This document shows, piece after piece, positions 1-48,263 of a DNA stretch of 48,263 nt. The stretch is from Bacteroidota bacterium. GTDB taxonomy: Bacteria; Bacteroidota; Ignavibacteria; UBA10030. Position numbers and translations under genes: made by a program. The stretch spans positions 1 through 48,263 of the forward strand of contig JAKAJH010000021.1 in the NCBI GenBank assembly GCA_021813905.1. The letters run 5' to 3'. Positions within the stretch are counted from its first letter, which is position 1. The number at the start of each line of letters is the position of its first letter. Under the pieces are notes generated by a model. It saw only the letters and a list, made by a program, of their open reading frames with translations. It ran no database searches and had not been told where the DNA came from.

Positions 1-416
1 ATCTCGATCTGACGAAGGGCTGGTTCCACGAGCCGACGATATTCACCGACGTGAAACCCACGATGCGAATCGCCAAAGAGGAGATCTTCGGCCCCGTGCT
101 GTCGGTGCTGCGCGTCGGATCCCTGGAAGATGCCATCGGGACGCTCAACAACACGATCTACGGGCTTTCGTCGTCCATCTACACGCGCGATGTCAACAAG
201 GCGTTCACGGCGATGCGCGACATCAAAGCCGGCATCACGTACATCAACGTGCCCACGATCGGCGCGGAGGCGCACCTGCCGTTCGGCGGCGTGAAGCAGA
301 CCGGTAACGGTCATCGCGAAGGCGGCTGGACGGTGTACGATTTCTTCACCGAGTGGAAAGCGATCTACGTGGACTACAGCGGCAAGCTGCAGCGCGCGCA
401 GATCGACAACTATTGA
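1..416 (+). CDS. Aldehyde dehydrogenase, C-terminal part (gene enters from the left edge)
   Basis: The reading frame is open from base 3 to a TGA at 414-416, giving about 137 C-terminal residues. The motif EEIFGPVL and the stretch ending [18 protein letters not shown] are those of the NAD(P)-dependent aldehyde dehydrogenase superfamily. The tail [20 protein letters not shown] resembles the alpha-ketoglutaric-semialdehyde dehydrogenase type. The catalytic Cys and the NAD-binding half lie outside the window. It sits 137 bases upstream of a lysine 6-aminotransferase on the same strand, so the likely substrate is the 2-aminoadipate 6-semialdehyde (or its cyclic form) made by that enzyme, giving 2-aminoadipate. 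Family is certain; substrate is inferred from context. Confidence 0.9.
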
Positions 417-553
417 TCGCATTCCATGCAGGGACGTCCGTACATCATCTCCCTCTACGAGCACCAGGAGTTCTTCTGAGGGTTCGGAACCGCGGCCGCT
501 GCGGCCGTCGTCGATGTACTATTCCCGAACCCTTATTGCTCCGGAGGTGCTCT

Positions 554-1975
554 ATGTCGCAGCCACTGAAGACCAATCCGGCCGTTGCCGCTCCCGCCAC
601 GGGCGGCAATGGCCACCAACCGCTCCCGAAGCCGACACCGGCGAATCCGATTTCCGTCCCGCCGTCACAGGTCCACGAGACACTCTCGTCCCACATGCTC
701 GCGGACGGATTCGACCTGGTGGTCGATCTCCGGAAGAGCCACGGCTCATACATCTATGATGCCCGGCGCAACCGTGAACTTCTGGACTTCTTTACCTTCT
801 TCGCGTCCAGCGCGCTCGGGATGAACCATCCGAAGATGGCGTCGCCGGAATTCGTGCAGAAGCTCGGCACGGTCGCCGTCAACAAGCCGTCGAATTCCGA
901 TGCGTACACGGTCGAGATGGCGGAATTCGTCGAGACTTTTGCGCGCATCGCCCAGCCGTCGTACTTGCCGTACGCGTTCTTCGTCGACGGGGGCGCCCTC
1001 GCCAACGAGAACGCCATGAAGGCGGCGTTCGACTGGAAGGTCCGCAAGAACTTCGCCAAGGGCTACACCCGCGAAGTGGGCCACCAGGTGATCCACCTGA
1101 AACGGGCGTTCCACGGTCGCAGCGGCTATACGCTGTCGCTCACCAACACCGATCCGGCGAAGACCAACTACTTTCCCCGGTTCGACTGGCCGCGGATCCA
1201 CAATCCCGCCGTCCGGTTCCCGCTGAACGACGAACATCTGGCGCAGGTGAAGAAGGAAGAGGATCTGGCGATCCGGCAGGTGAAGCGCGCGATCCAGGAG
1301 CACGGAGACGACATTGCGGCGCTGATCATCGAGCCGATCCAGGCCGAAGGCGGTGACAATCACTTCCGGAAGGAATTCCACGTCGCGCTCCGCACGCTCT
1401 GTGACGAGAACGACATCATGCTGATTCACGATGAAGTGCAGGTCGGTATGGGAATCACCGGCACGATGTGGGCGCATGAGCAGTTTGTGCAGCCGGACCT
1501 GATGACCTTCGGCAAGAAGACGCACATCTGCGGCTTCCTGGCGAGCAAGCGCATCGATGAGGTGCCCGACAACGTCTTCCACGTGCCCAGCCGCATCAAC
1601 TCGACCTTCGGCGGCAATCTGGTGGACATGGTCCGCTGCGCCCGGACGCTCGAGATCATGGAAGACGAGAAACTGGTGAACAATGCGCAGGTGGTCGGCG
1701 ACCATCTCTTGAAACAGATCGAAAGTCTGCAGGCTGAGTTCCCCAACATCGTCAGCAATGCACGGGGCCGGGGCCTGCTGTGCGCCATGGATATCGACTC
1801 GGTGGATCATCGGGCGGCGCTTCGTGACAAAGCGGACGAGAAGGGACTGATCCTGATCGGCTGCGGCGAGCGGTCCATCCGGTTCCGTCCGCCGCTGAAT
1901 CTGTCCGCGCGCGAAGTGGACGAAGGGATCGGCATCATCCGGCAATCGCTGCGGGAGATCGCGGCGGTCCGGTAG
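554..1975 (+). CDS. lat: L-lysine 6-aminotransferase (lysine epsilon-aminotransferase)
   Basis: A PLP-dependent class III aminotransferase that moves the epsilon-amino group of L-lysine to 2-oxoglutarate, giving 2-aminoadipate semialdehyde and glutamate. The start ATG at 554 follows GGAGG at 543-547; the frame is open farther upstream but that part (353-553) is arginine-rich and not protein-like. The product is 473 residues, close to the usual ~450. The cofactor region IHDEVQVGMGITG and the Schiff-base lysine in FGKKTHICG (Lys321/322) are intact, as is the downstream STFGGNLVDMVR region typical of LAT rather than of ornithine or GABA aminotransferases. The first ~40 residues are Pro/Ala-rich. 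With the upstream dehydrogenase it forms a two-step lysine degradation route; nadE follows 9 bases later. Confidence 0.93.
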   Translation: MSQPLKTNPAVAAPATGGNGHQPLPKPTPANPISVPPSQVHETLSSHMLADGFDLVVDLRKSHGSYIYDARRNRELLDFFTFFASSALGMNHPKMASPEFVQKLGTVAVNKPSNSDAYTVEMAEFVETFARIAQPSYLPYAFFVDGGALANENAMKAAFDWKVRKNFAKGYTREVGHQVIHLKRAFHGRSGYTLSLTNTDPAKTNYFPRFDWPRIHNPAVRFPLNDEHLAQVKKEEDLAIRQVKRAIQEHGDDIAALIIEPIQAEGGDNHFRKEFHVALRTLCDENDIMLIHDEVQVGMGITGTMWAHEQFVQPDLMTFGKKTHICGFLASKRIDEVPDNVFHVPSRINSTFGGNLVDMVRCARTLEIMEDEKLVNNAQVVGDHLLKQIESLQAEFPNIVSNARGRGLLCAMDIDSVDHRAALRDKADEKGLILIGCGERSIRFRPPLNLSAREVDEGIGIIRQSLREIAAVR

Positions 1976-1984
1976 GAGGGACGA

Positions 1985-2830
1985 ATGGAAACATCGCGGC
2001 ACGACCGGGAATCACCCTTGCATCTGAACGCCGATCTGGTGCGTCAGCTCCTCGTGCGCTTTCTGCACGATGAGATCACCACGGCCGGCTTCGAACGAGC
2101 GGTCGTCGGCATCTCCGGCGGCGTGGATTCCGCCGTTTCGGCGATGCTGGCATCACAAGCACTGGGACCGGACCATGTGCTGGGCGTGATGATGCCCTAT
2201 CGCACCAGCAATCCGCGGAGCGCCGAGGACGGCCGTCGGGTGATCGAAGCGGCGGGCATCCGGAGCGAGACGGTGGATATCTCGCCGATGGTTGATGCGT
2301 ACTGTGAGCAGCACCGGATCACTGATCCTGTGCGGCGGGGAAACGTCATGGCCCGGATGCGCATGATCGTTCTGTACGACCTCTCCGCACGGGAACGGGC
2401 GCTGGTGGTCGGCACAAGCAACAAAACCGAGATCCTGGTGGGATACGGCACGCAGCACGGCGATCTTGCGTCGGCGCTGAATCCGCTCGGCGATCTCTAC
2501 AAGTCGCAGGTGTGGCAGCTGGCGGAAGAGCTGAAGGTGCCCCGTCCGGTCATCGACAAGAGCCCCTCCGCCGATCTGTGGGAAGGGCAGACCGATGAAG
2601 CCGAAATCGGATTCCGCTACGCCGATCTCGACGCGCTTTTGTACCGGATGGTGGACGAGCGCCGATCGGAAGCGGAGCTCACGGCGATGGGCTTCGCGGA
2701 GCCGATGGTGACGCGCGTGAAGGAGCTGATGCGGAAGAACCAGTTCAAACGGCGTCCGCCGCTGATCGCGAAGATCTCGTACCGCACAGTGAACGTCGAT
2801 TTCCGGTATGTCCGGGACTGGGGGATGTGA
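1985..2830 (+). CDS. nadE: NAD(+) synthase, ammonia-dependent type
   Basis: Amidates nicotinate adenine dinucleotide to NAD+ with ATP. The protein is 281 residues and has only the synthase domain, with no N-terminal nitrilase (glutaminase) domain, so it should use ammonia or an external amide donor. The PP-loop SGGVDSAVS lies near residue 45, GTSNKTEILVGYGTQHGD in the middle, and KSPSADLWEGQTDEAEIG toward the C-terminus; all are family signatures. The start at 1985 follows GGAGGG at 1976-1981, only 9 bases after the lat stop, so co-transcription with lat is likely. rsmI follows after 3 bases. Confidence 0.95.
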   Translation: METSRHDRESPLHLNADLVRQLLVRFLHDEITTAGFERAVVGISGGVDSAVSAMLASQALGPDHVLGVMMPYRTSNPRSAEDGRRVIEAAGIRSETVDISPMVDAYCEQHRITDPVRRGNVMARMRMIVLYDLSARERALVVGTSNKTEILVGYGTQHGDLASALNPLGDLYKSQVWQLAEELKVPRPVIDKSPSADLWEGQTDEAEIGFRYADLDALLYRMVDERRSEAELTAMGFAEPMVTRVKELMRKNQFKRRPPLIAKISYRTVNVDFRYVRDWGM

Positions 2831-2833
2831 TCC

Positions 2834-3577
2834 ATGGTGACCGAGGAAGCATCGGCGGGGTCCGGGGCAAATCGCGGGGTCCTGTATGTCGTCGCCACGC
2901 CGATCGGCAACCTTGACGACATCACGCACCGCGCGGTCAAGGTGCTGTCCACGGTCGATGTCATCGCCGCGGAAGACACGCGCACCACGAAGATCCTCCT
3001 CGATCACTACCGCATCCGGAAACCGATGCTGAGCTACTTCAGCCGGAACGAAGGCACGCGCGCGCCTCAGCTGATCGCCCGTCTGCACCAGGGACAGTCG
3101 GTGGCGCTCGTCTCCGACGCAGGAACGCCCGGCATCTCCGATCCGGCCTATGTCGTGGTACGCCAGGCCGTTGAGGAAGGCATTCCGGTCGTGCCGATCC
3201 CCGGTCCGACCGCCTTCATCTCCGCGTTGGTCGTGAGCGGACTTCCGACCGACCGGTTCGTCTTCGAGGGATTTCTCCCGCAGAAGAAGGGACGGCGCAC
3301 GAAGTTCGAGCAGCTGAAGGCCGAGCGGCGCACGGTCGTGCTGTACGAATCCCCCCACCGTATCCGCAAAACGTTGGCCGAAATCCTCGAACATCTCGGC
3401 GATCGTCGTGTCGTGGTTGCGCGCGAGATGACGAAGAAGTTCGAAGAGATCGTTCGGGGACGCGTGCACGCCGTCATCGAGGAACTCGGGCGCAAAGAAC
3501 CGCGGGGCGAATATGTCGTGATTCTCGAGGGGACCGACGCCCGCGAACGCGATTCCGACACCGATTCCGGGATGTGA
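2834..3577 (+). CDS. rsmI: 16S rRNA (cytidine-1402-2'-O)-methyltransferase
   Basis: SAM-dependent tetrapyrrole-methylase-fold enzyme that 2'-O-methylates C1402 in the decoding centre of 16S rRNA. Signatures: LYVVATPIGNLDDITHRA at residues ~17-34, AAEDTRTTKILLDHY, SDAGTPGISDPAY, PIPGPTAFISAL and LYESPHRIRKTL. At 247 residues it lacks the extra C-terminal domain of the ~286-residue E. coli protein, as many RsmI do. It starts 3 bases after nadE and has a G-rich ribosome site overlapping the nadE end, so it is translationally close-coupled. It is the last gene of this tight plus-strand cluster. Confidence 0.95.
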   Translation: MVTEEASAGSGANRGVLYVVATPIGNLDDITHRAVKVLSTVDVIAAEDTRTTKILLDHYRIRKPMLSYFSRNEGTRAPQLIARLHQGQSVALVSDAGTPGISDPAYVVVRQAVEEGIPVVPIPGPTAFISALVVSGLPTDRFVFEGFLPQKKGRRTKFEQLKAERRTVVLYESPHRIRKTLAEILEHLGDRRVVVAREMTKKFEEIVRGRVHAVIEELGRKEPRGEYVVILEGTDARERDSDTDSGM

Positions 3578-3700
3578 CGCCCGTCGCGTCCTCTTGGGTT
3601 CGCTGCAGTCCTGTTAAACCGCCGTTCCCGCCTCGTGTCAAATCCACACGTCGCAATACTCGCGACAAACCTTCCACAACCACGATTCCAGGAATATCTC

Positions 3701-4642
3701 ATGAGACGCGCCACGACCGCTATTGTGGGAATGATCGCGGGGTCACTGTTCCTTCTCGCGGGATGCCAGAAAAATGACAATCCAACGGATGCCGGCATCA
3801 GCGGGCTGACCACAGACCAGCAGGCGATCCAGGACATCATTGCTTCCGATTCCCTCTTCACAAGCGATGCCGTGTCCTTGAACGACGGCAGCGCCACGCT
3901 CGCCAAATCGGCCACGGCGATCCTGCCGGGGAACTGGGGACGTGATATCGACTTCAATTCCGTGAACCGGACGGTCACGTTCCAGACCGTCGACGATTCC
4001 ACCGTCATTGCGACGATGAAGACCTTGTTCTCCGGCACCGTGTGGATCCGCGCGAAATACGCGCTGACGGACACCGCGCGCACGACGATCGCGAAGCCGT
4101 TCAGCGAGAGCGTCACCCGTTTCGTCCGGTTCGTCAAAGTGGCGAAAACCAACGTGCCACGTCTGAACTGGAGGATGCGGGAGATTTCCGTGGCGCAAGG
4201 CGGGACAACGAACGCCGCGGTGACCATCAATCAGGTTCGCTTCTTCATGGGCACGGACACGCTGACCATCGCCGATCCCGCGAATTATTGGTTCCGCACC
4301 GGCATGCCGGGCGGACATCAGATGCCGGTCTTCTCCCAGACATTCATGCAGGGCTTCCGGATGGAGGTCACGGTCACGAGCACATCGCCGGACAGCGACA
4401 TCGTCTCCATCCATCGCCCGTACTGGGCCTTGGGACGGTGGCAGTATCGCGCACCGATGGCGCTCGTCTCACAGACCGACAACGGGGACGGGACGTTCAC
4501 GCGGGTGTATGCCTGCAGCTGGTCCGGAATCCGGATCGGCCGGCACCACATCTTCGTCGGGGTGCTGACACGCGCATCGATCTTCGATGACCAGGCGCCG
4601 TTTTCCTCCCATTACTGGGGGATCCCGTTCATCGTGCAATAA
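3701..4642 (+). CDS. Uncharacterised lipoprotein
   Basis: A 313-residue protein that begins with a classical lipoprotein signal peptide: MRRATTA, a hydrophobic stretch and the lipobox LLAGC, so Cys23 would be lipidated and the protein anchored to a membrane. The start ATG at 3701 is chosen because the signal begins there and AGGA lies just upstream at 3690-3693; an in-frame GTG 22 codons earlier would bury the signal. The mature part is Thr/Val/Phe-rich and looks like an all-beta fold. I do not recognise a family. It follows rsmI after 123 bases and ends 24 bases before a strong bidirectional terminator. Confidence 0.75.
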   Translation: MRRATTAIVGMIAGSLFLLAGCQKNDNPTDAGISGLTTDQQAIQDIIASDSLFTSDAVSLNDGSATLAKSATAILPGNWGRDIDFNSVNRTVTFQTVDDSTVIATMKTLFSGTVWIRAKYALTDTARTTIAKPFSESVTRFVRFVKVAKTNVPRLNWRMREISVAQGGTTNAAVTINQVRFFMGTDTLTIADPANYWFRTGMPGGHQMPVFSQTFMQGFRMEVTVTSTSPDSDIVSIHRPYWALGRWQYRAPMALVSQTDNGDGTFTRVYACSWSGIRIGRHHIFVGVLTRASIFDDQAPFSSHYWGIPFIVQ

Positions 4643-4666
4643 TGTGCGGAGAGGTCGGAGGGAAGG

Positions 4667-4700
4667 AACAAACCCGGCTCAGCGATGGGCCGGGTTTGTT
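4667..4700. terminator. Bidirectional intrinsic terminator between convergent genes
   Basis: A perfect 12-bp inverted repeat, AACAAACCCGGC (4667-4678) and GCCGGGTTTGTT (4689-4700), with a 10-base loop. T-rich sequence follows on the plus side (TTTGTTGTTTC) and on the minus side (TTTGTTCCTTCC). It lies 24 bases after the lipoprotein stop, and its loop holds the stop codon (4679-4681) of the minus-strand ORF, so it serves both genes. Confidence 0.85.
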
Positions 4701-5044
4701 GTTTCAGGACCGGAGCGCGTCGTCGCCAAGCGCACGAACTCAATGATGCTCCGGGCGTCAGCAATGGGATCGACCGAAGGCACGAAAAGTCCGCGGCGAG
4801 GCGCTGCTGAAGCCGGTTGGCCGCGTCCCGCACGCGCTGAGATACAGCAGAATCGCCGGCAAAGGCCCGCAGGCGTCGCAGGAAGTCCTCGCCGGAATCC
4901 GGCCGTCCACCCAGACGATCGAAAACGGTGATGGCGATGCCGGCCCGCCCAACGGGCGCAGGTTCGCTCCATCCCCGCATTGCCTGCGCGGTGTGCCCGC
5001 GCGGCACGTTCGATCTCACCATCCGTCTCGTCAATCCAGCTCAT
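4679..5044 (-). pseudogene. Small helical (HEPN-like?) protein, broken by two compensating frameshifts
   Basis: The start ATG at 5044 is well supported: it lies 9 bases after the glycosylase stop with the ribosome site CCGGAGAGC between them. The first ~30 residues (MSWIDETDGEIERAARAHRA...) read well in one frame. From about 4955 to about 4800 that frame becomes Arg/His/Pro-rich, while the next frame reads as a good helical protein (AGIAITVFDRLGGRPDSGED, then FLRRLRAFAGDSAV and RDAANRLQQRLAADFS) with high third-base GC. After about 4800 the first frame again reads well (SVDPIADARSIIEFVRLA) to a stop in the terminator loop. A +1 and a -1 shift would explain this. The composite pattern (GN, CAR, AGIAI, DP-ADAR-II) resembles small HEPN-like helical proteins, but that is a guess. 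Assembly error, recent mutation or recoding are all possible. Confidence 0.55.
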
Positions 5045-5053
5045 GCTCTCCGG

Positions 5054-5944
5054 TCAGAACGGGAACTTCTCGCTGAACCAGTCGCGGGTCATTTCCAGCC
5101 AGAGGATCAGTCCCTGCCAGCGCCCGTGCTCGCGGTACCGTCGCGCGATGGTGGTGTCGCTGACGCGCCGTCCGCCGTGGTAGAGCTCGGAGTACTTTCC
5201 GCGAACCCAGGAATCGAGGGCGAGATAGTCGTATCGGCCGAGAAGGCGCAGAATGTTCCCGGCCGCGTACTCGCCCGCGCCCTTCACGCTTCGGACCTGC
5301 GCGTAGAGTTCATCCGTCGGCAGGTCGGCGGTGCGCCACGCCTCCACGGTCAGGGATCCCGATGCGACACGTCGGGCGAACTCGAGCAGGTACGGAGAAC
5401 GGTACCCGGCGCGGATATGCTTCCGGAGAAAAGATTCGGAGACGCCGGCGATCGCTTCAGGCGTGGGGAACGCGCGCCGTCCATCCAGCGGTTCGCCGAG
5501 CATGTTCGTCAGATTTGTCACCATCGACGTGGTCAAATCCCAGCTGCAGTTCGTCGTGCAAAGCATCTTGACCACGTCCTCGAACACGGTCGGTGCGCGC
5601 AACAACCGTCCCACACCGAGTCGCGGGATCCAACGGTACCGCGCGTAGCGGCTCACGTGCCGGTAGAACGGCGCAAGATCCTCATCGAGCCGGAGCATGG
5701 CGCGCATTTGGGTTTCGATTTCTTTGGCCTGACGACGCGACAACCGCGTCAGGGATGCGACGTCAATCCCCGAATCGTTGCGGGAGGCGCGGATGGTCAC
5801 CAGCGTATTTGAGCCATCGGAGAGTGTGCACACACGCTCGAGCGTCCGGGCGTCCCTGTTCACACGGAACGGCTCGAGCGCACACCATCCGTGACTGTAC
5901 ACGGTGCGCCAGAAGTGGAATCGGGACGGAGTCGGGATCATCAT
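5054..5944 (-). CDS. HhH-GPD family DNA glycosylase (AlkA/OGG-like)
   Basis: A 296-residue base-excision repair glycosylase. The N-terminal ~100 residues fit the beta domain of the OGG/AlkA type. The central helical domain holds WDLTTSMVTNLTNMLGE, and the helix-hairpin-helix reads VKGAGEYAAGNI followed by YLALDSWVR, where the Asp is the conserved catalytic Asp. In OGG1 the hairpin is followed by the Schiff-base Lys (GVGTKVADC); here that position is Tyr (GAGEYAAGN), so a monofunctional glycosylase without lyase activity is predicted. The damaged base is not predictable. Two ATGs occur at the start (5944, 5941); neither has a clear ribosome site. A small frameshifted ORF follows 9 bases downstream in the same transcript. 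Confidence 0.85.
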   Translation of the reverse strand: MMIPTPSRFHFWRTVYSHGWCALEPFRVNRDARTLERVCTLSDGSNTLVTIRASRNDSGIDVASLTRLSRRQAKEIETQMRAMLRLDEDLAPFYRHVSRYARYRWIPRLGVGRLLRAPTVFEDVVKMLCTTNCSWDLTTSMVTNLTNMLGEPLDGRRAFPTPEAIAGVSESFLRKHIRAGYRSPYLLEFARRVASGSLTVEAWRTADLPTDELYAQVRSVKGAGEYAAGNILRLLGRYDYLALDSWVRGKYSELYHGGRRVSDTTIARRYREHGRWQGLILWLEMTRDWFSEKFPF

Positions 5945-6043
5945 CGGTGCGTGCTTACGATCGGAGTGAGTTGAGGTTTAATGTAGGGAGCGGTCCGGGG
6001 AGATGCAAAATGTGCCGGGCTGGCGCGGACGAACGCGCACCTC

Positions 6044-6072
6044 TTGACAGAACCATTCATGCGACGTATATT
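6044..6072 (+). promoter_or_regulatory. Sigma70-type promoter of the thiamine locus
   Basis: TTGACA at 6044-6049 and TATATT at 6067-6072, separated by exactly 17 bases. Transcription would begin near 6079-6080, about 26 bases before the riboswitch aptamer. The rest of the 342-base gap between the glycosylase and the receptor gene (5945-6286) is taken up by the riboswitch and its expression platform; I see nothing further in 5945-6043. Confidence 0.75.
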
Positions 6073-6105
6073 GAAACAGTTCTTTTTCAATTGGGTTGTG
6101 CATCG

Positions 6106-6203
6106 CCGTTAGGGGTGTCCCGCCGATCCTTCGATTGCGAAGGACCGGGGCTGAGATTAAACCCTATGAACCTGATCTGGATCATGCCAGCGGAGGAAAA
6201 CGG
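6106..6203 (+). promoter_or_regulatory. TPP riboswitch aptamer (THI element)
   Basis: The conserved THI-box landmarks are present in order: AGGGGTGTCC at 6111-6120, CTGAGAT at 6151-6157, ACCCTATGAACCTGATCTGG at 6161-6180, and ATCATGCCAGCG at 6181-6192. The closing helix P1 can be drawn as CCGTT (6106-6110) with AACGG (6199-6203). A variable hairpin lies at 6126-6144 (ATCCTTCGATTGCGAAGGA). The element binds thiamine pyrophosphate and here sits upstream of a TonB receptor gene, whose product should therefore be made when TPP is scarce. Confidence 0.96.
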
Positions 6204-6237
6204 AGAACGCGTGTCGGCTGTATGAAGCCGCTTTTCC
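6195..6237 (+). promoter_or_regulatory. Antiterminator of the TPP riboswitch
   Basis: GGAAAACGG (6195-6203) can pair with CCGCTTTTCC (6228-6237) over nine base pairs with one bulged C. Its left strand contains the whole 3' strand of aptamer helix P1 (6199-6203) and its right strand overlaps the left arm of the terminator (6226-6233). The two states are therefore mutually exclusive: TPP-stabilised P1 frees the terminator, and absence of TPP allows the antiterminator. The pairing is seen in the sequence; the switching is inferred. Confidence 0.75.
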
Positions 6238-6271
6238 TTTTGCATCGCTGGAGAAGCGGCTATTTTCGTTT
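6226..6271 (+). terminator. Riboswitch-controlled intrinsic terminator
   Basis: AGCCGCTT (6226-6233) pairs perfectly with AAGCGGCT (6254-6261) around a 20-base loop and is followed by the U-rich run ATTTTCGTTTT. It ends 15 bases before the receptor start codon, so termination here would silence the receptor gene. A small 5-bp hairpin, CGGCT (6215-6219) with AGCCG (6226-6230), competes with it as well. Confidence 0.8.
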
Positions 6272-6286
6272 TCGGAGGGAATTCGC

Positions 6287-8752
6287 GTGAAGAGAGAGTC
6301 GTTCATGCTTCGAATGCATTTGGTCGTCGTTCTGATGTGCATCATGCTTGGTACGCTGCGCGCGCAGCGCTCTGTGACCATCACCGGCCGTGTCGTGGAT
6401 GCGATGTCCGGCCATGCGCTGGAGGGAGCGAGTATTCGGGTCCCGGATCAGAATATTGCGACCCCGAGCGGTCATGATGGAACATTCCGGATCACCTGCA
6501 ATGCCGATCTCGCGTGTGTGTTGCGCGTCAGTTACGTCGGATACACGACCGCGCAGCGACGCGTGCTCGTGCCGCAAACGGGGTCGCTGGATGTGGAGAT
6601 CGCGCTGCAACCGACGGTTCTTCCGGGACAGACCGTGGTGATCACGGCGACGCGCGGACGGGAGCGTGAAACGCCGCTGACCTTCTCGACGCTTTCGGCG
6701 AAGGAGCTTGCATCGCGATACACGGTTCAGGACATTCCGCAGCTTCTTTCCGATCTCCCCTCGACGACATGGTATTCCGAGAACGGAAACGGGATCGGGT
6801 ACAACTATTTGAACATTCGCGGCTTCGATCAGAAGCGCATTTCGGTGATGATCAACGGGATCCCGCAGAACGATCCGGAAGACCATGACGTGTACTGGCT
6901 GGACTTTCCCGATCTGGCCGCGAACCTGCAGGACATTCAGGTTCAGCGCGGAGGGGGGAGCGCATTCTACGGGCCGCCAGCAATCGGTGGGAGCGTTAAC
7001 ATGGTCACTTCCACCTTTTCGATGGATCCCGGGGTCGACTTCTTCGCCGGATACGGGACGTACAACACCCGGAAGGTCTCCGTCGGCGTGAACTCGGGTC
7101 TGGTCGGCGGACGCTATCTCATATCCGGGAGACTTGGACGGATCGAGTCGGACGGGTACCGGGATCGCTCGTGGACGGATTTCTCCAGTTACTATCTGAG
7201 TGCCGTCCGGTTCGATGAGACGATGACGACCCAGGTCAACTTCTACGGCGGTCCGATCGCCGACCATCTGGCGTATTACGGGATCCCGAAGGCCGATGCG
7301 TACTCATCCGACGAAACAAGGCGCCGGCAGAACCCGATCCTGCGGCCGGACGAGATCGAGAATTTCAGTCAGCCGCACTACGAACTGCTCCACGAGTGGC
7401 GGGTGAACGACCGGCTGACGATCAGCAACACGCTGTTCCTCATGACCGGCGACGGATTCTACGACTACGACGGCTCGTGGGCGCCCTACTCGTACTTCCG
7501 GATCACGCCGGCGAACGGCTTCGCCGTGACCGGGGATCCGGACACGCTGTACATCCCCGGCGCGCTCATCCGCGCATATGTGAGCAACGTCCAGCACGGA
7601 TGGCTTCCGCGGGTGCAGTGGTCACATCCGAACGGGGAGCTGACGGTCGCGGGGGAGCTTCGGCTGCATCGATCGCTGCATTGGGGTGCTTTGCGATGGG
7701 GAGAAGAACTCCCCGCCGGCGTCACGCCCGACTTCCATTACTATGAGTATCACGGTGCGAAGGATATGATGTCGCTCTCGGCACAGGAGCTCTATCATCT
7801 GACGCCGACCGTGAATGTCATGGCGAGTGTGCAGTATGCGTACAACGCCTATCGGCTTTCCGATGAGAAGTATATGGGAACGGACTTTCGCGTGCCGTAC
7901 CATTTTCTGAATCCGAAGGCCGGCGTGAACGTGAATCTCTCCGACGAATTCAACGTGTACGCCCAAGTGTCGCAGACCTCACGCGAACCGAGGTTGAAGA
8001 ATCTGTATGATGCGGCGGAAGCAAGTACGCCTGCGTCATGGGGACCGGTGACGCCTCAGTTTCAGACGACGGGGCCCAATACGTATGACTTCAGCAAGCC
8101 CCTGGTGCGTCCGGAACGGCTGACGAATCTCGAACTCGGCGGCAGCTATGTGCGCGGAGCCCTCCGGCTGAGTCTCAACGGTTACTGGATGGAATTTCGG
8201 GACGAGATCATCAAGAATGGCCAGCTCGATCGGTTCGGGCAGCCGGTGACGGGAAACGCAGAGAAGACGCGCCATATCGGGGCCGAACTGAGCGGAAGTC
8301 TGGGAGTGCTGCCCGGGCTCGATATTCGGGGAAATATGACGATAAGCCGGAACCGGTTGGTTCAATACACGGTTTATAATGGAAACGCACCGGTTTCGCT
8401 TGATGGAAACGCCATTGCCGGCTTTCCGGATTTTTTGGCCAATATCCGTCTTGAATACTCCGGACAGGATTTTTCGGCAGGACTTTCCGTACAACATGTC
8501 GGGGATTTTTACACCGACAACTTCCAGAATCCCGACGGCGGCGTTGTTGATCCGAGCCGTCGCGTGGACGCCCGTACGGTGTGTGCAGCGTGGGGAACCG
8601 TGGCCGTCCCTTCTATCCTGGCTCGCGGTCTCGAATTTCAGATCCAGGTGAACAACGTGTTCGATGTGATCTATGCCACGAACGGCGAGGGAGATGAGTT
8701 TTTTCCCGCTGCGCGGCGAAATCTCTTTGCATCACTGAGACTAAATTTATAA
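6287..8752 (+). CDS. TonB-dependent outer-membrane receptor, predicted for thiamine or a precursor
   Basis: An 821-residue outer-membrane receptor. A signal peptide (residues 1 to ~27, ending LRAQ) is followed by a carboxypeptidase-regulatory-like domain (about 29-110, ITGRVVDAMSGHALEGASI ... VSYVGY), a TonB plug (about 115-240, VITATRGRERETPLTFSTLS ... LNIRGFDQKR) and a 22-strand-type barrel ending in FASLRLNL. The GTG at 6287 is preferred as start because GGAGGG at 6274-6279 lies 7 bases upstream; an ATG at 6305 is an alternative. The TPP riboswitch directly upstream and thiamine pyrophosphokinase downstream indicate thiamine (or a thiamine derivative) as cargo, matching the thiamine receptors predicted in Bacteroidota. 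Cargo is inferred from regulation only. Confidence 0.92.
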   Translation: MKRESFMLRMHLVVVLMCIMLGTLRAQRSVTITGRVVDAMSGHALEGASIRVPDQNIATPSGHDGTFRITCNADLACVLRVSYVGYTTAQRRVLVPQTGSLDVEIALQPTVLPGQTVVITATRGRERETPLTFSTLSAKELASRYTVQDIPQLLSDLPSTTWYSENGNGIGYNYLNIRGFDQKRISVMINGIPQNDPEDHDVYWLDFPDLAANLQDIQVQRGGGSAFYGPPAIGGSVNMVTSTFSMDPGVDFFAGYGTYNTRKVSVGVNSGLVGGRYLISGRLGRIESDGYRDRSWTDFSSYYLSAVRFDETMTTQVNFYGGPIADHLAYYGIPKADAYSSDETRRRQNPILRPDEIENFSQPHYELLHEWRVNDRLTISNTLFLMTGDGFYDYDGSWAPYSYFRITPANGFAVTGDPDTLYIPGALIRAYVSNVQHGWLPRVQWSHPNGELTVAGELRLHRSLHWGALRWGEELPAGVTPDFHYYEYHGAKDMMSLSAQELYHLTPTVNVMASVQYAYNAYRLSDEKYMGTDFRVPYHFLNPKAGVNVNLSDEFNVYAQVSQTSREPRLKNLYDAAEASTPASWGPVTPQFQTTGPNTYDFSKPLVRPERLTNLELGGSYVRGALRLSLNGYWMEFRDEIIKNGQLDRFGQPVTGNAEKTRHIGAELSGSLGVLPGLDIRGNMTISRNRLVQYTVYNGNAPVSLDGNAIAGFPDFLANIRLEYSGQDFSAGLSVQHVGDFYTDNFQNPDGGVVDPSRRVDARTVCAAWGTVAVPSILARGLEFQIQVNNVFDVIYATNGEGDEFFPAARRNLFASLRLNL

Positions 8753-8794
8753 ATTGATGACGGCTGCTCCGGTCTTTACCGGAGTGGCTGCTTC

Positions 8795-8839
8795 GGTCGC
8801 CGGGTGAACCGCCTCCCCTCGCTCGGCGGCCTTTTTTTT
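8795..8839 (+). terminator. Intrinsic terminator between the receptor gene and thiN
   Basis: GGTCGCCG (8795-8802) pairs with CGGCGGCC (8824-8831) over 8 bp including one G-U, followed directly by eight T residues (8832-8839). A smaller hairpin CTCCGGT/ACCGGAG lies just before it (8767-8784). The T run ends 8 bases before the thiN start codon, so thiN must be expressed by readthrough or from a promoter that I cannot see. Confidence 0.75.
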
Positions 8840-8847
8840 CTACTTTC

Positions 8848-9501
8848 ATGGGCCTGCAACGCACACGACACGCTCTCATCTTTGCGAATGGCGAGCCCCC
8901 ATCGCGCCGGCTTGCGGACCGGTATTTGAAGGAATGCGACCTGTTCGTCTGCTCCGATGGCGGAGCGAACACGGCCGACCGGTACGGGCTCAACCCGCAT
9001 GTGGTCCTCGGTGACCTTGATTCCGTTCGTCCGGGAGTGCTCCGACGCCTCCGAACCGCTGATGTTCTTCTCCGACCCGATCAGAACAGCACCGACCTCG
9101 AAAAAACGCTGCAGTGGGTTGTAAGCCGAGGGTATCGCAGGATCACGGTCCTCGGTGCCACCGGCGGACGTCTGGATCATGCCGCGGGCAACATCAGCGC
9201 CCTCGCGCGGTTTGCCCGAATCGCCGACATCCGGTTTGTCGATGCGACCGGGGAGCTTCGGCCGGTAGGCCGTGCCGTAACGCTTGATGTTCCACGGGGC
9301 ACTTCCATCTCGCTGATCCCCTTGGGCCGCTGCTCCGGCGTCCGAACTACGGGTCTGCGGTGGAATCTCCGCGATGAGGTGCTGGCTCCCGGCGTCCGGG
9401 ACAGCACGTCCAATGTCGTTCGCTCCCGGCCGGTGCGGATCCGGGTACGTCGGGGAACGCTCCTGTTGTTTCGCGTCTTTCGCCGCGCGGACACGCCATG
9501 A
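8848..9501 (+). CDS. thiN: Thiamine pyrophosphokinase
   Basis: Transfers pyrophosphate from ATP to thiamine to give TPP, the ligand of the upstream riboswitch. The 217-residue protein has the family motifs CSDGGAN (~residue 32), VVLGDLDSVRP (~50), DQNSTDLEKTLQW (~77) and LGATGGRLDHAAGNI (~100), then the C-terminal beta-sandwich. The start ATG at 8848 sits 8 bases after a terminator T run and has no visible Shine-Dalgarno site, which is odd for this contig. The stop overlaps the start of the next gene by 4 bases (ATGA), so the symporter is translationally coupled to it. The direct pairing with a transporter suggests uptake of free thiamine followed by trapping as TPP. Confidence 0.94.
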   Translation: MGLQRTRHALIFANGEPPSRRLADRYLKECDLFVCSDGGANTADRYGLNPHVVLGDLDSVRPGVLRRLRTADVLLRPDQNSTDLEKTLQWVVSRGYRRITVLGATGGRLDHAAGNISALARFARIADIRFVDATGELRPVGRAVTLDVPRGTSISLIPLGRCSGVRTTGLRWNLRDEVLAPGVRDSTSNVVRSRPVRIRVRRGTLLLFRVFRRADTP

Positions 9502-10943
9502 GCGTTCATTTTGGAGCGGTCGATCTCGGCCTGATCCTGCTCTATCTGGGCGCGGTCGTGTTCCTGGGCTATCGCGCGTCGCGCTCACGCCGGTCGGATG
9601 CGGATGAATTTTTGCTCGCGGGGCGAACACTGACGCTTCCGCTGTTCGTTGCCACGCTCGTATCCACCTGGTACGGCGGTATTCTGGGTGTCGGAGAATT
9701 CTCCTACCGGTACGGTTTGTCCAACTGGTTCGTGTTCGGCCTTCCGTACTACTTCTTCGCGCTTCTCTTTGCGCTCCTTCTCGCCCGACGCATACGCGCG
9801 ACCAACCTCTACACCATTCCGGACAAGCTCGAGCAATCGTTCGGACGGCCGACCGCGGTTTTGGGCGCTGTGTTGGCGTTCATCCTGGCGACGCCGGCGG
9901 CGTACGTGCTGATGCTGGGCGTGCTGGTGCAGGTCGTCTTCGGCGGCAATCTCACGCTCTGGGTGATCGCCGCGACCGCGCTGACGACGATCTACCTGTA
10001 CAAAGGCGGATTCCGCTCCGACGTGTGGGTGAACACGTTCGAGTTCGGGGCGATGTTCCTGGGATTCGCGCTCATCGTGGCGTTCGCTGTCGGGCGGTAC
10101 GGGGGATGGACGTTTCTCGAGACGCATCTTCCTCCGCTGCATCTGACATGGCGCGGCGGGAACAGCTGGCAGTACATTCTGGTCTGGTTCTTTATCGCGC
10201 TGTGGACTCTGATCGATCCCGCCTTTCATCAGCGGTGCTATGCCGCGCGCGATGAGGCAACGGCACAGCGTGGCATCCTCGTCTCGATCGCGTTCTGGTT
10301 CGTCTTCGACGCGCTGACGACGACCGCCGGCCTTTACGCCCGCGCGATCCTGCCCGGCTTGCCGCAGCCGATGTACTCCTATCCGGCGCTGGCGGAGGTG
10401 ATCCTGCCTCCTGTGGCGAAGGGATTATTCTACATCGGGATGCTGGCGACGATCATGTCGACACTGAGCAGCCTGACGCTGATCTCGGCCATCACAATCG
10501 GCAAGGATATCGTGGGACGCCTGGCGGTGCCGGAGCGCCGGGAAGAACTCACCACGCGGTGGACGCGGCACGGGCTGACGATCGCCGCATTGGTCTCGAT
10601 CGTGCTTGCCCTTGCGGTTCCGTCTGTGGTGGGATTATGGTACACCATCGGCACGTGTGTCATTCCGGGACTGCTGGTTCCGATTCTGGCAAGCTACTTC
10701 CGCCCGCTGCGGATTCCGCCGGCGTTCGCTTTCACATCCATGCTCACCGGCTGGCTCGTATCGACGGCGAGCTTCGTTGCCGGACACCTGTGGATGGCGG
10801 ATGGTGTTGCGCAGTATCCGCTGGGTATCGAACCGATGTATCCGGGACTGGCGGTGAGCCTGGCGGTGTGGGGGATGGGAAGGATCACAGCGGTGCGGCC
10901 GGGAAAAGAAGCAGAAGCAGGCGGCCGGGTCACGCCTCGGTGA
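9498..10943 (+). CDS. Sodium:solute symporter (SSS family), candidate thiamine transporter
   Basis: A 481-residue inner-membrane protein with about 13 hydrophobic segments. Family features include ADEFLLAGRTL near residue 35, the STWYGGILGVGEFSYRYG segment, ALWTLIDPAFHQRCYAARD near residue 240, and GMLATIMSTLSSLTLISA, the conserved Na+-site helix region. It overlaps thiN by 4 bases and so belongs to the thiamine locus. In Bacteroides the comparable locus is described as receptor, PnuT and pyrophosphokinase; here an SSS protein takes the inner-membrane place. SSS-type thiamine transporters (ThiV) have been predicted in other lineages from riboswitch linkage. Substrate is inferred from context. 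Confidence 0.88.
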   Translation: MSVHFGAVDLGLILLYLGAVVFLGYRASRSRRSDADEFLLAGRTLTLPLFVATLVSTWYGGILGVGEFSYRYGLSNWFVFGLPYYFFALLFALLLARRIRATNLYTIPDKLEQSFGRPTAVLGAVLAFILATPAAYVLMLGVLVQVVFGGNLTLWVIAATALTTIYLYKGGFRSDVWVNTFEFGAMFLGFALIVAFAVGRYGGWTFLETHLPPLHLTWRGGNSWQYILVWFFIALWTLIDPAFHQRCYAARDEATAQRGILVSIAFWFVFDALTTTAGLYARAILPGLPQPMYSYPALAEVILPPVAKGLFYIGMLATIMSTLSSLTLISAITIGKDIVGRLAVPERREELTTRWTRHGLTIAALVSIVLALAVPSVVGLWYTIGTCVIPGLLVPILASYFRPLRIPPAFAFTSMLTGWLVSTASFVAGHLWMADGVAQYPLGIEPMYPGLAVSLAVWGMGRITAVRPGKEAEAGGRVTPR

Positions 10944-10951
10944 GCCCGGCC
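10923..10951. terminator. Hairpin at the convergent junction of the symporter and thioesterase genes
   Basis: GGCCGGGTCAC (10923-10933) pairs with GTGAgCCCGGCC (10940-10951), 11 bp with one bulged G and a 6-base loop. It spans the symporter stop codon. On the minus strand it is followed by a pyrimidine-rich run (CTGCTTCTGCTTCTTTT), so it may terminate the thioesterase operon; on the plus strand no T run follows. Confidence 0.45.
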
Positions 10952-10969
10952 CGTACCATCCACTGATGG

Positions 10970-11476
10970 TCAGAACTCGAATTCCGCCGGATCGTGGTCC
11001 GACGGAATGATCTGCCACTCTTCAGCGCCACGATCGAAATCAGCGATCTTCTCGAGCGGCATCTTGAGGTATCGGCCGGTCCCGGAGGCCGCCACTGATC
11101 CGTCCGGCAGCACGATCTCCCCCGTGCCTTCGAAGAATCTCCCGTCCTGCTTCACGATGCGTCCGACGACGCGAAGGTCCGTATCCAGGGGGATCGGTTT
11201 GCGGAATTTCGTCGTGAACTCGACGGTCACTCCCCACAACATTTGATCGCTTTGCACATTCACCGCGCGGCCGATGGTCTCATCCAGCAGTGCCGTGGTG
11301 ATCCCCCCGTGCATGCGTCCGGGATAACTCTGATGGATCTCGGTGGGGTGAAAGACGCACACCAGTTGCCGGTCTTCCAGCTCATAGAATGCCGCCTTCA
11401 GGCCGAACGGATTCTTCATGCCGCAGACAAGACACATCCTGCTGTTTTCCTGCTTGCCGATGACGCGATGTTTCAT
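10970..11476 (-). CDS. Hotdog-fold (PaaI-like) thioesterase
   Basis: A 168-residue hotdog-fold protein. The N-terminus has the CLVCGMKNPFGL motif seen in one PaaI-like subgroup, and the core has the characteristic HGGITTALLDETIGRA segment, where the Asp/Glu on the long helix is the usual catalytic acid of acyl-CoA thioesterases. The start ATG at 11476 is chosen because the protein-like sequence (MKHRVIGKQENSR) begins there; upstream codons are Ser/Arg-rich noise from overlap with the neighbouring gene. Substrate unknown. It is the last gene of a minus-strand set that begins with the debranching enzyme, 52 bases after the aldo/keto reductase-like gene. Confidence 0.85.
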   Translation of the reverse strand: MKHRVIGKQENSRMCLVCGMKNPFGLKAAFYELEDRQLVCVFHPTEIHQSYPGRMHGGITTALLDETIGRAVNVQSDQMLWGVTVEFTTKFRKPIPLDTDLRVVGRIVKQDGRFFEGTGEIVLPDGSVAASGTGRYLKMPLEKIADFDRGAEEWQIIPSDHDPAEFEF

Positions 11477-11528
11477 GGAATTCCCGTATGTGTTCGGTGA
11501 TTGAGATGGCGGAAGGCGGGATCGTTCG

Positions 11529-12341
11529 TCACATGAACCATTTTCGCTGGTGGTGGACGACGTCGCCGAACTCGCGCATGAATGCCATTTCCTCGGACGA
11601 GAGCGGCCCGTCGCGGAGCGCCCGGACATTTTCCACCAGCTCGTGCTCCGTGCGGGGCGCGGTGAGACACACGTGGACATGTTCATTCGACAGCGCGAAC
11701 CGATAGCACTGTCCGGGCGTCGGGATGGGGCGTTGCGCCGGCCAGCCGCGGGGGCGCCGCAGAAGCTCGGTCCAGCGCGTGGCCGTGTAGTTCAGCACGG
11801 CCGGATGGTGCGCCTGCAGCCGGGGAAAGATCTCCTGCTCTGCACCCCGGTGGGCCGCATTGTACCGAATCATAAAGACATCCAGCGCGCCCTGACCGGC
11901 CAGCGTTCCGGCGAACGCACGATCGTGGCATGACATGCCCACGAATCGGACTCTTCCGTCTTGCTTCAGTCGCTGCAATTCCTCCCGTGCGCGCTCGGAG
12001 AACTGCTTCGGCTTTGTGACGCCGAGGAACAGGAAGGCGTCGATATACTCGGTGCCGAACTGGCGCAGACGCCGCTCCAGTGTCCGCCGCATATCCGGAT
12101 AGCCGATCAGCAGATTGTAGACGCCGGTCACCACGAAGAATCGCTCGCGCTCGTGGCGCAGAACATCCCGCATGGCCGCCGTCATCTGCGTGTCGACGCC
12201 GAAGCCGAAGAAGAGGTTCACTCCTTCATCGATTGCCCGAAAGACCGTCTGCTTGCCGGGCCGGTAGGATGCCGACAATCCCAGCCGATGCACGCGGTGG
12301 CCCGTTGCCCCGAAGGTTGTGTATGTGAAATCGTTCTCCAT
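11529..12341 (-). CDS. Aldo/keto reductase-like protein lacking the catalytic tetrad
   Basis: A 270-residue (beta/alpha)8 protein of aldo/keto reductase type: the order AIDEGVN, LRHERERFFVVTG, TEYIDAFLFLGV, KQDGRVRFVGMSCHDRAFA and the C-terminal LSNEHVHVCLTAPRTEHELVENVRA block are family features. The four catalytic residues do not appear at their expected places. After the DEGVN turn the sequence is LFFGFGVD instead of an FIDTAxxYG-type motif (no Asp, no Tyr), the strand with the Lys reads VVTGV instead of ATKV-like, and the His strand reads LFLGV instead of LIHxP-like. It may bind a cofactor or ligand without standard reductase activity. The ATG at 12341 has GAGG upstream. It lies 50 bases after the SPFH gene. 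Confidence 0.78.
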   Translation of the reverse strand: MENDFTYTTFGATGHRVHRLGLSASYRPGKQTVFRAIDEGVNLFFGFGVDTQMTAAMRDVLRHERERFFVVTGVYNLLIGYPDMRRTLERRLRQFGTEYIDAFLFLGVTKPKQFSERAREELQRLKQDGRVRFVGMSCHDRAFAGTLAGQGALDVFMIRYNAAHRGAEQEIFPRLQAHHPAVLNYTATRWTELLRRPRGWPAQRPIPTPGQCYRFALSNEHVHVCLTAPRTEHELVENVRALRDGPLSSEEMAFMREFGDVVHHQRKWFM

Positions 12342-12391
12342 AGGATTGCCTCGTGCGTGCCGTCCGCTCACGCGTGCAGCACCGCTTCCTG

Positions 12392-13282
12392 CTATTTCGT
12401 GTCGAGGATCAGCGGAAGTCCGTCCTTGCCTGCCCCGATGACCACGACCTTGGCATTCTGGGACGATGCGAGCTTCTCCGTTGCCTCGATCCCTTTCCAG
12501 CGGAGCAGCTGGTCACTGATCCCCCGCGTGACAATGGCCTGGAAATCGGAGATGCCCTGGGCTTCGATCCGTTTGCGCTCGGCTTCCTGCTTTTCCTTCG
12601 TCAGCACGAACTGCATGCGCTGGCTTTCCTGCTCGGCGCGGAGCTTTTCCTCGATCGCCGCGGTCAATCCCGCGGGAAGGCCGATCCGGCGGAGAGGAGA
12701 GGATTCGATGACGATGCCGCGCGTGGACACGAGCTTGGACAGGTCGGTCATGATGATCTGCGCGAGCATTTCCCGCTCGGACGTGTACAACGCCTTTGCT
12801 TCGTAGCCGGCGGTGACGCCACGGGCGACGGAGCGGAATTGCGGTTCCAAAATGATCTCCTGGTAATTCTCGCCGACGCTCTTGTAGACGTCGGCCGCCT
12901 TTTCCGGATCCAGATGAAACAGCACGCTGAGCTCCAGCTGGACTGTTAGTCCCTCTTTGGAGGGAACGTCCATCACTTCCTTGATCTCCTGGGTCTTCAC
13001 GGAGAACTTGATGACCCGCGCGAACGGGTTCACGAAGTTGATGCCGGCTTTCAGCGTGTTCGGGGAGACGGTTCCGAAGAAGTCCACCACTCCCACGTTC
13101 CCGGCGGGAATGACCGTGAACATCTGTGTGAGGGCGATGACGCTGAAGAGCCCGGCCGAGAGACCGGCCACCATCGCAGCGGACCTGAACACGATGTTGT
13201 GCTCCTGCGTCACTTTGCGACGGGCATTCCGCCACACGACCAGTGACCCGGCGACGATGAGCAGACTGAAGAGAAACAGCAT
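12392..13282 (-). CDS. SPFH/prohibitin-like membrane protein
   Basis: A 296-residue protein with an N-terminal membrane segment (MLFLFSLLIVAGSLVVW), a second hydrophobic stretch (about 30-50), and an SPFH/PHB domain (about 50-240: VIPAGNVGVVDFFGTVSPNT, NPFARVIKFSVKTQEI, LRRIGLPAGLTAAIEEKL). A coiled-coil helix rich in Glu, Gln and Arg follows (AIEEKLRAEQESQRMQ, then EAERKRIEA). Prohibitin-type proteins form ring assemblies on membranes and modulate proteases or microdomains. The ATG at 13282 has GGGAGGT 5 bases upstream; open frame further upstream lacks protein character. It starts 26 bases after the debranching enzyme, in the same orientation. Confidence 0.88.
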   Translation of the reverse strand: MLFLFSLLIVAGSLVVWRNARRKVTQEHNIVFRSAAMVAGLSAGLFSVIALTQMFTVIPAGNVGVVDFFGTVSPNTLKAGINFVNPFARVIKFSVKTQEIKEVMDVPSKEGLTVQLELSVLFHLDPEKAADVYKSVGENYQEIILEPQFRSVARGVTAGYEAKALYTSEREMLAQIIMTDLSKLVSTRGIVIESSPLRRIGLPAGLTAAIEEKLRAEQESQRMQFVLTKEKQEAERKRIEAQGISDFQAIVTRGISDQLLRWKGIEATEKLASSQNAKVVVIGAGKDGLPLILDTK

Positions 13283-13308
13283 GGTGACCTCCCTACGGCA
13301 GATGATGG

Positions 13309-16300
13309 TTAGTGTGAGAAGAAGGTATCGTACACATTCGGATCGGCGGGTGATCGCCGCCCTCCGCCGCTCCATTCCTGAGCCCGTGTGTCGACGCTCC
13401 GAAAATCGCCGATGCCCGATCCCCCGTGATCATCCTGCGCCCCGACCAGCACGGCGAATCGCCACCGGCCGTCCGGCGTGCCGATGACCTCGGTGGGAAC
13501 GGCGAAGGTGATGGTACCCTGCGCAGCATCGCCAATCGGTCTTCGTTCATCTCCGGCGACCGGCAAATACTCGGCGAGCACGCTGTCCCGCGCGTCTTCG
13601 ACGCGAATGCCGCCGCCGACGTAGATGACGTCGTCATACGCGTAGGACGGAGGAAGCGTGTACCGCGCGTTGCGGCCGACGGTGCGCCTCCCTGCTGCGC
13701 TTCCCTTGTTGATGCAGATCGCCGCATACGTCAGCTGGAAGCCGTACTCCGGATGCCAGCCGGGATTGGAGAGCGCACGGAACCGGAGCTGAATGTACAC
13801 ATTCTGCCGGTCGGCCGAGATCCGGACATGCGTGAGGTCGAGACTTCCCGGTGTGAGGCTGGACGTGCGAGGATAGGTATAATGCCCCGTCCCAACATCA
13901 TCACCGGCGGGGTCGGACGCATCAAGCAGTACCGGCGCTGCGGAATCGCTCACGGTGACCTCGGCGTGTGACAACAGCCGGTGGCCGGGGCCCTGCATGC
14001 ACCGGAGGCCGGGGCGGATGTATGCGGTTGCCAAACGCACGTCGTTCAAGCCCGGCTCGAACTGGATTCCCTGCAGGAATGACTGGACCGTCGTCGTATC
14101 ACCGCGGAGGGCGCGTTGCGTGTATCCGTTCGGGGCAAGTGTCAGCTCGATCTTCTGCCCGGGGGCGAGCGTGAACGAGCACATGCGTCCGGTGCCGGGA
14201 TCGAACGGCCATCCGAGGATGACCGCGAACGGCTGCTTCAGATCATTGCCGTCAAGGACGACGGCGGTCTTGCCGCGTTTTGCAGCGTATTCGATCTCGA
14301 TCCGCTCATTGCCGGCGGGCACGGTGAATGCCGCCGCGTGGATCGCATCAGGGAGACGGGGAAAGAGGGTCATCTGACGCTCCGGCACGTTGAGCGTGAC
14401 GCCAAAATAGGACTGGTACGTGTTCCGGATGAACTCGGCGAGGCTCCAGGCCTGGGAGAAGGTGCCGGACAATCGCGGCTCGGACTCTCCCGGGCGTGCG
14501 ATAGCGTCGGTGAGCTCCGACAAAGTGCCGACCGCACCGCGGTCAAGGATCTGATGCACCATGTTGTCGGTCACCTGAAAGGCCAGGTTTGGCAGCCCGT
14601 ACCCAACGGCGGTCTGGATCCACCGGCCGGCCAGCCACGTCCAGACGATTCCCTGATGGTACGCCGCGTCCTGGACGTAATATGGTTCGTAGTGATGATA
14701 GGGATGGAAATTGGGATCGTCCGGCGACAGGGAACCGACGCCGTACGGGTAGACCAGCTTCTCCGTTACCGTGATGAACATCGACAGTCGTACCCGCGGG
14801 TTCTGGACGATGTCGGTTGTGAAGAGCTGATTCGGCCGCAGCGACGTATCGGGCGTCCCGTCCGCCCGGAGATGATCGTAGACAAGGCGGGTTCGCGGAT
14901 CGATGAACAGCTGCTGGAACCAGCCCATCGCCTGATCGGTGATCTCATCCCAGCGCGCGGCGGATGACTCATCACCGGCGGATCGGGCCATCGACGATGC
15001 GGCGATCAATTGACGGATCCAGAGGGCCTGAATGTCGTTCGCCCTGTTCCCGCGCGGGGACCACGGACCGTCGGGCCCGACCGCATCCATCCACGTCTCG
15101 GCGTCGCCGTGCACGAGCAGCCGGTGCTCATCGGTGTGGTACCGCAGTGTGCCGGCAATCGATCGCTGTACCACGGGGTACATCTCCGTCGCAAACGCCG
15201 TATCACCCGACATGGCAACATAGTCCTGCAGCGCGAGTACGAACCATGGCGTTCCGTCGGCGGTGTTGTAGGCGATGGACGTCGGCGTGACGAGATTGGG
15301 GATCCGGCCGTAATTCGGACTCTCTGGATCCGTTTCCTGCCAGGTCGCAAATGACCGGAGGATCTCCCTGGCATCGTCGAAATGTCCCGTGACAAGCGTT
15401 GCACCGGGGAGCGAGATGAACGAGTCCCGCCCCCAGTAATTGTCGAACCACGGCAATCCGGCGAAGATACCTTTGCGGACCTGATGCATCACGAGGGCAT
15501 CCATCGAAAGCATTGCCCAATGAAGCGCCTGATCGAACCGGGCATTGTCCGTCCGCACGAATGAACTGTTCAGCAGACGCTCCATGCGTTGCTGCCGGGC
15601 GGCGATGAGCGACCGGAAGTCCGACGCGACCCGGCGAACCAAAGACCGTGCGGCGGGAGCGTCGTTTGCCGCCGCCAGAACAAACACCCGCTTTCCCCCG
15701 GTGGGCGCCGCGGCGAGACGCACCGGACTGAATCGGCGGCCGAAGACAAGAGACTCGGCGACGGCCTGCGCAGCCCCGTCCGACCCGACCGCGACCCGGA
15801 CCGGATAATCATCCGTAGCGGTGCGCTGAAGGTGGCGGACCGAGGCGACCAGTGCGATGCCGGAATCAGTCTCCGTTGTGTAGTCGTTCGCCTGCGTTGC
15901 CCAGTCGAACAGCGGCTCGATGGTCACCGTGCGCCCCTGCAGGTGATCCAGCTCGATGACCAGCGCATCGATGGAATCCAGGAGCGTAACGGTTTCCGTG
16001 ATTCCCGACAGATACCGGCGCATGAACTGATGCGGCCAGACCTTCGTCTCTCTCACGTCTCCCTTGCGGAGAACCGTCGTGTCGGCACAGATGCGGTAGT
16101 CGTCAAGCATCTTGTGCGCCATGATGTGCCAGCCCTGCCACGCCGTCCGATGCTCGGCGCTGGTCTCGGTGTAGAGGAAACCGGCCTGCTTGTTCGTGTA
16201 CCCGAGTTCCCGGGACGGACCGCTGACAGTGATGCGGAGCTCGTCGAGTGTGATCGGACCTCTGGCAGACGGCGACGGCGTACAGCCGATGCCGAGGGCG

Positions 16301-16338
16301 ACGAGGAAGGCCAGGAGGATGGCGGCTGCACTTTTCAT
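13309..16338 (-). CDS. Lipoprotein amylo-alpha-1,6-glucosidase-type glycoside hydrolase with a glucodextranase-like C-terminal domain
   Basis: A 1009-residue secreted enzyme. The signal peptide ends in the lipobox LGIGC (Cys19), so it is membrane-anchored outside the cytoplasm. Residues ~245-680 form the (alpha/alpha)6 domain of glycogen-debranching-type enzymes (GDE C-terminal/GH133-like): WFDNYWGRDSFISLPG (~297), WMDAVGPDGPWSPRGNRAND (~450) and GTLSELTDAIARPGESEPR with FSQAWSLAEFIR. At the usual VEI(N/Q)ALW position it reads NDIQALW, with Asp in place of the normal Glu. The last ~220 residues, starting DASDPAGDDVGTGHYTYP, match the DOMON-like C-terminal domain of glucodextranase. It probably acts on external alpha-glucans. 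The ATG at 16338 fits the signal peptide. Confidence 0.87.
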   Translation of the reverse strand: MKSAAAILLAFLVALGIGCTPSPSARGPITLDELRITVSGPSRELGYTNKQAGFLYTETSAEHRTAWQGWHIMAHKMLDDYRICADTTVLRKGDVRETKVWPHQFMRRYLSGITETVTLLDSIDALVIELDHLQGRTVTIEPLFDWATQANDYTTETDSGIALVASVRHLQRTATDDYPVRVAVGSDGAAQAVAESLVFGRRFSPVRLAAAPTGGKRVFVLAAANDAPAARSLVRRVASDFRSLIAARQQRMERLLNSSFVRTDNARFDQALHWAMLSMDALVMHQVRKGIFAGLPWFDNYWGRDSFISLPGATLVTGHFDDAREILRSFATWQETDPESPNYGRIPNLVTPTSIAYNTADGTPWFVLALQDYVAMSGDTAFATEMYPVVQRSIAGTLRYHTDEHRLLVHGDAETWMDAVGPDGPWSPRGNRANDIQALWIRQLIAASSMARSAGDESSAARWDEITDQAMGWFQQLFIDPRTRLVYDHLRADGTPDTSLRPNQLFTTDIVQNPRVRLSMFITVTEKLVYPYGVGSLSPDDPNFHPYHHYEPYYVQDAAYHQGIVWTWLAGRWIQTAVGYGLPNLAFQVTDNMVHQILDRGAVGTLSELTDAIARPGESEPRLSGTFSQAWSLAEFIRNTYQSYFGVTLNVPERQMTLFPRLPDAIHAAAFTVPAGNERIEIEYAAKRGKTAVVLDGNDLKQPFAVILGWPFDPGTGRMCSFTLAPGQKIELTLAPNGYTQRALRGDTTTVQSFLQGIQFEPGLNDVRLATAYIRPGLRCMQGPGHRLLSHAEVTVSDSAAPVLLDASDPAGDDVGTGHYTYPRTSSLTPGSLDLTHVRISADRQNVYIQLRFRALSNPGWHPEYGFQLTYAAICINKGSAAGRRTVGRNARYTLPPSYAYDDVIYVGGGIRVEDARDSVLAEYLPVAGDERRPIGDAAQGTITFAVPTEVIGTPDGRWRFAVLVGAQDDHGGSGIGDFRSVDTRAQEWSGGGRRSPADPNVYDTFFSH

Positions 16339-16374
16339 GAGATGGTTCCGGCTGGTCGGGGATGCGAACGACGT

Positions 16375-16446
16375 CAACGTACGTGATTTTGGCGCCACTC
16401 TCAAATCCCGCTTTGCTTCGTTTGATGGCGAAAATTCCGTACGTTG
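16375..16446. repeat. Symmetrical 16-bp inverted arms in a divergent intergenic region
   Basis: The 132-base gap between the debranching enzyme and the phosphatase gene holds two arms in opposite orientation: 16375-16390 (CAACGTACGTGATTTT) and 16431-16446 (AAAATTCCGTACGTTG). They match at 14 of 16 positions and are separated by 40 bases, so each gene start has one copy reading toward it. On the minus strand TTTG-N20-TACGTTGA around the left arm resembles the Bacteroidota promoter form. Either a shared operator or paired promoter elements would fit. Confidence 0.45.
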
Positions 16447-16470
16447 GGCCTCACGGAGGGAGACCGAGAT

Positions 16471-17265
16471 ATGATCGACATTGCAGTGGAAGCTGCGCTG
16501 GAAGCGGGTGCATTTCTGAAAGCGCACGTCGGCAAGGTGCATCAGATCGAGCGGAAGTTCGGCGAGGAAACGAACCTGGTCACCGAGATCGACAAAGAGT
16601 CGGAACGGATGATCATCGGCCGGCTGAGGAGCAAATTTCCCGCCCATGACTTCCTCTGCGAAGAATCCGGGAATCATCAGACGTCGTCGGAGTACAAATG
16701 GGTGATCGACCCGCTGGACGGGACAATCAACTACACGCACGCACTGCCGATTTTCTCCGTCTCGATCGGGCTCGAGTACAAGGGGGAGATGCTTCTCGGT
16801 GTCGTCTACGATCCGAATCTGAATGAGCTCTTCACGGTCGAAAGGGGGCACGGGTCATTTCTGAACGGACAGCCCCTGCACGTCTCGCGGACCGACCGGC
16901 TCATCGAGAGCCTGATCGTGACCGGGTTTCCCTACGACATCAAGAAGAATCCGAGTCATGCGGTGGAGCACTTCTCGCATTTTCTCATGGAGGCGCAGGC
17001 GATCCGCCGGCTCGGTTCCGCGGCTCTGGATCTGTGCTACGTCGCGGCGGGGAGATTCGACGGGTTCTGGGAAGTGAAACTGAATCCGTGGGATATGGCG
17101 GCCGGCGTGCTGCTGGTGGAGGAGGCGGGAGGGAAATTCACCGACTTTGACGGGCGGCCGTCAACGATCTACAAGAAAGACATGCTTGCCACCAACGGCG
17201 TGATCCACGACCAGATGCTGCGCGTGCTGTCTGCGGCGAACGATCACGCCCGATCGCGGAGTTGA
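16471..17265 (+). CDS. suhB: Inositol monophosphatase family phosphatase
   Basis: A 264-residue Mg2+-dependent, Li+-sensitive-type phosphatase. The metal-site motifs are intact: CEESGNH (~residue 63), WVIDPLDGTINYTHALPIFS (~77-96) and the C-terminal NPWDMAAGVLLVEEAGG (~205). In other bacteria such proteins hydrolyse inositol-1-phosphate and SuhB also works in rRNA transcription, so the exact role here is open. The ATG at 16471 follows GGAGGG at 16455-16460; a TTG at 16444 is in frame but lies before the ribosome site. It is divergent from the debranching enzyme and converges on deoA with a 6-base gap. Confidence 0.9.
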   Translation: MIDIAVEAALEAGAFLKAHVGKVHQIERKFGEETNLVTEIDKESERMIIGRLRSKFPAHDFLCEESGNHQTSSEYKWVIDPLDGTINYTHALPIFSVSIGLEYKGEMLLGVVYDPNLNELFTVERGHGSFLNGQPLHVSRTDRLIESLIVTGFPYDIKKNPSHAVEHFSHFLMEAQAIRRLGSAALDLCYVAAGRFDGFWEVKLNPWDMAAGVLLVEEAGGKFTDFDGRPSTIYKKDMLATNGVIHDQMLRVLSAANDHARSRS

Positions 17266-17271
17266 ACTGCC

Positions 17272-18606
<1,335 letters not shown>

Positions 18607-18624
18607 TTCGGTACCGTCGGGTAA

Positions 18625-19179
18625 TCAGAATTGTGGTTTGCGCGCGAGAGCCCGGGTGGCGAGGAACAATCCGCAGATGCTCTTCCCGTCCACGATCTCG
18701 CCCCGTTCGATCATCGCCAGGGCCTCATCCAGCGGAGTCGGGAGCAATGTGAGCGTCTGCTCTCCTTCTTCCAGCTGCTGGCCGCGGCCGGTCGGGCGCA
18801 ATCCGCGGGCGAGATACAGATGCAGGATCTCGCTGCAGAATCCCGGTGTGGTGTAGATGGATGTGAGGCGCGTCAGCGACGTCGCTTCGTATCCGGTCTC
18901 CTCGGCCAGCTCGCGCGTTGCGCAGTGCGCGGGATCTTCGCCGGGCTCGAGTTTGCCCGCCGGCAGCTCGATGACGTAGCTGTCGACCGGATGCCGGTAC
19001 TGGCGAACCAGCACGACGGTTCGGTCGTCCTGCAGCGGTACGACCACCGCGCCGCCGGGATGGCGGGCGATTTCGCGGATCCCGACGCGGCCGGAGGGGT
19101 ACTCGACCTCATCGATGATCAGGTCGAACACGCGGCCGGCGTACCGGCGTTCAGTGCGAAGCGTTCGCGGAGGCTGCAT
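18625..19179 (-). CDS. Nudix hydrolase, ADP-ribose pyrophosphatase type
   Basis: A 185-residue Nudix protein. The Nudix box is complete: GKLEPGEDPAHCATRELAEE followed by TGY. The upstream VVLVRQYRHPVDSYVIELPA and downstream YTTPGFCSEILHLYLARGL segments are those of ADP-ribose/ADP-sugar pyrophosphatases, which hydrolyse ADP-ribose to AMP and ribose-5-phosphate. The start ATG at 19179 lies inside the end of the mscS gene, overlapping it by 29 bases, so the two are probably translationally coupled; longer open frame upstream is the mscS shadow. Confidence 0.88.
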   Translation of the reverse strand: MQPPRTLRTERRYAGRVFDLIIDEVEYPSGRVGIREIARHPGGAVVVPLQDDRTVVLVRQYRHPVDSYVIELPAGKLEPGEDPAHCATRELAEETGYEATSLTRLTSIYTTPGFCSEILHLYLARGLRPTGRGQQLEEGEQTLTLLPTPLDEALAMIERGEIVDGKSICGLFLATRALARKPQF

Positions 19180-20278
19180 TGTCGGACCGGGAGACGACCT
19201 GGACGACCCGCTGCGGGAGTCCCGGCTGAATGCCGTTTGCGAGGAACGCGTTGTAGATCTGCTCGCGCAGGGTCGTTTCCGCGCGCCATTTCTTCGACCA
19301 GTCGTCCGTGCGGCCCACGAGTTGCAGCTGCACGGCGGATTCATCCAGCGCGGCGAGGAAGACCTCGGGGGCCGGAGTCCCCAGAAGATCGCTGTTCGCG
19401 CGCGCGAAGTCGAGCATAATGCTCCGTGCGCGGTCCAGATCGGTCCCGTATGCCACGGCCGTCTCCACCAGGACGCGGATCTCGTGACGCGGGTAGGAGA
19501 AGTTGATGATCTTCGACTTGACAAGCTCGGCGTTGGGGCTGACGATCAGATTGTTGTCGAAATCCAGCACCTTCGTGCTTCGCAATCCGATCTCGTAGAC
19601 GTCACCCACCTCGTTTGTCGGCAGCTTGATCCGGTCTCCGACGCGAAAAGGCCGGTCGAGCATGATGACGAAACCGGCGATCATATTCTGGAGTGTGTCC
19701 TGTGCCGCCAGGGCCACGGCCACCGAGCTGCCGCCCAGGAAGACGAGAAGGCTGCTGACGTCTACCCCGAAATGCCCGAGAGCGGTGATCGAGGCGATGA
19801 GGACGATGACGATCAAAATGACCCGATGCAGCAGGGGGAGGATCGCTTCGTTCAGCTTTGATGCCGTCCGATGCGCGTGCCGCTCCATCCCGTACCGGAT
19901 CGAGACATCGGTCAGCCGGATGAGCAAAATGGAGATGAGTGTCACGAACGCCACATAGATCAGGCCGTTCGCATAGCCATGCAGTTGCAGGCCGGTCCGG
20001 TCGGTCGGCGGGATCGCCTTGGCGATCTCGTCGGAGAACAGATAGGCGCCGATGACGATGGTGAGCCACTTGACGCGGGGGAGAATGACTTCCAGGATGC
20101 GATCGTCCAGCTCGGTCTCGGTGCTGGCGATCAGCCGGCGTCCGGCGGTATTCAGGAACCGCCTCAGAAGGACTCCGAGCACCAGAACGGCGACGAAGAA
20201 CAGCGTGGCGTTGACAAGATGGATGGACCACTCGGTCCCGAGGTACTGCTGAAGGACGTGTTGCAGGCGTTCGTACAT
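19151..20278 (-). CDS. MscS-family mechanosensitive channel
   Basis: A 375-residue inner-membrane channel that opens under membrane tension to release solutes. There are about four hydrophobic segments before the pore helix region (ALGHFGVDVSSLLVFLGGSS, then VAVALAAQDTLQNMIAGF), followed by the beta domain (RPFRVGDRIKLPTNEVGDVY, YEIGLRSTKVLDFDNNLIV SPNAEL) and a C-terminal alpha/beta domain with the KWRAETTLREQIYNAF segment. The ATG at 20278 is 8 bases after the pyrE stop; the longer frame upstream is only pyrE overlap. It sits between pyrE and a Nudix gene with no obvious functional link beyond a shared transcript. Confidence 0.9.
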   Translation of the reverse strand: MYERLQHVLQQYLGTEWSIHLVNATLFFVAVLVLGVLLRRFLNTAGRRLIASTETELDDRILEVILPRVKWLTIVIGAYLFSDEIAKAIPPTDRTGLQLHGYANGLIYVAFVTLISILLIRLTDVSIRYGMERHAHRTASKLNEAILPLLHRVILIVIVLIASITALGHFGVDVSSLLVFLGGSSVAVALAAQDTLQNMIAGFVIMLDRPFRVGDRIKLPTNEVGDVYEIGLRSTKVLDFDNNLIVSPNAELVKSKIINFSYPRHEIRVLVETAVAYGTDLDRARSIMLDFARANSDLLGTPAPEVFLAALDESAVQLQLVGRTDDWSKKWRAETTLREQIYNAFLANGIQPGLPQRVVQVVSRSDNAASANASH

Positions 20279-20286
20279 GCGACGGC

Positions 20287-20868
20287 TCAGTAGTTCCCCC
20301 GACTGCCGGGCTTGATTGCCACGCCTCCGTCCTTGCAGAGCGGACATTCCTCGGGTTTGTACGCCACGACGTCCATCCGGAGGACGGAAAAGTGCTTTGC
20401 GTCAAACTGGACGGCACCATTGCTGCGGTCCACCACACTGCCAGCACCGACGACGATCCCGCGGGCCTGCTTCACAATGTCCATCACCTCGCGCGTTGAG
20501 CCGCCGGTTGTGATGACATCCTCCACGATCAGCACGCGCTCGCCGGGAGAGATTTCGAAGCCCCGTCGAAGTTCCATAGCGCCTTCCTTGCGTTCCGCAA
20601 AAATCGTACGAACGTTCAGCATGCGGCCGACCTCGGTACCGACCACAATGCCGCCGATGGCGGGTGAGATTACGACTTCGATCTCGCTGTATTCGAAGTG
20701 CCGGGCGATCTCTCCGGCGAACAGGTGAAGATACTTCGGATACTGCAGGACCTTCGCGCACTGGAAATACTGGGGGCTGTGGAGGCCGGAAGTCAGCTGA
20801 AAGTGACCTTCCAGCAGGGCCTTGGTTTCGCGGAAAATTTCGAGCAGTTGGTCTTTGGGCAGTCTCAT
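20287..20868 (-). CDS. pyrE: Orotate phosphoribosyltransferase
   Basis: Converts orotate and PRPP to OMP in pyrimidine synthesis. The 193-residue protein has [20 protein letters not shown] (~22-41), a phosphate-binding loop [15 protein letters not shown] and the PRPP signature [19 protein letters not shown] (~113-131). The C-terminus carries ECPLCKDG, a CxxC that occurs in one subgroup of PyrE. A candidate promoter lies 28 bases upstream. Its stop is 8 bases before the mscS start. Confidence 0.93.
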
Positions 20869-20895
20869 CGTGTCCGTTCCGGGATGGGCGTACTC

Positions 20896-20924
20896 AAAAT
20901 ACGAGAATGTGTTCAGAGGTGCAA
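20896..20924 (-). promoter_or_regulatory. Candidate sigma70 promoter of the pyrE-mscS-Nudix-deoA group
   Basis: Read on the minus strand, TTGCAC (20924-20919) and TATTTT (20901-20896) are 17 bases apart, which would start transcription near 20889, about 20 bases before the pyrE ATG. It lies in the 160-base gap between the PCD and pyrE genes, the largest gap in this minus-strand series. Confidence 0.5.
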
Positions 20925-21028
20925 CGAACCGACGCGCTGCTCAGTTGTCGGCGCGAGCGCGTGTCGCGGAAAGGAGTCGTCCGGGCCCTGTGGGGGGAAA
21001 TCCGTCAATCGACGAATGCGCCTGATGC

Positions 21029-21304
21029 TCACAGGGCGTTAATGGCCCGGGCCAGGTCAAAATCCTTCTGCGTCAGCCCGCCGGCGCTGTGCGTGCTGAG
21101 TGTGAGTGAAACGGTGTTCCAGCGGATGTCGATATCCGGATGGTGGCTGGCGCGTTCGGCCAGGAGCGCCACGGCGTTCACAAATGCCATCGTTCGCACG
21201 AAATCCGCCCGGCGGACGGTCTTCCGGATCTCCGCGCCCGACCGCTTCCAGCCTCTCGCCCGACGCAATTCCTTGTTGATCTGTCTTTCGTTCAGCCGTC
21301 CCAT
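21029..21304 (-). CDS. Pterin-4a-carbinolamine dehydratase
   Basis: A 91-residue protein of the PCD/DCoH family, which dehydrates 4a-hydroxytetrahydropterin and recycles the cofactor of aromatic amino acid hydroxylases. The diagnostic motif is ERASHHPDIDIRWNTVSLTL, containing the active-site His-His-Pro, then STHSAGGLTQKDFDLA. The ATG at 21304 has GGAGAGGA 5 bases upstream, so it is preferred over a GTG at 21325. No pterin-dependent hydroxylase is seen in the window. It follows def by 23 bases. Confidence 0.93.
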   Translation of the reverse strand: MGRLNERQINKELRRARGWKRSGAEIRKTVRRADFVRTMAFVNAVALLAERASHHPDIDIRWNTVSLTLSTHSAGGLTQKDFDLARAINAL

Positions 21305-21327
21305 GCGATCCTCTCCGGTCGTCACTC

Positions 21328-21849
21328 TTACAACAGATGCGATGCGGGCTGGATATGCCGGTTGAATTCACTCCGCAGCACGATGTGTGCGGGGCTGATC
21401 GCCCGGTCGATGGCCAGTACCCCGTCCAGATGGTCGATCTCGTGCTGCAGCAGCTCGGACAATCCGCCGGTCGCGCGGAGCTGCTGCCGGCGGCCGTGCC
21501 CGTCCAGAAACTCCACATCGACAGTCAGATGCCGCCGGACCTCCACGAGCAGGTCGGGAAACGAGAAGCAGTCGTCCCACAGACGGAACATCTTCCGGCT
21601 GCGTCGCCGGATCGTCGGATTGATCAAGGCACCGCGGAACTCATGGTCGATGCAGATGATGCGCACACCGGCACCGATCTGCGGAGCGGAAATGCCGCGG
21701 CCGAACCCCGTCCGGCGCCGGAAATCATGGAGCGTGTCTGTCAGATCGCGCACGATCTTCCGTGCGGATGCCGATTGCGGCTCCCGCACCGGAGAACAGG
21801 GAACTCGCAGGACGGGATTTCCGAGGAGGGCAATCGGCTGGATACTCAT
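21328..21849 (-). CDS. def: Peptide deformylase (variant motif 2)
   Basis: Metalloenzyme that removes the formyl group from nascent proteins. The three motifs are recognisable: GRGISAPQIG (motif 1, ~50-59), WDDCFSFPD (motif 2, ~91-99) and LQHEIDHLDG (motif 3, HExxH, ~136-145). The metal-ligand Cys and both His are present, but motif 2 reads DDCFS where the usual form is EGCLS, marking a divergent PDF subgroup. 173 residues is normal length. No second def is in the window, so I cannot tell whether this is the only deformylase of the genome. Lies 30 bases after murI. Confidence 0.85.
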   Translation of the reverse strand: MSIQPIALLGNPVLRVPCSPVREPQSASARKIVRDLTDTLHDFRRRTGFGRGISAPQIGAGVRIICIDHEFRGALINPTIRRRSRKMFRLWDDCFSFPDLLVEVRRHLTVDVEFLDGHGRRQQLRATGGLSELLQHEIDHLDGVLAIDRAISPAHIVLRSEFNRHIQPASHLL

Positions 21850-21879
21850 CGGTCCGACTCCGGAACGCCGAACGGCGCG

Positions 21880-22689
21880 CTATCCCGCGAATCCTCCCGC
21901 CCGATGCACTTTCCCGAGCTTGTGGCCGAGGAAGCGCTCGCCGACCTCCATGAACTTGTGCGGAATATCGCTGACGTAGAACTGGAGATTGGGCTTCATC
22001 GTGCTGGTGTTTTGCAGACCCTCGTCCCGCAGCATCTGCTCGACCGTGGCGGCGGTCGCTGCTCCCGAGTCGATCAGCGTGACCCGATGGTGGAGCACGC
22101 CGTCGATGACGTTCCGCAGCAGGGGATAGTGGGTGCAGCCGAGCACCAGCGTGTCGATCTTTTCGAGCGTGAGCGGAAAGAGATATTCCTTCGCGATCAG
22201 CTCCGTAGCCTTGTGATCGATCCATCCTTCTTCTGCGAGCGGAACGAACAGCGGACACGGTGCCGCGACGACCTGCACCGCAGGATCGATCTGACGGATG
22301 GCGTTGGTGTACGCGTTGCTTAAGATCGTGCCAAGCGTGCCGATCACCCCGATGCGCTTCTTCGTTGTGGCCCGGACGGCCGCGTCCGCACCGGGAAGAA
22401 TCACGCCGACCACCGGCACCCGTGCCCGCTTCTGGACCACATCGAGCGCGACCGCGGACACGGTGTTGCACGCAATCACGATCGCCTTCACGTCGTGCTC
22501 CAGAAGGACGTCCGTGTCCTGCAGCGTGTACTCACGAACGACCTGAGGGGATTTGGGACCATACGGCACCCGGGCGGTGTCGCCGAAGTACACGATGTTC
22601 TCGTGCGGCAGTCGCTGCGAAAGTGCGCGCACGACGGTCAATCCGCCGATGCCGGAATCGAACACGCCGATCGGTCTGCTGTTGCTCAT
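21880..22689 (-). CDS. murI: Glutamate racemase
   Basis: Makes D-glutamate for peptidoglycan. The 269-residue protein begins SNSRPIGVFDSGIGGLTVVR, where the Asp-Ser pair is in the active site; IVYFGDTARVPYG, IACNTVSAVAL (first catalytic Cys, ~73) and LGCTHYPLLRNVI (second catalytic Cys) all match. Both catalytic cysteines are present. AAGG lies 7 bases before the start. It is placed 21 bases after glnD and before def in the same transcript. Presence of murI supports a walled bacterium. Confidence 0.95.
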   Translation of the reverse strand: MSNSRPIGVFDSGIGGLTVVRALSQRLPHENIVYFGDTARVPYGPKSPQVVREYTLQDTDVLLEHDVKAIVIACNTVSAVALDVVQKRARVPVVGVILPGADAAVRATTKKRIGVIGTLGTILSNAYTNAIRQIDPAVQVVAAPCPLFVPLAEEGWIDHKATELIAKEYLFPLTLEKIDTLVLGCTHYPLLRNVIDGVLHHRVTLIDSGAATAATVEQMLRDEGLQNTSTMKPNLQFYVSDIPHKFMEVGERFLGHKLGKVHRAGGFAG

Positions 22690-22710
22690 GGGGTTGCCTT
22701 TCTGTGCCGT

Positions 22711-25350
22711 TCAGTCGCCGAGCACGAGCTCGTTCTCCGCGGTCTCGTGGATGGCCCGCAGGAGCTCGGCGCGGATCTCTTCCATCCGCTCCCGCCCGGT
22801 GATCTTGCCTCCGCCGTCCTCCGTCACATAAAATGAATCCACGATCCCGTCGACGCGGGTCGCGATCTTGGCGGACGCAATGTCCAGTCCCATGCGGGAG
22901 AGGCACTCGGTGATCCGATAGAGAAAACCGAGCGTGTCCGCGGCGTAGATGTCGATGATCGTGGAGCGGGGATGGTCCTCGAACTCCACATCCAGCCGGA
23001 TATTGGGATTCGGCGGCAGGGCCCGGCGCTTCCATTTCATCCGGTGCCGCGTGAGAAGATCCCGCAGGTCCGTGCGGTCGTGGAACACGTCGTCCAGCTC
23101 GCGCAGGATGCGTTCCTGCTGCCGGGCGTCCAGCGCGGAGCGGGAGACGACATCCACGACCCGGAAGCGGTCGATGATAATGCCGTCGCGTCGGGTGAAA
23201 ATGTTTGCATCCAGAATATTGGCGTCATTGGCAGAGAGCACGCCGCAGAAGCGGGAGAGCGCGTAGGGGGCGTCGAGCGCGATAATCGTCACATCGGTGA
23301 CGTCCGGGCCGCCGGAGAAGAGCGCGTGCACGGCGGGCCGGCGCATGATGGTGCGCAGATGTTCGCGGATCTCCGCCGGTCCGAAGCTGATGAAATAGGA
23401 GGGATCCTCGGTCAGCTCGACGTGATTGGCAATGAGCTTCGACGGGAACTCATCGGCCAGCGCGCGCACCAGCGTCCGTTTGGCGGCTTCCTTCTCACGC
23501 GCGGATCGGTCGTGGAGCTCTTCATCGCTGAGCCGCGCCGCGAGAACCTCCCGGGATTTCCGGTAGAGTTCGGTCAGGAGCGTCGCCTTCCATTCGGTGA
23601 AGACATTCCTGTTCACGGCGGACAGATCCGCGTACGTCAGCGCGAAGAGCGCGTCAAGCTGATGCACGTCGCGAAAATGGTGCGCGAATTCGGCAATGGT
23701 CTGCGGGTCGCTCAGATTCCGACGGAAGGCCATCTGCTCCATCATCAGATGGTGCCGCACCAGGAACGCGACATCCTCCGCGATTGCCGAGGCGTCGATC
23801 CGTTTCAGGATGCGCCGGACGACGGCGACGCCGAGGATCTCATGCTGTACGACGTTGACGGGCTTGGCGATGTCGTGGAGCAGGCAGGCCCAGGCAAGCA
23901 CGTCCGTACGCGGCAGGCGGCGAAACGCTTCCCCGAACGGCGTGTCGGCGGAGGCCAGTTGCTCGGCGGATGCGAGAACGAGCAGCGTATGTTCATCCGC
24001 CGTGTAGAAATGGTACTGATTGTGCTGGAAGAACGCGACCAGCGGGCGCCACTCGGGGATCCAGCGCTCCAGAAGCCCCATCCCGTTCATCGCGCGGATC
24101 GTGTCAGCCACGCCCCCCGGAGCGGAGAGAATGTCGTTCCAGATCGTACTTTCCGGTCCCGACCGAAGCGGGCGCACATTTCGCAATGACCGATGGATGC
24201 GATCCTCAAGAGCGAACGAAAAGGGAAGTCCCGTGCGTTGCCGTGCGCGAAACGCGCGTAGCAGCAGCTCGCTCGTCAGGCGGGACGATCGGCCGCGGAG
24301 GTGGATTCTTCCGCCGCGCTGCTCGAGATGCGTATCGATCGGACCGGCGTTCGGAAGGGCGGGCTGGTCCGTCCAGTGGTCCTGTGCCCACGCAAGAATG
24401 CGCGTGGCAAAACCGGACACGGTTCGTGCCGCCACATAGTAATCCTGCATGAAATGCTCGACTTTGCTCCGGTTGGTCCGCTGCCGATAGCGCAGTCCTC
24501 CGGCGATGTGCGGCTGCAGCGAGAAACTGAGCATGTCCTGCAATCCCCCGGCGTGGAGATGCATCTCGCATCGCACGCGCTGCAACACGCCGGCAGCCTG
24601 CTGAACATCGGACCGCTGTGTCGGCGTCAGGAGCGAACGCACGGCGGGTACGCCGAGGACCGAGAGCGTCGCGGTGCTCCGGAGCGGGCCCGCCGGTGTG
24701 AGCGGCGCAAGACCGGTTCCGCGCAGAAGCCACAGGATGGTGTGGAGGTCCCGCAATCCGCCGGCGCTGTTCTTGACATTGGGCTCGAGGAGCTTGCTCG
24801 AGCTGCCGTACTTGAGGCGGCGTGCGGAGGACAGACGGAGGATCTCCGCGACGAGCGCTGCGTGATCGTCCGTCCTGATCGTTGCGGCAAGTGCGGTGTG
24901 AAAACGCCTGAAGACCGACGCATTGCCGCAGATGAATCGTGATTCGAGCAGTGCGGTCCATGAGGCGAAATCCTCGTTTCGCAGTCGGACACACTGGTCG
25001 ATGGTCCGGACGGTATGGCCGATGTCGGACCCGGCGTTCAGCAATGCGTGGAGAAAAGAAGTGATGGCCGGGGTTGCCCGCGTGCGGGCATCGTCGTCCC
25101 GGGCCAGGATCATGACGTCGATGTCGGAGCCGAAGCACAGCTCGCCGCGTCCGTACCCGCCGAGTGCGACCACGGCGAAATCGTTCGCACCGTCGGCGTC
25201 AAGGCTGCGGAAGATATTCGTGAGGATCGCGTCGTGGAGACGGGTGAGGAGAAGGCCGACGCGGACGCCCGAAACGCCATTTTCATGGGCGGACCGGATA
25301 GCGGCAAGGGCCTTCGGACGCGATATGGAGTGGGCGGGTCTGCGCGTCAT
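22711..25350 (-). CDS. glnD: [Protein-PII] uridylyltransferase / uridylyl-removing enzyme
   Basis: The 879-residue sensor of glutamine that uridylylates and de-uridylylates PII proteins. Domain order is complete: nucleotidyltransferase (ALGGYGRGELCFGSDIDVMI near residue 65), a central helical linker, HD hydrolase (CLLHDIAKP, His492-Asp493, and FLVRHHLMMEQ), and two C-terminal ACT domains (from ~705, VTIIALDAPYALSRFCGVLS; and from ~800, DVEFEDHPRSTIIDIYAADT then LGFLYRITECLSRMGLDI). Length matches E. coli GlnD (890). No glnB, glnK or glnA is in the window. The gene heads a glnD-murI-def-PCD series. Confidence 0.94.
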   Translation of the reverse strand: MTRRPAHSISRPKALAAIRSAHENGVSGVRVGLLLTRLHDAILTNIFRSLDADGANDFAVVALGGYGRGELCFGSDIDVMILARDDDARTRATPAITSFLHALLNAGSDIGHTVRTIDQCVRLRNEDFASWTALLESRFICGNASVFRRFHTALAATIRTDDHAALVAEILRLSSARRLKYGSSSKLLEPNVKNSAGGLRDLHTILWLLRGTGLAPLTPAGPLRSTATLSVLGVPAVRSLLTPTQRSDVQQAAGVLQRVRCEMHLHAGGLQDMLSFSLQPHIAGGLRYRQRTNRSKVEHFMQDYYVAARTVSGFATRILAWAQDHWTDQPALPNAGPIDTHLEQRGGRIHLRGRSSRLTSELLLRAFRARQRTGLPFSFALEDRIHRSLRNVRPLRSGPESTIWNDILSAPGGVADTIRAMNGMGLLERWIPEWRPLVAFFQHNQYHFYTADEHTLLVLASAEQLASADTPFGEAFRRLPRTDVLAWACLLHDIAKPVNVVQHEILGVAVVRRILKRIDASAIAEDVAFLVRHHLMMEQMAFRRNLSDPQTIAEFAHHFRDVHQLDALFALTYADLSAVNRNVFTEWKATLLTELYRKSREVLAARLSDEELHDRSAREKEAAKRTLVRALADEFPSKLIANHVELTEDPSYFISFGPAEIREHLRTIMRRPAVHALFSGGPDVTDVTIIALDAPYALSRFCGVLSANDANILDANIFTRRDGIIIDRFRVVDVVSRSALDARQQERILRELDDVFHDRTDLRDLLTRHRMKWKRRALPPNPNIRLDVEFEDHPRSTIIDIYAADTLGFLYRITECLSRMGLDIASAKIATRVDGIVDSFYVTEDGGGKITGRERMEEIRAELLRAIHETAENELVLGD

Positions 25351-25445
25351 GCTGAAGGGAATATAGTCAAAATTCCTCCTTCAGCGACAGGAAGAAGCAT
25401 CCCGCCGATCCGATCAGCCGCTGTCGATGAGGCGCAGGATAGTCT

Positions 25446-25956
25446 CTAGAAAGAGAATCCGGCGGTGGCGTAGAGGTTAGTCGCTTCCGGCGAGCGGGCA
25501 ATCGAGAGACTCCCGGTCAGATCGCGGCGGATCAGCGTGCCCACACGGGGATTGTTATCGATGAGCGCGATTGCCGTCCACGCGCCGACGCTGTGACCCG
25601 GGGCGATCGGCAGGCGTCCATCGACGCCGAATTCGATCCGGCGTGGATCCACCCTGTAGTCGCTGGAGCGCTCGCGTTCATCGCTCATCGTCGTCTCATT
25701 GCTGAAGCCGAAGAAGTTCGAGACATCGAGTTGCGAGGCTAGGCAGCGGGACCGGCGAGGTCTATGCGTCTCGCCAGTGGTCGCCGAACAGAAGCCGATG
25801 GAATCCTCCCGCGGCAGCACCTGAGTCCGGGATTCCGCGGGTGTCTTCGTGCAAGGGCGCGGATATCTGGCGTGCGCCAACGGAGAGGGGCAAGACGCAA
25901 AGAGCGAGCGCGACGAGGGGGGAGCAGACTGCGACCGGCCGGGGACGAACGCGAAT
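25446..25956 (-). pseudogene. Internally deleted outer-membrane beta-barrel protein (N- and C-terminal remnants)
   Basis: Right after the SulP stop, in the same frame, the minus strand encodes a textbook signal peptide: from 25956, xRVRPRPVAVCSPLVALAL, CVLPLSVGA, then RQISAPLHED and HRLLFGDHWRDA. The first codon is ATT where an ATG would be expected. The frame meets TAG at 25766-25764, after which TSPVPLPSLA continues the same pattern, suggesting a Trp (TGG) codon turned to TAG. Around 25740 the reading jumps to another frame giving a barrel C-terminus (QLDVSNFFGFSNETT ... GRLPIAPGHS ... ATAGFSF, ending in Phe at 25446). N-terminus and last ~100 residues of a large barrel protein (BamA/D15-like type, my guess) are joined with the middle missing. 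Confidence 0.72.
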
Positions 25957-25971
25957 GCCCTGTGTACGACC

Positions 25972-27642
25972 TCAGAGTTGTTTGTTCGGTGTCAGAAGGA
26001 CATGGGCCCGTTCGATCGCCTCGGAGATGTCTCCTGTCACCTGCTCCTCGCCGATGGCATCGATGAAGCCGGACCGCTGCATGGCGAACAGCGGCTGGGC
26101 GCGGGTGCCGGAGAGGAGCAGACGCGTGCGATTCTTCTCGCATCGTTTGTGCAGATCCTCCAGCGCCTGCAGTCCGGTGGAATCGACGGTGAGTACCTTG
26201 CTCATCTCGATGATGAGAATTCGCGGGGGTGTTTCGAATCGCTGGACGGCGTCGCGGAACTGCTCGATGGCACCGAAGAAGAGCGACCCGTCGATCTCGA
26301 AGATCTCGACACCGGCCGGGATATTGCGGCGCGGTGTGTCTTCCTCGGGTTCTTCCTCACGCAGATCGTTCGTGATGAGCGCGACCTGCGTTGCGCTGGA
26401 CATGCGCTGCAGGAAAAGGAACGCGGCGAGAATCACGCCGACGCGGATGGCAACCGACAGGTCAATCAGCACGGTCAGGCCGAACGTCACAAGAAGGACC
26501 GCCACATCGCCGCGGGGGCCCCGCAGCAACCGCGAGAATGTGTGCCATTCACTCATCGTGTAGGCGACATAGACGAGGATGGCGGCCAGGGTCGCCAGCG
26601 GGATCAAGGACGCCCACCGGCCTATCAGCATGAGAATCAGCAGGAGCGTGATCGAATGGACGATGGCGGAGACCGGCGTGCGGCCGCCGTTGCGGATGTT
26701 CGTTGCGGTCCGTGCGATGGCGCCGGTTGTCGGAATGCCGCCGAAGAGCGGTGAAACTATGTTACCGACGCCCTGGGCGATCAGCTCCATGTTCGGCCGG
26801 TGTCGCGTGCCCAGCATGCCGTCGGCGACGACCGCTGACAGAAGGGACTCGAGTGCTGCGAGCAGAGCGATCGTGATGGCCGGCGAGAACATCCGGGTGA
26901 TCAGCGGCCAGCTCACCGCCGGGAAGTGCGGTGCGGGAAGATGTGTGGGCATCTCGCCGAACCGGCTTCCGATGGTCTCGACATGGAGGCCGAGCAATGC
27001 CACCACCGGCGTTACCACGAGCAGCGCCACCAGCGATCCGGGGATGCGGCGCGTGACGCGCGGCCACAGGACGATGATCGCGAGAGAACCGAGGCCGACG
27101 GCAGCGGTGGTGGGATCGATGGTCGGGAGCGTCCGTGCGTAGACGATCCATTTCTCCACAAAATCCGCTGGCAGCTTGTCGATCCGCAGTCCAAGAAGAT
27201 CCTGGAACTGGGAGGTGAAGATGATGAGCGCAATGCCGCTCGTGAATCCGACCGTGACCGGATACGGAATGAACTTCAGCAGGACGCCCATCCGTGCGAG
27301 CCCCATGCCGATCAGAAGCACGCCGGCAATGAGCGTCGCGATCATCAGTCCGCTGTACCCGTACTGCTGGACGATGCCATAGACGATGACGATGAACGCG
27401 CCGGTCGGTCCGCTCACCTGCGCCCGGCTCCCGCCGAAGACCGCGATCGCCAGTCCCCCCACAATAGCTGTGTAGATCCCCTGCTCCGGCTTGACTCCGG
27501 AGGCGATCGCGAATGCGAGCGCCAGCGGCAGAGCAACGACGCCGACGATGACGCCGGCGATCAGATCATTGACAAGATCGGATGACGAATATCCGGAGCG
27601 GAGGATGGAGAGTAATTTGGGTTCGAGACGGCGGTGCGGCAT
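25972..27642 (-). CDS. SulP-family anion transporter with STAS domain
   Basis: A 556-residue inner-membrane permease with about 10-12 hydrophobic segments (family part about 10-410) and a cytoplasmic STAS domain (about 430-540: GVEIFEIDGSLFFGAIEQF, IIEMSKVLTVDSTGLQALED). The conserved VALPLALAFAIASGVKPEQG and AVFGGSRAQVSGPTGAF near the N-terminus are typical. Members carry sulfate, bicarbonate or other anions; which one cannot be read here. No ribosome site is obvious before the ATG at 27642. A palindrome overlaps a candidate promoter upstream. The pseudogene of a barrel protein follows in the same frame after its stop. Confidence 0.92.
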   Translation of the reverse strand: MPHRRLEPKLLSILRSGYSSSDLVNDLIAGVIVGVVALPLALAFAIASGVKPEQGIYTAIVGGLAIAVFGGSRAQVSGPTGAFIVIVYGIVQQYGYSGLMIATLIAGVLLIGMGLARMGVLLKFIPYPVTVGFTSGIALIIFTSQFQDLLGLRIDKLPADFVEKWIVYARTLPTIDPTTAAVGLGSLAIIVLWPRVTRRIPGSLVALLVVTPVVALLGLHVETIGSRFGEMPTHLPAPHFPAVSWPLITRMFSPAITIALLAALESLLSAVVADGMLGTRHRPNMELIAQGVGNIVSPLFGGIPTTGAIARTATNIRNGGRTPVSAIVHSITLLLILMLIGRWASLIPLATLAAILVYVAYTMSEWHTFSRLLRGPRGDVAVLLVTFGLTVLIDLSVAIRVGVILAAFLFLQRMSSATQVALITNDLREEEPEEDTPRRNIPAGVEIFEIDGSLFFGAIEQFRDAVQRFETPPRILIIEMSKVLTVDSTGLQALEDLHKRCEKNRTRLLLSGTRAQPLFAMQRSGFIDAIGEEQVTGDISEAIERAHVLLTPNKQL

Positions 27643-27666
27643 AAAACGCGTTCGCTGGTGGCCGGG

Positions 27667-27708
27667 AGTATGAATATTTGTCTGTACCTTGTAAGGTACG
27701 GAATATTC
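27667..27708 (-). promoter_or_regulatory. Palindrome overlapping a candidate promoter upstream of the SulP gene
   Basis: GTACCTT-GT-AAGGTAC (27684-27699) is a perfect 7+7 inverted repeat, flanked by GAATATT (27672-27678) and AATATTC (27702-27708), which are again inverted. On the minus strand TTACAA (27694-27689) and CATACT (27672-27667) stand 16 bases apart and could be -35 and -10 boxes, so the palindrome covers the -35. This looks like an operator for the SulP gene, 42 bases before its start. Confidence 0.4.
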
Positions 27709-27730
27709 TGCTCAGGCGAAAATTCGCCGC

Positions 27731-28252
27731 TCATCGCGGCAGAAGCGATGCCGGAAGCTGCGAGGACAACGCGTGTCCGATCGGGATGTACGACTCCAGA
27801 TGACCGAGCAAGGTGAGGCATAGGACGTCGCGGGACGAGGCGTGCCACTGCATGTGGAAATTTCCCTCTTCATCGGAGAAGCTCGCCGCGGTCGGCGAAA
27901 CAGCGGGCGAGAACAGACTGTCATAGCGCGCCGCCACGATCCGCATGCCGGCCAGCGCCGTGCCGCCCTCGGCGTGCGTCACACAACCCTCCACGAACAG
28001 CACGGCCCGCAGTGTGTCATACTCCACGCGCGCGAATCGGATCGTGACAGGTACGTCTCCGCGTCGGACACCGAGATCGGACAGCACCGCCGCCGGCGCC
28101 GGAACCGCGAGTTGGTTCAGCATCGCGCCGTCAATGCGGACAGTGTGAAGCGATTCGCGAGACTGGGATGCTGCGAGAATCGGAAGCAGCAGCACCGTGC
28201 CGACTCTCCGCAGAAGACGGCACCATCCGGCCGAGTGCGTGAGGGTATCCAT
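27731..28252 (-). CDS. Exported protein with a carboxypeptidase-regulatory-like beta domain
   Basis: A 173-residue protein. The first ~30 residues (RLLRRVGTVLLLPILAASQS) form a signal peptide. The C-terminal part has the pattern VEGCVTHAEGGTALAGMRI, then FSDEEGNFHMQW and DVLCLTLLGH, that of a CarboxypepD_reg-like beta-sandwich. Its ATG overlaps the stop of the upstream lipoprotein gene by one base (TGATG), so the two are coupled. No catalytic features; a structural or accessory envelope role is likely but unknown. No family name recognised. Confidence 0.7.
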   Translation of the reverse strand: MDTLTHSAGWCRLLRRVGTVLLLPILAASQSRESLHTVRIDGAMLNQLAVPAPAAVLSDLGVRRGDVPVTIRFARVEYDTLRAVLFVEGCVTHAEGGTALAGMRIVAARYDSLFSPAVSPTAASFSDEEGNFHMQWHASSRDVLCLTLLGHLESYIPIGHALSSQLPASLLPR

Positions 28253-28809
28253 CAGTAGAGGCAGTACAGATAGACGCTGTCGAGTACGGCCGTTCGGTTC
28301 CCTCGGCCGGACTGGGCGATGACGATCATCAGCGAATAGACTTCGTCGCAGATCGTCTGCGTACGGTCTTCCGTGAAGATGATGTGGTCCGAGACCAGCT
28401 CGATCGTGTCCCGTTGACCTTCCGCCACCGCGCCGTTCCACGCGGTTTGCCACTGCAGCGTGCCGATCGGGACAGCGTCGACACGGCGAATGAGCATACT
28501 GGTCGGAATGGAGAGGCCTTCGAGCGGTTCGATTCTGTTGCGATTGTCGAGGATCAACCGCGCGTAGCAGGAGAATGTCGGCGTCTGGTCGCGGGTGCGG
28601 ACTCCCTCCGGCGTCAGGTCCTGGAAGCAGCGAACCGAATCGATCCGGACACGGAGGTCGGAGATGTCTGCCGTAGACTGCCCCGGCGACGGCTGTTCGG
28701 CAGCACGCGGCGTCGAGTCCGTGCGGCAGCCGACGAACGGCAGGGCGGCAATGCTCAACAGTCCCACCACCCGGCGGAATGACCGCTTGACGGCATGGAC
28801 CTGCTTCAT
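28252..28809 (-). CDS. Uncharacterised lipoprotein, coupled to the next envelope protein
   Basis: A 185-residue protein with a lipoprotein signal: a basic N-terminus (KRSFRRV), a hydrophobic stretch and the lipobox PFVGC (Cys28). The start at 28809 has GAGGAGG 6 bases upstream. The mature part has four further Cys residues and an all-beta look; no family recognised. It lies 36 bases after the CheY-like regulator gene and is coupled to the following exported protein gene. Confidence 0.72.
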   Translation of the reverse strand: MKQVHAVKRSFRRVVGLLSIAALPFVGCRTDSTPRAAEQPSPGQSTADISDLRVRIDSVRCFQDLTPEGVRTRDQTPTFSCYARLILDNRNRIEPLEGLSIPTSMLIRRVDAVPIGTLQWQTAWNGAVAEGQRDTIELVSDHIIFTEDRTQTICDEVYSLMIVIAQSGRGNRTAVLDSVYLYCLY

Positions 28810-28845
28810 CGGCGCCTCCTCGGGGTGCGGCCCCGCTTTCCACCG

Positions 28846-29238
28846 TCAGGGGATGAGGCCGTGTTTCCGGAGATACGTGACGAGAGTGGCTCTTGTGAAC
28901 GGCTTTGCGAGGTACGCGTCACACATCGGTCGTGCCTCGAGAACGTTTTCCTTGTCCTGGAGCGCCGTGGTCATGAATATCCGCGCCCCGGTCTCACGCG
29001 TGCCGCCGCGGGCGCTTTCGGTCGCCCGGATTTCCTTGAGCACCGTCTGTCCGCTGATATCGGGCAGCATGATGTCGAGGCAAATCAGGTTGTACGGTTC
29101 TCCCTCCGGCGCGGCACGGAACAACCGCAATCCTTCGGTGCCGTTCGGCGCGGCGTCCACCGGACCGTATTCCATCAGGAAGCGTTGGAGCAGCATCCTG
29201 CTGCCAAAATCATCATCGATCACCAGCGATTTCATCAT
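28846..29238 (-). CDS. Single-domain response regulator (CheY-like)
   Basis: A 130-residue receiver domain with no output domain. The acidic cluster is IDDDFGS (Asp8-10), the phospho-acceptor Asp is in LICLDIMLPD (~55), Thr in FMTTAL and Lys in YLAKPF are at the expected places. The form resembles stand-alone receivers that relay phosphate or act by protein contact. No histidine kinase is adjacent. It follows rubrerythrin by 29 bases and precedes a lipoprotein gene. Confidence 0.9.
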   Translation of the reverse strand: MMKSLVIDDDFGSRMLLQRFLMEYGPVDAAPNGTEGLRLFRAAPEGEPYNLICLDIMLPDISGQTVLKEIRATESARGGTRETGARIFMTTALQDKENVLEARPMCDAYLAKPFTRATLVTYLRKHGLIP

Positions 29239-29267
29239 TTGTCAGGTCGCGCCGTGCACTCCCGGGC

Positions 29268-29762
29268 TCAGACGGTTATGAATTTTTCCGGCTTGGTTCC
29301 GCACACCGGGCACGGACCGGTCGGTTTGCCGACCTCGATGTACCCGCACACCGGACACAGGTAGAATTCCTCCGTCAGGTCCTTGCCCTGCCGGACGGCC
29401 TCGAGGGCGCGGGTGTACAGTCCGGCATGCACCGCTTCGGCCTGGACGGCATACTCAAACATTCGTTTTGCCTTGTGGCCGTCGGCCTCGGCTTGCGTGA
29501 CCATGGGCGGGTACATCGTCGTGTACTCATATGTCTCGCCGGCGATCGCCGCACGCAGATTCTCCGCCGTCGTGCCGACGCCATCCATCGATTTCAGATG
29601 TCCTTCGGCGTGAATGCGCTCTGCTTCTGCCGTCAGACGGAACAACCGTGCAACGGCATGAAATCCTTCCTGTTCAGCCTTCTTCGCAAATGCCCGGTAT
29701 TTCTGATTCGCCTGACTTTCACCGGCGAATGCTTCCTTCAGATTTTCCAGCGTTGTTGCCAT
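29268..29762 (-). CDS. rbr: Rubrerythrin
   Basis: A 164-residue non-haem iron protein that reduces peroxide in anaerobes and microaerophiles. The N-terminal four-helix ferritin-like domain carries the diiron ligands (AGESQANQKYRAFA, TAEAERIHAEGH, AGETYEYTTMYP, QAEAVHAGLY) and the C-terminal rubredoxin-like domain has CPVCG twice (about 137 and 152). GGGAGG lies just before the ATG at 29762, making that start better than one two codons earlier. Its presence suggests oxidative-stress exposure in an organism with anaerobic metabolism. Confidence 0.95.
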   Translation of the reverse strand: MATTLENLKEAFAGESQANQKYRAFAKKAEQEGFHAVARLFRLTAEAERIHAEGHLKSMDGVGTTAENLRAAIAGETYEYTTMYPPMVTQAEADGHKAKRMFEYAVQAEAVHAGLYTRALEAVRQGKDLTEEFYLCPVCGYIEVGKPTGPCPVCGTKPEKFITV

Positions 29763-29832
29763 GGTCAACCTCCCGTCATGGAGTGTCGGTAAACCAACAG
29801 TTGAGGAGAATGTCGTCGTGCCGCGAACGGCC

Positions 29833-30486
29833 TCAGGCGCGAAGGACGCGATGACGATCGATCCAGACCGCCCAGGGGATGAGCAGCCACATCAGCACCG
29901 AGATCCACGCCACGGCGCGCACGTCGGGCGGCGGCGGACCGAACAGATTGCCCAGCCAGGAAACCAGGAGAAACGCGGCGAACGCCCAGAAGGCGATCGA
30001 GCCGATCCGGTCGCGGGCAGCCGTTGTTCGGACATACAGCCAGATGCCAGCAACGAAGAGAGCGAATTCCACGACCACCGTGCCGGCGAAAGAATTCCAC
30101 AGTCCCAGCCCCACCATCGCGGGCACGCCGGGCGCGATCGGCAGATCGGGTCGATGGGTCAGCGCATCGAGCACCCAGTGACTGGTGACGCATCCCGCCA
30201 GAATCAGCGCGATGTTCACGGAGCGCTTCACGATCCAGTAGGCGCCGCCGACAACCGCAGACCAGATCAACGCCATCAGAAGACTGTGCGAGACGGGATA
30301 GTCCGTGAAGTTCAGCGGCGTGACGACGGTATTGCCCGGCTCGATCGTCGCGTGTTCGACGCCGAGGAGCACGAGGATCGGCCAGAGAAAATCGAGGAAT
30401 TGTGAAGCAAGGATCAGCGTCCCGAGGGATGCCCGTGGCGCTGCCTTCTTCGCCCCGAAGGCCACGGCAAAATGTCCGATAAACAT
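29833..30486 (-). CDS. Membrane protein of the YdjM/DUF457-like metal-dependent hydrolase group
   Basis: A 217-residue protein with about six hydrophobic segments. MFIGHFAVAFGAKKAAP at the N-terminus, FLDFLWP, DYPVSHSLLMAL and HWVLDALTHRPDLPI show the conserved His/Asp residues of this membrane-bound putative metal-dependent hydrolase family. The ATG at 30486 has GGGAGAG upstream and fits the family N-terminus better than an ATG 13 codons earlier. Substrate unknown. It lies between the surface protein gene and rubrerythrin. Confidence 0.78.
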   Translation of the reverse strand: MFIGHFAVAFGAKKAAPRASLGTLILASQFLDFLWPILVLLGVEHATIEPGNTVVTPLNFTDYPVSHSLLMALIWSAVVGGAYWIVKRSVNIALILAGCVTSHWVLDALTHRPDLPIAPGVPAMVGLGLWNSFAGTVVVEFALFVAGIWLYVRTTAARDRIGSIAFWAFAAFLLVSWLGNLFGPPPPDVRAVAWISVLMWLLIPWAVWIDRHRVLRA

Positions 30487-30566
30487 GTTCTCTCCCGACC
30501 CAATTTCCGTCCGCAATGTAGGCAAAGGCGTAAAGAAATTCCACCGGGAGAATCATCGACGCTCCG

Positions 30567-33140
30567 TCAGAATCGCGTCGCCACCGCGATCAGGGCCCGT
30601 GCGCTGAACTCGGCCCCGTCCGGATGACGGACCGCCTGAAGAAGGAGGACGTATCCTCCCAGGCGCACCCGTTGGCGTGCATCGCTCAGTCCGTCCCAGA
30701 TCACAATGCCGTCAGCCCCCGTGAATTCGGTGTTCGCGAGCCACCGTACCAATCGACCGCGAAGGTCAAAGATGCGGATGTTCATGACACAGGATTCGAA
30801 CGGCAGATGGTACCGGATACCGCAGAAATCTTCGAAGCCGTCGCCGTCCGGGGAAAAGGGGTTGGGAGAGATGGAGATTGTGCCGGATGCCGGCGAAGGT
30901 TGCGCCGCGATGCTGTTCCGCTCTCCGGGGGATCCGCCCCCGGCCGAGGTGCAACTGCTCCATGAGCGGGGATCGTTCGAGGCGAACTCCGGCGAGATCC
31001 GCTCCAGCGAGTGTCCCCGGGGATCCGGGAGGGAAGGATGGTGCCACCGCGCTTCGTACCGCACGCTGTCGATGGTCCGGCCGGACGGATCCTGCAGGAC
31101 GACAACGTCGCCATCGTTGTTCAGACCGAGTCCGGAGGCAAGGTTGAGCACTGCGCACCGCGCTGGCAGCGTGCGCAACGCTGGGAACGCGTCGAAAAGC
31201 GTGGAGTCGGCGGCCACGACAATGAATCCACCGGCAGTGAGAACTGCTCCGACGGATATGCGTGTCTGATTGACGGATCCGGAGGCGGTCGGAGCGTCCG
31301 AGATTGACCATCCGTCAACGCTCACCGGCCGTCGGGTGCGGTTGACGATCTCGATCCACTCCGTTTGATCCGGGAGCGGATCGAACATGATCTCGTTGAC
31401 GATCAGGTCTCCGGCCGTGTAGGATTCCAGAAGATCCAGGCGCAGTGTGTCGTTCCGATGCCGCTCGTCCGGATCGAACTCGACGACCATCGTGCAGATG
31501 CTCCGGCCGGCGGCCACGGAATCGAGCACGAAGTCCACTTCAGCCGAATCAAGCGGAAGGAGGGGCTCGGCGACGCTCTGTCTCTGTGTCACCGGCGGCG
31601 TACCGGTGGTGTCGTCCGCGTTGACGACGTTCAGTGAAATGGCGTATTCAGGCGCCGCTTGTCGTCCGGCATTGCGGATGATCCCCCACACTCGCAGGGA
31701 GTCCGCCGATTTCCGTTCGAAGCCGATCCGGGAGAGCAGAAGATCGTACGGGAGGCGCGCGATACTGTTGAGCCGGCCGGGCGTGGATCCCGCCGGATCG
31801 ATGCAGCCGGACCAGTTGGCTGCGTCGCACCGGGGGGAGAACTCGTCAATCCGCTCGAGGGAACGTCCCGCTTGTCCGCCCCAGGACGGCTCGTACCGGA
31901 CGCTGTCCACGACCGCGCCGGCCGGATCGAAGAGTACGACAGCATCCGGCGTGGTATTGTTGAGCGCGGAGAACGTCACGGTCCGTACGGCAAGAAATGG
32001 ATCGGGATGGATCGCTGTGAAGGTGGCGTCCCGGGCGAGAATGAGGTACGCGCCGGGAGGTACAGGGGATGCATTTGCGATGAGGGCGCGGCTCGATGTA
32101 TTGCTGTCGGAAATTCGCCATCCCCGCAGATCGATCGTGTCGGGAGACATGTTGAACGCCTCGATCCATTCCGGTTCATCCCCCTGGGGAGCGTACATGA
32201 TCTCCGTGATTGCGACATCCCCCCGGGCGTGTCCGACGTTCACGACGCGGCTGAGCGTGTCGTTGGACGGCTCCTCATCGGCTGACCAGCGGGCATGTGC
32301 GTACACGCGGTGTGGCCCCGGCGGAAAGGGCGGAAGAGAACATTCGACCAGCAGAGAATCGCCGGCGGAAAGCGCCGCTGCCATGACAGTCGAAAGGAGT
32401 TCGCGTTCTTCGAGGATCGCGTCCGCATTCCGGTCCTCGAACAGGGCGATGGAAAAGTCCTGCGCCAGAATCCGGCCGAGATTTTCCACCTGCACGCAGA
32501 CGTGTACCGGCGTTGTCCTGTCCGGCGTCGGCGGTGATACCTCCAGCGAGCGCACAGCGAGATCGGCGGATGCAGCGCACGTGATCGCAATATCGTCCAC
32601 ACGGAGCACGCCGGTCGAATTTGTGCTGTCCGGCCGGATGCGCCATCGGATTCGCACCCCCGGCTGATCTTCCAGTCCATACCCTTCGAGGGAGACCGAT
32701 CGCGCCACGTACGTCGTACTCGATCCGATCGAGTCGAATTGTGCGAGTACGATCGGATCGCGTCGCCCGTCAAGCGATGCGCACACCTCCAGCCGATAGT
32801 GTGCTGCTGTCGACGAGCGTCGTTCATAAAATGACAAGCGAAGCGGAAAGCGTCCGGAGAGGTCGAGCGCAGGAGTCACGCACCACTTCTCCGTCATATT
32901 CCCGGTGGCCGCGATGCAGTTCGGTGCCGAATGCGGCGACGTCGTGCTGATCCCGAATCCTGCCGCCTGCCAGCCGACGGGCAGCGATCCCGCTGCGGTA
33001 CTGTCGAAGTTCTCGGTGAACGAGCCGCGCACGGTCTGGCAGGGCAGATGAGCCCAGACTGTCAGCAGCAGGATGACGGCCGCGCCGCGGTGTCGGTGCA
33101 TCGCGGTGATGTCCGTTGAATTGCAGTGGTCCTGTTTCAT
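30567..33140 (-). CDS. Secreted multidomain surface protein with two lamin-tail domains and a FlgD-like/sorting-type C-terminus
   Basis: An 857-residue exported protein. After the signal region (about 14-37), residues ~40-195 look like a jelly-roll adhesion domain (FTENFDSTAAGSLPVGW). Then come a CARDB-like domain (~200-300), a lamin-tail domain (~305-440, VAITEIMYAPQGDEPEWIE), a second CARDB-like domain, a second lamin-tail domain (~575-720, LIVNEIMFDPLPDQTEWIE) and a final ~100 residues from SPNPFSPDGDGFEDF that resemble the FlgD-like/type IX-secretion C-terminal domain. The two lamin-tail units are clear internal duplicates. The ATG at 33140 has AAGGGGG upstream; an ATG at 33101 is possible. 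Likely cell-surface attached; function unknown. Confidence 0.82.
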   Translation of the reverse strand: MKQDHCNSTDITAMHRHRGAAVILLLTVWAHLPCQTVRGSFTENFDSTAAGSLPVGWQAAGFGISTTSPHSAPNCIAATGNMTEKWCVTPALDLSGRFPLRLSFYERRSSTAAHYRLEVCASLDGRRDPIVLAQFDSIGSSTTYVARSVSLEGYGLEDQPGVRIRWRIRPDSTNSTGVLRVDDIAITCAASADLAVRSLEVSPPTPDRTTPVHVCVQVENLGRILAQDFSIALFEDRNADAILEERELLSTVMAAALSAGDSLLVECSLPPFPPGPHRVYAHARWSADEEPSNDTLSRVVNVGHARGDVAITEIMYAPQGDEPEWIEAFNMSPDTIDLRGWRISDSNTSSRALIANASPVPPGAYLILARDATFTAIHPDPFLAVRTVTFSALNNTTPDAVVLFDPAGAVVDSVRYEPSWGGQAGRSLERIDEFSPRCDAANWSGCIDPAGSTPGRLNSIARLPYDLLLSRIGFERKSADSLRVWGIIRNAGRQAAPEYAISLNVVNADDTTGTPPVTQRQSVAEPLLPLDSAEVDFVLDSVAAGRSICTMVVEFDPDERHRNDTLRLDLLESYTAGDLIVNEIMFDPLPDQTEWIEIVNRTRRPVSVDGWSISDAPTASGSVNQTRISVGAVLTAGGFIVVAADSTLFDAFPALRTLPARCAVLNLASGLGLNNDGDVVVLQDPSGRTIDSVRYEARWHHPSLPDPRGHSLERISPEFASNDPRSWSSCTSAGGGSPGERNSIAAQPSPASGTISISPNPFSPDGDGFEDFCGIRYHLPFESCVMNIRIFDLRGRLVRWLANTEFTGADGIVIWDGLSDARQRVRLGGYVLLLQAVRHPDGAEFSARALIAVATRF

Positions 33141-33165
33141 CCATCCCCCTTGCTTGTGTTTTCTC

Positions 33166-33171
33166 TATAAT
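33166..33171. promoter_or_regulatory. AT-rich -10-like box in a divergent gap
   Basis: TATAAT occurs once in the 90-base gap between the divergent surface-protein and response-regulator genes. On the other strand the overlapping TATTAT could serve the surface-protein gene. No convincing -35 sequence is found at 16-18 bases for either, so this is only a candidate. Confidence 0.25.
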
Positions 33172-33230
33172 ATCCTTACCATAGCACACAGTTCCGTAGC
33201 GCTATTCTCAAATTGCCCGCTGGAATCCCG

Positions 33231-33950
33231 ATGCCAAATCCGCGGCCGAACAAGATCCTGCTCGTCGAAGACGAAGATACGCTCCGTCTGAGCCTTGAGA
33301 TCAAGCTGAACATGACGAATCAGTATCACGTCACGTCATGTGCATCGGGCGAAGACGCGATCGAGCGTCTGCAAGCGGATACATACGATGTCGTGCTTCT
33401 CGACTATCGCCTTCCCGGCCTGACCGGGCTGGACGTGCTGCGCTGGATGCAGGAACAAAAGGTCAGCGCGCCCGTGATCGTGCTGAGCGGCATGGAGGAT
33501 GACTCGATCCCTCTCGATGCCATGCGGCTGGGGGCGTACGACTACATCCGCAAAGCGCATATGGATTACGAGGGACTGACCCTCGCCATTGAAAGCGTTT
33601 ACGAGCGCTATCTCTACCGCGTCGCGCTCAGCAACCGGGAGAAGGAGGAACTGGTCGAGCGTCAACGGGCCCAGGAGCTCGAAACGCTGCGGACGTTCCA
33701 GAACAGTGTGACGTCCATCGGCCAGTTCGCCGAGAACGGTCTGACCGGCCTGACGCGGAAGCTCGAGGTGCACCGCGCCGCGCTCGCTTCCCTGATCGGC
33801 CCCGAGAATCAGCAGCGTTTTCAGAAGATCTTCCAGGAACTGACGCAGGATGTCGAGCTGGTCTCCAGCGGCGTCAAGTCGATGGTCGATCTCTCCACGT
33901 TCGTCGCCAAAAAGCTCAGCGGCATCGAAAAATCACCGGATACCCCGTAA
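33231..33950 (+). CDS. Response regulator with a C-terminal helical domain
   Basis: A 239-residue protein. Residues ~6-125 are a receiver domain (KILLVEDEDTLRLSLEIKL, phospho-Asp in VVLLDYRLPG, Ser in VIVLSGM, Lys in YDYIRKAHM). The remaining ~110 residues are a helical, Glu/Gln-rich region with no recognisable DNA-binding or enzymatic domain, so output is probably by protein contact or dimerisation. The ATG at 33231 is preferred over a TTG at 33213. No kinase is adjacent; it precedes pepT by 87 bases. Confidence 0.85.
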   Translation: MPNPRPNKILLVEDEDTLRLSLEIKLNMTNQYHVTSCASGEDAIERLQADTYDVVLLDYRLPGLTGLDVLRWMQEQKVSAPVIVLSGMEDDSIPLDAMRLGAYDYIRKAHMDYEGLTLAIESVYERYLYRVALSNREKEELVERQRAQELETLRTFQNSVTSIGQFAENGLTGLTRKLEVHRAALASLIGPENQQRFQKIFQELTQDVELVSSGVKSMVDLSTFVAKKLSGIEKSPDTP

Positions 33951-34037
33951 TCCCCGCCGTGCCGGCCTTCCGCTCCATGCCGCTGCGTCTCCGACCGTCG
34001 TGTCGCTTCCGATTTCTTTTCACTTGATGAGGTTCCT

Positions 34038-35294
34038 ATGATCAATCAAACCGTCCTCGACCGATTTCTCCGCTATGTCGTCATCGACACGCAGTCGAAG
34101 GAGGAATCGGAAACCTATCCCAGCACGCAGAAGCAGTTCGAACTGCTGAATCTGCTCGTCCGCGAGCTCAAGGAACTGGGCCTCACGCAGGCCGAGATCG
34201 ACAAGTACGGCTACGTCACGGCCACACTGCCGTCGAATCTGCCCAACACGGACAAGGCCGCCGGCAAGGTCCCGCCGGTCGGATTTATTGCGCACGTCGA
34301 TACATCCCCCGAAGTGAGCGGCGCGAATGTGAAGCCGCAGGTGATCCGCACCTATGCGGGTGGCGACATTGTGCTCCCCGGCGATCCGAGCGTGGTGATC
34401 CGCGAGTCGGAAAATCCGTCGCTCAATCTGGCGAAGGGCCGGACGATCGTCACCAGCGACGGCACGACGCTGCTCGGCGCGGACGACAAAGCCGGATGTG
34501 CCATCGTCATGACGGCGGTTCAGCAACTGATCAACGATCCCTCCATCCCGCATGGGGACCTCCGCATCGGTTTCACGCCGGACGAAGAAGTGGGGGCGGG
34601 AACGAAGTACTTCGACCTCAAGAAATTCAACGCGCAGTTCGCGTACACGATCGACGGTGACACGCCGGGGGAACTGAACAAGGAGACGTTCAGCGCGGAC
34701 TCCTGCACGGTGACGGTGCACGGGCGGGATATTCATCCGGGCAGTGCAAAGAACATCATGGTGAATTCCGTTCGTGTGATTGCGGACATCATCGCGCGAA
34801 TGCCGAAGCACAAGGCGCCGGAGACGACCGAAGGATACGAGCCGTACCTGCATCCGTACGTCCTGGAGGGCGGCGTGGGCAAGTCGTCGGTCAAGATCCT
34901 CTTCCGTGATTTCCGGACCGAAGGACTCGCGGAGCTCAAGACGATCATGGGCAAGATCATCGCCGAAGTCCAGCCGATGTATCCGAAAGCAAAGATCGAG
35001 ATGCAGGTGCAGGAGTCGTACCGCAACATGCGGGAAGGCGTCGAGAAGGATCCACGCGTCATCGACTATCTGCACGAAGCCACGAAGCGGGCGGGTTTCG
35101 CGCCGGTCTGGAGTCCCATTCGCGGCGGCACGGACGGCTCCAAGCTGACCGCGGCGGGTCTGCCGACGCCGAACATCTTCACCGGCGGCGCGAACTATCA
35201 CAGCCGGACAGAGTGGGTGAATGTGTGGGGGATGGAAAAAGCCGTTGAAACGATTGTGCATCTGGCCCGCATCTGGGTCGAACGCTCACGCTAA
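34038..35294 (+). CDS. pepT: Tripeptide aminopeptidase (peptidase T)
   Basis: A 418-residue cytosolic zinc aminopeptidase of family M20 that releases N-terminal residues from tripeptides. Metal and catalytic motifs are present: FIAHVDTSPEVSG (~77-90), TTLLGADDKAGCAIVM (~138-155), FTPDEEVGAGTKYF (~175-190), the TIDGDTPGELN segment and, near the end, RGGTDGSKLTAAGLPTPN. GAGG lies 6 bases before the start. The OPT transporter gene follows 29 bases later, suggesting peptide import followed by hydrolysis. Confidence 0.95.
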   Translation: MINQTVLDRFLRYVVIDTQSKEESETYPSTQKQFELLNLLVRELKELGLTQAEIDKYGYVTATLPSNLPNTDKAAGKVPPVGFIAHVDTSPEVSGANVKPQVIRTYAGGDIVLPGDPSVVIRESENPSLNLAKGRTIVTSDGTTLLGADDKAGCAIVMTAVQQLINDPSIPHGDLRIGFTPDEEVGAGTKYFDLKKFNAQFAYTIDGDTPGELNKETFSADSCTVTVHGRDIHPGSAKNIMVNSVRVIADIIARMPKHKAPETTEGYEPYLHPYVLEGGVGKSSVKILFRDFRTEGLAELKTIMGKIIAEVQPMYPKAKIEMQVQESYRNMREGVEKDPRVIDYLHEATKRAGFAPVWSPIRGGTDGSKLTAAGLPTPNIFTGGANYHSRTEWVNVWGMEKAVETIVHLARIWVERSR

Positions 35295-35323
35295 GCCATC
35301 ATACGAAACGACAGGGAGTGCGC

Positions 35324-37324
35324 ATGGAACAGGCACCAACAACCAGCACGGGTCTGCCGGAAAACGCGTACAAAGAACTGAAAGAAGGAGAAGAGTACCA
35401 CCCCATCATGTCGCCGTCGGAGACGTACGCCGAGGTGACGCCCTGGTCGGTGGGGTGGGGATTGGTGATGGCCGTGCTGTTCTCAGCGGCCGCGGCCTAC
35501 TCGGGTCTGAAGATCGGTCAGGTGTTCGAAGCGGCGATCCCGATCGCGATCCTGGCGGTGGGCATCTCGACGGTCGCGCGCAAGAACCAGTCGCTCGGAC
35601 AGAACGTCATCATCCAGTCGATTGGCGCCAGCTCGGGCGTGATCGTGGCGGGCGCCATCTTCACCATTCCCGCGCTCTACATCCTGGGCCTTCCGGCAAG
35701 TTACTTCCAGATGTTTATGGCCTCCGCGCTCGGCGGATTCCTCGGGATCCTGTTCCTGATCCCGTTCCGGAAGTATTTTGTGAAGGATATGCACGGAAAA
35801 TTCCCCTTCCCGGAAGCGACCGCGACGACCGAGATCCTTGTCGCAGGAGAAAAGGGGGGCAAGCAGGCGGCGGTGCTCGCGGTGAGCGGCATCATCGGCG
35901 GACTGTTCGACTTCACCTTCAGCGCGTTCGGCGCCTGGTCGGAGGTCATCACCACGCGTATGTTCGGCTGGGGCCAGGTGCTGTCGGACCGGCTGAAACT
36001 GGTCTTCAAGGTCGATACGTCGGCGATGGTGTTCGGACTCGGCTACATCGTCGGACTGAAATACTCGCTGATCATCGCGGCAGGCTCGTTCCTGTCGTGG
36101 TTCGTCCTCGTGCCGCTGGTGCATGAAATCGGTCAGTATCTCACGGTTCCGGTCGGCGCCTCGGTCACGCAGCTGATCAGTGCGATGAGCCCGGAGGATA
36201 TTTTCCGGACGTACGTGCGGCAGATCGGCATCGGAGGCATCGCGATGGCCGGGATCATCGGCATCATCCGGTCGTCAAAGATCATCGCCAGTGCATTCAC
36301 GCTCGCGTACCGCGAGATCGTCCATCATTCCGACGACGCGGAGGCGAAGACGGTCCGCACGCAGACCGATCTCCGGATGCTGTGGGTCGTCATGCTGATC
36401 CTTCTGACCGCGCTGCTGGTATTCGTCTTCTTCTACACCGGCGTGGTCTTCAACCTCACCCATGCGATCGTCGGGTTGCTGATCGTTGTCATCATCTCCT
36501 TCCTCTTCACGACCGTCGCCGCGAACGCCATCGCCATCGTCGGCACCAATCCGGTCTCCGGCATGACGCTGATGACGCTGATCCTTTCCTCGCTGGTGCT
36601 GTGGCAGGTGGGTCTCACGGGCGACACGGGCATGCTGGTGGCGCTGATCATGGGGGGCGTGGTCTGCACGGCGCTTTCCGTGGCGGGCGGATTTATCACC
36701 GACCTGAAGATCGGCTACTGGCTGGGCTCGACGCCGAAGAAGCAGGAGACCTGGAAGTTTCTGGGTGTCCTGGTCTCGGCGGCGACCGTGGGAGGCGTGA
36801 TTCTGGTGCTGAACAAGGCGTACGGCTTCACGGGCGATCAGGCGCTGGTGGCACCGCAGGCGAATGCGATGGCGGCGGTGATCAAACCGCTGATGTCGAA
36901 TGCGCCCACGCCGTGGACGCTGTATCTCGTCGGAGCGGTGATCGCACTGCTGCTCGTGGTGCTGAAGGTCCCGCCGCTGGCGTTTGCGCTGGGAATGTAC
37001 ATTCCGCAGGAACTGAACACGCCGCTGGTTTTCGGCGGACTGGTCGCGTGGTTCGTTTCCACGCGGTCGAAAGATGAAAAGCTGAACAACGCGCGGTTCC
37101 AGCGGGGCACGCTCATCGCCTCCGGCTTCATCGCGGGCGGAGCGCTGCTGGGCGTGTTCAACGCCTTCCTCAAATTCATCGACCAGACGTGGGAGTTCGG
37201 TTACGCCGGATGGTACCACGAGCATTGGGCTGATTCCGCGAACGGAGAGATCACCGGACTGGTGATGTTCGCGCTGCTGTTCGCCTACGCCCTGTGGGAT
37301 TCGATGCGGGCGAAAGCGGAATAG
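35324..37324 (+). CDS. OPT-family oligopeptide transporter
   Basis: A 666-residue inner-membrane protein with about 14-16 hydrophobic segments. SVGWGLVMAVLFSAAAAYSG, GQNVIIQSIGASSGVIVAGA, KFPFPEATATTEILVAG and PVSGMTLMTLI are typical of the oligopeptide transporter family, which takes up short peptides or metal-chelate peptides. Start ATG at 35324 follows AGGGAG by 5 bases, better than a GTG at 35318. Linked to pepT, so peptides are the likely cargo. Confidence 0.93.
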   Translation: MEQAPTTSTGLPENAYKELKEGEEYHPIMSPSETYAEVTPWSVGWGLVMAVLFSAAAAYSGLKIGQVFEAAIPIAILAVGISTVARKNQSLGQNVIIQSIGASSGVIVAGAIFTIPALYILGLPASYFQMFMASALGGFLGILFLIPFRKYFVKDMHGKFPFPEATATTEILVAGEKGGKQAAVLAVSGIIGGLFDFTFSAFGAWSEVITTRMFGWGQVLSDRLKLVFKVDTSAMVFGLGYIVGLKYSLIIAAGSFLSWFVLVPLVHEIGQYLTVPVGASVTQLISAMSPEDIFRTYVRQIGIGGIAMAGIIGIIRSSKIIASAFTLAYREIVHHSDDAEAKTVRTQTDLRMLWVVMLILLTALLVFVFFYTGVVFNLTHAIVGLLIVVIISFLFTTVAANAIAIVGTNPVSGMTLMTLILSSLVLWQVGLTGDTGMLVALIMGGVVCTALSVAGGFITDLKIGYWLGSTPKKQETWKFLGVLVSAATVGGVILVLNKAYGFTGDQALVAPQANAMAAVIKPLMSNAPTPWTLYLVGAVIALLLVVLKVPPLAFALGMYIPQELNTPLVFGGLVAWFVSTRSKDEKLNNARFQRGTLIASGFIAGGALLGVFNAFLKFIDQTWEFGYAGWYHEHWADSANGEITGLVMFALLFAYALWDSMRAKAE

Positions 37325-37344
37325 ATCCCCCCCGAGTCACAACG

Positions 37345-37391
37345 ACTGTCGCATCTCCGGCGCTGGCCAGGGATGCGACAGTTTCGTTTTC
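37345..37391 (+). terminator. Intrinsic terminator after the OPT transporter
   Basis: ACTGTCGCATC (37345-37355) and GATGCGACAGT (37372-37382) are a perfect 11-bp inverted repeat with a 16-base loop, followed by TTCGTTTTC. It sits 21 bases after the transporter stop and just before the end of the convergent DUF192 gene. Confidence 0.8.
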
Positions 37392-37920
37392 AGAGTTTCC
37401 GGAACTCCACCGTATCCCCCTCGCGAACGCCGTACGTATCGCAGAATCCCGCATTTACCTCCAGCACGTATTGCGCCGGTGCCGTGGCGGCGTAGGTCTG
37501 CTCGGAGTAGGGGGTCGTATTTCGGTGGATCGTGACGATGCGGTGGTTTGCGTTGATGAAGATGATGTCGAGTGGGATGATCGTGTTCTTCATCCAGAAC
37601 GCGGCCATGTGCTCCGCCTCGAAGATGAAGTACATCCCCTGGCGCTCCTCCATCGTCGGACGGCCCATGAGTCCCACCTCACGCTTCGCGTCGTCGTCCG
37701 CCACTTCCACGTCGACGGTGATCAGCGTCTTCCCTTCTTGATTCAGGAGCGAGACCGCACCCTGCTTCTTGAACAACGGGGCGGCGCTGGATGAGGGGAG
37801 ATTCGGTGATCGCTTCGGCATCACGACCATGACGATTGCGACCAGGATGACCGCGGCGACGAGCATGACCGGCCAGCGCTTCTTCGCCCCGGCCGGTGCT
37901 GATGATTTCTTGCCGGACAT
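37390..37920 (-). CDS. DUF192-family exported protein
   Basis: A 176-residue protein with an N-terminal membrane anchor (WPVMLVAAVILVAIVMVVMP, ~16-35) and a DUF192 domain (~60-176): VGLMGRPTMEERQGMYFIFE, FWMKNTIIPLDIIFINANHR and YVLEVNAGFCDTYGVREGD. The family's function is not established. GGAG lies 6 bases before the start. It follows the M49-like peptidase gene by 12 bases in a likely operon. Confidence 0.88.
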   Translation of the reverse strand: MSGKKSSAPAGAKKRWPVMLVAAVILVAIVMVVMPKRSPNLPSSSAAPLFKKQGAVSLLNQEGKTLITVDVEVADDDAKREVGLMGRPTMEERQGMYFIFEAEHMAAFWMKNTIIPLDIIFINANHRIVTIHRNTTPYSEQTYAATAPAQYVLEVNAGFCDTYGVREGDTVEFRKL

Positions 37921-37932
37921 GCGTGCTCCATT

Positions 37933-39609
37933 TCAGCGGATGGCGCCGGGCACCGGCGGTGCCAGCGGATACTGGGGTTCGATATCCACGGGGATCGACT
38001 TCATCCGGTCGAGCGCCTTCTGCATGGCCGGCTTAACGACGCCGTACGTATCCAGCAGTGCTTTTGCCTTTGCGTACGAGCCCTCGGCCTGAAGACGCAG
38101 GATTTTGCTGGTCAGCTGTTCCACGGCATCTTTGATCTTCGTCCGGTCGATGCTGAACGTGCCGTCGGCGTCGTTGACCGTGATCCCGCCCTTTTCGACG
38201 AGATAGTTGAACTGCAGCGCGACGCCTTTGCCGTGCGCCTCGGAGATCCCGAAGCGGACGGACCGGAACATGCTGGCGAGGAACGTCGTGTACATCGTCG
38301 ATTCCATGCTCTTGTCCACCGCGCCGCGGTCGATGAGATACTGCAGGGCGAAGAGGCCGGTGATATCGGCCTTCGCCTCTTCGATGGCCGAGTACAGATC
38401 CTTCAACTCCATCCGGACACTCGTCGCTTTCCCGTTTACGGTGATCGTGTGCGGGCCGAGGCCGTGCATGAGTTCGTGGGCCAGGATGTGCGTGAAGAAC
38501 GCGTCGAAGGAGACTTCCTTCTGCTGCGCCGGGTCGAGGACAAGCTTCGAGATGGGGATCAGGACGGTGTTGAACTTCGCTTCCTGCACGTTCTTCAACA
38601 TCACGCGCTTGGAACCTTTCTCCTGCACCACACGCTCATCGTTGGGGAGATTGAACGCCGCGGTCTGCACGCCCCGGTTGCCTTCACCCGCCGTGTACAC
38701 CACATCCACCACCCGGATCGGCGCCATGGCGCCCAGCTTCGGATTGCGGTCCTTCGGGTCGAGGGGGAGATTGTTCTCGATGTCCTGCAGGTACGAGCTG
38801 AATCGCGCGAGTTTCGCGCTTTCCGCTTCATCGCGGAGCGTGACGAAGACCTCGAACGCTGCCTTGTACCCGAACAGCTCATCCATGTACGTCTCGTACG
38901 GACCGATGGTCAGATCGATGGGCGCGTCGAGTTCCATCCAGGCGACATCGCTGGCGTAGTAGTCGTTCGAGAGGAACGCGTCCGCCCGCTTGACCAAGTA
39001 GCTCTTCAGCGTCTTGTTCGTGGTCAGCGCGGCGGCGTCTTTCAGGAGCTCCGCGGCCGGCTTCAGCCACTCGCGATACTCGTCGCTGTACGGCACGCTG
39101 GTGAGGGTGCTGTCCGGCTTCCGGCGGATGACTGTGAAGAATCCGGTCGCCTCGGCGCGATCCTTTTCCGACAAGCCACTGACCCACGCGTTGAAATCGT
39201 CCTTCGTCATGTCGGTCGGATAGTAGCTGCCGCCGGGAGGCCGATGGGCCGGCACGCCGTCGATGAAGGGCGCATTGTTGTCGAGCAGCGACCACGGACC
39301 CATGTTGATCCGGAAGTAATGGAGACGTTCCTTCCCGATCGCCGACGTGTCTGCCGCGAGCTTCTTCAGCAGCTCCACATTGCCGCTCCAGACCTGTCGG
39401 AAGTAGATCGGATCCATCAGGCGGGCCGCTTCGATGATCTTGTCGAGAGCTGCGCGATCGCCGGGCGAGAGCCGCGAGACGTCGGCGGTGATCTCCGTCG
39501 GGGCGAATCGGGCGATCTTGTCGGCAAGGGTCATTTCAGTGGCGGGAGGTTTGCACGCGGCGAGCAGAAGCAGCGCGAGCACGGAAATCGAACGAAACGC
39601 TGTGGTCAT
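37933..39609 (-). CDS. Lipoprotein metallopeptidase of M49 (dipeptidyl-peptidase III-like) type
   Basis: A 558-residue protein with lipobox LLAAC (Cys19). The zinc region reads HELMHG (His378-Glu379-x-x-His382), then GPHTI, and 28 residues later SAIEEAKADITGL (Glu410-Glu411, Asp415). The second block matches the M49 pattern EExxAD. Classical DPP III has the hexapeptide HExxGH; here a five-residue HExxH is present. The VRMELKDLYSAIEEAKADI run resembles the M49-like domain of Nudix-fused plant proteins. Because of the lipobox it should act outside the cytoplasm, unlike the cytosolic DPP III enzymes. It is coupled to a DUF192 gene. Family is fairly sure; peptide specificity is unknown. Confidence 0.78.
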   Translation of the reverse strand: MTTAFRSISVLALLLLAACKPPATEMTLADKIARFAPTEITADVSRLSPGDRAALDKIIEAARLMDPIYFRQVWSGNVELLKKLAADTSAIGKERLHYFRINMGPWSLLDNNAPFIDGVPAHRPPGGSYYPTDMTKDDFNAWVSGLSEKDRAEATGFFTVIRRKPDSTLTSVPYSDEYREWLKPAAELLKDAAALTTNKTLKSYLVKRADAFLSNDYYASDVAWMELDAPIDLTIGPYETYMDELFGYKAAFEVFVTLRDEAESAKLARFSSYLQDIENNLPLDPKDRNPKLGAMAPIRVVDVVYTAGEGNRGVQTAAFNLPNDERVVQEKGSKRVMLKNVQEAKFNTVLIPISKLVLDPAQQKEVSFDAFFTHILAHELMHGLGPHTITVNGKATSVRMELKDLYSAIEEAKADITGLFALQYLIDRGAVDKSMESTMYTTFLASMFRSVRFGISEAHGKGVALQFNYLVEKGGITVNDADGTFSIDRTKIKDAVEQLTSKILRLQAEGSYAKAKALLDTYGVVKPAMQKALDRMKSIPVDIEPQYPLAPPVPGAIR

Positions 39610-39709
39610 GGCAGTTCATCGGATCGTGAGCGATGGGTTGTGTCGGACAGAAGAATTTGAGGATTGCCGGCGGCAAAAGCAAGCGGGGCTCATCCGCCGG
39701 CAAAGAAGA

Positions 39710-41494
39710 TCAGCCGCGTTTGAAGAAGAGATCGCGGATCCGCTTTCGCCAGCCGGTCGTCCCTTCCTGCCGCTCGGCGAGAAGCTTCCGCCAGTCGTTT
39801 TCAGCGGCGGTGCGCTTTTCCCGCGAAGGAATGTTCGATGGCTTGCCGCTCTTTGACTCCGGCGCGGTGTCGCGCTTCGCATCGCGCCGTTCCTGCCGCC
39901 GGTTTTCCTGGTGTCCGCGATTGCGGTCCCCACGCGGCGAGGAAGGCTGCTTCGGTCCGCGATTCCGGTCCCCCGGATGCGATGACGAATGTCGCTGGTC
40001 CTGACGGCGGTCGCCCTGATGTTGCGGCGCACGCCGGTCCGGGCGCCGGCCTTCGTGTGTCGGTTGCTGGGGCCGATGCTGCGGGTGAGTCGGATGCGGT
40101 GAAGACTGTTCCGGTCGATGCGCCTGCTCGGACGGCTGTTGGGCATGTGCGTCATCGGAAGCGGGGTGTTCGTGCTGCGTTGCGGAATGCTCCGGCGCGT
40201 GCCCCTGGGGGGCGTGGTGTGGCGACGGGTGCTGCGTCGATCGCTCGTCGGCCCTGCGCCGATCGTGTCCCGATGGCCGACGTCCGCGCGAGCCGCGACG
40301 TTCGCGGGAGCTGCTGCGCTCCCCGCCGCTCTCGGCGGATCGGGGCTGCGCGATCTCCGGCATCTCGTGGTAGGCCACGGGGGCCTGCAACGTAGCACGC
40401 GAACCGGTGAAGCGCTCGATGGCACGGAGATTCTTCATCTCCTCTTCCGACACGAACGTGATGGCGATCCCGGCGGCTTCGGCGCGACCGGTCCGGCCGA
40501 TGCGGTGGATGTAGTCTTCGGCGAAGGCGGGCGTGTCGAAATTGATGACGTGGGAGATCCCTTCCACGTCGATACCGCGAGCGACGATGTCCGTCGCGAT
40601 GAGGACATTGAATTCTCCGTTGCGAAAGCCGGCAAGCGCCTGTTCCCGCTGTGATTGCGTGCGGTTCGAGTGCAGCGCCGAACAGCGGATGCCCGACCGC
40701 TGCAGGCGTCGCGCGATCTTGTCTGCCCCGTGCTTGGTGCGGGTAAAGACGAGGACGCTGGACAGTCCTTCATCCTGCAGAAGGAACATCAGGAGGGCCA
40801 GTTTCTTTTCCTTCGGCACGCGATAGAACTGCTGCGTGATGGTCTCGACGGGCTGGCGCCGTGCGCCGACCTCGATGATCTCCGGATCCTTCTGGACGGA
40901 CGAGGCAAGTGACTTCACCTCATCGGACATCGTGGCGGAGAAGAGCAGCGTCTGTCGCTCGTTCGGAACGCGGGCGATGATCCGCTTGACATCATGGATG
41001 AATCCCATGTCGAGCATGCGATCCGCCTCGTCCAGCACGAGGATCTCGACGTGCGAGAGATCGACCGTACGGCGATTGAGATGATCCAGCAGACGTCCGG
41101 GTGTTGCCACGACGACGTCCACGCCGCGCCGGAGGCGCTTGATCTGCGGCTCCATCCCGACACCGCCGAAGATCGCGACGGTCTGCAGAGACGTAAAGCG
41201 AGCGTAGTTACCGAAGAAATCCATGACCTGCTGAGCCAGCTCGCGGGTCGGGACGAGAACGAGCGCCCGCACGGCGGTCGCGCCGGCGGGAGACGGATGC
41301 TCGATGAAACGTTGAAGGATCGGCAGCGCGAAGGCCGCCGTTTTGCCGGTCCCCGTCTGTGCGCAGCCGATGATGTCCTTTCCGGCAATGGCGTGCGGGA
41401 TCGCACGCGTCTGAATTTCCGTCGGGACGCTGTAGCCTGTCGCGAGGACGCTCTTGACGAGCTCGTCGGTCAGGCCGAGGTGTGAAAAAGCCAT
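39710..41494 (-). CDS. DEAD-box RNA helicase with a long disordered basic tail
   Basis: A 594-residue ATP-dependent RNA helicase of the RhlE/CshA type. Motifs in order: Q motif (GYSVPTEIQTRAIP, ~23), Walker A AQTGTGKT (~45), DEAD (LVLDEADRMLDMGF, ~155), SAT (LLFSATMSDE), and HRIGRTGR (~330). From about residue 380 a ~210-residue tail follows that is very rich in His, Gln, Arg, Pro and Ser (repeated DRNRG, QHP and HPQH units), predicted disordered and RNA-binding, ending with WRKRIRDLFFKRG. Such helicases usually aid ribosome assembly or mRNA turnover in the cold. Start ATG at 41494 has AAGG upstream; a long leader lies before it. Confidence 0.93.
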   Translation of the reverse strand: MAFSHLGLTDELVKSVLATGYSVPTEIQTRAIPHAIAGKDIIGCAQTGTGKTAAFALPILQRFIEHPSPAGATAVRALVLVPTRELAQQVMDFFGNYARFTSLQTVAIFGGVGMEPQIKRLRRGVDVVVATPGRLLDHLNRRTVDLSHVEILVLDEADRMLDMGFIHDVKRIIARVPNERQTLLFSATMSDEVKSLASSVQKDPEIIEVGARRQPVETITQQFYRVPKEKKLALLMFLLQDEGLSSVLVFTRTKHGADKIARRLQRSGIRCSALHSNRTQSQREQALAGFRNGEFNVLIATDIVARGIDVEGISHVINFDTPAFAEDYIHRIGRTGRAEAAGIAITFVSEEEMKNLRAIERFTGSRATLQAPVAYHEMPEIAQPRSAESGGERSSSRERRGSRGRRPSGHDRRRADERSTQHPSPHHAPQGHAPEHSATQHEHPASDDAHAQQPSEQAHRPEQSSPHPTHPQHRPQQPTHEGRRPDRRAPQHQGDRRQDQRHSSSHPGDRNRGPKQPSSPRGDRNRGHQENRRQERRDAKRDTAPESKSGKPSNIPSREKRTAAENDWRKLLAERQEGTTGWRKRIRDLFFKRG

Positions 41495-41820
41495 GTGAAA
41501 ACCTTGAGAGTGATTGAAGATTGAGAAAACGCGCTGCGAAGATTGAAAGGCAACTGAGAGGACACGTGGGGTGGACAACAGACTGCCGGATGTGGCAAGG
41601 GGGTGCTACCCAACTACACTCATCTTTCTTTGCATCAAAGAGCGGGTCTCGTTTCAGGACCGCGCAATGGCGCGACCTGTTGGTATCAATATAGCAAGAA
41701 CGTCGTTCAAAACCTACGAGAATTCGTTCCGAAGACGGCGGCCAGGCCGCGTGTGCGGATTCCGCGCGGAAAATCCCCCTTTTCGATTGTATCGAAGATG
41801 ATTTCAGGACATATTTTCGC
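41495..41820. other. 326-base gap between divergent helicase and flavoprotein genes
   Basis: No convincing gene lies here; open frames on both strands lack protein character. The gap is more AT-rich than its surroundings near 41690-41700 (TATCAATATAGC), where the minus-strand helicase promoter could lie, which would leave a leader of roughly 190-200 bases in front of the helicase. At the right end a plus-strand promoter for the flavoprotein gene can be drawn. I see no known RNA motif. Confidence 0.4.
41787..41815 (+). promoter_or_regulatory. Candidate promoter placing the start site at the flavoprotein ATG
   Basis: TTGTAT (41787-41792) and CATATT (41810-41815) are exactly 17 bases apart. The start of transcription would fall at about 41821-41823, on the start codon itself, so the message would be leaderless or nearly so. 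A weak AGGA (41806-41809) lies 11 bases before the ATG and would be excluded from such a message. Confidence 0.4.
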
Positions 41821-42990
41821 ATGAATCATTCTGACGTGATCATTCTTGGCGCGGGGGCGGCCGGGCTCATGGCTGCAATCGAAGCAGCAAAGCGCGGCCG
41901 CAGCGTCATTGTCCTCGAACACAACAGGGCGGTGGGGGAGAAGATTCGCATCTCGGGCGGCGGACGGTGCAACTTCACGAACATCCATGCGGAGTCCGGG
42001 AACTTTCTTTCGGCGAATCCGGATTTCTGTCGATCAGCCCTTACGCGGTACACGCCGGAGGATTTCATCCGTCTCGTCGAACGTCACCGCATCCGGTACC
42101 ATGAGAAGAAGCTCGGTCAACTGTTCTGCGACGCCAGCGCACAGCAGATTATCGACATGCTTCTGGAGGAATGCCGCATCGCCGGCGTCACCATCCGGAC
42201 CGGTGCGGAGGTCGCAGACGTGCGAAAGTCGGACCGTTTCCGGATAGCGCTGAAAGGCGCGGAATGGAGCGCTGCGGCTCTTGTAATTGCATCGGGCGGA
42301 CTGTCTGTGCCGAAGCTGGGAGCCACCGATCTCGGCTATCGCGTTGCGCGGCAGTTCGGGCTTCCGGTCGTCGAACCGCGACCGGGGCTGGTGCCGTTCG
42401 TCTTCCGCGGTGCTGACTGGAAGAGACTTCATGAGTTGAGCGGTGTGTCACTTGAAGCCGGGGTCACCTGCGGCGGCGAGCACTTTCGCGAGCATGTGCT
42501 CTTCACACATCGCGGACTGAGCGGTCCCGCGGTACTTCAGGCATCTTCGTACTGGCGGCCCGGCGAGGCGATCACGATCGATCTGCTGCCGGGAACGAAC
42601 GCCGAAGAGCTCCTGAGCACGCATCGATCCTCCCGCAAAGAGCTCGCGACGGTGCTGGAGTCGCATCTTCCGGCGCGATTCGTGCGCGTGTGGCTCGATC
42701 AGCGCGATGGCTCGCGGCCGATGAACGCACTCTCCACGCCGGAGATTCGGGAGCTTGCCGAGCAGCTCAAACGGTGGCGTGTGGTTCCATCCGGAACGGA
42801 GGGACTCGGCAAGGCGGAGGTCACGGTCGGGGGCGTCGACACGCGGGCGCTTTCGTCGAAGACCATGGAGGCGCGCTCGGTGCCGGGACTGTACTTTGTG
42901 GGGGAAGTGATGGATGTGGCCGGCTGGCTCGGCGGATACAACTTCCAGTGGGCGTGGTCGTCCGGGTGGGTGGCGGGGCAGAGCGTGTAG
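41821..42990 (+). CDS. HI0933-family NAD(P)/FAD-dependent oxidoreductase
   Basis: A 389-residue flavoprotein. The FAD-binding Rossmann fold begins VIILGAGAAGLMAAIEAAKR (~7-26), followed by the HI0933 signature GEKIRISGGGRCNFTN (~39-54). Further family blocks are LVIASGGLSVPKLGATDLGY and, at the C-terminus, KAEVTVGGVDTRALSSKTME and VPGLYFVGEVMDVAGWLGGYNFQWAW. The family (also called YhiN/BaiN) is widespread and mostly without assigned function. It is monocistronic and convergent with the alpha/beta hydrolase. Confidence 0.94.
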   Translation: MNHSDVIILGAGAAGLMAAIEAAKRGRSVIVLEHNRAVGEKIRISGGGRCNFTNIHAESGNFLSANPDFCRSALTRYTPEDFIRLVERHRIRYHEKKLGQLFCDASAQQIIDMLLEECRIAGVTIRTGAEVADVRKSDRFRIALKGAEWSAAALVIASGGLSVPKLGATDLGYRVARQFGLPVVEPRPGLVPFVFRGADWKRLHELSGVSLEAGVTCGGEHFREHVLFTHRGLSGPAVLQASSYWRPGEAITIDLLPGTNAEELLSTHRSSRKELATVLESHLPARFVRVWLDQRDGSRPMNALSTPEIRELAEQLKRWRVVPSGTEGLGKAEVTVGGVDTRALSSKTMEARSVPGLYFVGEVMDVAGWLGGYNFQWAWSSGWVAGQSV

Positions 42991-43020
42991 CTGTGTGTGA
43001 GTGTGTCTGTGTGCAGGTGT
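42991..43020. repeat. GT-rich low-complexity spacer
   Basis: The 30 bases between two convergent stop codons are almost pure purine/pyrimidine alternation (CTGTGTGTGAGTGTGTCTGT, then GTGCAGGTGT). It is unlike the rest of the window. There is no hairpin terminator here. Confidence 0.6.
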
Positions 43021-43788
43021 CTAGGGGCTCAGAAAATCCAGGACGAGGGAGGAGAGTTCTTCCGGTCGTTCCACGTGTACCCAGTGTCCGGCGTCGAGCG
43101 ATTCGATGCGAACGGCGGGGAAGAATTGCCGGATACCCGGCAGATCGGCATCCGGCACATACGATGACCGCGAGCCCCGCACGAGCAATGTCGGTCCCCC
43201 GAACGTCCGCCCGGGCGCAAGTCCTTCCAGAATCCGATCGTAGTCCCGGACAAGCACCGGAAGATTCATCTTCCACCGGAACGCACCTTCGTCAGTCCTC
43301 TGAAGGTTCTTCATCAGGAACTGGCGAATGGAATGTTCCGAAATGGATCGGGCAAGGACGGCGTCGACATCGGCGCGGCTTTTGGCGATCGTGAGATCGA
43401 CAGACTGGAGCGCATCGAGAATGACGTCATGGTGCGATCGGTATCTCTTCGATCCGATGTCCACCACGATCAGCCGGTGCACCAGCTCCGGATGCATGAG
43501 CGCGAGCTCCATTGCAGTCCGGCCTCCCATCGAATGACCAAGGAGATGCGCGCGCTTCAGATGATGGCGCGTGAGGAGCTCGAGCACATCGCGGACCATC
43601 GACGGATGGTCGAATTCGTTCGCGTGGGGGGACCGGCCATGATTCCGCGCGTCGGGCGCCAGTACAAAGAACCGTTCCGACCACTTCCGCGCAAGCGTTG
43701 CCCAGTTGTCCGCAGATCCGAGGAATCCGTGCAGGATTACCAGCGCCGGATCTGATGGAGAACCATAGTGGTAGGTGTGGAGAAGCAT
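43021..43788 (-). CDS. Alpha/beta-fold hydrolase (YbfF-like esterase)
   Basis: A 255-residue alpha/beta hydrolase. Features: oxyanion region LVILHGFLGSADNW (~17-30), nucleophile elbow GHSMGGRTAMELAL (Ser ~95) and terminal catalytic His in LDAGHWVHVERPEEL (~235). VLAPDARNHGRSPHANEFDH is typical of YbfF-type esterases acting on acyl esters or acyl-CoA. The start at 43788 lies 3 bases after a strong hairpin that overlaps the end of the upstream transposase-like gene. Confidence 0.9.
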   Translation of the reverse strand: MLLHTYHYGSPSDPALVILHGFLGSADNWATLARKWSERFFVLAPDARNHGRSPHANEFDHPSMVRDVLELLTRHHLKRAHLLGHSMGGRTAMELALMHPELVHRLIVVDIGSKRYRSHHDVILDALQSVDLTIAKSRADVDAVLARSISEHSIRQFLMKNLQRTDEGAFRWKMNLPVLVRDYDRILEGLAPGRTFGGPTLLVRGSRSSYVPDADLPGIRQFFPAVRIESLDAGHWVHVERPEELSSLVLDFLSP

Positions 43789-43791
43789 GGT

Positions 43792-43841
43792 AGAAGTCAG
43801 ACGTCTTCCGTGGAATCTTCGAAGTTAGACGCCTGACTTCT
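43792..43841 (-). repeat. REP-like hairpin at the 3' end of the RAYT gene
   Basis: AGAAGTCAGACGTCT (43792-43806) and AGACGCCTGACTTCT (43827-43841) form a 15-bp inverted repeat with one mismatch and a 20-base loop, inside which lies the small palindrome CTTCGAAG. The transposase stop codon (43797-43799) falls in the arm next to the hydrolase ATG. RAYT transposases are linked to short imperfect palindromes of this kind, but no second copy was noticed in this window. Confidence 0.6.
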
Positions 43842-44354
43842 CTCCTTCCCTTCGCCACCCGGATCCAGGGCCTCCAGCACTTCTGCCATCGTTCCAAACC
43901 GTTCAAGCCAGAATGACCGATCGACGAGCGTGGTCCGTGTACGTCCCGCCAATTCGGCGAAGCTGGAATATTGCCACTCGCGCGGCGACGGCGGATTGCA
44001 GTGAATGTACCTGACTACCTGCAACAAATGAAGCTCATCGTTGATGTGTTTCGCTTTGGTCCGTGGCTGGAACAGGCTTCCGTGGCAGTCGTATCGGACA
44101 TTGACGGCTTTCGTGTACGCGCTCAACAGCGTGGCGATGTGCCTCCGAATGCGATCCTGCTCCGGAGTGATGACCCTGACGGCAAAGTGAAAATGTGTCG
44201 GCATGAGGCAATATGCCAGCGTGGCAACATCCGCTCTGAGGTAGTACCGGTACCGTTCGAGGAGGTACCGATAATTCTCGGGCTCCTTGAAGAGCCGTTC
44301 CTCATTGTTTGTGCGGTTGAAGAGATGATAACACTCCCCTTCAAAGAACTGCAT
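43797..44354 (-). CDS. REP-associated tyrosine transposase-like protein (Y1/HUH family)
   Basis: A 185-residue protein of the IS200/RAYT type. The HUH metal motif is CLMPTHFHFAVRV (~49-61), the N-terminus begins MQFFEGECYHLFNRTNNEER as in RAYTs, and SAYTKAVNVRYDCHGSLFQP (~80-99) precedes the region of the catalytic Tyr. The usual YIHxNPVxAGLV segment is shortened to YIHCNPPSPREWQYSSF, so ~8 residues of the family consensus appear to be missing. It is a domesticated-type single-copy nuclease rather than a complete insertion sequence: no direct repeats or IS ends are seen. It lies between gatD and the hydrolase gene. Confidence 0.82.
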   Translation of the reverse strand: MQFFEGECYHLFNRTNNEERLFKEPENYRYLLERYRYYLRADVATLAYCLMPTHFHFAVRVITPEQDRIRRHIATLLSAYTKAVNVRYDCHGSLFQPRTKAKHINDELHLLQVVRYIHCNPPSPREWQYSSFAELAGRTRTTLVDRSFWLERFGTMAEVLEALDPGGEGKERSQASNFEDSTEDV

Positions 44355-44377
44355 GGTCCCCCCCGGGAAAACAGAAT

Positions 44378-45766
44378 CTACTTCCGATACCTGGAAATGA
44401 ACTCCTCCACCTCCGGGATCCCGCCCTGGAAGATCAAATAGCCGTTGCTCGGCTCGCGATCCGTGATCTCACCGTTGACCGGTGTGAGCATGATGCGGTT
44501 CACTTCCGCCGGATCGCTCGTCTGACCGAGTGCCCATCCCAGCTTCATGTACGCCACCTCCGGCAGCATGTTCGCCGTGGGCACCACGCCCAGCTCCATC
44601 ATGTCGCGCCCCGTGTCGTACACGTACATCTGCACGTATCCCCACAGCGTCTGGACGGTCATGTACACCGCGATGTTCTTTTCTTTCGCGCGCTTCAGCG
44701 CCGGATAGAGCGGCTTGTTGACGTGCCCGAGGCCCGTCCCGGCGATCACGATCCCGCGATATCCGTTGTCGATCAGGGAATCGATGATATCGGGTCGCAT
44801 GTTGGGGTAATAATAGACGATCGCAACCTTCTCTTCGAACGCGGTGTTGACCACGACATCCTTGTCGGACCGCCGATGCCGGTAGTCCTGACGCAACGGC
44901 GTGATGGTCTCGCGGCTGACCATCGCGAGCGGGATGTCACCGATCGTCCGGAATGTGGAACGGTAGCTCGAATGCATCTTCCGCACGCGCGTGCCCCGGT
45001 GCAGCAGTCCGTACATGTCGGACGTGGGGCCGAACATGCAGACCATCACCTCCGCAATGTCGCTCTCGGCCGCCGCTTTGACGCTGTGCATCAGATTCAG
45101 CGCCGCGTCCGACGAGGGACGGTCGCTGGAGCGCTGCGAGCCGACCATCACAATGGGGACGGGGGAATTCTGCACCATGAACGACAGGATCGCCGCCGTG
45201 TGGTGCATGGTGTCGGTGCCGTGACCGATGACGATGCCCTGCACGCCCTTCTGCACCTCGCGTCCGATGGCTTCCGCCGTGCCGCGCCACTGCTCCGGTC
45301 CCATATTCTCGCTGAACACGCCGTACAGCTTCTCCGTCTCCAGATTGCAGATGTCCGCGAGCTCCGGGACGGATCCGTACAGCTCTCCGGGTGAGAACGC
45401 CGGAATGACCGCACCCGTCCGGTAGTCGAGCCGGCTGGCGATCGTGCCGCCGGTACCGAAAAGCTTCACGCGCGGTTTCCGCGGATCGAACGGAAATTCC
45501 TTCTCCGGGATCTTGTAGTGCGCTTCCTTGCGCCCGGTCGTGGTGATTCCCTCGATCGATGCCGCCGCAATCCCCACGTTGTAGCCCGACCGCAGCTTGA
45601 TCACGATATGCAGCGGATCGGCGGTCTCGGAACGAGGGAGGATGATTCCCGTGTACTTCCCGTGCGATGTTGTGATCTCGACGTCATTCCAGACTTGCGC
45701 CTGAAAGTTCTTGAGCGTGTCGAGGGCCGCGCCCCGGTAGCCTTTGTATGCGTCGCTGGCGGTCAT
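44378..45766 (-). CDS. gatD: Glutamyl-tRNA(Gln) amidotransferase subunit D (archaeal type)
   Basis: The asparaginase-like subunit of GatDE, which releases ammonia from an amide donor for conversion of Glu-tRNA(Gln) to Gln-tRNA(Gln). Length is 462 residues. An N-terminal SH3-like domain (~25-75, VEITTSHGKYTGIILP) distinguishes it from plain asparaginases. Active-site residues are present: Thr105/Thr108 in GTGGTIAS, Thr184-Asp185 in GHGTDT and Lys263 in RVRKMHSSYR. VGSQRSSDRPSSDAALNLM is the typical GatD segment. Its ATG overlaps the gatE stop by 4 bases (ATGA), so the pair is coupled. GatDE is known as an archaeal enzyme. Confidence 0.93.
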   Translation of the reverse strand: MTASDAYKGYRGAALDTLKNFQAQVWNDVEITTSHGKYTGIILPRSETADPLHIVIKLRSGYNVGIAAASIEGITTTGRKEAHYKIPEKEFPFDPRKPRVKLFGTGGTIASRLDYRTGAVIPAFSPGELYGSVPELADICNLETEKLYGVFSENMGPEQWRGTAEAIGREVQKGVQGIVIGHGTDTMHHTAAILSFMVQNSPVPIVMVGSQRSSDRPSSDAALNLMHSVKAAAESDIAEVMVCMFGPTSDMYGLLHRGTRVRKMHSSYRSTFRTIGDIPLAMVSRETITPLRQDYRHRRSDKDVVVNTAFEEKVAIVYYYPNMRPDIIDSLIDNGYRGIVIAGTGLGHVNKPLYPALKRAKEKNIAVYMTVQTLWGYVQMYVYDTGRDMMELGVVPTANMLPEVAYMKLGWALGQTSDPAEVNRIMLTPVNGEITDREPSNGYLIFQGGIPEVEEFISRYRK

Positions 45767-47685
45767 GCGGCACCTTCCTTGCGGAATCCGACGAGTTCCG
45801 CCACGCGCGCACCCGATGCGCGTCCTCGCAATGGTTTCATCGCCAATCCCATCCGGATCTCCGCTGATTTCTCAGGCTTGCGCACTGTGAGGCCCGCAAG
45901 CTGCTTCCGCGCCTCCGACACCGCCTGCCCGATCTCCTCGTCGCTCGCCGGCGGCGGAAGGGCGATCGCGTTCGTGCTTCCTGTTGACGCAACGTTCCGC
46001 ATCGCCTGGCGAAGACCGTCCCGCACCCCGGGCTGGCCGTGACCGGCATGAAGCAGCATGCCCATCGTGTCGGCGTTCAGCACTGACACGTCGAGTCCAC
46101 TCCGGCGCAGATCCTTTCTCCACTGAATGAGTGCAACGGCGGCAAGGGTGGAATCGATCTTCCACTCGGTCACCGCCTGTTCGAAGAGGCCAGCGAAGAC
46201 CGACGATGCGAGAGGCTGAATGACATCCGGCGGCAATTGAAGCTCGCGATACCACCGTTCGCGCTCCCAGACGGGGGAGGGAAGCGTCGTCCGGATCCGC
46301 TCGAGCCGGTCCGCCGTGATGCGCTTCGGTGGCAAGTCGGTGTCGGGATACATCCGATCCGGCCCCGGCAGAATCCGTTCAAATCCGTTCGTCCCGTCCC
46401 GAAGGGCCTGCCGCGTTTCCGACGGCACGCCGATGGTCGCTTCCTTCGCGCGAATGATGATCTCGCCGGCACCCATCGCCGCGTCCGTGTCCAATCCCCA
46501 CACCAGGATCACCGTATCGTCCTCCGAAGCACCCAACGCTTTCTTCACCGCCTGCCATTCGGAAGAGGAGAGCGTTTCGCTCGGGCTGTCGGAATGCGCG
46601 ATGTTCGGGAGCGTCGTGAGGCACGCGATGACGCGCACCCGATCCGAAATTTCGCGGGAAAAGAACGTATCAGTCTGTGTGGTCCAGCGAAGCAACCCGT
46701 GGAATCCGTGGAGGCGCACGGCGTTGACGATCATGCCGCTGGCGATCGCGTTGCGGACAGGCGTGAAACGGGTCTTCTTGAGCAGCCGGGTGACATTTTC
46801 CGTTCGCGACTGGAACGACTCGGGCGTGATGCCCCGCCGGTGCAGCTCGTCTCGCAGCCGCAGCAGATTCCACTGACGCATTGCCTCGTTGTAGGTCAGC
46901 AGCGGGATCAACGGGATACGCGGGACGCCTTTGATCTCGATCCGTGTGCCGCCGGTGACGCTCACGTTCACATCTTCCCGGGCGGCGCCGATGCCCGTGC
47001 GTACCCGGCCGGTGCTGCGGACGATCCGCCGCAGGAGTTGAGCCACGTCCGCCACTTCGGAGGGCGTCCGCATGTCGGGCGCGGTGACGGTCTCGATCAG
47101 AGGCATGCCGAGCCGGTCCGTCAGATAGACGCGCTGGTGGCCGGTGTCGCTTACCTCGCGGCAAGCGTCTTCTTCGAGCCCCAACTGAATAATGTGGATT
47201 GAGCGGTCTTTATACGGGACCGATCCATCCACCCCGACGATCGTGGTTCGCTGAAAGCCCGTCGGGATGCTGCCGTCCAGATACTGCTTGCGCGCGATGT
47301 GCAACTCATCCACCATGGCGCAGCGGTACAGCAGCGCCACGCCCAGCGCAATGTCGAGCGCCTGTTCGTCGATCATGAACGGCGGCGTGTCGTCCATCTC
47401 GTACGTACAGACCGTGTCGCGGTTGATGCGATAGACGATCTCTTTTTTCGTCTTGAACTCCATCAGCGCCGTGCCGTCGTATTCTCCGAGCTCCGACAGG
47501 GTCGGGCGCATGTGACGGAGGATCTCCGCGTGATAGTGATCGCTGTAGCGTCCGGCGGGACAGCGGCAGAAGAGCTTCCGTTCCGTGAGAAGCTGCTGAT
47601 GGATCTCCAGTCCCGACTTGAATCCAACGGCGGCGTAGTCGTCGGGCGTCATGTCGGCGAACGGTCTGAATTCGGATGGGGTCAT
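45763..47685 (-). CDS. gatE: Glutamyl-tRNA(Gln) amidotransferase subunit E (archaeal type)
   Basis: The kinase/transamidase subunit of GatDE, 640 residues. The N-terminus (DYAAVGFKSGLEIHQQLLTE, KLFCRCPAG) and TGIGAAREDVNVSVTGGTR are the GatE catalytic-cradle signatures; GatB of the bacterial GatCAB lacks the long insert seen here at about 330-480 (VNAVRLHGFHGLLR ... ILVWGLDTDAAMGAGEIIIR), which is the AspRS-like GAD domain of GatE. The helical YqeY-like tail ends GLAMKPLRGRASGARVAELV. Start ATG at 47685 is taken because the family N-terminus begins there; no clear ribosome site is seen. No GatC or GatA genes are nearby. Confidence 0.93.
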   Translation of the reverse strand: MTPSEFRPFADMTPDDYAAVGFKSGLEIHQQLLTERKLFCRCPAGRYSDHYHAEILRHMRPTLSELGEYDGTALMEFKTKKEIVYRINRDTVCTYEMDDTPPFMIDEQALDIALGVALLYRCAMVDELHIARKQYLDGSIPTGFQRTTIVGVDGSVPYKDRSIHIIQLGLEEDACREVSDTGHQRVYLTDRLGMPLIETVTAPDMRTPSEVADVAQLLRRIVRSTGRVRTGIGAAREDVNVSVTGGTRIEIKGVPRIPLIPLLTYNEAMRQWNLLRLRDELHRRGITPESFQSRTENVTRLLKKTRFTPVRNAIASGMIVNAVRLHGFHGLLRWTTQTDTFFSREISDRVRVIACLTTLPNIAHSDSPSETLSSSEWQAVKKALGASEDDTVILVWGLDTDAAMGAGEIIIRAKEATIGVPSETRQALRDGTNGFERILPGPDRMYPDTDLPPKRITADRLERIRTTLPSPVWERERWYRELQLPPDVIQPLASSVFAGLFEQAVTEWKIDSTLAAVALIQWRKDLRRSGLDVSVLNADTMGMLLHAGHGQPGVRDGLRQAMRNVASTGSTNAIALPPPASDEEIGQAVSEARKQLAGLTVRKPEKSAEIRMGLAMKPLRGRASGARVAELVGFRKEGAA

Positions 47686-47822
47686 GGAATGAGGCAGGTC
47701 AATGCGTGAGGGTCGGTCGTCATGTTGCGCCGCAAATTGGGCAGAGTTTCCGGCAAAATCAACGTCCCCCCAACCTTTTGACGCCGCGCCGGGTCTCATA
47801 CAGCAAGTTCGAAGGAGCAGTT

Positions 47823-48263
47823 ATGCGGAAACGGATACTCTGCGCGGGGATCGTGATGATGAGTGTGGCGCGTGCCGCAGAGGCGCCGCAAGGGATTGCG
47901 GCGGTGGCCGCCCGGCGAGTGGTCAGTCCGGTGCGGATCGACGGAATGCTGCGCGAGCCGGAATGGCATACGCCGCCGGTGACGGCATTCTTGCAGCGTG
48001 AACCCGACCAGGGGCAACAACCCACACAGCGCACTCAGTTCTGGGTTGCGTATGACGATGCCAATCTGTACGTCGCCGCTCGGATGGAAGATGCTCACCC
48101 CGATTCGATCATCGCGCTCCTCTCCCGCCGGGACGATCAAACGTCCTCGGATGCGATCAATATCTACCTCGATCCGTATCACGACAGGAAGACGGGGTAC
48201 TACTTCAGCGTCACGGCGGCCGGTTCGGAGAGTGACGGCGTGCTGTTCAACGACGCGGGGGAT
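47823..48263 (+). CDS. DUF5916-type outer-membrane protein with a CBM9-like domain (runs off the right edge)
   Basis: Open from ATG 47823 to the end of the window (147 codons). AGGAG at 47814-47818 supports the start. The first ~19 residues (MRKRILCAGIVMMSVARAAE) form a signal peptide, followed by a carbohydrate-binding CBM9-like domain: VSPVRIDGMLREPEWHTPP, FWVAYDDANLYVAARMED, INIYLDPYHDRKTGYYFSVT. This architecture fits the DUF5916 barrel proteins of Bacteroidota and relatives. The rest, including the barrel, is outside. Confidence 0.8.
   Translation, partial: MRKRILCAGIVMMSVARAAEAPQGIAAVAARRVVSPVRIDGMLREPEWHTPPVTAFLQREPDQGQQPTQRTQFWVAYDDANLYVAARMEDAHPDSIIALLSRRDDQTSSDAINIYLDPYHDRKTGYYFSVTAAGSESDGVLFNDAGD

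Follow-up and report, generated by a model that had tools for sequence, protein, structure and literature searches.

Results

The gatE-gatD locus

On the minus strand of the window, which is the whole stretch of 48,263 nucleotides analyzed from a Bacteroidota bacterium, a gatE gene (45763..47685, 640 aa) is followed by a gatD gene (44378..45766, 462 aa), both assigned to a group that we label type b in the present analysis. The two genes overlap by 4 nt (45763..45766, minus strand), in agreement with the coordinates and overlap in the initial annotation, and we infer from this overlap that their translation may be coupled. The open frame of gatE extends as far as 47799, beyond the ATG at 47685; a start codon lies exactly opposite this ATG in 23 of 28 relatives, a count that is biased toward agreement because the script takes the nearest start. 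The GC and GC3 contents of both genes resemble those of the neighboring genes, among which glnD and rsmI score over their family cut-offs. Of the bacterial genes first read in the surroundings, rsmI thereby passes its cut-off, and a TonB-receptor-like gene scores below its own.

The initial description of the locus, with full-length GatD and GatE of archaeal type, was borne out by its catalytic residues and by the curated NCBIfam cut-offs for GatDE, which are exceeded by both GatD (512.9 bits against a cut-off of 310, and 502.8 against 324) and GatE (526.1 against 456, and 465.4 against 319.55). GatD contains the Pfam domains GatD_N and Asparaginase N and C, i.e., an N-terminal domain and an asparaginase fold with its Thr, Thr, Asp, and Lys. 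These residues, Thr105 (45452..45454), Thr184-Asp185 (45212..45217), and Lys263 (44978..44980, all minus strand), which we take to be catalytic, are intact, as initially described, and are identical in 84/84 type-b and 15/15 canonical GatD sequences compared, rows covering fewer than 350 positions having been omitted. A 24-residue C-terminal tail (residues 439-462; 44381..44452, minus strand) is conserved in bacterial type-b GatD, and its motif is absent from the canonical GatD sequences compared.

Regarding GatE, Pfam identified a GatB_N domain, and the acidic and His residues of this catalytic domain (E27, H29, E171, E172, D173, and E198), which presumably have the ligand roles known from GatB, are invariant across 29 GatE sequences. 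The protein aligns nearly end to end with GatE of 1zq1 and 2d6f, and its predicted model matches 1zq1_C (E 4e-39) and 2d6f_D (E 6e-37), with weak matches to AspRS (E 3e-3, at a GAD-type insert) and YqeY (E 0.05); Pfam gave no separate GAD or YqeY domain in GatE at E 0.001. Fixed or nearly fixed differences between type b and canonical GatE include three in residues 132-147 (RKQYLDGSIPTGFQRT; 47245..47292, minus strand), where position 135 is V in 23/23 canonical rows and Y in 112/113 type-b rows, position 140 changes from N (23/23) to I (113/113), and position 141 from T (20/23) to P (113/113); residues 134-144 are of low confidence in the predicted model. The GatB of the same genome (RKNYFYPDLPKGYQ) has a pattern resembling the type-b Y..(I/L)P. 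Position 448 is E in all 23 canonical rows and D in all 113 type-b rows, a change that says little because this GatB also has Asp there.

Distribution and phylogeny

A draw of 395 genomes from the phylum contained 29 with GatE, whereas the four other listed genomes of the organism's own family had none. All 29 belong to the class of this organism, its own genome included, and gatE is followed by gatD in 28 of them, the locus in the remaining genome being cut by the contig end; approximately 1 kb separates the two genes in 2 of the 28, with only the start of gatD in view. Since GC and GC3 are neighbor-like and 28 other genomes of the class carry gatE, with gatD next to it in 27, the pair is not a contamination of this contig, which, as the initial annotation held, is not archaeal. 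Nor does the pair stand alone among bacteria: besides the occurrences in the phylum, the best 80 named relatives are spread over more than 10 bacterial phyla and Thermoplasmatota, and close relatives occur in numerous uncultured bacterial groups and in a small number of archaea.

In GatE trees, these relatives form the single type-b group. It is separated from canonical archaeal GatE by a branch that is fully supported and measures 1.18 changes per site, in a tree built from 25 of the 105 bacterial rows and from all but seven of the canonical rows; another tree omitted four fragments (L054, L094, L144, and L149) and one duplicate (L140). A tree with archaeal and bacterial homologues had been proposed at the outset as a check for archaeal contamination, and in it the GatE of this organism fell in the separate type-b clade and not inside the canonical archaeal clade, as sampled from Thermoplasmatota and two PDB sequences.

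Genes for Gln-tRNA and Asn-tRNA synthesis

The organism's genome, reported as 100% complete, encodes GlnRS, AsnRS, GatA, GatB, and one GluRS, so that, of the genes that the initial annotation left to be checked, glnS, asnS, gatA, gatB, and gltX were found. Its glnS is full-length, which contradicts the expectation of an organism lacking GlnRS. A non-discriminating GluRS had also been expected, and this was not supported either: the only gltX is bacterial and its product has Arg at the Thermus 358 position, and therefore little Glu-tRNA(Gln) might arise. This Arg is tied to discrimination in Thermus, a rule that, according to one report, does not extend to Helicobacter (PMC3927822). Both tRNA-Gln genes are of the bacterial type, with U1-A72 and G73, and lack the A1-U72 pair read by archaeal GatDE. 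Of the combination of gatCAB, glnS, and a decayed active site, named at first as evidence against the pair's proposed role, glnS, gatA, and gatB are present, but the active site is intact.

Among 29 good-quality GatE-positive genomes, glnS was found in 26, gatB in 22, and asnS in 27; none lacked both glnS and gatB, three carry GatDE without glnS, and seven that lack gatB retain the pair alongside glnS and asnS. By gene content, GatDE thus appears not to be needed for bulk Gln-tRNA or Asn-tRNA in these genomes. The idea that a missing AsnRS or GatB forces GatDE into an Asn-tRNA role was rejected for the good-quality genomes by the same contents. Within the class, glnS accompanies 26/29 GatE-positive and 13/20 GatE-negative genomes, a weak excess (p 0.07) measured against a control that consists of the first 20 GatE-negative genomes listed and is limited to this phylum. 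More broadly, glnS exceeds its cut-off in 66 of 79 GatE-positive genomes; these comprise all 29 drawn from the phylum plus 50 taken from the 80 named loci, out of 109 entries in which at least one genome (G113/L059) is counted in both sets. Four of the 79 (G404, G406, G409, and G410) lacked matches to glnS at E 1e-30 and to gatB at 1e-60, and three others (G422, G439, and G442) have glnS matches only below the cut-off and no gatB. These genomes come with no stated completeness, and their assemblies may be partial, because asnS is missing as well from G409 and G410, and in G422 and G439 the match to glnS runs up to the end of a contig.

Selection, neighborhoods, and archaeal genomes

The dN/dS ratio, in the pairs that allowed its measurement, was 0.005-0.06 for GatD (six pairs) and 0.03-0.10 for GatE (eight pairs), and mean identity in 23 genomes was 80% for GatD, 68% for GlnRS, and 61% for GatE; type-b GatDE appears to be active and under selection. 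Neighborhood clustering of the 771 ORFs in 81 regions, namely the window together with 80 named loci, revealed no family besides gatE and gatD in more than 9 regions. Three recurring bacterial neighbor families, read by eye, are generic: an ABC ATPase, a PhoH-like protein, and a secretion-type C-terminal domain. When the window and loci L011-L149 were searched for tgt by tBLASTn, the sole match was a bacterial-type gene near the pair in an archaeon (G458), and a search for glnS or gltX in loci L011-L149 found only a glnS, in G014.

In Thermoplasmatota, glnS was found in 7/8 type-b genomes against 0/20 canonical-only genomes (raw counts that ignore kinship), and the glnS of the type-b MAGs is bacterial-type. 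Canonical and type-b GatE occur together in two archaeal MAGs. Contamination of archaeal MAGs was examined through G473 and G458: the glnS of G473 adjoins a prenyltransferase-family gene that scores below the models' cut-offs, one of these models being the archaeal-lipid GGGP transferase, and in G458 a nucS gene is found on the same contig as glnS, and a geranylgeranyl-reductase-family gene adjoins gatD.

Discussion

In the present study, the pair was assigned to a divergent GatDE subfamily, type b. We tentatively favor, at somewhat less than an even chance, a role as an accessory or repair amidotransferase for Glu-tRNA(Gln). Most Gln-tRNA(Gln) would come from GlnRS, with GatDE converting the Glu-tRNA(Gln) that arises from GluRS errors; GatD would split glutamine to release ammonia, and GatE would bind the tRNA, activate its linked carboxylate with ATP, and convert it to the amide. 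We infer from the sequences that GatD and GatE may form an active complex with Glu-tRNA(Gln) as its substrate. The accessory role is suggested by the catalytic residues, the gene pair, purifying selection, the distinct clade, and the frequent company of GlnRS, also among the type-b genomes of Thermoplasmatota. It is weakened by the fixed changes in GatE, which an unchanged substrate alone does not explain, by the U1-A72 of the host's tRNA-Gln, as opposed to the A1-U72 read by archaeal GatDE, by the Arg of the single GluRS, by the weakness of the glnS excess in the class, and by the three good-quality genomes with GatDE and no glnS.

In a close rival that we consider somewhat less probable, the pair would be a neofunctionalized amidotransferase for another carboxylate, such as Asp-tRNA(Asn), a different misacylated tRNA, or an acid-bearing modified tRNA base, and would be kept because cells require what it makes regardless of how they form Gln-tRNA. 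The long, fully supported GatE branch, the replacement of residues fixed or nearly fixed in canonical GatE by Y135, I140, P141, and D448, the resemblance to the host's GatB, the extra tail of bacterial GatD, the two archaeal MAGs with both GatE types, and the seven good-quality genomes that keep the pair beside glnS and asnS without gatB are all consistent with a new substrate. However, the neighborhoods offer no candidate, the tgt near the pair in G458 being the sole instance in the loci searched; Asp448 is shared with GatB, and the changed residues could instead fit bacterial tRNA-Gln. The picture drawn initially, in which Gln-tRNA(Gln) is supplied mainly by GatDE, as it is in archaea, and GlnRS is silent or minor, is improbable: intact active sites and the seven genomes with absent or sub-threshold glnS and no gatB agree with it, but those assemblies may be partial, and the full-length glnS, its prevalence among GatE-positive genomes, and the bacterial tRNA-Gln genes argue against it. 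That the genes are vestigial or recently acquired without a role, as their patchy occurrence in the phylum and absence from the four family members might suggest, is very unlikely considering the low dN/dS ratios, the retained gene order, the contig-like GC and GC3, and the conservation of GatD above that of GlnRS, even though GatE is less conserved.

Comparison with known systems

Type b shares with archaeal GatDE (PDB 1zq1 and 2d6f) its two subunits, fold, GatD catalytic residues, and similar GatE length. It differs in its separate clade and fixed GatE changes, in the order E-D, whereas D precedes E in all 15 canonical loci of Thermoplasmatota where GatD could be seen, in the tail of its bacterial GatD, and in a host with GlnRS and bacterial tRNA-Gln. 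With bacterial GatCAB, the catalytic domain of GatE and GatB is common, as is the Y..(I/L)P pattern in the host's GatB; in contrast, the glutaminase here is GatD, with an asparaginase fold, instead of GatA with its amidase fold. GatE reaches 112 bits with the GatB model TIGR00133, whose cut-off is 314.8, and gatA and gatB are carried separately. GatD shares the catalytic fold of type I L-asparaginase and passes the broader asnASE_I subfamily cut-off, but it is distinguished by its GatD_N domain, its pairing with gatE, and scores above the GatD equivalog cut-offs.

In a review, archaeal GatDE is described as recognizing the A1-U72 pair and the D-loop of tRNA-Gln, GatDE as now found only in archaea, and all known archaea as lacking GlnRS (PMC9499178). 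Set against that account, many uncultured bacteria carry an intact GatDE lineage, in most cases together with GlnRS, and type-b GatDE also occurs in MAGs of Thermoplasmatota, most of which have a GlnRS of bacterial type. Type-b GatDE might even be a third kind of tRNA-linked amidotransferase, with a substrate distinct from those of GatCAB and archaeal GatDE, in many bacterial phyla and in some archaea that charge tRNA-Gln directly by GlnRS, a proposal that we regard as less likely than not. Two points become testable: whether there is a reason for the joint retention of both routes to Gln-tRNA, and whether another substrate is possible for a GatDE.

Results

The pair consists of gatE (45763-47685) and gatD (44378-45766), both on the minus strand and overlapping by 4 nt. 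Both genes are intact and exceed the curated NCBIfam GatE and GatD cut-offs, respectively, and the complete pair described in the initial annotation was thus confirmed. The archaeal GatDE structures 1zq1 and 2d6f were the top phmmer matches of both proteins and again the best structure matches of their AlphaFold2 models, the mean pLDDT of which was moderate (78 and 76). Regarding the bacterial neighbors assigned to the pair, rsmI was above its cut-off, as was glnD, while the TonB-receptor-like gene fell below. The GC content of the pair was 0.63 versus 0.62 for the contig, and GC3 was 0.85 and 0.79 versus 0.74-0.79 in five other contig genes. An ORF of 185 aa (43797-44354, minus strand), 23 nt 3' of gatD, resembles a REP-associated tyrosine transposase (NF047646, 48.6 bits with a cut-off of 80; Y1_Tnp, 22.3 bits, just under the cut-off of 23).

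The source genome (3.08 Mb; reported completeness 100%, contamination 0.15%) was searched for gatA, gatB, glnS, gltX, and asnS, and encodes GlnRS, AspRS, LysRS, AsnRS, GatA, GatB, and one GluRS, each above a family cut-off; a second amidase-fold gene gave no GatA model match at E 1e-100. The RF00005 search returned 41 tRNA matches, 40 above the cut-off. By eye, both tRNA-Gln genes (UUG and CUG) and the tRNA-Asn gene carry U1-A72 and G73, and the archaeal GatDE determinant A1-U72 is absent from both tRNA-Gln genes. In PMC9499178, archaeal GatDE is described as recognizing A1-U72 and the D-loop of tRNA-Gln, position 73 of which is A in archaea and G in bacteria. The GluRS has Arg, counted by eye, at the position of Thermus Arg358, a residue that counts in Thermus GluRS and not in Helicobacter GluRS1 (PMC3927822). 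Because of this gene set, the tRNA-Gln features, and the GluRS Arg, the predicted physiology of a host without GlnRS and with a non-discriminating GluRS does not hold in this genome. By eye, ORF translations show gatB flanked by genes resembling sucC and tpiA, and gatA immediately preceding a sucD-like gene (contigs C18 and C29); PDB 9a6e is an integrative GatB-SucD model. An apparent 5'-truncated duplicate of a neighboring tRNA-Leu (C16:3072-3141) scored under the tRNA cut-off.

In a FastTree analysis of 134 GatE sequences, 21 canonical Thermoplasmatota GatE were split from the 113 others (support 100), which we refer to as type b, and a quick IQ-TREE analysis of 49 rows, including two PDB sequences, recovered the same split on a branch of 1.18 changes per site (support 100), with a further branch (94) setting off the 25 bacterial rows and the eight archaeal type-b rows placed adjacent to them. 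The window GatE consequently lies outside the canonical clade as sampled, namely by one archaeal phylum (Thermoplasmatota) and the two PDB sequences. Its closest FastTree rows were from two Aminicenantes MAGs, one Ignavibacteriales MAG, and one Bacteroidota MAG. Between 113 type-b and 23 canonical GatE, 88 columns, the expected ligands included, were conserved alike and 16 were conserved in each yet different, including N to I140, V to Y135, T to P141, E to T100, and E to D448 (window numbering; the comparison's own numbers run one lower). The change to D448 says little because Asp also occupies the equivalent place in the GatB of this genome; Y135, I140, and P141 likewise recall this GatB, and the AlphaFold2 model has low confidence at 134-144. 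The four catalytic residues of GatD were kept in 84 of 84 type-b sequences. Bacterial GatD carries a C-terminal tail of 24 residues, the motif of which was absent from 15 canonical GatD and the one archaeal type-b GatD compared.

GatE exceeded the cut-off in 29 of 395 genomes drawn from the phylum (29 of the 371 good-quality genomes; 21 of 170 genera), all within the window's class. The order gatE-gatD was found in 28 of the 29, and the remaining gatE is at a contig end. A gap of approximately 975 bp separates the genes at two other loci (L017 and L028; genomes G172 and G082), with only the gatD start in view. This class is most probably Ignavibacteria, because the GatE of one of its genomes (G113) is shared without change by a named Melioribacteraceae MAG. 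A scan of 84,980 species, one genome each, yielded at least 560 stretches encoding a GatE relative, the best 80 of which were all MAG or uncultured by title: Ignavibacteria, Kapaibacterium, Bacteroidales, Aminicenantes, Planctomycetota, Cloacimonetes, Neomarinimicrobiota, Krumholzibacteriota, Fermentibacteria, Myxococcota, Acidobacteria, Gemmatimonadetes, Caldisericia, WOR-3, KSB1, GN15, others, and two Thermoplasmatota. Canonical archaeal GatE may be among the remaining 480. At one locus (L038; G014, C45), the only such case in L011-L149, glnS adjoins gatD convergently.

Among the 29 good-quality GatE-positive genomes, 26 have glnS, 22 gatB, and 27 asnS; seven have glnS and asnS without gatB (G113, G156, G168, G192, G290, G353, and G385), three have gatB without glnS (G247, G283, and G310), and none lacks both glnS and gatB. 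By gene content, GatDE is therefore dispensable for bulk Gln-tRNA or Asn-tRNA in the good-quality genomes. In 50 genomes of the best-scoring relatives, the completeness of which was not given, glnS exceeded the cut-off in 40, gatB in 16, and asnS in 43, and four had no match for glnS or gatB. Within the window's class, glnS was present in 13 of 20 GatE-negative versus 26 of 29 GatE-positive genomes (p 0.07).

The mean pairwise identity across 23 genomes was 80% for GatD, 61% for GatE, and 68% for GlnRS. In near pairs, dN/dS was 0.005-0.06 for GatD (computable in six of nine), 0.03-0.10 for GatE (eight of nine), and 0.02-0.13 for GlnRS (seven pairs), single values being rough because dS was as high as 2.5. 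GlnRS was more conserved than the GatDE genes in some pairs (G019/G357, 94% versus 80% and 90%). For G192/G385, which have glnS and asnS without gatB, the dN/dS of GatD was 0.027 and that of GatE was not computable.

Thermoplasmatota were represented by 32 genomes (31 drawn plus G442; the canonical GatE search covered all except G442), of which eight have type-b GatE, 22 canonical GatE, and four neither, with both in two (G464 and G473). GlnRS was above the cut-off in seven of eight type-b, none of 20 canonical-only, and three of four genomes with neither (type b versus canonical-only, Fisher p 7e-6, uncorrected for kinship). Bacterial-type GlnRS genes thus occur in 10 of 32 Thermoplasmatota MAGs, against the absence of GlnRS from archaea stated in reviews. 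In the five glnS regions fetched (G458, G473, G464, G449, and G453), tRNA-Gln (four) or tRNA-Glu (three) genes were next to glnS or no more than approximately 1.5 kb away. In G458 and G473, the neighboring genes argue weakly against contamination. By eye, the tRNA-Gln genes near glnS have A1-U72 with A73 or G73. Just 3' of glnS in G449 (L230, 10323-10395) is another tRNA-Gln(CUG)-like gene, the anticodon loop of which is unusual. In G458 (C13), gatD is divergent from gatE, and a bacterial-type tRNA-guanine(34) transglycosylase gene is one ORF from gatE.

Discussion

Together with its constraint and its coexistence with GlnRS, the intact active sites and gene order of type-b GatDE point, at the level of sequence, to a functional enzyme whose role is not the bulk supply of Gln-tRNA. 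We tentatively lean toward a modest reading, in which type-b GatDE would repair Glu-tRNA(Gln), and regard this as a little short of an even prospect. A bolder and only slightly less likely proposal is that the enzyme acts on a new substrate, for which the fixed residue changes in GatE, the depth of the branch between type b and canonical GatE, the co-occurrence of both in two MAGs, and the retention of the pair where both direct routes exist may be cited.

Among the open-access PMC matches listed, no titles or abstract openings reported a bacterial GatDE. The automatic annotation of such genes as GatD and GatE very likely already exists because the NCBIfam models match. GatDE has been described as an archaeal enzyme, with GlnRS being absent from archaeal genomes (PMC7373986), and the coexistence of GlnRS, AsnRS, and GatCAB is already known from 68 genera (PMC4206432).
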